Positions 1 to 27,547 of a DNA stretch of 27,547 nucleotides are shown piece after piece. Every line of letters begins with the position of its first letter. Within the stretch, counting starts at the first letter, position 1. Origin of the DNA: a virus. The notes below the pieces were generated by a model. That model made no database searches. It was given only the letters and a program-made list of their open reading frames with translations, and was not told the DNA's origin. The stretch spans positions 1-27,547 of IMG/VR virus record IMGVR_UViG_3300030118_001389. One strand, given 5' to 3'. The position numbers and the translations under genes are program-made.

Positions 1-45
1 GTTATTAGAAATAGTTAAATCTTTGTTGTCAAAATTATTAGCCAT
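1..45 (-). CDS. Start of an unidentified protein, cut by the window edge
   Basis: An ATG on the minus strand at 45-43 is preceded by a strong Shine-Dalgarno sequence (AGGAG, 5 bases from the ATG), and the frame stays open to the window edge. The visible peptide is MANNFDNKDLTISNN. It lies directly downstream of the tail fibre gene with a gap of only 7 bases, so it is probably the next late gene (tail fibre partner, lysis or virion protein). Only 15 codons are visible, so no function can be assigned. Confidence 0.7.
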   Translation of the reverse strand, partial: MANNFDNKDLTISNN

Positions 46-52
46 TTATCTC

Positions 53-1618
53 CTAACTTCCTAACGCTATAGCAAACGGAATACTGTTATCCGTAGCAGC
101 TATTGTTAAAGTTTCATTTCCACCATCTGAACCCTCAGATAGTGTTACATTTGATCCAGCAACAAGTTTTCCATTTAGAAAACCAGCTGTTGTATCGTTT
201 GATGATACTTTTGTTTTTACATCAGTATCAGCTGTGATAGTCTGCCAAGCAGAACCATCATAATATTTTAGAACATTTGAGCTTGTATTAAATGCTAGAT
301 CTCCAGCATCAAGACTAGAGCTTGGATCACTAGATCCTACTCTATATCTATCTGCGAAACTATTTACTCCAGAAATATTAGAAGCAACAGTTGATATGTT
401 TGAGTTAGCTCCAGCTACTGTACTAATATTAGAATTAGCTCCAGCTACAGTATTAACATTCGATATTGATCCAGCTACTGTATTAACATTACTTATAGAT
501 CCAGCTACATTACCAATATCAGTTGCATCTCCAGCATCAGAACTAACACCAGCAACTGAAGTTACATTAGAAGCTATCCCAGCAACAGTTGTTACATTAC
601 TAGATATACCAGCAACAGTATTAATGTTTGTTTGGTTACTTGCAGAAACTGTAACTGTTTGCCATGCTGATCCTGTATATACTTTTGTAGCATTTGCAGT
701 TGTATCAAAAAATAATGCACCAGTAATTAATGCATCCCCGTCATTATCAGTTGATGGCTCAGAACTTTTTGCACCCAGGTAACGATCATCAAAAGAATCA
801 AAACTATTAGCTGCCGAAGTGGCTGAATTTGCACTAGCTGTAGCACTATTTGCACTTGCCGTAGCGGATGAAGCAGCATTTGAAGCTGAAGTACTTGCTT
901 CACTTGCTTTTGTAGTTGCAGTTGTACTTGCAGTTGTGGCTGAAGCAGCATCAACAAGTAATGTGTATTTAGATGAATTAGCATTACTTGTTAGTGGTTG
1001 AGATCCACTAGAAGTATGAGCAGTATTAACTATAAAAATATTATTTGTTGATGTGTCTTTTACAAGATCACGATCAACATAATCTGTGCTTGCTGCCCAG
1101 TTACCTTTGAATGTGCCTAACTCTTGTGTAACAGATATTTCTCCGTTGCTATCGAAAGCAAGAATTTTGTTTGCACGATCAGTAGATCCTACAGCAAATT
1201 CTGTGCTGGTCATTGTGTTAGTTCTTGACAGTTTTATAGATCTATCAATTTGTTCTTGTAAATCTTGACCAATAATTGTTAGTTTATCTAAAGCACTTTC
1301 GTGTGATTCTGCTGGAAAAGGATCATTTGCAACATAATCTGTGGCTTGTGTTTTTGCCGTATTTCTTCTTAATACAACAGTTTCTGTATTTAATGGTGCG
1401 GTAACAAAAGTTACAGCTCCACCAGAAGAAGAACCTACACCACTTATAGAATAGTTTGCCGATCCTGTACCCTCACTTTTTACAGTTTCAGTACCTGTAC
1501 TTGACCTTACAATTACTTCTATGTCCGTATTAGTAGGAATAAAAAATGTGTAATTAAAAGCCGTAGTTGACCCGTTACCACTATATGAATTTTTAGTAGT
1601 TGTTGACGAAATTGTCAT
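53..1618 (-). CDS. Tail fibre protein with T7 gp17-like N-terminus
   Basis: This 521-aa protein is the likely receptor-binding tail fibre. Its N-terminus (about residues 1-150, starting MTISSTTTKNSYSGNGSTTAF) has the look of the T7 tail-fibre attachment domain that joins fibres to the tail tube. A small-residue Ala/Ser/Thr-rich stretch follows (about 225-270, probably a trimeric shaft). Then come two copies of a module ending GSAWQT(V/I)T, separated by about eight 10-residue repeats of the type N(I/V)xTVAGxxS. The length is close to T7 gp17 (553 aa). It is the last complete gene of the virion block, as gp17 is in T7. It has its own consensus-like promoter at 1671-1699. The start has GAGGG about 10 bases upstream. 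Assignment rests on N-terminus, composition and position; the receptor-binding tip is not recognisable. Confidence 0.85.
   Translation of the reverse strand: MTISSTTTKNSYSGNGSTTAFNYTFFIPTNTDIEVIVRSSTGTETVKSEGTGSANYSISGVGSSSGGAVTFVTAPLNTETVVLRRNTAKTQATDYVANDPFPAESHESALDKLTIIGQDLQEQIDRSIKLSRTNTMTSTEFAVGSTDRANKILAFDSNGEISVTQELGTFKGNWAASTDYVDRDLVKDTSTNNIFIVNTAHTSSGSQPLTSNANSSKYTLLVDAASATTASTTATTKASEASTSASNAASSATASANSATASANSATSAANSFDSFDDRYLGAKSSEPSTDNDGDALITGALFFDTTANATKVYTGSAWQTVTVSASNQTNINTVAGISSNVTTVAGIASNVTSVAGVSSDAGDATDIGNVAGSISNVNTVAGSISNVNTVAGANSNISTVAGANSNISTVASNISGVNSFADRYRVGSSDPSSSLDAGDLAFNTSSNVLKYYDGSAWQTITADTDVKTKVSSNDTTAGFLNGKLVAGSNVTLSEGSDGGNETLTIAATDNSIPFAIALGS
364..640 (-). repeat. 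30-bp-period tandem repeats inside the tail fibre gene
   Basis: About eight degenerate copies of a 30-base unit encode the 10-residue repeat N(I/V)(N/T/S)TVAG(I/S/A)(S/N)S. The most similar copies encode SISNVNTVAG twice and ANSNISTVAG twice, between about 385 and 500. Such repeats fit an extended beta or triple-helical fibre shaft and could change copy number by recombination or replication slippage. Confidence 0.85.
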
Positions 1619-1652
1619 TCTTGTAATACCCTCAATGTGTTTGAAATTTATT

Positions 1653-1668
1653 TAGACAGATATGTCTA
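1653..1668. promoter_or_regulatory. Inverted repeat at the predicted tail-fibre transcription start
   Basis: TAGACA-gata-TGTCTA forms 6-bp arms with a 4-bp centre. It lies immediately downstream of the -10 box of the predicted tail fibre promoter, where transcription would start. It could be an operator or a small 5' mRNA hairpin; it has no T-tract and is not a terminator. No protein partner can be named. Confidence 0.45.
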
Positions 1669-1670
1669 TT

Positions 1671-1699
1671 ATATTATTAATACTTACAATAAGTGTCAA
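1671..1699 (-). promoter_or_regulatory. Sigma70-type promoter for the tail fibre gene
   Basis: Reading the minus strand, a perfect -35 TTGACA (1699-1694) is followed after 17 bp by TAATAT (1676-1671, 4 of 6 matches to TATAAT). The predicted start is near 1664, about 45 bases before the tail fibre ATG. The whole lies in a 98-bp gap, one of the few real gaps in the late operon. Confidence 0.6.
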
Positions 1700-1716
1700 A
1701 TAAGTACAATAAAATT

Positions 1717-4230
1717 TTAATCAAAAAAAGATGGTAGCCTATCTGGTTTTAACTCTCCTGGTCGCCACCAATAATCACTACCCTTTTCTCTATTATAGCT
1801 TTCTAATCTATTTATTCGATCATAATAATTATCATTTAATTGTTTATCTAAAGTATCAAATAAATATCGTTGCATAACTGCTTTTGCAAAAAAAGGTTTA
1901 GGTGTCCATGATCTAATAAATCTAGAAACTCTGCCACCATAATTTACATCTTTGCCGTAAATAACATCTATTAAAGCTCCAACAGTAATACCTAATGTAT
2001 CTGCTATTAAAGAAACGACAGGGCCACTAGATATTTCTTTTATTTTTCTTGCATCTGGATTGTTTGATAAAGCATCTCCAATAGGCCCTAATGCACCACT
2101 TCTAAAAAATGCTTCCATCCAAAATTTAGCGTCAAATGTTTTTCTTGGATCACGACCACTTATAATATCGTAAGTCAGCATAGTAGCTGCTGCTGTTAAA
2201 GTCATACCAGCTACAATTTGAGATGTATATTTTGCTTTGTTAAGTATTCCTGGTGGTGCTGTAAAAGCTCTTTGTATGTTATGTAAAATTACATTTATTG
2301 GAAAACTTTTAAACATATAAAATGATAGACCAAGTTCTGCACCAATATTACCTCTTGGAAGTTGAGATGTACGAGCTTGTTGTTTTAGTGAATTTACAAC
2401 AACCATATGATCTTGTTCTGTCAAAACTAAATCTTGTAATTTAGTTGCAACACTTACAGCTTGATCTTCTGGTATATCAGTTCTTGAAGCAATTGCTCCT
2501 GGATCAATAAAAAATAAATTTTTAGATGGTTTGTATGTTTCAGTTGTTCTAATAATATTCCACTCAGCTTCAGTAATTCCATATTGTCTTAATAAAGTAA
2601 TAGTTTTTCCAAACCTGTTAAATTTACCTTTTGATAATTTTTCTAAATCAGCAAGTGAATATTGTATGTATTTACCAAGACCAGCGCCAGATAAAATAAA
2701 TTTACCGCCAGCATTTCTTGCTTGTTGTGTAAATCTTGAAATTCCACCTAATCGTAAAAATGTTGTTGCATAAACTTTTGCAAGTCCGCCACTATCAACA
2801 TCATCAACAAAACGACCCATAGCCATATTATTTTGTACTAAATCATCTAAAATTAAACCAAGGTATGCTGCTTCTTTTCTACCAGCTTTACCTCTAAATT
2901 GTTCTCCTAGTGATTTTACTACAGCTGTCCAGGGCGACCAACCACGCAAAGACGCATTTTGAAAAGTTGTGGCTAAATCTCCAAACAAAACTGTAATACC
3001 AGATCCACCAAGAAGTGTGCCTGTAAGCACATTTCTAAAACCACTAAATACTTTAGCTGTTAGTGCATCACTTTTAAGATGACCTCTACCAACAAATAAA
3101 TCGTATTCGTCTTGTGCTTTTTTTATAAAAGTTTTACTTCGATCAATTTCATTTTGTCTACCAACAACACCAGCTACTTTTTTTCTTTTTGTTAATCTTG
3201 TTTTATCAGCAGTTTCTAAAACAAATTGTTGTAAAGTATTTCTTACAACATTTGGTTTTGGTCCAAATATTTGTGTTTCTGCAATAGCTCTACTCATAGT
3301 ATCTAATTGCTCATACAACATCATAATCGGATCAGAACCAAAACGATCATTGTAAGTAATAAAACTATCAGCATCTTTAAAAACTAAAAAACGACTTTCT
3401 TGAAATTGTTTTAGTCCTGTTTTTTTACCTTTACCTGTACCATCTGTAAGTATATTTCTTAAAGATGCAGCAAGAGCTTTATCGAACTCTGTTTCAGAAA
3501 CTAGATCAAAAGTAAGTCCTGTTTTATCATCAACCATTTTTGATTTATCAAGAAGTGGTTTTATAAAAGATACCCATTCGTCATTTGATATTTTACTTTT
3601 AATTATAGATCTTACATTATGTGATTGAGGAAATTTCCAATTTGGGTTTTTATTAACAAGAACACCATTTTTTGCCAACATAACTCTAGCTTTTTCAAAA
3701 ACTTCTACGAGTGATTTTGCAATAATTTCAGAACCCTTATTACCAGTTGATCCAGGCACAAACATTTCTTGAACTAATGTTCTTGGACTTGCTCTTTTAT
3801 ATCTTCTAATTAATGGCATAGCGTATGCTTCCATAAGATCTGATAAATCTTTTGTGAGCATACCAAAAACAACTTTTTGTCTTATCTCTAAATTATTTAA
3901 TATTCTTTTACCCTCTGCTTTACCATGCAAAGCTCTATACCCTTGTGCAACATCTATTTCGCCATTACTGTTTAAATATTCTTCTATTTGTGTTTTTAGT
4001 TGTTGGTATTTTTTTGCTGCAATCGTATCTTCTATAGCTCTTTGTTTTACTTTCTTTTTTAATATTTTGTATGTAGCATTACTTGCAGCTTGTGTTGCTT
4101 CTAATTCAGATAATGTTTTAGAAAACATTTCTAATTGATCGTCAAATGATTTTAGTAATTCTTCTTCTTGTTTAGAATTTACAATACCAGCTTTTGCTGC
4201 TTTAACTATACATTCACGAAAACTAGGCAT
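1717..4230 (-). CDS. Large internal virion protein, gp16-like (C-terminal part or partner)
   Basis: This 837-aa protein is probably an internal virion or DNA-ejection protein working with the products of the next two genes. It is Lys/Arg-rich with a coiled-coil-prone N-terminus (about residues 20-90) and Gly/Ala-rich hydrophobic stretches (about 385-420 and 655-680), typical of proteins that line an ejection channel. The C-terminus ends WWRPGELKPDRLPSFFD, a tryptophan- and proline-rich tail I associate with large podophage internal proteins. It lies between a gp15/gp16-like gene and the tail fibre, the position of gp16 in T7. Its start overlaps the preceding stop (TAATG), so translation is coupled. 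No catalytic motif is visible. Function is from position and composition. Confidence 0.6.
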   Translation of the reverse strand: MPSFRECIVKAAKAGIVNSKQEEELLKSFDDQLEMFSKTLSELEATQAASNATYKILKKKVKQRAIEDTIAAKKYQQLKTQIEEYLNSNGEIDVAQGYRALHGKAEGKRILNNLEIRQKVVFGMLTKDLSDLMEAYAMPLIRRYKRASPRTLVQEMFVPGSTGNKGSEIIAKSLVEVFEKARVMLAKNGVLVNKNPNWKFPQSHNVRSIIKSKISNDEWVSFIKPLLDKSKMVDDKTGLTFDLVSETEFDKALAASLRNILTDGTGKGKKTGLKQFQESRFLVFKDADSFITYNDRFGSDPIMMLYEQLDTMSRAIAETQIFGPKPNVVRNTLQQFVLETADKTRLTKRKKVAGVVGRQNEIDRSKTFIKKAQDEYDLFVGRGHLKSDALTAKVFSGFRNVLTGTLLGGSGITVLFGDLATTFQNASLRGWSPWTAVVKSLGEQFRGKAGRKEAAYLGLILDDLVQNNMAMGRFVDDVDSGGLAKVYATTFLRLGGISRFTQQARNAGGKFILSGAGLGKYIQYSLADLEKLSKGKFNRFGKTITLLRQYGITEAEWNIIRTTETYKPSKNLFFIDPGAIASRTDIPEDQAVSVATKLQDLVLTEQDHMVVVNSLKQQARTSQLPRGNIGAELGLSFYMFKSFPINVILHNIQRAFTAPPGILNKAKYTSQIVAGMTLTAAATMLTYDIISGRDPRKTFDAKFWMEAFFRSGALGPIGDALSNNPDARKIKEISSGPVVSLIADTLGITVGALIDVIYGKDVNYGGRVSRFIRSWTPKPFFAKAVMQRYLFDTLDKQLNDNYYDRINRLESYNREKGSDYWWRPGELKPDRLPSFFD

Positions 4231-6305
4231 TACAGATCTAATCCCTCACATTTAGTTAATTCATCTAACATTCTTTTTTCTTGTTCTAATTCTTTTCTAA
4301 TTTGCTTTATTGTTTTTGTTTCAGTAATTTCTCCAGCTTCATCTATTTGTGATACAATTTTTGTATTTTCTGGTATTTTATTTTCTTCCACAAAATCAAC
4401 ATAATCATTGAAAGCATCATCAGAAAATTCATCAATATAATCTTCATCTTTAAATTTTACCAGATCGCTTTCATCTACACTACTATTAAGTTTGATTAAT
4501 GCTTCATCTACCTGTGCATCACTCATACCCATAGGATCATAACCAGCATCTTCTAACTCTCTAATAGTTTGTTCTATTGATGTAATATTATCGTTATATT
4601 CCTGTAGTTTTGCAGCATCATCTGATCTTAATGAATTTTCTTCAATCAATTCTAAAACACTATTTATATCTAAATCATCAACTTCATTTGATCTAGCTGG
4701 TGGCAACCAGCCATCCTCTCTAGCTCTTGTTAAAAGTTCATCTAAAGAAAAGCCATCTTTTTTTGTGTAACGAAAATAACCTTTATCTAGTATAGCTTTT
4801 ACATCTTCAATGTTTGCATCATCTGGTCTAATTTTGTTTTGTAAAAGCCATTGTCTGAATGTTTGAAATTTTGGTTCTTTTGGTGTTTGCAAACTTGGTG
4901 GCAGTTCTGGATCTGGAAATTTTTCTTTCAGTTCGTTTTTTAAAAATTTAATATCTTTTCTAGCTTTCGCTATATTCTTTTTTATTTTTGTTTTTTGTGG
5001 TTTATATTCTGGTGTATCTGGTAAATCATCTAACATTTCTTCAAAAAATGCTAATTTACTTTCAGCTACTGCAATTTTATTTTCAAGATCTGGTTGTTTT
5101 AATTCTACTTTAGGATCATCAATAATATCAATAGGTTTATCAGTAGCTGCTTGATCCATAGCTGTTTTAACATTTGCATCATATTGTCTTTGACCCTCAA
5201 CAGTATTTGTATATGGATTTTGTTCTTGCTCTATAATCGATTGATTTATTTCATATTGTGCATTTTTAATTTTTGGATTTGTTCTAATATTATTTGGTAG
5301 TTCTTCTATTAATTCAACAAGATCCCCTGGTCGTAATTTATTTATTATTTGATCTAATGGTACATCTAAGTTTGTTTCATCAATTAATTTACTTAATTTT
5401 TTTCCTATAAATTTTTTTGGAAATAATTTTTGATTTATCAAATCATTTGCGGACATAAAACCTTGTGCTGTACTTTTAACAATAGGTTTTGCTCCAGCAC
5501 CAATACCACGCACACCAAGATAAGATACTGGCCCTAAAACTGCACCACCAACAGTTGCTGCAAAAATATTAGTTAGTGCTTGTTTAGTTCCATAAGAAAG
5601 ACCAAGTTCTTTTCTTTGTAGTTGTATTTGTGGTTCTATAAGTGATGCTCTTCCAAATTCTAACATACCCTCAAACAATCCAGTTTTTAAAGTAGCTCCA
5701 GCTATGCTTTTTGGCATAGAGTAAGCAAAAGATAATGGTAGTGTTTGTAATGTTATAGGATCTGTCATGTATTGACGAAAACCAGCACCAAAAGTAGCAC
5801 CATATTTTTGCATAAAACCACGACTTGCTTTTTGCATTTCGCCTATAAGAAATTCATTTGATTGAGCTTTTTTTGCTCTATCTTCTTGAAATTGTTTATA
5901 TGTTTTAAATTCTACATCTGGATTTGCTTGTTGTAATTTTAAAACTTCATTATCCCACCAATCTGTGTGATCTCTATAATTACCTACAGTTGTTCTGCCA
6001 GCACCTTTTTTTGATTGACTTTGATATAAATAGTAAAAAAAATCTTGTCCATCTGCAAGTTGTGGTATTTGATCTATTAATGGATTAGGTAAATCCACAC
6101 CAAATTTTTCTTTTATTTCTTCATTAGCTTTATCGTAATCATCTAAAGCATTATAATATTTTGCAGACGAATATAAAAATTCGCTATTATGCTCTACAAG
6201 TTTTCCGTATAACTCATACGCTGTAGTATTCGTTAAAGATGGTCTTGCAAAATTACTTTCTATTCTTTTTGTTTCCAACGCATTGGAACTATCATAAAAT
6301 TTCAT
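4230..6305 (-). CDS. Internal virion protein, possible N-terminal half of a gp16 equivalent
   Basis: This 691-aa protein has a globular N-terminal part (about 1-230), a Gly/Ala-rich hydrophobic segment (about 235-275) and a long highly charged, probably coiled-coil C-terminal half (about 385-691). It overlaps its upstream neighbour by ATGA and its downstream neighbour by TAATG, so the three large genes are translationally coupled. Together with the 837-aa neighbour the length (about 1528 aa) exceeds that of T7 gp16 (1318 aa), so the gp16 role may be divided between two polypeptides. I do not see the lytic-transglycosylase motif found at the N-terminus of T7 gp16. A role in the ejected core is inferred from position only. 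Confidence 0.55.
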   Translation of the reverse strand: MKFYDSSNALETKRIESNFARPSLTNTTAYELYGKLVEHNSEFLYSSAKYYNALDDYDKANEEIKEKFGVDLPNPLIDQIPQLADGQDFFYYLYQSQSKKGAGRTTVGNYRDHTDWWDNEVLKLQQANPDVEFKTYKQFQEDRAKKAQSNEFLIGEMQKASRGFMQKYGATFGAGFRQYMTDPITLQTLPLSFAYSMPKSIAGATLKTGLFEGMLEFGRASLIEPQIQLQRKELGLSYGTKQALTNIFAATVGGAVLGPVSYLGVRGIGAGAKPIVKSTAQGFMSANDLINQKLFPKKFIGKKLSKLIDETNLDVPLDQIINKLRPGDLVELIEELPNNIRTNPKIKNAQYEINQSIIEQEQNPYTNTVEGQRQYDANVKTAMDQAATDKPIDIIDDPKVELKQPDLENKIAVAESKLAFFEEMLDDLPDTPEYKPQKTKIKKNIAKARKDIKFLKNELKEKFPDPELPPSLQTPKEPKFQTFRQWLLQNKIRPDDANIEDVKAILDKGYFRYTKKDGFSLDELLTRAREDGWLPPARSNEVDDLDINSVLELIEENSLRSDDAAKLQEYNDNITSIEQTIRELEDAGYDPMGMSDAQVDEALIKLNSSVDESDLVKFKDEDYIDEFSDDAFNDYVDFVEENKIPENTKIVSQIDEAGEITETKTIKQIRKELEQEKRMLDELTKCEGLDL

Positions 6306-8773
6306 TGTATAAATTGAACTACGCTTTCCAAATCAAATATGAATGGTTTGTTAGAATTAGGGTACATTAAATATTCTGGCTCTTTTCCATTTTCAACAGG
6401 ATCAAAAAGAGATAGCATATATAATCCTGGGCCTACTTGATCCCAAAAGTATGCTGGATATCTACTTGACATAGCAAAAGATCCAAAAAAACTATCTTCA
6501 TCTTTTGGTTCTGTGCCACCAAAAACTTCAACAGCTGTCAAACCTGTTTCTTGTCTTTGATCTACTTCTACAAAAGGTGTTGCAGTTGGAAGTCCAAAAA
6601 CTATTTCTTCTCCAGGATAAAACTGAGCAGCACCATTTTTACCAGCTTCTATAAGTATGTCATCTCCATTAGGACTATTTGCAATTTTATCTAAAATAAT
6701 ATTTTCGAATGATGCATCATCTAAATCTTTACTATTAAAATTAACTGGTAATATTATTGTTTTACCATTCCATTTGACTGTACCACCACTTACTCTTTCG
6801 CCATCAGCATATGTTGCACCTACAGATTGTTGAATTATTTGCGATATTCTATCTTCGTTATCACGAACTATATTACTTGCATCTTTATTCATGCCATACC
6901 AACCCTCATCTAATCCTATAGATGCAACAGCAAAATTTATGGCAGCTATTTTTGCTTTAAATGTTTGTGGATTGTCATTAAGACTATCTCCTAATTCTTC
7001 AAAAACTATTCTTCTAAAATCTTTGTTTGTTTCAAATCCAGGAATTATTTGTTCATTATCTAACATATAACCTTTTGCTAAATGCACAGCAAAATTTTCA
7101 TTTCCTAATTGCATTTGACCGCCTATTTCAGCTAACAAAGGTGCTTCTTTTGATAGTTGTCTAAATACATCTAAAGAATGTTCATCATAACTATTAACAA
7201 TAAGATCAGCTATTTGTATAATATCATTAGCTCCATCTGCATTTGTAAGTGCATCACTCAAAACTGCAACAGTTTCTTTAGTTAAAAATTGTGGATGTGC
7301 TAAATTATAATGTTCTTGTACTTTTAATCCTTGTTTTATATTAGCATCTACTTGTGCAAAAAATTCATTTTTTTGTGTTTCATCAGATAAATCAGCACCA
7401 AAATTTACTCTTTCAATATTATCAATAAATCCATACTTACTTGCAACAGATAATGCATCATCTTTAATATTATTTGTCATATCATTATTAATGCTTTTAA
7501 ATATATTTAAACGCAATCTATCAAAATCAGATAAACTTTCTTTGTTTTCAATTCTGTTATTATATTCTTCTTCTAATGTTGATATTATTTGTCTACCTTG
7601 TGTGTGATTGTATGTTTTAAATTCATCAACAATATCAACTAAACTAATTAATGCTTCTATATTGCTTACTAGTTGTGGATCATACAATTCATCTGTGCCA
7701 GGCATTTTTAAATTTTTTGCAGTTTCAAGTGCAGCATTTAATTCTGGTAAGTTAGCTCTTGTTATATCTGTAAGTAAAGTTTTGTTATCTTTGTATATAG
7801 CTTCAAGATTTGATGCTATTGCTTTTGTGTCTGCTATTTCTCCATTAAGGGCAACTGTAACCTTATTGTTTGCAATTTTTTCAAAATTTACAATTTGATC
7901 TGTTGTAATTAAACTATTTACTACATCTGGTTGATTTTCTAACAATGTTAAAAAACCTTGTGGATCTTCATCAACCATTTTTTCATACAAAGAAAGTCCG
8001 TACAATTCTCTTAATCTTGCATATTCGCTATCTTTGTCTAAAAATAACTGACTGTCATGTGCTGTTGCAACAATTCCATCTGCACTAAATAAATTTTCTA
8101 ATCCGATTTTTTGTTCGTGCATATTACCATACACAGCTTTAAAAATATTTTGATCTACCTCTGAATTGTAATCGGATATACCAATATCAATAATATTTTT
8201 TCTAATTTGACCTTTTAATTTATACTTGTCATTTTCTAATATTTTAACAAATTCATTATCAAATAATATTTGTGTGGCATTATCACTAAAAGTATAACTA
8301 TTTTTTTTATCGTTTAATAATTCTATAAAATTATTTTGATCTTCTAAATCACTAGAGGTAGCTAAATTTGCAAGTGTATTACTGCTAAATTCTTGTAGAT
8401 CGTTTGCAGCTGTCAAAACTTCATTTTTTTGTTTTATACGAAGTGCAGCTATATCAAATTTATTTTTGTTATCTTGTTCTATTTCATAAACAGTAGTTTT
8501 ATAATTTTCATCTGCTTTAAATTCTTGTAACTCTAATGCTTTTTCTTGTTTGTAATTAGCTATATCAAATTGTGTTTGTGTTTTTGCTTTTTGTAATTCA
8601 AATTGATTTTTTGCTTTTGCATCTTGTACTGCAACTTTTGTTAAAGTATTTCCTAGTTGTTCTACTGATTGACCTACAAGCTGTGATGCTTTTGCAATAC
8701 TTGGTGCTTTTATGACACGATTACTAATTTTTGCTGAAGTTGTTTTGTTTTCAAATGTTGGAATTTTTACCAT
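6302..8773 (-). CDS. Internal virion protein, gp15-like
   Basis: This 823-aa protein lies in the T7 gp15 position between a gp14-like gene and the gp16-like pair; T7 gp15 is 747 aa. The N-terminal 120 residues are rich in Gln, Lys, Ala and Glu and look like a long coiled coil. The rest is a mostly alpha-helical soluble sequence without Cys-based or catalytic motifs. There is no signal peptide or transmembrane segment. It follows its upstream neighbour by 2 bases and overlaps the next by 4. Expected role: part of the core stacked on the portal and ejected into the periplasm at infection. Sequence alone would not identify it; order and size do. Confidence 0.6.
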   Translation of the reverse strand: MVKIPTFENKTTSAKISNRVIKAPSIAKASQLVGQSVEQLGNTLTKVAVQDAKAKNQFELQKAKTQTQFDIANYKQEKALELQEFKADENYKTTVYEIEQDNKNKFDIAALRIKQKNEVLTAANDLQEFSSNTLANLATSSDLEDQNNFIELLNDKKNSYTFSDNATQILFDNEFVKILENDKYKLKGQIRKNIIDIGISDYNSEVDQNIFKAVYGNMHEQKIGLENLFSADGIVATAHDSQLFLDKDSEYARLRELYGLSLYEKMVDEDPQGFLTLLENQPDVVNSLITTDQIVNFEKIANNKVTVALNGEIADTKAIASNLEAIYKDNKTLLTDITRANLPELNAALETAKNLKMPGTDELYDPQLVSNIEALISLVDIVDEFKTYNHTQGRQIISTLEEEYNNRIENKESLSDFDRLRLNIFKSINNDMTNNIKDDALSVASKYGFIDNIERVNFGADLSDETQKNEFFAQVDANIKQGLKVQEHYNLAHPQFLTKETVAVLSDALTNADGANDIIQIADLIVNSYDEHSLDVFRQLSKEAPLLAEIGGQMQLGNENFAVHLAKGYMLDNEQIIPGFETNKDFRRIVFEELGDSLNDNPQTFKAKIAAINFAVASIGLDEGWYGMNKDASNIVRDNEDRISQIIQQSVGATYADGERVSGGTVKWNGKTIILPVNFNSKDLDDASFENIILDKIANSPNGDDILIEAGKNGAAQFYPGEEIVFGLPTATPFVEVDQRQETGLTAVEVFGGTEPKDEDSFFGSFAMSSRYPAYFWDQVGPGLYMLSLFDPVENGKEPEYLMYPNSNKPFIFDLESVVQFIQ

Positions 8774-8775
8774 AA

Positions 8776-9435
8776 TTAATAATTTCCTGGATATTTATTT
8801 GCATAAGCAAGGTTGTTTTCATTTTGTAGATTTATTATTTGTTTATTCATATTATTAATTTTGTTAATAATATTCATTTGACCACTATTATAATTATCAG
8901 TTAATATTTTAGAATTTCTTCTTGTTGTTTCTAATATTTCCGCTTGATTTGCAGCTTGTTGTTGTAAGATATTATTAGTTGCATATGCACCCACCATTGT
9001 TCCAGTTGCTTTAATAAAAGACGCTGCTCTTTGTTGCCTTGCTTGATACAAAGCCATTTCTCCACGCAATTTTTCATTTGTAGCTTGCATTAAGAAATCA
9101 TAACTTGTCATATTTGCATCATATTCTATGTTAAGTTTTTGCAATTCAAATTCAGATAAATTATTATCTAAAATTTCTAAAGGTGTACCTTGATCTAATC
9201 TTACACCAGCGGCAACCAAAGAAACATCAGTAGCAGCTTGTGCTTTTTCGTATTGTTTTTCTGCTATTTTTAAATTGTTTTGTCCTATTTGTAGTGCTGT
9301 TTCAGATTTACCCTCTAAAATTTGTGCATTTTTATTTGCAACATTTTGTGTAAATTTACCAGCTGCCATAGCTGACTGACCAGCAAGTAATGTACCGCCA
9401 GCACTAATACCAGCTGCTATTAAAGTTGGAGCCAT
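8776..9435 (-). CDS. Internal virion protein, gp14-like
   Basis: This 219-aa protein starts with a hydrophobic Gly/Ala stretch (residues 4-27) followed by a long Gln/Ala/Lys helical region. That layout is typical of gp14-type internal proteins, where the N-terminal helix is thought to insert into the outer membrane during ejection. The central stretch VRLDQGTPLEILDNN resembles the conserved block of these proteins, in which a tip after the first helix is followed by a long helix. T7 gp14 is 196 aa. It sits between gp13- and gp15-like genes, as in T7. Start ATG directly follows the previous gene's stop. Confidence 0.75.
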   Translation of the reverse strand: MAPTLIAAGISAGGTLLAGQSAMAAGKFTQNVANKNAQILEGKSETALQIGQNNLKIAEKQYEKAQAATDVSLVAAGVRLDQGTPLEILDNNLSEFELQKLNIEYDANMTSYDFLMQATNEKLRGEMALYQARQQRAASFIKATGTMVGAYATNNILQQQAANQAEILETTRRNSKILTDNYNSGQMNIINKINNMNKQIINLQNENNLAYANKYPGNY

Positions 9436-9873
9436 TTATACAACCCTCGCAAATCTAATATAATCTTCATTGTTTTGATATTTTTTCATAAGTCCTTCTT
9501 CTTTCATTCCAAGCCAAACAGCAAATTTTTTTCCTAGTTCAAAATCTTTTTTTACAGCAGTTTGCAATCGCACTACTTTGTAGTTATCAATCAAAACTTC
9601 TAATCCTTTTTTAATTACTCTTGCAGAACTAATTTTATTTTGCCAAACATGATTTGATGCCATTACCCATCCCTCATAAACATTATCCCACACAGGAATT
9701 ATGCCACCACTACAAATAAATTTATCATCTTTAACAGCTGTAAAAGACATATCTTCTACTTCCAGGTTGTTTAATAATTCGTGGTAACTTTTATCTACCT
9801 GTGTAAGTTTATCGTTCATTATAGAATTGACCATACTTTGTGCATGAGCAGATCTAAATTGTATTAACTCCAT
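9436..9873 (-). CDS. gp13-like protein with GNAT acetyltransferase fold
   Basis: This 145-aa protein resembles GNAT acyltransferases: a central strand SFTAVKDDKFICSGGIIP, a helix after VIKKGLEVL, and a C-terminal strand-helix pair in which a lysine-rich KKFAVWLGMKEEG replaces the usual 'LGF' ending. In T7-like phages gp13 belongs to this fold and sits between tail tube protein B and gp14, exactly as here; T7 gp13 is 138 aa. I prefer the ATG at 9873 to a TTG at 9876, because it leaves a proper distance to the GAGGG upstream. It overlaps the preceding stop (TGATG). Whether it acetylates anything is unknown; a canonical acetyl-CoA loop (Q/RxxGxG/A) is not evident. Confidence 0.7.
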   Translation of the reverse strand: MELIQFRSAHAQSMVNSIMNDKLTQVDKSYHELLNNLEVEDMSFTAVKDDKFICSGGIIPVWDNVYEGWVMASNHVWQNKISSARVIKKGLEVLIDNYKVVRLQTAVKKDFELGKKFAVWLGMKEEGLMKKYQNNEDYIRFARVV

Positions 9874-11873
9874 CAACCCTCGTTAATAGTAATTCTTGGA
9901 TATGCTGACAATAAAGACAATGGTAATGGTTGTGTTTGTCTTACAACAACAAATCCATCTGTATTAAAATCATCAGAAAACTCAATTTGTTTGTCGCCAG
10001 TAAATAATGGAACAGGACTATTCATAGCTGCTGCACTAGAACGAAAAGGTATTCTTTCCATATTATTTACATTTGGACCAACTTCTACACCAACAGTTTC
10101 ATGTAATCGTAAAGTTACTTCATGTATTCTTTTATCTTTTGATTGTGATGTACCACCCTCTCCTCTAGACTCTACTCTCATAGTTTCAAGTAAAGATGTG
10201 TAACCAAGACCTATATGTACTTTTGTTGATGATCTTTCTAAAGTTATAGATCCATTACTAACAGTTTTATTAGGATGTGTAGATCCATCTGCAAGTATAG
10301 AAACTGATTGACCCTCTAAATGATCTAAACCAGAAATAGTTGTTGCTGCACCACCACTATAAGTAAGACCGCTATCTACAAAAAAAGCATCTTTTTGATC
10401 TGTTCCATAATCAAATAATTCTAAATGCTCTACATATCTTCTTGTAGATCCGTTTATTGTTCTTTTTGTAATTACAAAAAATTCATCTTCGTTAAGATCT
10501 GTAGGAACAGATGCAACACTTTCAACAACAGCATTACCGGAACTAAAACTACCACCCATGATATGTCTATGCCATCCAGTAACAGACTCAGCTCTAGCAT
10601 ATGTAAAACCTAATAATGTACCATCATTTCTAACACACCATAAAATACTATCTGGTTCTTGTTGGTATGCCATTTCATTAATACCACCCTCGGTAATATG
10701 TTCTGCTAATAATGTAAGATCAGTTGCTTGGTACTGATCTATATTTAAATTGTAAGTAAGTTCTCTAATTTTTCTTTTTGCTCTTTGTAAGAACATTGTA
10801 ACATTTTCAATTTGTACTGCATCTACATTTGCAGATCCATAACTAGATTGTCTTTGTATTTGTATATTCGTTGGTGTTATAGGGGATGTAGTTCCAGATG
10901 CACTTACAACAAACTCGCCACCTACTGTGCCAACAAGTAATGATCTTTGAGCAGATAAATATCTTATCGCATTAACTTTATTACTTGCAATAGAATACAC
11001 CATAGCATCCGTTGCATTTGTTCCTGTAGTAAAGTTTTCTAGTTCTGCACTTTTACTAAAAAATAATGTTTGTGGGTTATCATCTGATCCAGCAAAAACT
11101 AATCTTTGTTCAAAAAAAGTTACACAACTAGGAAACTTACCTGTTCCTGTATTAAGAGCTGGACTTGGACTACCAGTTATACTTACAGCAGAAAGTGTCC
11201 AGGATGTATGACCTGTTCTAGACAATTTTCTAATCGCATGACTTGGATGTACGATATACATTATATCAGCACTTTGTGCGAATTTGATTTCAAACAAATC
11301 AGCTGTAGGATATGGACTTGCAATTTCATAAATTCTATTTGCAACACCACCAGAAGTATAAGTTGTAAAGCTAGATGTATTTACATTTGCACCATCTACA
11401 TTTTGTAACTCAAAAGTATTTGTTGTTTTATTAGCAACCTTAAATGTTTTACCATTTACTTCTGTCATTCCGCCAACAGAAGATATAATTACATGATCGC
11501 CGTTGCTAAATCCATGAGAGCTTATACTAACAACACCTGGATTAGCTTTTGTTATTGCTGTTATTGTTTTATCTGATTCAGTTATAATACCTTGGTCTTT
11601 ATAAAATCTAATATACTGATTACCAAACTCCATTATGTATGTTTGTGTTGTCGAAAACTCAAAAGGTATTAATCTTGTTTTTGCAGAACTATCTTTTACT
11701 TCATGGACAAACTTTGTACCTGGTCGTCTTGTAGCTGCACCATGTGGATGCACAACCATGTTTTCTAATGTTTTACATCCGTTAAAATATTTTCCTACAT
11801 CTGTTCTACCATCAAGTCTTGGCGATAGTTCTCCAGCTGTAAAATTTGTAAAAGATACAGTCTGTTTAGCCAC
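9873..11873 (-). CDS. Tail tubular protein B (gp12-like tail nozzle)
   Basis: This 666-aa protein forms the tail nozzle in short-tailed phages. The N-terminus (residues 8-65, FTNFTAGELSPRLDGRTD through ENMVVHPHGAATRRPGTKFV) is the characteristic opening of the gp12-like family of marine and alphaproteobacterial podophages. The middle is rich in beta strands. T7 gp12 is 794 aa, so this is a shorter version. It begins with GTG (GTG GCT AAA CAG) overlapping the TAG stop of the preceding gene, with GAGG upstream. The order gp11-gp12-gp13 is that of T7. Confidence 0.92.
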   Translation of the reverse strand: MAKQTVSFTNFTAGELSPRLDGRTDVGKYFNGCKTLENMVVHPHGAATRRPGTKFVHEVKDSSAKTRLIPFEFSTTQTYIMEFGNQYIRFYKDQGIITESDKTITAITKANPGVVSISSHGFSNGDHVIISSVGGMTEVNGKTFKVANKTTNTFELQNVDGANVNTSSFTTYTSGGVANRIYEIASPYPTADLFEIKFAQSADIMYIVHPSHAIRKLSRTGHTSWTLSAVSITGSPSPALNTGTGKFPSCVTFFEQRLVFAGSDDNPQTLFFSKSAELENFTTGTNATDAMVYSIASNKVNAIRYLSAQRSLLVGTVGGEFVVSASGTTSPITPTNIQIQRQSSYGSANVDAVQIENVTMFLQRAKRKIRELTYNLNIDQYQATDLTLLAEHITEGGINEMAYQQEPDSILWCVRNDGTLLGFTYARAESVTGWHRHIMGGSFSSGNAVVESVASVPTDLNEDEFFVITKRTINGSTRRYVEHLELFDYGTDQKDAFFVDSGLTYSGGAATTISGLDHLEGQSVSILADGSTHPNKTVSNGSITLERSSTKVHIGLGYTSLLETMRVESRGEGGTSQSKDKRIHEVTLRLHETVGVEVGPNVNNMERIPFRSSAAAMNSPVPLFTGDKQIEFSDDFNTDGFVVVRQTQPLPLSLLSAYPRITINEG

Positions 11874-12460
11874 TATAACCTCGAATTGATAAATGTACTT
11901 GCATCAAGATCGTCTGGTGTTCCCTCAGTTGCATCTACATGACGGGCTTCTCTTAATTTTTCATCATATAAACTTACAAGTTGTCCAGCTAAAGATGTAG
12001 AAGCTGTTATTGCATAACAAAGTTCTGCTGCTAATTTTGCTGATAAAGTTTCTATCAACAAAGTATCGTATTTATTTGTGTCTGTAATTTTTGCTATGTA
12101 TATTAAAAATATTTTTGTTTCGTCAGAAAGTAATTTTCTACCCTCTATTTTAAATTTTTGTCCACTATCTAAATCACTTGATGATCCATTATGATGACCA
12201 CCTACTTTTAAAACTCTAATACAATCTGCTGGTAATGTATATTGTTTTGCATACTCATGTGTAGGTGCAGTTGTATCGGCTGCAAGTTCTACTCTTTTGA
12301 TTAAACAATTCCATGCGTGTGATCTAAAAATACTATCTCTTACAGATTCATAACGCTGATTCATTAATCTTGCGTTCTTACTATCTTCTGTCAAAGAAAT
12401 AATATTGTTAGCTCCAAGCATATTTAATGCTGAATTACATATATCTACTACACTACTCAT
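11873..12460 (-). CDS. Tail tubular protein A (gp11-like adaptor)
   Basis: This 195-aa protein matches T7 gp11 (196 aa) in length and position. The N-terminus VDICNSALNMLGANNIISL and the following NARLMNQRYESVRDSIFRSHAWNC block are typical of the head-to-tail adaptor family, which forms a dodecameric ring between the portal and the nozzle. It directly precedes the tail tubular protein B gene and overlaps it by 3 bases. Function is well supported by family resemblance and context. Confidence 0.92.
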   Translation of the reverse strand: MSSVVDICNSALNMLGANNIISLTEDSKNARLMNQRYESVRDSIFRSHAWNCLIKRVELAADTTAPTHEYAKQYTLPADCIRVLKVGGHHNGSSSDLDSGQKFKIEGRKLLSDETKIFLIYIAKITDTNKYDTLLIETLSAKLAAELCYAITASTSLAGQLVSLYDEKLREARHVDATEGTPDDLDASTFINSRL

Positions 12461-12715
12461 TTATGTCCTTTTATTTTTATTTGCAAAAGCTCTGGCTTCT
12501 GAACGGCTGGAAAATCCCCATTTTTTCAGGGCCAGTGCCAATCGGGTTGGGCGACCTTTTTTATCTTTCATTGGCCCTTTTACTCCAGAAAATCTGGCAG
12601 CAAAAGAAACACGCCTACCAGACTTTCCCGAACTTAACGGCCTTTTGACTCCAAATTTTTTTCTACCAGCTTCATTCAATCCACCAGTTTTATTTTGAAA
12701 TCTTTTTGCTACCAT
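12461..12715 (-). CDS. Small basic protein resembling DUF6321
   Basis: This 84-aa, strongly basic protein contains GGLNEAGRKKFGVKRPLSSG, a Lys/Arg/Ser core with FAARFSGVKGP, and a C-terminal RLALALKKWGF. That pattern (GGL..GR..., then a 'CARM/AARF' core, then a helix ending in KW) matches my memory of the DUF6321 family found in many marine and environmental phages. It lies one base from the tail tubular A gene. Its composition is noticeably less AT-rich than its neighbours. Function is unknown; the charge suggests nucleic-acid contact or virion packing. Confidence 0.8.
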   Translation of the reverse strand: MVAKRFQNKTGGLNEAGRKKFGVKRPLSSGKSGRRVSFAARFSGVKGPMKDKKGRPTRLALALKKWGFSSRSEARAFANKNKRT

Positions 12716-12844
12716 TTATTTTTTTCTTTTTTTCATAGCTTTTTGAATTGCAGCTGATCTTTTCTTTTCATAGCCACTCATTTTGCCATCTTTGTTCAGA
12801 TCGCCTTTTTTCATCATTTTACCTTTTTTCATTTTACCTGGCAT
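12716..12844 (-). CDS. 42-aa basic protein with an EF-hand-like loop
   Basis: ATG at 12844 opens a 42-codon frame ending directly before the next start. Most of the protein is Lys/Met-rich (MPGKMKKGKMMKKG), but residues 15-26 are DLNKDGKMSGYE, a complete 12-position EF-hand calcium loop: D1, N3, D5, G6, S9 and E12 are all in the ligand positions, although position 8 is Met instead of the usual aliphatic residue. A short helix AAIQKAMKK follows. Similar small proteins are, as I recall, common in marine phages near capsid genes. Function is unknown; metal binding is inferred from the motif only. Confidence 0.75.
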   Translation of the reverse strand: MPGKMKKGKMMKKGDLNKDGKMSGYEKKRSAAIQKAMKKRKK

Positions 12845-12845
12845 A

Positions 12846-12989
12846 CTAACCTCTCTTTTTCTTTTTAGGGAAACCAGCTTTCATATTTGCATATGCTTTT
12901 GGTGTTATTGTTGATTTGCTCTTTGGTCTTGAAATACCTTTCTTTTTTCTTGCATTAATGTTTGCATACAAGCCACGCTTTGCTGCCAT
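12846..12989 (-). CDS. 47-aa basic protein with KRGLYANI motif
   Basis: ATG at 12989 has GGAGATAA immediately upstream and opens a 47-codon frame. The protein starts MAAKRGLYANINARKKKG and ends in a run of Lys and Arg. The KRGLYANI(N/H)A(K/R) opening is one I recognise from small proteins of many podo- and siphophages, where it has no assigned function. It is the first gene after the strong terminator at 13011-13036, so it is either read through or has a weak promoter of its own. Confidence 0.8.
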   Translation of the reverse strand: MAAKRGLYANINARKKKGISRPKSKSTITPKAYANMKAGFPKKKKRG

Positions 12990-13010
12990 AATTTATCTCC
13001 TTGTTGTTAA

Positions 13011-13036
13011 AAAAAAAGGGGGATGAAAATCCCCCT
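13011..13036 (-). terminator. Rho-independent terminator after the capsid genes
   Basis: On the minus strand the 8-bp perfect stem AGGGGGAT/ATCCCCCT with a TTTC tetraloop is followed by a run of nine T. It lies 8 bases after the stop of the capsid-associated gene, so it would define the 3' end of a capsid transcript, with partial read-through into the tail genes. Confidence 0.93.
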
Positions 13037-13044
13037 ATGGTTAA

Positions 13045-13494
13045 TTATTCTACTGAGTAATAAACCCACATAGCGATAGTACCAGTTGCACTAGCACCAC
13101 CAGTTGTGATTAAAATATCAGTTGTTGCAGTAGTTCTATGAGCAATACCAGTCATAGCAGCTATTGGCGCACCCGTAGATGAACCAGCTAACATACTTTG
13201 TGTTTGCCCAGCAGCGTTCCATGTGCCTGTTACGCCGATATATCTATCGTCATCAGCTGAATCTCCAACTTTTAAAGTTACAGATCCACCTAAAGCATCA
13301 CACTTTACAACAACATCATGTATTGTTGCAAAAGCTGGAAGTCTTGCCATAGTAATATCACTACCACTAGCTAAAGATGACGCTTCATAAGTGTCGTGAA
13401 ACACTCTGATTTTGCCACCTACTTGTTCGCTACTCGCTTTTACGCTAGGAGTAGAGTCAAGATTGGTAATATTAACACCTTTTACACTTGCCAT
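13045..13494 (-). CDS. Probable capsid-associated (decoration-type) protein
   Basis: This 149-aa Gly/Ala/Thr/Ser-rich, probably all-beta protein starts MASVKGVNITNLDSTP and contains LPAFATIHDVVVKCDALGGS and LKVGDSADDDRYIG. Position directly behind the major capsid gene, a good Shine-Dalgarno (AGGAGA, 6 bases before ATG) and a strong terminator just after it indicate that it is made in large amounts with the capsid protein. I recall similar proteins next to capsid genes of marine podophages; a decoration or head-stabilising role is likely but not provable here. Confidence 0.65.
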   Translation of the reverse strand: MASVKGVNITNLDSTPSVKASSEQVGGKIRVFHDTYEASSLASGSDITMARLPAFATIHDVVVKCDALGGSVTLKVGDSADDDRYIGVTGTWNAAGQTQSMLAGSSTGAPIAAMTGIAHRTTATTDILITTGGASATGTIAMWVYYSVE

Positions 13495-13504
13495 ATTCTA
13501 TCTC

Positions 13505-14377
13505 CTATTCGTTACAAGGTATTTGGAATACCTTTTTTTCTTCCATACGAGTTGCACCAATGCTCATGCAGTAATAAACTTGTGTGCTATATGATTTATC
13601 TGCTCTTTCGCTAATTTTAGCTTGAACATCTTTACCAATAGCAAGTTTAATTGCATCTTCAGTGTATGCGAAACATAATCTGTCATCAGTATTTGATGCA
13701 TCAAAAGGTAATCTATTTGATGTTACAAATTTGAAACCAAGGAAAGTATCAATTTCGCCTTGTACTAAAGCTCGTACAGTGTTGAAGTCAGCAGAAGTAA
13801 CTGTGCTGTCGCCTAACAAATCAGAAATTTGTTGCGCTCCACATACAATGTATCTCTGTAAAGACGGGTCAACATCATTTGTGTCAAAAAATTTCTTTGC
13901 ATCTCTTAATTTAGCTAAAGTTAAACCATCAGATTGGTTTGACGTAGCAAATTTAGATGTGCTTGGTAGTGCAACAGAAGTACCACCTGTAACTCCTGTG
14001 TCAGCAGACGCATTGAAAGCTGTAATAATTACATCATCCATACTTCTGCCCATAGCAGCCGCTGCTGCTTTTGCATAAGAACTTGTTGGATCTATAAGCA
14101 TACGGATTTTATCGACATCATCAATCATATCCGCCCACTCATAGTCATCAAGACTTACTCTTCTTCGATCATGTGGAGTATCGAGCTGAGGTGTGTCTGA
14201 ATGTCTGGATAGTTTCTTTTGAGCAGCGGTTACACCAATTTGCTCAAAGAAAGCATTTTTTCCAACAATCGACTCACTATCAACTGTATCTCTCAACTTA
14301 GATCCCATTTGTTGAGAAAGCATAGTAACATTACGACTATACTGTTCTACAAATGCTGTAGTAATTTGATTAGACAT
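13505..14377 (-). CDS. Major capsid protein
   Basis: This 290-aa protein forms the icosahedral shell. It has the features of the HK97-fold capsid proteins of marine T7-like phages: N-terminal SNQITTAFVEQYSRNVTMLSQQ, followed by DTVDSESIVGKNAFFEQIG and a DDYEWADMIDDVDKIRMLIDPTS block, then the A-domain and a C-terminal strand region. It is somewhat shorter than T7 gp10A (about 345 aa). It lies between scaffold and capsid-associated genes, with AGGAG upstream and a 120-base untranslated leader that sets it apart from the otherwise packed operon, consistent with separate strong expression. Confidence 0.93.
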   Translation of the reverse strand: MSNQITTAFVEQYSRNVTMLSQQMGSKLRDTVDSESIVGKNAFFEQIGVTAAQKKLSRHSDTPQLDTPHDRRRVSLDDYEWADMIDDVDKIRMLIDPTSSYAKAAAAAMGRSMDDVIITAFNASADTGVTGGTSVALPSTSKFATSNQSDGLTLAKLRDAKKFFDTNDVDPSLQRYIVCGAQQISDLLGDSTVTSADFNTVRALVQGEIDTFLGFKFVTSNRLPFDASNTDDRLCFAYTEDAIKLAIGKDVQAKISERADKSYSTQVYYCMSIGATRMEEKKVFQIPCNE

Positions 14378-14497
14378 ACTAATCTCCTATAAGTTAAGTA
14401 TTTATGTTTGATTGATTTATCCTCACATGAGGGATCTTTCTTCATTTAAGGACTGATAGTCCATCTACTTTCAGATTGTCAGCGGAGTCTTTGCAGA
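14378..14497 (-). promoter_or_regulatory. Untranslated leader of the capsid gene with two small hairpins
   Basis: This 120-base gap between scaffold and capsid genes holds two short inverted repeats: GGACT-gat-AGTCC (14450-14462) and CCTC-acat-GAGG (14421-14432). On the minus strand both precede the AGGAG of the capsid gene. No convincing -35/-10 pair is visible. It may house a promoter that the standard consensus does not catch, a processing site, or an mRNA-stabilising leader. Confidence 0.4.
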
Positions 14498-15337
14498 TTA
14501 TTCCGACTCTATTCCCATCTTCATATTCTGAAGTTGGAAAACTTCTTTAACAGCTGCTTCATGGTTTGGATGTTTTTTATTCCAATAAGGCCCGTTAGGA
14601 TCTCCCATGATTTTGTTTATTTCTTTTTCAGCTTGATCTGGTGTCATAGCTCCAGATTCATCTTGACCACCACTAATGTTATCTTCAGAAAAACTATTCG
14701 ATAATTTTGCTAAAGATTTTACAAAACCTGGATGATTTAAAATATTAGAACCATCTGCAAGTTTTACATCTTTTAGGTCGGCGTCAAAAAATTTATTATA
14801 CATTGTGTTAGCTTTTGCGACTTCCTTATCGTAAGCTAAACCGAAATCTTTTCTTAATTGTTCTTGTGAGTTTTGTAAGCTCAATGTATTTTGTTTATCT
14901 ATTTCTTCTCTACCAGCTGTTTCTAATTGCGTATAGTAATCTAAAATACCTTGTGCTTGATGTGGTAATAAACCCATCTTATGTGCATGACCTAAAAAAT
15001 CTTTTACAGGTTGTTCACTTGCACCCTCTTGCACAGTATATTTAACATCATATTTATCAGCAGATTCTGGTACGCCAAGTTTTTGATAAACTTGTTTCCA
15101 ATCTTCTTCAGTTGCATTTTTGCCTGGAATAGCAATTTTATCTTGTCCAATCATTCTTTGTGAATGGACATAAGACTTTGCTAGTTGTCCTACATCTTGA
15201 AAACTTTGTAGTGATGACTCTCCTTGCAAATCTTCTGGTAATGTTGAAACAAAACTTTGTGGTTGTGTTTCTGTTTGAGTTTCAGTTGCAGTTTGTTCAG
15301 ACTGTTGATCTACAACAGTTGCCTGTTCTTCTGTCAT
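14498..15337 (-). CDS. Capsid assembly scaffolding protein
   Basis: This 279-aa acidic protein (many Glu and Gln at the N-terminus, residues 1-30; helical core; KKHPNHEAAVKEVFQLQ near the C-terminus) is typical of scaffolding proteins of T7-like marine phages, which guide procapsid assembly and then leave. T7 gp9 is 307 aa. It sits between portal and capsid genes as gp9 does. TAGAGGAG precedes the ATG. It overlaps the upstream small gene by 4 bases. Confidence 0.87.
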   Translation of the reverse strand: MTEEQATVVDQQSEQTATETQTETQPQSFVSTLPEDLQGESSLQSFQDVGQLAKSYVHSQRMIGQDKIAIPGKNATEEDWKQVYQKLGVPESADKYDVKYTVQEGASEQPVKDFLGHAHKMGLLPHQAQGILDYYTQLETAGREEIDKQNTLSLQNSQEQLRKDFGLAYDKEVAKANTMYNKFFDADLKDVKLADGSNILNHPGFVKSLAKLSNSFSEDNISGGQDESGAMTPDQAEKEINKIMGDPNGPYWNKKHPNHEAAVKEVFQLQNMKMGIESE

Positions 15338-15552
15338 TTTTTCTCCTCTAATAACATAGATTTTATAAATAGCGTAACAGCTCTCATACCTTCTAAATTA
15401 GCACTCACATACGGATCTTTGTCAAAAGTTGTTGTGTGTACTCCTGTTCTTTTTTCTAAATCATCTAAAACAATTTGACCCTCTTTAGAGTTAAAAGTGA
15501 TTTTATATGCTTGTTTTATTTCTTTAAGTATTTCTTCTTGTGTTTTATTCAT
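15334..15552 (-). CDS. Bbp19-like small head-region protein
   Basis: This 72-aa protein between portal and scaffold resembles the Bbp19 family: an N-terminal helix with EIKQAYKITFNSKEGQIVLDDLEKRTG, then DKDPYVSANLEGMRAVTLFIKSML. The family's hallmarks (F-x-S-x-x-G-x-x-V-L-x-D-L and a DPYxxxxxEG-R-x-V pattern) are visible. Members are found next to portal genes in podophages; their role is not known, perhaps in head assembly. It overlaps the portal gene's end by 8 bases and the scaffold start by 4. Confidence 0.8.
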   Translation of the reverse strand: MNKTQEEILKEIKQAYKITFNSKEGQIVLDDLEKRTGVHTTTFDKDPYVSANLEGMRAVTLFIKSMLLEEKK

Positions 15553-17128
15553 TAAGTGCTTTTAAAAACGGAGCAGATTGACCAGCAGATTGTGCAAGTT
15601 GTTGTGCTTGTTGTATCTCAGCTTGTTCTTGTGCTGCTTGTTGTTGTTCAGCTCTTATTTGTGCTACTTCTTGATCTGATCGTAAAACTTTTTTCGGCAC
15701 GCCTAATATGTCAGTAATGTGTTGAACAAGTTTATCACTATCAATGTAATCCATCACAGGCATTGATTGACCTAGTGGTGCAATTATTTCTAATGATCTT
15801 AATATAGCTTGTATCTCTCCAGTTCTTTGTGATCTTGCAAGCGGAGAAACATACTCAATGTCTATTGTTTGACCTTGCAAACTTTCTGGTGGAACAGGAA
15901 GCATTTTTTTACGCAGTAATATATTGAAACATCTAGTTATGAGTGGTTGCAACATCTCAGATTGCATCCTACCCAACACAGGAGCAAGCAATCTCATTTT
16001 TTCTTCGTTTCTTTGCATAACTTCTGTAGCGGTCATACGCACATCTTGTTGCATTAAGAATTGATCTACATAATATGCTTGACGAATTGCACCTCGTCTT
16101 TGTTCTTCTAAATTTATTCCAACAGGTGTGTTAGCTCCTATGTTTAATGGTTCTATTCTATCTCTACTACCAGAACGATAATAGTTTAGACCACCTGGTT
16201 GTGTTCTTACAGGCAAAACAAAACTATCATCTGGCACAAGTAAAGGTGGATCTACCATTTTTTGTGCAGCTTTGATTGTTGTTTCAGCCATTCTATTAAG
16301 CATTTTAATATCTGGCAACGCAATCATAGACGGAGATCTACCCCAGCTTTCAGCAGAAGATTTTAACCATCTAGGAATAACAAAAGGAAATTCTTCAAAA
16401 CCAGATATAGATATTATGTGGCCATCTTCGTGATCGTAGTAAATAGAAACAAATGCCATTGACTTGTTATCCATTTTGTAAGGATTAAACTGATCGTTAG
16501 GTTTTACACAATGATGTATGTCTACTTCATCATATGGATTGTCCTTTGCAATAGCTAAAATTCTTTTACCAACACCATCCCCAAATCTTTTGACAGCAGA
16601 TCGTGCAGACATTTTAAAAGATCTATGAATTGTATCAACAAATCCTTTGTCATTTTCTGCAATATAAATTTCTTTTATGTGTCTTGTTGAAAAACGAATT
16701 AATTTTTCTTCATCTTCTTCAATCATCATACAAGCTGTACCAAATACAACTAAATCAACATACAGCTCATGTACTTCTTGTTGAAAATTTGATCTATTAA
16801 GAGCAATATACATTGTTCTGGTACTTGCTTCTAACCACTCTCTACTTTCTTCATCCATGGCTAAATTTTCATCTTTAAAACGCATACTAAACCATGGTGT
16901 AGCTGCATTTGTAAGCATACCATGTAGTGATGAAGATAATAGCTCACTTGCGTGTAGGGCAGTACCATCAAATATCCTATTAGTTCTTTTATCGCCCTCG
17001 GTCCTATCAATATTTACATCAGCTTTTCTTGGTAAAACAAAATCAGCTATCTCTTGCCAATGACTTTCCCAATTTTGTCTTTTATTTTTTAACTGTGAAT
17101 ATTGATTTTGTAATTCGCTTATGTTCAT
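15545..17128 (-). CDS. Portal (head-tail connector) protein
   Basis: This 527-aa protein is a gp8-type head-tail connector (T7 gp8, 536 aa). Diagnostic stretches are NWESHWQEIADFVLPRK (residues 19-35), the RIFDGTALHASELLSSSLHG block with LTNAATPWFSMRF, a YVDLVVFGTACMMIEEDE strand, and the VDPPLLVPDDS and MTATEVMQRNEEKMRLLAPVLGR regions. The C-terminus is Gln/Ala-rich (about 490-515). It forms the dodecameric ring through which DNA is packaged and ejected. It lies between the terminase block and the scaffold gene. Confidence 0.95.
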   Translation of the reverse strand: MNISELQNQYSQLKNKRQNWESHWQEIADFVLPRKADVNIDRTEGDKRTNRIFDGTALHASELLSSSLHGMLTNAATPWFSMRFKDENLAMDEESREWLEASTRTMYIALNRSNFQQEVHELYVDLVVFGTACMMIEEDEEKLIRFSTRHIKEIYIAENDKGFVDTIHRSFKMSARSAVKRFGDGVGKRILAIAKDNPYDEVDIHHCVKPNDQFNPYKMDNKSMAFVSIYYDHEDGHIISISGFEEFPFVIPRWLKSSAESWGRSPSMIALPDIKMLNRMAETTIKAAQKMVDPPLLVPDDSFVLPVRTQPGGLNYYRSGSRDRIEPLNIGANTPVGINLEEQRRGAIRQAYYVDQFLMQQDVRMTATEVMQRNEEKMRLLAPVLGRMQSEMLQPLITRCFNILLRKKMLPVPPESLQGQTIDIEYVSPLARSQRTGEIQAILRSLEIIAPLGQSMPVMDYIDSDKLVQHITDILGVPKKVLRSDQEVAQIRAEQQQAAQEQAEIQQAQQLAQSAGQSAPFLKALNE

Positions 17129-17769
17129 TATAGTCCTAACTGATCTTTTTGTTTGTTATTTTTTGTTAAATTTAACATACCAAGATTATTTCTGTTTGAT
17201 GTAAAAGGCACACCTCTTTGTTTTGCACTAAACATTCTTGAATATTCATCTACTGCTGCTTGCGGATTGTTTGCATCAACATTAGCTGTATTTGCAGCCA
17301 TACGAAGTGGTGTATTAACAATAGCAGCACTTGGATTAATTACTGAAGCTCCAGCTAAAGCAATTGCTTTAATTCTATTTTGTTCTTCCAACATTTTTTT
17401 TGATATAGGTATAGATGACATCACACCACCAGGATTACCTGATCCCATAGCTCCTGGATCTTGCACAGCACCAGGGGTATATGATCCATATTTTATTTCA
17501 TAACCTTTTGGTGTAAGCATATAACCACCCCCACCAGTTCTTTCAGCTTGTCCGATAGAAACTAAATATTCATTTGTAACTTTACTTGCTTCTCCACCAT
17601 ATCGTATTGGGTTTTCAGCTTTTGATGCAATAAATCCACCTCTTGTAGCGGTTATACCGAGAGCTTCTTTGACAGCTTTTTTTGCTTTTTTAACTTCTGA
17701 ACTAACATTATTATTGTTATTATTGTTGTTGTTAGAACTATTGTTATTGTTGCTAGTGCTAGCTCCCAT
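17128..17769 (-). CDS. Virion-region protein with polyasparagine tract
   Basis: This 213-aa protein is unidentified. Residues 7-21 are 13 Asn broken by two Ser (4 Asn, 2 Ser, 9 Asn), encoded by mixed AAC/AAT codons. The middle has GGGGYMLTPKGYEIKYG and a Gly/Pro-rich segment, and the C-terminus has many Asn. The gene shares one base with the portal start (stop and start overlap at 17128) and directly follows the 72-aa gene. Position suggests a head or packaging accessory. Homopolymeric Asn could be a flexible linker. The tract may vary between strains. Confidence 0.7.
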   Translation of the reverse strand: MGASTSNNNNSSNNNNNNNNNVSSEVKKAKKAVKEALGITATRGGFIASKAENPIRYGGEASKVTNEYLVSIGQAERTGGGGYMLTPKGYEIKYGSYTPGAVQDPGAMGSGNPGGVMSSIPISKKMLEEQNRIKAIALAGASVINPSAAIVNTPLRMAANTANVDANNPQAAVDEYSRMFSAKQRGVPFTSNRNNLGMLNLTKNNKQKDQLGL

Positions 17770-17988
17770 TTATGCTCCTAAAAGTGTTTTTCTTTTTGTA
17801 TCTGCTTCGCTTTCATCTCCACGCATACTTGTAAGTATAGTGTCAGTATAACCAGAAGATTTTTTTTTGATTTTTTCAAGAATATCTTTCTTTGTATCAG
17901 TTGGTAAATCTTCTGTAATAGCAACAGGTGGTGTTGGTGGCGTAGGCATTACGGGCATTTGTGGTGGTTTAGGTCTTAAAAATCCCAT
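17770..17988 (-). CDS. Small proline-rich protein ending KRKTLLGA
   Basis: This 72-aa protein starts with a proline-rich stretch (PKPPQMPVMPTPPTPP, residues 7-22), continues with a charged helix, and ends DTKRKTLLGA. The (T)KRKTLLG ending is a pattern I recall from small proteins encoded between terminase and portal genes of podophages. No function is known. It is encoded 3 bases after the terminase gene and immediately before the polyasparagine protein. Confidence 0.75.
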   Translation of the reverse strand: MGFLRPKPPQMPVMPTPPTPPVAITEDLPTDTKKDILEKIKKKSSGYTDTILTSMRGDESEADTKRKTLLGA

Positions 17989-17991
17989 ATG

Positions 17992-19284
17992 TTACATCCT
18001 TTCTCCAAGTGGGTTGTAGTTTGTTCCAGTTGCAAACTTTTGTAGCTTTTGTGTTTGACTAAAATCTAGTTCTTGTATTGCAACGGCGCAAGTTCTCCAA
18101 GCATCAGCATAATGACTACTATGGTCATGTACTGGCTTAGAAAAAATTCTTTGTTTATCTATCCATTTTCTATGATACCACTTCATAGCATCTAAAAATG
18201 GCTTACATTTTTGTCTATCAATATAAGTTTTTGCTAATAAAATCTGTCCAGCGTGAATACCATCTTCTAATGACAACTTTGGACAAACTTTTATTGGCGA
18301 CATACCCATAGAATAAGCGTATTCTTTTCTACTATGACCAGTAGATAGCTCTCTTTGTTCTATGTCATGCGGAAAGACATAGTTACGGATATTATATTCT
18401 GTTTTTCGTATATAATCGGCGTAGTAGTCAAGACTTTTATTACTATCTGCGTAACAATTTATTAAAATTAATGCACGCCCTATCTGTTGTGTAAATAAAA
18501 TAACAGTCTTATCGCTTATTCCTAAATCAAAATAGCAATCAACAGGATAACCTGGATCATATGGAAAGTTAGATATTTGATTTTCTGTTTCCATTTTCTG
18601 AATTATTTTTCCGTAGATAGATCCAGAAATATTTGCTGTCCAGGAACACTCAAACTCTTGTGCATACTGATCCTCTGTCATCAGTTTTTTTGCTGATAAC
18701 AATTCTTCTTCTGCAACTAATCCTGTTTCACTTGCCTTGAATACACAAGTGAACCAATCGGGCAACGATTTTGCTTCTTCATAAAGGTCATAAAAATTAT
18801 TTCCCATGCCAGCGGGAGTCCCGATAAAGGTACATGACCCGAGCCGATCTGCAATCGCTGGTCTTATGATTTCTGCAAACATTCTTGCATCCATCTGTGC
18901 ATATTCATCACAGACTACCTGGTCAAAAAATTGTCCACGACTGGCATCTGGATTTTCTGCTCCGAACAAGGTAATTCTTGCACCATTAGGAAAGTCTGCT
19001 CGAAGTTCTGTTTCGTTAAACTTCATGCCAGGTATAACTCTAGAAAATTCTTTTAGGTAATCCCAACCAATCAACTTACTTTGTACTCTTGTAGGACTAA
19101 AAAAAGCACCTCTAAAGTTTTTTTTACCACTCGTTAAGGCAAGTTTAATTAAATGATTAATGGCCCAAACGGTTTTTCCAGCTCGCCTGTGCATTACGAT
19201 TACTGAAAATCTGTATTTAGTTAGCTTTTCATGTAACATACGCTGTTGTGGTCTAGGCGTATAAGGTATTTTTACAATCTTCAA
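17992..19284 (-). CDS. Terminase large subunit
   Basis: This 430-aa protein is the DNA-packaging motor. Walker A is HRRAGKT (residues 32-38), Walker B is VVCDE (123-127), and a coupling motif FIGTPAG follows near 155-160. The nuclease domain has the metal-binding YFDLGISDKT (Asp near 240) and the final SHYADAWR (Asp near 395). The frame begins at TTG (19284), overlapping the upstream stop as TTGA with GGAG 10 bases before. The next ATG (residue 16) would still keep Walker A but drop the conserved IPYTPRPQQ opening, so I keep TTG. It is shorter than T7 gp19 (586 aa) but complete in motifs. Confidence 0.95.
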   Translation of the reverse strand: MKIVKIPYTPRPQQRMLHEKLTKYRFSVIVMHRRAGKTVWAINHLIKLALTSGKKNFRGAFFSPTRVQSKLIGWDYLKEFSRVIPGMKFNETELRADFPNGARITLFGAENPDASRGQFFDQVVCDEYAQMDARMFAEIIRPAIADRLGSCTFIGTPAGMGNNFYDLYEEAKSLPDWFTCVFKASETGLVAEEELLSAKKLMTEDQYAQEFECSWTANISGSIYGKIIQKMETENQISNFPYDPGYPVDCYFDLGISDKTVILFTQQIGRALILINCYADSNKSLDYYADYIRKTEYNIRNYVFPHDIEQRELSTGHSRKEYAYSMGMSPIKVCPKLSLEDGIHAGQILLAKTYIDRQKCKPFLDAMKWYHRKWIDKQRIFSKPVHDHSSHYADAWRTCAVAIQELDFSQTQKLQKFATGTNYNPLGERM

Positions 19285-19469
19285 TGTTCTGTTTCTCCAA
19301 TATTTTTTGGACTTATCAGTTTTAAATCAAGGGCAGCTACTATGAACCTTGCAAAACTAAAAGCATCCTCATGGTTATCAAAAGAATCTATTTCAATTAT
19401 TACTTTGTTTTTCTTTTCATCAACCAAAACCATGGCTGTGTGTTCGTAAGTGTCTTTTTCTCGGGTCAT
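19281..19469 (-). CDS. 62-aa protein of unknown function upstream of terminase
   Basis: An unrecognised acidic protein with a probable beta-hairpin (HTAMVLVDEKKNKVIIEI) followed by a helix containing FSFARFIVAAL. I chose the ATG at 19469, which has AGGA 9 bases upstream, over a GTG at 19487. It overlaps the terminase start by 4 bases and so is probably translated with it. Its place suggests a packaging role, but this is only positional. Confidence 0.65.
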   Translation of the reverse strand: MTREKDTYEHTAMVLVDEKKNKVIIEIDSFDNHEDAFSFARFIVAALDLKLISPKNIGETEH

Positions 19470-19553
19470 AATATACAATCCTGGCACTACAAAATGGTCG
19501 ATATACGCAAATGATATATGCCAAAATATATATTTATAATCCTATTTATAAAA

Positions 19554-19578
19554 TTGTACTGATATAAGAACAGTACAA
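19554..19578. repeat. 8-bp inverted repeat in the terminase small/62-aa gene gap
   Basis: TTGTACTG and CAGTACAA form a perfect 8-bp stem with a 9-base loop in the 124-base gap (19470-19593) between the 62-aa gene and the small terminase gene. The minus strand lacks a T-tract right after it, so it is a poor terminator. It may be an operator, an mRNA processing hairpin or a terminase recognition site. Confidence 0.5.
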
Positions 19579-19593
19579 CCAGGATTATTTTAC

Positions 19594-20058
19594 CTAATTT
19601 ATTTTAGTTTTGTTATGCTCTTTGTTATGTTTTATATTTTCAATATCGTCCGTACTTGATAATGTGCGGGCGTGGTCGTTGGCTTTGTGTTCCGAATAGC
19701 CATCATCCCACACAATTTTTATTTGTGGCTCTCCAATATTCTCCTGGACAATCTTGTCATTAAATACTGTTACCAGCTTAGAAGCCATCCACCGGGCATG
19801 GTGTAACTTTTCCCTGGCCCATTGAACCTGTTGCGGTTCTATATCTGACTCTAATAAATCTTGCATTTTATCAAGCCAGGTCATAGCGCCAACTCGTCTA
19901 TTTTCTAAAACTTCTTGTTTAAGTTTTGGATCTTCATTCATCCAGGCATAAACTGTGCTAACATTTGGCATATCTTTGGGCCTGCAAATGCTAGTTAATG
20001 AATGGCCCAGCTGTAGCTTTTCGTTTATTTTTTTTAATATATTCTGCGATTTCTTCAT
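19594..20058 (-). CDS. Terminase small subunit-like protein
   Basis: This 154-aa protein has the N-terminal helix-turn-helix pattern of terminase small subunits: ILKKINEKLQLGHSLTSICR followed by PKDMPNVSTVYAWMNEDPKL (residues 7-46), then a helical region with WLDKMQDLLE and QWAREKLHHARWMASKL typical of the oligomerisation part. A charged tail (from about 115) ends the protein. It recognises the phage genome and loads it on the large subunit. It overlaps the preceding gene by 68 bases, unusually long for this genome. No Shine-Dalgarno is evident, so translation may be coupled. Confidence 0.85.
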   Translation of the reverse strand: MKKSQNILKKINEKLQLGHSLTSICRPKDMPNVSTVYAWMNEDPKLKQEVLENRRVGAMTWLDKMQDLLESDIEPQQVQWAREKLHHARWMASKLVTVFNDKIVQENIGEPQIKIVWDDGYSEHKANDHARTLSSTDDIENIKHNKEHNKTKIN

Positions 20059-20257
20059 AAGATTTATTTTTAAATTGTTTTAGTTTTTTTAAAGATATTA
20101 TTTTACCTATAAAAGTTCTTGGCCCTGTACTTTCGCCACCATGCAGCCGACATATGTAACTTCCTTTTTTTGTTAATATTCCTTTTGCCTGGCATTGTTG
20201 CCCGTCATATTTTCGTCTTGCCTGGCATTGTATCTTTTTTTTTGGTCGTCCTACCAT
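19991..20257 (-). CDS. HGGxSTG-motif protein
   Basis: This 88-aa basic protein has three cysteines and a histidine in order (QCQARR, QCQAKG, YICRLHGG) followed by LHGGESTGPRT, the signature of HGGxSTG-domain proteins found in many proteobacterial genomes and phages. The Cys/His spacing suggests a small zinc-binding fold. The two CQA repeats are encoded by a direct repeat TGCCTGGCATTGT. It is the first gene of the late operon, immediately downstream of the bidirectional promoter region and overlapping the small terminase gene. A DNA-binding or packaging role is a guess from position. Confidence 0.8.
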   Translation of the reverse strand: MVGRPKKKIQCQARRKYDGQQCQAKGILTKKGSYICRLHGGESTGPRTFIGKIISLKKLKQFKNKSYEEIAEYIKKNKRKATAGPFIN

Positions 20258-20280
20258 TTTTTTATTAATTTATATTTGAT

Positions 20281-20320
20281 TGTATAATACATTAGTATAT
20301 ATAATATATTATATTATACA
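20281..20320. promoter_or_regulatory. Divergent promoter region between late operon and small-gene cassette
   Basis: An almost pure A/T 74-base gap holds a perfect -10 TATAAT on the plus strand (20283-20288) and a second on the minus strand (20318-20313), within an inverted repeat TGTATAAT...ATTATACA. The plus-strand box would serve the cassette starting at 20332, whose first gene has AGGAG at 20322-20326; the minus-strand box would serve the packaging and late genes. No good -35 boxes are visible, so an activator may be needed. Confidence 0.6.
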
Positions 20321-20331
20321 TAGGAGTATAT

Positions 20332-20505
20332 ATGACAAATATTGAAAAACTAAAAGAGCTGGAAAAAATTGATTATAATTTATCAATTTACATTAGAAAA
20401 CATAAAGATGTTTTAATGTCTGTTCCAGGTGCTACAGAAAATTCTGTAGCTGATTTAATTATTAATCGCATTGGTGCGATTATTAATAATGGTGATAACA
20501 AATGA
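20332..20505 (+). CDS. 57-aa unknown protein, first gene of small-gene cassette
   Basis: ATG preceded by AGGAG with a 5-base gap opens a 57-codon frame (MTNIEKLKELEKIDYNL...). It is a short, probably helical, mixed-charge protein without recognisable motifs. Its stop overlaps the next start (ATGA). As the gene nearest to the promoter it would be the most expressed of the cassette. Function unknown. Confidence 0.7.
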   Translation: MTNIEKLKELEKIDYNLSIYIRKHKDVLMSVPGATENSVADLIINRIGAIINNGDNK

Positions 20506-20696
20506 ATATCACTATTATCGATTTATACGGCAAAACAATGAAAGGTTTAGGCAAATCATTGAGAGGTCGTAGAATTTTCATTAATGGTAAAAAACTTCCA
20601 AAAAATGCGGGTAGTTGTTACCCTCGTCATTGGTCAGAGTCTTTTACTGTTAGCGTTGCAATAAATCATTTTAAGAAAGGAGCATATTTAAAATGA
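20502..20696 (+). CDS. 64-aa basic unknown protein
   Basis: The protein has an N-terminal strand (MNITIIDLYG), a Lys/Arg-rich stretch (KGLGKSLRGRRIFINGKKLP) and a single Cys near SCYPRHW. It overlaps both neighbours by ATGA, so it is clearly part of a coupled operon. The basic charge would suit nucleic-acid binding, but no family is recognised. Confidence 0.65.
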   Translation: MNITIIDLYGKTMKGLGKSLRGRRIFINGKKLPKNAGSCYPRHWSESFTVSVAINHFKKGAYLK

Positions 20697-21247
20697 AATA
20701 CATTTATAATAAGGACAGCTTTGATAATGCTGTTGAAGTTGACGATTATCCTTGGGGTTTTAAATTAAGAACTAAACGCCGTTATTGGATAGAAACAGTT
20801 AAAAACAGAGGAGATCGCTTTTGCTATGCTACTCTCAATCCTAAAAATAATAAATGGTGCAAACCGAAAAAAAGCACATATTCAACTATTGCCGTTTTAG
20901 GATTTAACGAAAATAATCATATTGTAACTGATGGCCTTGGACTTTGGGAAACTGACAAAGACATAGCCGAATTTAAAAACAGAATTGATTATGACCAATT
21001 AAAAGAACTTCAAAAAATGAAGTTGTGCGAAAAGTCATCAATTAATCATGTTATGAAATCAGTTAAATTTAAAATTAAATCAACTGGAACTTATAACCTA
21101 AGTGATCCAGCAGATTTACAAAGATTAAGAGAAGATAACAAAGAGAGAGAACAGAAAAAATTAGAGGAAAAAAAGACTCTTAAAAAAATTAATTCTGCAA
21201 TCAATCATACTTATCATTCTTGCTTAATTAAAAACGGGTTGAAATAA
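20693..21247 (+). CDS. 184-aa unknown phage protein (RTKRRYWIE family)
   Basis: The first half is aromatic and basic (YPWGFKLRTKRRYWIETV, residues 19-36, then RFCYATLNPKNNKWCKPKKSTYS), and I recall this block from uncharacterised early proteins of several phages. The second half, from about 115, is a charged helical tail with a probable coiled coil (REDNKEREQKKLEEKKTLKK). It contains five Cys without an evident zinc pattern. It is the largest gene of the cassette and overlaps both neighbours. Function unknown; interaction with a host factor or nucleic acid would fit. Confidence 0.7.
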   Translation: MKYIYNKDSFDNAVEVDDYPWGFKLRTKRRYWIETVKNRGDRFCYATLNPKNNKWCKPKKSTYSTIAVLGFNENNHIVTDGLGLWETDKDIAEFKNRIDYDQLKELQKMKLCEKSSINHVMKSVKFKIKSTGTYNLSDPADLQRLREDNKEREQKKLEEKKTLKKINSAINHTYHSCLIKNGLK

Positions 21248-21372
21248 TGCTTAAATTTATAGATCTTATTATCGAAGATATAAAAAAAGCAGATAGTGAG
21301 CAAAGGGTTTTGCTAATCCTTTGTTCAATCCAATTAATAGCATTAATCATTATTTTACCATTATTAAGATGA
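21247..21372 (+). CDS. 41-aa single-pass membrane peptide
   Basis: Starting by TAATG overlap with the previous stop, this 41-codon frame encodes a charged amphipathic N-terminus (MLKFIDLIIEDIKKADSEQR) followed by a 20-residue hydrophobic helix (VLLILCSIQLIALIIILPLL) and a final Arg. It would sit in the inner membrane with a cytoplasmic N-terminus. Small membrane peptides of this type in phage cassettes act in superinfection exclusion or as holin-like or antiholin proteins, but nothing here decides between them. The next gene overlaps it by ATGA. Confidence 0.65.
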   Translation: MLKFIDLIIEDIKKADSEQRVLLILCSIQLIALIIILPLLR

Positions 21373-21575
21373 TAAAAAAACTTACAGCTGTTGAAGTTGG
21401 AACTGTCAACAAAGGCCACAAAAAAACATCATCCTGGGCAATTTCTGCCCAGGTACAAATTAAAGCTAGAAAAAGATTTCATTGGCACGACAAAACCAGG
21501 TTATACTTTAGCACTTCTAAAGCTGATGCCATCAAACTTTTTCGTAAAGAATTTAAACTGAAACAAGGAGCTTAA
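21369..21575 (+). CDS. 68-aa basic unknown protein
   Basis: I place the start at the ATG that overlaps the previous stop (ATGA), not at the upstream in-frame ATG at 21321 that lies inside the 41-aa gene. The protein is basic, with beta-rich SWAISAQVQIKARKRFHWHDKTRLYFS and a C-terminal helix KADAIKLFRKEFKL. It resembles no family I can name. It ends one base before the next start, with AAGGAGC between. Confidence 0.65.
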   Translation: MIKKLTAVEVGTVNKGHKKTSSWAISAQVQIKARKRFHWHDKTRLYFSTSKADAIKLFRKEFKLKQGA

Positions 21576-21576
21576 A

Positions 21577-21804
21577 ATGACTAACTTTGAAAATAGTACA
21601 GTTTTTACTTCAAATGATGGTAGAAACATAACAATAAAATGCAAGGAAACAAACATACAAATTCGTTTAGATGTTTATGCAATTTTAGACTTTATAAGAA
21701 ATAAAAGTATAAATATAAATTATTCAGAAGTATTAAACAGGCCAAAAAAATGGGGTTATCATCGTTTAACATTTGATGAAACAACTACATTTTTAAGAAA
21801 ATAA
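21577..21804 (+). CDS. 75-aa unknown protein, last of small-gene cassette
   Basis: The start has AAGGAG 6 bases upstream. The protein (MTNFENSTVFTSNDGRN...) looks like beta strands followed by a helix (DVYAILDFIRNK) and a basic C-terminus. No motif is recognised. It is followed after 16 bases by the strong terminator that ends the cassette. Confidence 0.65.
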   Translation: MTNFENSTVFTSNDGRNITIKCKETNIQIRLDVYAILDFIRNKSININYSEVLNRPKKWGYHRLTFDETTTFLRK

Positions 21805-21820
21805 ATAACTTACGATAATT

Positions 21821-21856
21821 AAACCCTCTAATTTTTATTAGGGGGTTTCTTTTTTT
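21821..21856 (+). terminator. Rho-independent terminator of the small-gene cassette
   Basis: The 12-bp stem AAACCCTCTAAT/ATTAGGGGGTTT (one G-U pair) with a TTTT loop is followed by C and seven T. It closes the cassette of six genes and insulates it from the regulatory gene downstream. Confidence 0.93.
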
Positions 21857-21880
21857 CTTACTATCATATATTAGTATATT

Positions 21881-22084
21881 ATGACATCCAGGCAATTAAA
21901 ATTATTTTTAACTAAACACAAGATGACCCAGGGCGATCTATCTAAATTGTTATGGGACTCAGCAACAACAAACGATAGAAATATTATTTCACGCTGGGTT
22001 AATGGTGCTACAAACCCGCCTAGATATTTACATAAATTTTTACTAATTTGTGAGAAACACAACGAACTAAAAAAATCCGACTAA
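21881..22084 (+). CDS. Small HTH transcriptional regulator (Cro/CI-type)
   Basis: This 67-aa protein is a single helix-turn-helix domain: SRQLKLFLTKHKMTQGDLSKLL, then a recognition region NDRNIISRWVNGATNPP and a last helix YLHKFLLICEKH. The pattern 'TQGDLSKLL...RWVNGxxxPP' is that of XRE-family regulators. The ATG follows directly on an A/T-rich element ATATTAGTATATT with no Shine-Dalgarno, so the mRNA may be leaderless. The same ATTAGTATAT 10-mer occurs at 20291-20300 and 24053-24062. It is a lone gene, convergent with the minus-strand operon end. It may regulate either the cassette or the late promoter. Confidence 0.8.
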   Translation: MTSRQLKLFLTKHKMTQGDLSKLLWDSATTNDRNIISRWVNGATNPPRYLHKFLLICEKHNELKKSD

Positions 22085-22097
22085 ATTCGTTATTATA

Positions 22098-22532
22098 TCA
22101 TTTTCTTATCACAATTTTGTCAATCATGTCATTAATTTTTTTATGGCCCTGGTACAACTCCAACCATAAACGAATGTAAGCAATTTCTTCTTCAAAAATA
22201 ACTTTAACTTTTCTTCTATCTTTACCGACAAAACGGCCAATCTGTGAATATGGAAATTTTTTAGCACGCAGCCAAATAATTTTTTTTACTTCAAGATCCT
22301 CGACTATCTGACCTAACAAAATACTAGCAATCCACCACCGACTAATATCTTGGCTGCTTGGTCTTATGATGTACTCAATATTATTGTAAGAATATCTATA
22401 CATTTTTTCTTGCCTGGTTTCTTGCCAAGGCATAGTCAATCTTTGTTTTTTAAAAGGAGCTGGGAGTCTTTTATCTGTTACAGCTGCTTCTTCAAATAAT
22501 TTTACAATATCGTCTGAGGTTATTCTAGGCAT
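22098..22532 (-). CDS. DUF6362-like protein with HTH
   Basis: This 144-aa protein has RPSSQDISRWWIASILLGQI (residues 57-76), then KIIWLRAKKFPYSQIGRFVGKDRRKVKVIFEEEIAYIRLWL. The sequence 'PS.qDIsR', followed by 'vW.RA...p+..I....g..R..+......al..I..rL', is the pattern I remember for DUF6362, common in alphaproteobacterial phages. The second block is a probable helix-turn-helix. It is the last gene of the regulation/replication operon and overlaps the previous gene by 13 bases. It probably binds DNA; the role is unknown, possibly late-gene control or packaging regulation. Confidence 0.75.
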   Translation of the reverse strand: MPRITSDDIVKLFEEAAVTDKRLPAPFKKQRLTMPWQETRQEKMYRYSYNNIEYIIRPSSQDISRWWIASILLGQIVEDLEVKKIIWLRAKKFPYSQIGRFVGKDRRKVKVIFEEEIAYIRLWLELYQGHKKINDMIDKIVIRK

Positions 22533-23119
22533 CCTAAGTGTTTGGCAAATTCATCAGCTCTTACTTTATCATCCCAGTTATTACTTCTTTTTAATTCTAA
22601 ATATGCTTCTGACTTAGATATACTATTTGTTTTTACATAAATTCTATGAGCAACATTTTCTGGATCATTATATGCTTTTCTTTTTCCGGATTTATACAAC
22701 TTAACATTAGCATTACTATTAATAGCAACTTGGCTAACTAATTTTTTTACTATGGATTTATTAATGGATTTATTAATGGATTGGTCGGCCATCTCTGACC
22801 CCCTTTTTTGGACACTATTGGCCTGTGTTACGGACAACTTTGTCAACTTATCATAATTAATTTTATAATCTGTAGCTTTACCTGGACTACCTTTTTTTAT
22901 TTTATAAATAAATTCATGTTCTATAAGTTCATTTAAACCTCTACGAACAGATCTAACACTCATGTTTATGTCTAAAGAAATTCTTTTATGGCTTGGAAAC
23001 AATGCTTTGGTTTTACTATTCTCACGATTTAACAACGCATACATTACACATCTAGTGCAATTCTGTAATTTTTGTTTGGACATAACCAGGCCAAGCAAGT
23101 TCCATTTGTCAACTAGCAT
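22520..23119 (-). CDS. Winged-helix replication initiator-like protein
   Basis: Residues 17-70 form a helix-turn-helix of the HTH_36 type: CTRCVMYALLNRENSKTKALFPSHKRISLDINMSVRSVRRGLNELIEHEFI. In many phages this domain forms the N-terminus of replication initiators of the lambda O/replisome-organiser kind. A Ser/Ile/Asn/Lys linker (SINKSINKSI, about residues 113-122) follows and is encoded by 12-bp tandem repeats. The C-terminus is basic with a small domain ending ADEFAKHLGCLE. The first start overlaps the upstream gene by 11 bases; a second Met at residue 13 (MSKQKLQN) is an equally good candidate, since neither has a clear Shine-Dalgarno. No helicase or primase motifs are present, so it probably recruits host replication proteins. 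Confidence 0.7.
   Translation of the reverse strand: MLVDKWNLLGLVMSKQKLQNCTRCVMYALLNRENSKTKALFPSHKRISLDINMSVRSVRRGLNELIEHEFIYKIKKGSPGKATDYKINYDKLTKLSVTQANSVQKRGSEMADQSINKSINKSIVKKLVSQVAINSNANVKLYKSGKRKAYNDPENVAHRIYVKTNSISKSEAYLELKRSNNWDDKVRADEFAKHLGCLE
22752..22782. repeat. 12-bp tandem repeats inside the initiator gene, possible iterons
   Basis: ATGGATTTATTA occurs twice in tandem followed by ATGGATT, 2.6 copies in all. They encode the linker SINKSINKSI of the initiator-like protein. In lambda the replication origin lies within the corresponding linker region of gene O as repeated iterons. The low complexity and A/T content around it would suit strand opening. The count is small, so chance duplication is possible. 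Confidence 0.5.
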
Positions 23120-23528
23120 GACAACAAATACTTTTTATTCTTTTATAAACAGGAGATGTATTTCTTTTTAATAAATTTGTAATAACATAATTGTGTTTCC
23201 TGTTTAATGATCTAGCAATACTAGACTTGTTTTTTGTTACAAATTCATAACATAAATAACAAAAATCTATTCTAGCATTAATTATATCTTGATGTTTTTT
23301 TGGTCCTATTAAATCTTTATATGAAATATTGTGGCCCATACAAACAGCAAAAGCAAAGGCTTGTGATGTTTTGTAAGTGTTAGGATTAATAGTTAATCTT
23401 GGTTCTACTGATGTAACTGGTTTTTCTGTTAATACATTGTTAGACCAATGATGATATTTTCTTGTTGGACTAAAAACTTGTAAAATGTTTTTAATCTCTA
23501 TCACTTCTTTTTCTGTTAATTTAATCAT
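23109..23528 (-). CDS. DnaA domain IV-like DNA-binding protein
   Basis: The C-terminal part of this 139-aa protein (about residues 78-122) has DIINARIDFCYLCYEFVTKNKSSIARSLNRKHNYVITNLLKR. Its layout matches the DNA-binding domain of DnaA: a helix with an alternating pattern, then S-x-x-x-I-A-R-x-L-x-R, then a recognition turn in which H-N-Y-V takes the place of the usual D-H-T-T-V. There is no AAA+ domain, so this is a stand-alone DNA binder. The N-terminal 75 residues are unfamiliar. It is encoded between the zincin gene and the initiator-like gene and overlaps both, so a role in replication origin recognition or competition with host DnaA is plausible. Assignment is by pattern, not alignment. 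Confidence 0.6.
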   Translation of the reverse strand: MIKLTEKEVIEIKNILQVFSPTRKYHHWSNNVLTEKPVTSVEPRLTINPNTYKTSQAFAFAVCMGHNISYKDLIGPKKHQDIINARIDFCYLCYEFVTKNKSSIARSLNRKHNYVITNLLKRNTSPVYKRIKSICCHAS

Positions 23529-23863
23529 AAACAGCTATTGATCCATTTCAACAAATTAGGGTTATCTTTCAAAATACCTGTAAAAGCATGACTAAAACCA
23601 TTGACAACAACTTCTTCTGTGGCTTCTTTCATAAGATGTTGGTTATAAATTACATGGCTTATTTCGTGCATTAACACCAATACGCTGTAAGAATTAGATC
23701 GTTCAGCAATCTCTTTATCTATTAATATTATTTGTTTTGTTTCATCATAGCTTCCCTCATCATTAGCTACATTGACTAATCCATCATAAAGGCGGACAAT
23801 TATGTCCGTAGATCCTACTTTTATTTCAGTTGGTATAGAAATCGTTTGGCGTAACTTGACCAT
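23525..23863 (-). CDS. Small zincin-type metallopeptidase (HExxH)
   Basis: This 112-aa protein carries HEISH at residues 66-70, preceded by a hydrophobic helix (YSVLVLMHEISHVIY), the zinc-binding catalytic motif of zincins. The N-terminus (SIPTEIKVGSTDIIVRL) and IILIDKEIAERSNSY resemble small phage zincins grouped with ImmA/IrrE-type peptidases. A third zinc ligand is likely in the C-terminal helix (Glu82 or Glu83). It shares 38 bases with the upstream Cro-like gene and 4 with the next gene. ImmA in Bacillus ICEBs1 cleaves the element's repressor, so a role in induction of this phage is a reasonable guess. No substrate is proven. Confidence 0.75.
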   Translation of the reverse strand: MVKLRQTISIPTEIKVGSTDIIVRLYDGLVNVANDEGSYDETKQIILIDKEIAERSNSYSVLVLMHEISHVIYNQHLMKEATEEVVVNGFSHAFTGILKDNPNLLKWINSCL

Positions 23864-24032
23864 CAGTATTTTTCCATATTTTTGTCATATTTTTAGGACT
23901 TGGTATTGATTTACCTTGTAACCAACGCTGCACTAACCTGGCTGGATTTGTTGTATCATCAACCTGTAGTTTGGCTGCTATCTTATTTAAAGACTTTAAT
24001 TCCTGTGTTTTAACCCAATCGTTTAGAGTCAT
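23826..24032 (-). CDS. Cro-like small HTH repressor
   Basis: This 68-aa protein, MTLNDWVKTQELKSLNKIAAKL..., has a helix-turn-helix pattern with the recognition part NPARLVQRWLQGKSIPSPKNMTKIW (residues 29-53), the 'RW..G...PSP.NM..I' ending being typical of small XRE/YdaS-like regulators. It is divergent from the CI-like gene across a 116-bp region that holds operator-like repeats, the arrangement of cro and cI. It heads the minus-strand regulation and replication operon. No Shine-Dalgarno is seen; the ATG is next to operator O1. Confidence 0.78.
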   Translation of the reverse strand: MTLNDWVKTQELKSLNKIAAKLQVDDTTNPARLVQRWLQGKSIPSPKNMTKIWKNTDGQVTPNDFYTN

Positions 24033-24051
24033 ATGCTATGGCAAATAGCAT
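24033..24051. promoter_or_regulatory. Operator-like inverted repeat O1
   Basis: ATGCTAT-ggcaa-ATAGCAT, with perfect 7-bp arms, sits immediately upstream of the Cro-like ATG, downstream of that gene's putative -10 box. Bound repressor there would block the leftward promoter. The half-site ATAGCATT recurs at 24124 and 24852. Confidence 0.7.
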
Positions 24052-24055
24052 TATT

Positions 24056-24083
24056 AGTATATTTACACAAGATTTAAAATTAA
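24056..24083 (-). promoter_or_regulatory. Leftward promoter of the Cro-like operon
   Basis: On the minus strand TATACT (24061-24056, 5 of 6 matches) is preceded at 16 bp by TTAATT (24083-24078, weak). Transcription would start near 24049, inside O1, about 17 bases before the Cro-like ATG. The -10 is good and the -35 poor. Confidence 0.45.
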
Positions 24084-24123
24084 TTAGCAAAAAATTGCAA
24101 TTTGTTGTTGATATTAATTTTAT

Positions 24124-24139
24124 ATAGCATTAATGGCTA
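24124..24139. promoter_or_regulatory. Operator-like site O2 and -10 region of the CI-like gene
   Basis: ATAGCATTAATGGCTA carries the half-site ATAGCATT and an inverted partner AATGGCTA (TAGC/GCTA arms, 7-base centre). The following GCTAAT (24136-24141) is placed like a -10 element 13 bases before the CI-like ATG. No Shine-Dalgarno is present, so the message could be leaderless. Repressor at O2 would autoregulate its own gene. Confidence 0.6.
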
Positions 24140-24148
24140 ATATAGATT

Positions 24149-24787
24149 ATGACTACAGAAATAATGGACAATTTGGTACGGAAGTTAAAAGCCAAAGGGT
24201 TGTCGCAAACTTGGTTAGCAGACCAACTTAAAACACACCCTACACATCTTAATAAAATTATTAAGGGTAAAGCTGCTATGACTAAAAGCATGGCTAGAAA
24301 GATAAGTAATCTAAAAGAAATTGAAGTTACAGAACATGAGCTTATGTACCCAAGTCAACCATTACAAATTGTAGGCCAGTATTTTACAGGGCAAGCTGTT
24401 GAAAAGTTTGAAATAGATAGACCTAGTGTGCATTTACCAAATCCAATACTTCATACTTGGTTTGGAGTATTACATAGAGGACATGAACAAGCTCACAGCG
24501 TATTTCATTGTAGAAAAGAAGATTCATACATTGAAATATATGACTCACATTTTCAAAGAAATAGCCTTATTGATGAAAGAGCTATTGGTAATTCAGCTCT
24601 TATTTGCACAATGGACAATGTATGGGTTAGTTGTAGATTGGGAGAATATGACAAAAAGTATGGTTATTCTTATTGGTATCATTACAACGCATTAACCCAC
24701 TATAGTGAACTAAAATGGGCATCAATCATTATGGGTACTGCTAATTTAAAGGCAATTAACAAAGAATGGGATCTTGATTTCAGCTAA
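24149..24787 (+). CDS. CI-like repressor with an atypical C-terminal domain
   Basis: Residues 1-65 form a helix-turn-helix domain (LVRKLKAKGLSQTWLADQL, then HPTHLNKIIKGKAAMTKSMARKISNL), clearly XRE-type. The remaining about 145 residues start LQIVGQYFTGQAVEKFEI and are rich in aromatics and His (YSYWYHYNALTHYSELKW). I see no S24 self-cleavage signature (no Ala-Gly cleavage site, no Ser/Lys pair in the usual context), so it would not be inactivated by RecA-mediated self-cleavage as lambda CI is. It lies divergently to the Cro-like gene and upstream of the recombination operon. Function as the lysogeny repressor is inferred from position and HTH. Confidence 0.75.
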   Translation: MTTEIMDNLVRKLKAKGLSQTWLADQLKTHPTHLNKIIKGKAAMTKSMARKISNLKEIEVTEHELMYPSQPLQIVGQYFTGQAVEKFEIDRPSVHLPNPILHTWFGVLHRGHEQAHSVFHCRKEDSYIEIYDSHFQRNSLIDERAIGNSALICTMDNVWVSCRLGEYDKKYGYSYWYHYNALTHYSELKWASIIMGTANLKAINKEWDLDFS

Positions 24788-24811
24788 TATTGTGTTTTTT
24801 ACACAAGTTTA

Positions 24812-24839
24812 TTGACGACAATTAGGATTTAATGCTAAT
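24812..24839 (+). promoter_or_regulatory. Rightward promoter of the recombination operon
   Basis: TTGACG (24812-24817, 5 of 6 matches to the -35) is followed after 16 bp by GCTAAT (24834-24839, 4 of 6 matches to the -10). Transcription would begin at about the ATG of the nuclease gene (24848), with no room for a Shine-Dalgarno, so the transcript looks leaderless. Operator O3 overlaps the -10 and start. Confidence 0.6.
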
Positions 24840-24859
24840 AGCTATCTATGGATAGCATT
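24831..24859. promoter_or_regulatory. Operator-like site O3 over the recombination operon start
   Basis: AATGCTA (24831-24837) and TAGCATT (24853-24859) are inverted arms around an inner inverted repeat GCTAT-ctatgg-ATAGC (24841-24856). ATAGCATTATT is an 11-base identity with O1. The site covers the -10, the predicted start and the first codons of the nuclease gene, so repressor binding would shut the operon. Confidence 0.65.
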
Positions 24860-25789
24860 ATTCCAGAATATTACTTAAACTTTGGTTTAGATCACAGCTC
24901 TCCAGCGCAATTTACAAAACCAATTGATTGGTGGATATGGAATTACGCAATAAACGATCAAAAATACAGAAGATCAAGACCTAAAAGTCCAAATATGATT
25001 GGTGGTAATGCTGTCCAGGGGGATAAAACAAGATCATTTATACACCCTACTACAGAAAAAGAAGTCTACATCCAGGCACATGGCCTTGGTGCCTATTTGT
25101 TTGAAAAACAGACCATAGAACAAGCAATTATATCTGCTGAAGAATTTTGCGAAGAACAAAAACTTTTGTTTTCAGGAGATGATTATGAGCATTTTGAGGA
25201 AGTTACTAAAAGAACTCCTAAAGCTATTAGACGAGGTATAGATGCAATAAAAGAATTTGGCATAGAAAAACAAAAAGAATTAGCATCAGAAGATGATGTT
25301 GAATGGCAATATCCTGGTATAGATATTACAACTGTAGGCAAAACGGACATACAAACAAAAAGCCATGTATATGAAATCAAAACAACATGGTTTCGTAAAG
25401 GTGGCAAAAGTAAAAAAGAAAATAAATTATTATTTAGATCTAACAGCTTACCAAGTAAGCCAATGTACGATCATTTATTGCAAACTTCATTTTATTGGAA
25501 AGCTACAGGCAAAGAACCAGTAATTATTTATATAACAGGCAACCCTATTAAAGATGGTAACGGCTATGTTATCTTTACAAAAGAAAATTGTGATGAACTG
25601 ACAAAAGATTATTTAGAAAATTATATTGAAACAGCAAGACAGACACAGCTGGTAAGACAAAATTTATTAAAAATATCTAAGACAAAAAAAGACATAAAAA
25701 AATTAGTGCAGCTTAATTTTAACAATAGTTTTTATTGGAACAATTTTACACAACAAGAAAAACAGGAGATACAAAAATCATGGGTATAA
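24848..25789 (+). CDS. PD-(D/E)XK nuclease, Cas4/RecB-like
   Basis: This 313-aa protein has the core of the Cas4/RecB-type nuclease fold: Asp167 in GKTDI, Glu176 and Lys178 in YEIKTT (the D...ExK centre), and a following HLLQTSFYWKATG in which Gln212 and Tyr216 give the QxxxY motif of that branch. An N-terminal GGNAVQGDK (52-60) is like the conserved G-x-x-(V/I)-H entrance motif, with Gln replacing His. It probably acts as a DNA exonuclease supplying single strands for the annealing protein encoded next. Upstream lie promoter and operator O3. The gene is followed by overlapping small and recombination genes. Confidence 0.85.
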   Translation: MDSIIPEYYLNFGLDHSSPAQFTKPIDWWIWNYAINDQKYRRSRPKSPNMIGGNAVQGDKTRSFIHPTTEKEVYIQAHGLGAYLFEKQTIEQAIISAEEFCEEQKLLFSGDDYEHFEEVTKRTPKAIRRGIDAIKEFGIEKQKELASEDDVEWQYPGIDITTVGKTDIQTKSHVYEIKTTWFRKGGKSKKENKLLFRSNSLPSKPMYDHLLQTSFYWKATGKEPVIIYITGNPIKDGNGYVIFTKENCDELTKDYLENYIETARQTQLVRQNLLKISKTKKDIKKLVQLNFNNSFYWNNFTQQEKQEIQKSWV

Positions 25790-25956
25790 ATTTTATAGCA
25801 TATGGAAAAGTTATTTGTACTAAACAACAATGGCTTAACATGGATCGTGAAGAAAAATTACAAAAAGAATGTAAGCAAAGAAACAGCAAACCACCTAAAT
25901 TAACTAAGTTACAAAAAGAATTAATTAATAGAGTTACCCTGGAGTTACAAAAGTAA
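25780..25956 (+). CDS. 58-aa basic unknown protein
   Basis: I chose the ATG at 25780, which has AGGAG 11 bases upstream, over an in-frame ATG at 25735 deep within the nuclease gene. The protein (MGINFIAYGKVICTKQQWL...) is basic, with a charged helix in the second half. It overlaps the nuclease gene by 10 bases, and its stop overlaps the next start by one. Function unknown; its place between nuclease and annealing protein suggests a recombination accessory. Confidence 0.6.
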   Translation: MGINFIAYGKVICTKQQWLNMDREEKLQKECKQRNSKPPKLTKLQKELINRVTLELQK

Positions 25957-26606
25957 TGCAAAAAAAACCAGATCAACAAACATTAAATCTTTTAAAAAAT
26001 TATACATTTAATGTACCAAAAGAAAAAACTGTATGGAACTGCCAAGGAACCTGGGTATTTCATTACAAGTATATTGAAGAAATAGGTAGACAAGCAAAAG
26101 TTTATGTAGAATCACTCGAAACTGTTGAACTTAATACAGAAAAAAGAATAGCAGTTATTAAGTGTGTAGCACACACAGACAAACAAAAAGTTATTACATA
26201 TGGAGAATCATCTCCTCATAATACTTTTAATAAATATCCTGTAGCTATGGCTGAAAAAAGAGCCAAAGGTAGAGCAATATTAAAACTTGCTGGGTTACAT
26301 GGAGATTTTTATGAAGATGAGTTTTCAGTAGAGGGCAGTAGTTCTACTGAAGAAAAAGGCACTAATACAAAACGGAATAAGTCCGCTAGTAGCAGCTCTA
26401 GTGCCTTACTTCCTAAAGATTGGGAGTCTATGGATCTTGCAGATCAAGTACGACATTTCTTCGCCGAAATTGAAAAGACTTCCAATCCAAAGGAATTAGA
26501 CAAAGCAAAAGAGCCTTACAAGGAGTGGTTTGATGACTTAGCTAGAAACGACAAAAAAGAAATTGTTACGGCTTTAGATAACAAAATTAAGGAGTTTAAA
26601 AAATGA
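25956..26606 (+). CDS. Putative single-strand annealing protein (ERF/Rad52-like)
   Basis: This 216-aa protein has an N-terminal domain (about 1-120) in which GTWVFHYKYIEEIGRQAKVYVESLETVEL is followed by YGESSPHNTFNKYPVAMAEKRAKGRAILKLAG. The latter block resembles the 'MAEKRAKxRAxLKLxG' helix that in ERF/Rad52-type annealing proteins follows a beta sheet. A Ser/Thr/Lys linker (about 126-148) leads to a second helical domain. It lies between a PD-(D/E)XK nuclease and an SSB-like gene, the standard layout of a phage recombination module. The family assignment is by pattern and context; a different ssDNA-binding protein is possible. Confidence 0.6.
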   Translation: MQKKPDQQTLNLLKNYTFNVPKEKTVWNCQGTWVFHYKYIEEIGRQAKVYVESLETVELNTEKRIAVIKCVAHTDKQKVITYGESSPHNTFNKYPVAMAEKRAKGRAILKLAGLHGDFYEDEFSVEGSSSTEEKGTNTKRNKSASSSSSALLPKDWESMDLADQVRHFFAEIEKTSNPKELDKAKEPYKEWFDDLARNDKKEIVTALDNKIKEFKK

Positions 26607-26944
26607 CTGAATTTAGTTTATATCTTTTTCCAGGAAAAGAGCTTAAAGAAACTTTAGACAAACATATACAAGCTGATAAAAAATATCCGTTAGGAGAATC
26701 ACTTACACTAGAAGATGATAAAAACAAAAGTGGTTTTACTATAAAAGAAGATGTAACTTTTAAAGCTGGAACAAAAGTACATCTAAATGTTTGGGCAGCA
26801 CAAAATAAAAATGCAAAAACTGTGTTGCGGGTTTCAGTAACTGACTTTGAAACAGGTTACGCAAAGTCTATGAGTTACAAAAAAAATAAACCAAGTAAAA
26901 AACAATCAAGTGAGGATGATGATGTTGATTTCAACTTCGGTTAG
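26603..26944 (+). CDS. Putative single-stranded DNA-binding protein
   Basis: This 113-aa protein has an apparently beta-rich body (residues 1-88, with GFTIKEDVTFKAGTKVHLNVWAAQ) and a Lys/Ser linker, then an acidic C-terminal tail SEDDDVDFNFG. An acidic tail ending in aromatic residues is the hallmark of bacterial and phage SSB proteins (for example T7 gp2.5), where it recruits partner proteins. The gene overlaps the annealing-protein gene by 4 bases. An OB fold is likely but not proven from sequence alone. Confidence 0.6.
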   Translation: MTEFSLYLFPGKELKETLDKHIQADKKYPLGESLTLEDDKNKSGFTIKEDVTFKAGTKVHLNVWAAQNKNAKTVLRVSVTDFETGYAKSMSYKKNKPSKKQSSEDDDVDFNFG

Positions 26945-27131
26945 ATTGTTAGATACAACAGCTGTGGCGAGTATCATTTATAGCGACTCGCCATCGCTAA
27001 CTAAACAAGCAATAAAAAATAGAATTTTACGATTAAGGAAACAACACCAGCTACCAATGAAAAAAATAGGTAACAGGTATCTTATTAGTGTTGATAATTT
27101 GAACAAGTGGATAGAAGAAAAAAACTTATAA
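26922..27131 (+). CDS. Excisionase-type HTH protein
   Basis: This 69-aa protein has VASIIYSDSPSLTKQAIKNRILRLRKQHQLPMKKIGNRYLISVDNLNKWIEEK, the pattern of the MerR-like/excisionase DNA-binding domain: a helix, 'k..I..ri..gkl...kig.ryrI....l..Wi'. I chose the third of three adjacent ATG codons, 6 bases after GAGG; a GTG at 26910 in frame is less likely. It overlaps the SSB-like gene by 23 bases. If it is a Xis, an integrase should be encoded elsewhere in the genome; it could instead be a transcription regulator. Confidence 0.7.
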   Translation: MLISTSVRLLDTTAVASIIYSDSPSLTKQAIKNRILRLRKQHQLPMKKIGNRYLISVDNLNKWIEEKNL

Positions 27132-27262
27132 AGGAACATAATGCTTTTGCAGAAAAATTAAACAAAGCAGCAGAAAAACATTTAATAGAAAAATTAGGGT
27201 TTGATAAAGAATGGGTAAAAAAGTCAATGAACAAATTAAGAAAAAATCAAAAGATGAAATAA
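27107..27262 (+). CDS. 51-aa charged protein of unknown function
   Basis: A frame opens at GTG 27107 (the only start after an in-frame stop) and ends at 27262. The protein MDRRKKLIKEHNAFAEKLNK... is very Lys-rich and helical (FDKEWVKKSMNKLRK). It overlaps the excisionase-type gene by 25 bases and the next gene by 52. No Shine-Dalgarno is convincing. It is supported only by coding-like composition and the packed context. Confidence 0.4.
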   Translation: MDRRKKLIKEHNAFAEKLNKAAEKHLIEKLGFDKEWVKKSMNKLRKNQKMK

Positions 27263-27387
27263 TGAAAGACAATCAAATTATATTAGACTTGTATGAAAAA
27301 AAAATTGAAGAAAATATGAAGTTAAGACAAGAAAATAAAAAGTTACAAGACAATATTAATCAATTTAAAGATGTAACAAAGCCATGA
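27211..27387 (+). CDS. 58-aa coiled-coil protein of unknown function
   Basis: ATG at 27211 opens a 58-codon frame ending in the ATGA overlap with the next gene. The protein (MGKKVNEQIKKKSKDE...) is a probable coiled coil, with Leu/Ile/Met spaced through ILDLYEKKIEENMKLRQENKKLQDN. It overlaps the 51-aa frame in another reading frame, so one of the two starts may be wrong. Function is unknown. Confidence 0.55.
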   Translation: MGKKVNEQIKKKSKDEIMKDNQIILDLYEKKIEENMKLRQENKKLQDNINQFKDVTKP

Positions 27388-27547
27388 AACTAAAAGGTAA
27401 ATACTTGCCAGACCTGGAAAAGAAATCTGATTTGAGAGAAGATGATGAAAAAGAAGTTTTGAAAGCTATGTCTCAAATAACTAAAAAATTAATATTATGT
27501 ACCGCTGATCCATGTAATAAAGAAGCAAAAGTTATCGTAGATAAATT
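27384..27547 (+). CDS. Unidentified protein, cut by the window end
   Basis: A frame starting at the ATG of an ATGA overlap stays open to the end of the window (54 codons seen). It begins MKLKGKYLPDLEKKSD, has an acidic helix (REDDEKEVLKAMSQITKK) and then LCTADPCNKEAK with two Cys separated by five residues. No family is recognised. Confidence 0.6.
   Translation, partial: MKLKGKYLPDLEKKSDLREDDEKEVLKAMSQITKKLILCTADPCNKEAKVIVDK

Follow-up and report, generated by a model that had tools for sequence, protein, structure and literature searches.

The window, a stretch of 27,547 bases that is an entire IMG/VR record (classed as linear and probably a fragment), most likely carries a CI/Cro-type immunity region belonging to a temperate SAR11 podovirus of the HTVC010P type, a reading to which we give a probability of about 80%. 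CI would bind a 17-bp inverted repeat at two promoters, its own and that of the recombination operon. The divergent open reading frames described in the sequence-only reading are present as written, at 23826-24032 (minus strand, 68 aa) and 24149-24787 (plus strand, 212 aa), with a 116-bp gap between them. A repressor gene and a small Cro-like HTH gene point away from each other across a shared control region, and the early lytic (recombination) promoter has the same dyad as the promoter of CI, as in a CI/Cro-type switch. The 212-aa protein comprises an HTH domain (residues 3 to 66) and a beta-rich C-terminal domain, and it matched PF01381 (E = 3.6e-5) and the repressor family phrog_3 (6.6e-8). 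The 68-aa protein matched phrog_35, a transcriptional repressor family (4.7e-4), and is conserved across 18 aligned members.

In a first scan, the CI protein alone retrieved no relative, and neighboring genes were therefore used as queries. About 24 related viral contigs were found to have a common gene order and a common operator, and a CI alignment, used to scan more widely, gave 36 loci. Most loci of sufficient length have the order replication gene, HExxH or other gene, and Cro, followed in the divergent direction by CI and a nuclease gene.

Proposed operators at the early promoters

A side-by-side comparison of the intergenic regions revealed that each locus examined has a 17-bp inverted repeat at its CI promoter, matching WTAGCATT-N-AATGCTAW with some local variation. 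In the window it lies at 24124-24140 (ATAGCATTAATGGCTAA), and the same 6-N5-6 dyad occupies the same position in 24 loci. A second copy (TTAGGATTTAATGCTAA), at 24822-24838, lies over the -10 region of the promoter that drives the recombination operon; it is identical within the window clade, is kept in the more distant relatives L139 and L132, and is the sole match to the degenerate operator consensus. The candidate -35 element of this promoter, TTGACG (24812-24817, plus strand), is conserved in eight contigs by the exact pattern TTGACGACAATTAGNATTTAATGCTAAT, and the operon mRNA, with its start codon at 24848, may be almost leaderless. Only weaker or rearranged sites were seen at the Cro promoter. 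A consensus promoter scan of the window gave no more matches than in shuffled sequence, and the promoters proposed here were not among them.

A weight matrix was trained on the CI-promoter sites of distant relatives only, with the window clade and the recombination-promoter sites left out. Across the 27.5 kb it ranked 24822-24838 first (16.3 bits) and 24124-24140 second (13.9 bits), followed by matches in coding regions from 12.4 downward. The top score lies inside the range of the best scores from 100 shuffles (mean, 11.7; maximum, 19.3) and is not decisive; it is position and recurrence, not score alone, that give the operator its weight. The first two ranks both fall within 176 bp of noncoding DNA (post hoc P of about 4e-5), and the ranking was similar in the examined stretches of a 34-kb relative. 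When each locus in turn was left out of the matrix, the recombination-promoter site was the best or second-best match in the window and in L133, L136, L135, L139, L132, L158, L160, and L164. In L140, L141, L143, and L150, one more site, TTAGCATTTAATGCTTA, is found downstream of a TTGAC[AT] hexamer, close to the right-hand limit of the available early region. An exact palindrome scan across all viral contigs used a query too short to be selective.

The sequence-only reading had proposed three operators, O1 to O3, sharing the 8-mer ATAGCATT, which does occur at 24045, 24124, and 24852 as it said. Enrichment across the whole window was rejected (4 copies versus 2.8 expected). The copies are clustered, with three of the four inside the 1,034 bp of that reading's region, where 0.105 would be expected (post hoc Poisson P = 1.8e-4). 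A similar density in coding regions, which it had named as grounds for dismissal, was not observed; one window copy lies outside the region. Conservation in relatives with similar HTH proteins, its other suggested check, was found for the half-site, and a half-site TAGCATT common to the CI promoter and the start of the rightward recombination operon is likewise supported. O2 was correctly located, but the 8-mer is merely the left half-site of the 24124-24140 dyad. O3, drawn at 24831-24859, belongs about 9 bp to the left, at 24822-24838. The right arm as drawn occupies codons 2 to 4 of the gene that follows, and L139 and L132 lack it. Reading O3 as a hairpin or operator GCTATC-TATG-GATAGC spanning the ATG was also considered and rejected, this sequence being confined to the window clade and lost in those two relatives.

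O1 (ATGCTAT-ggcaa-ATAGCAT, 24033-24051) is present as described and has the 11-base stretch ATAGCATTATT in common with O3. It adjoins the Cro start codon, has the same half-site arranged to face outward, and is a possible Cro site. Its conservation as a dyad does not hold in the closest relative, L003 (93%), whose Cro protein is 100% identical and whose spacer is 4 with one mismatch. In type B relatives the arms change together (ATGCTAA-N5-TTAGCAT), which favors function. Perfect 7-5-7 dyads number 11 in the window versus 4.7 expected in shuffles, and O1 is not exceptional by itself; its role as an operator is doubtful. Two other places may be linked. A 6-N5-6 site at 24054-24070 (TTAGTATATTTACACAA) lies over the candidate -35 element of the Cro promoter, with the counterpart TTAGCATT-N-TTTGCAAA in the aligned intergenic regions of relatives, and a perfect dyad, TTGTGT-TTTTT-ACACAA, lies upstream of the recombination promoter at 24790-24806. 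The two have TTTACACAAG in common, and in L128 and L132 both places are changed and read TTTTGCAAA (given also as TTTGCAAA). This coordinated change suggests that one protein reads both.

Two other explanations of these motifs were weighed. The shared motif could be mainly an extended -10 element (TGnTAAT) at three early promoters instead of a repressor operator. The right half-site at the recombination promoter does coincide with such an element, and its conservation there is partly due to promoter function; AATGCTAAT precedes the start codon of the recombination gene, and in relatives that of CI as well, at the distance expected of a -10 element; and the recombination promoters of distant relatives keep the right half while the left half varies. 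At the CI promoter, however, it is the left half, outside the -10 element, that is more informative over distinct sites (10.1 versus 8.3 bits), the 6-N5-6 spacing and symmetry are retained, and exact or near-exact dyads recur at nonhomologous promoters, so that we regard this explanation as improbable. The scheme of three ATGCTAT-N5-ATAGCAT-type dyads is very improbable. All of its strings exist, and the covariation of the O1 arms in type B relatives speaks for it, but O1 is broken beside an identical Cro in L003, the right arm of O3 is coding and absent from L139 and L132, and the half-sites of O2 are oriented opposite to those of O1. What stands of it is the type of switch, O2, and the half-site; the dyads as drawn at O1 and O3 do not.

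In the CI/Cro-type switch that we favor, the CI-like protein would bind WTAGCATT-N-AATGCTAW through a conserved recognition helix (HLNK). The copy at 24124-24140 would overlap CI's own promoter and that at 24822-24838 the -10 element of the rightward recombination operon, with weaker or rearranged half-sites at 24023-24070 placed at the presumed divergent Cro/replication promoter. In a lysogen, CI would hold both early operons off and control itself, and in lytic growth Cro would compete at the shared region. We infer CI as the binding protein, the assignment of promoters to sites, and the bistable behavior.

The repressor, its neighbor, and cassette exchange

His33 of the CI recognition helix is invariant in a 21-member alignment, and the stretch H-[LF]-[NS]-[KR] is kept among CI proteins that are 17 to 81% identical to that of the window, as would be the case if they all recognized one site. 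An AlphaFold2 model of CI is confident and has two domains (pLDDT 87). A peptidase S24 domain of the kind found in S24/LexA-type repressors was not detectable: PF00717 matched none of the 21 CI members, and hhalign against six S24 repressors aligned the HTH alone and not the C-terminal domain. S133 marks the only plausible Ser column, in which family members have S, G, or T, and the strand that follows showed no conserved Lys (columns assigned by eye). The order of secondary structures would fit a LexA-like domain, with S133 starting a short helix. Neither sequence nor profiles link the domain to S24, and autocleavage may have been lost. In five relatives (L162 to L166) the CI gene is reduced to an HTH protein of 85 to 95 aa, and the operator is unchanged.

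Directly after Cro lies a gene for a 112-aa metallopeptidase-like protein (23525-23863, minus strand; phrog_1233, 2e-14). Its HExxH motif (H66, E67, and H70) is invariant in 14 members, and its AlphaFold2 model has a pLDDT of 91. It had no ImmA/IrrE Pfam match and matched other metallopeptidase families weakly. Going by its position beside Cro, it is a speculative candidate for an anti-repressor.

Seven aligned orthologous contigs carry two versions of the region, and L003 has the same version as the window. L002, of type B, matches the window at about 97% identity in each flank and at 55 to 70% within approximately 23,850-24,780 (Cro, the intergenic region, and CI), and it is 85 to 97% identical to L006 across the cassette. 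Comparison of CI proteins between the two types gives 52 to 53% identity. The approximately 0.95-kb Cro-operator-CI segment is an immunity cassette exchanged between near-identical genomes, with the operator at the recombination promoter retained. A bolder idea, which we hold tentatively and consider rather unlikely, is that the repressor family keeps one recognition helix and operator and has its C-terminal domain swapped, diverged, or lost, so that cassette exchange between co-circulating phages would swap the induction signal and not the DNA specificity, with SOS-independent induction via the HExxH protein.

Genome context, probable integration, and probable host

Phages of the HTVC010P type rank among the most abundant marine viruses. 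The terminase large subunit (TerL) of the window had its best matches among HTVC010P-type pelagiphage isolates (46 to 53% identity), in line with the marine podovirus virion module recognized by the sequence-only reading and with the related terminase and virion module expected of this group, for which the family Ubiqueviridae has been proposed (PMC10504331). The leftward operon encodes an O-like replication initiation protein (22520-23119, minus strand; phrog_678, 1.2e-7; PF13730, 2.8e-7) and a DnaA domain-IV-like DNA-binding protein (23109-23528, minus strand; PF08299, 6.3e-8). The latter is a stand-alone protein with counterparts in relatives, and the window has fewer DnaA boxes than expected (4 versus 7.2). 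The first gene of the rightward recombination operon (24848-25789, plus strand) is nuclease-like (phrog_1706, 0.0022); in tblastn its product was 29% identical to a region of phage C72C1 (E = 3e-24), in which a Sak-like annealing gene comes next, and 22% identical to a putative nuclease of HTVC028P. Between the early and late genes, 21881-22084 (plus strand) encodes another small protein of the HTH_3 type, 67 aa long, which gave weak matches. An Rfam search of the window gave no match.

No integrase gene lies inside the window, which ends before any. The search for one that the sequence-only reading had suggested succeeded in relatives, just past the point matching the window's end. G001, a relative of 34,369 bases that is about 93% identical to the window across the early region, encodes a 416-aa tyrosine recombinase starting approximately 350 bp past that point; HDFR and a later Tyr are visible, and the PF00589 match (E = 1.4e-5) is below the curated cutoff. 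An integrase gene together with an attP, as in temperate phages, is present in G001 and also in G004 and G005, beyond the extent of the window. The attP adjoining the recombinase gene is the 3' half of a tRNA-Pro(UGG) with CCA and is identical in L016 and L017 despite differing flanks. Beside attP, L014 has direct repeats of the integrase arm type, GTTTCAT and ACATAACAAAA, at 772-1053. Exact copies of the attP 42-mer are found in 86 genome stretches whose titles name marine alphaproteobacteria, Pelagibacteraceae among them, which supports the proposed SAR11 host.

In the single-cell genome AG-461-E22 (CACLBK010000019.1, L180), from a marine alphaproteobacterium, a 6.2-kb insert (2947-9184) follows tRNA-Pro(UGG). 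Its ends, of 134 and 192 bp, match the two arms of the attP of L016 at 94% identity, and its interior holds hsdM, a probable hsdS, and hsdR, which make up a type I restriction-modification operon, and no integrase gene. The attP arms around this insert imply past use of the site in such a host. A second 3' fragment of this tRNA-Pro is present in the genomes L086, L090, L031, and L080. In L086 and L090 it lies 1.2 to 1.7 kb away from the intact gene and is flanked by a different sequence, TTAGTGTTAATATAA. The site resembles a hot spot for small islands.

From this genomic context we infer lysogeny and a SAR11 host, both of which are well supported. The HTH pair might instead be a regulatory remnant, or a device for timing the lytic phase, in a phage that does not lysogenize, as happens among phages that have repressors yet do not integrate. 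The window itself lacks an integrase gene, and in 110 genomes, the family around one attB-bearing SAR11 genome, we found no CI or integrase of this family (a search in which no positive control responded) and no intact prophage. An integrase gene with a tRNA-derived attP is nevertheless present in the 93% relative and in others, immediately past the window's end, and phage attP arms are integrated in a single-cell genome; we regard a nonlysogenic phage as very improbable indeed.

Relation to known switches

The sequence-only reading held that a full switch would be notable, most well-known pelagiphages being thought of as lytic. It is less so, as integrase-bearing HTVC010P-type phages, including the SAR11 prophage PNP1, have already been published; PMC11094077, citing Morris et al. 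2020 and Du et al. 2021, states that phages of this type can carry integrases and integrate in SAR11. The similarity of the window to temperate members such as PNP1 and HTVC028P lies in TerL (46 to 53%) and, for HTVC028P, in an annotated integrase downstream of the early rightward genes. No tblastn match to the CI or integrase of the window lineage was found among the named phage records searched, HTVC028P included.

The switch is ordinary in kind: a new, well-defined CI/Cro-type switch. With the cI-OR-cro regions of lambda and P22 it shares divergent CI and Cro genes, shared 17-bp dyad operators (the annotated operators of lambda are 17 bp, and P22 was compared likewise), a replication gene in the Cro operon, and, judging by position, autoregulation. 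In contrast to those phages, the recombination operon here starts right behind CI, so that one region serves both early operons; the C-terminal domain of CI cannot be aligned to the S24 domain; and an HExxH gene follows Cro. The ImmR/ImmA systems of ICEBs1 and TnSmu1 also have an HTH repressor without a detectable S24 domain near an HExxH protein, TnSmu1 having an ImmR/ImmA-like pair according to PMC10233336. Unlike ImmA, the peptidase-like protein here is encoded in the Cro operon and has no ImmA/IrrE Pfam match, and cleavage of CI by it would be speculative.

We found no description of the lysis/lysogeny decision in temperate HTVC010P-type phages in the accessible literature. An operator conserved across CI proteins down to less than 20% identity makes temperate members recognizable from short contigs, and its definition makes cross-immunity predictable. 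It also makes the inducer of SAR11 prophages approachable, in a group whose repressor is seemingly not of the autocleaving kind.
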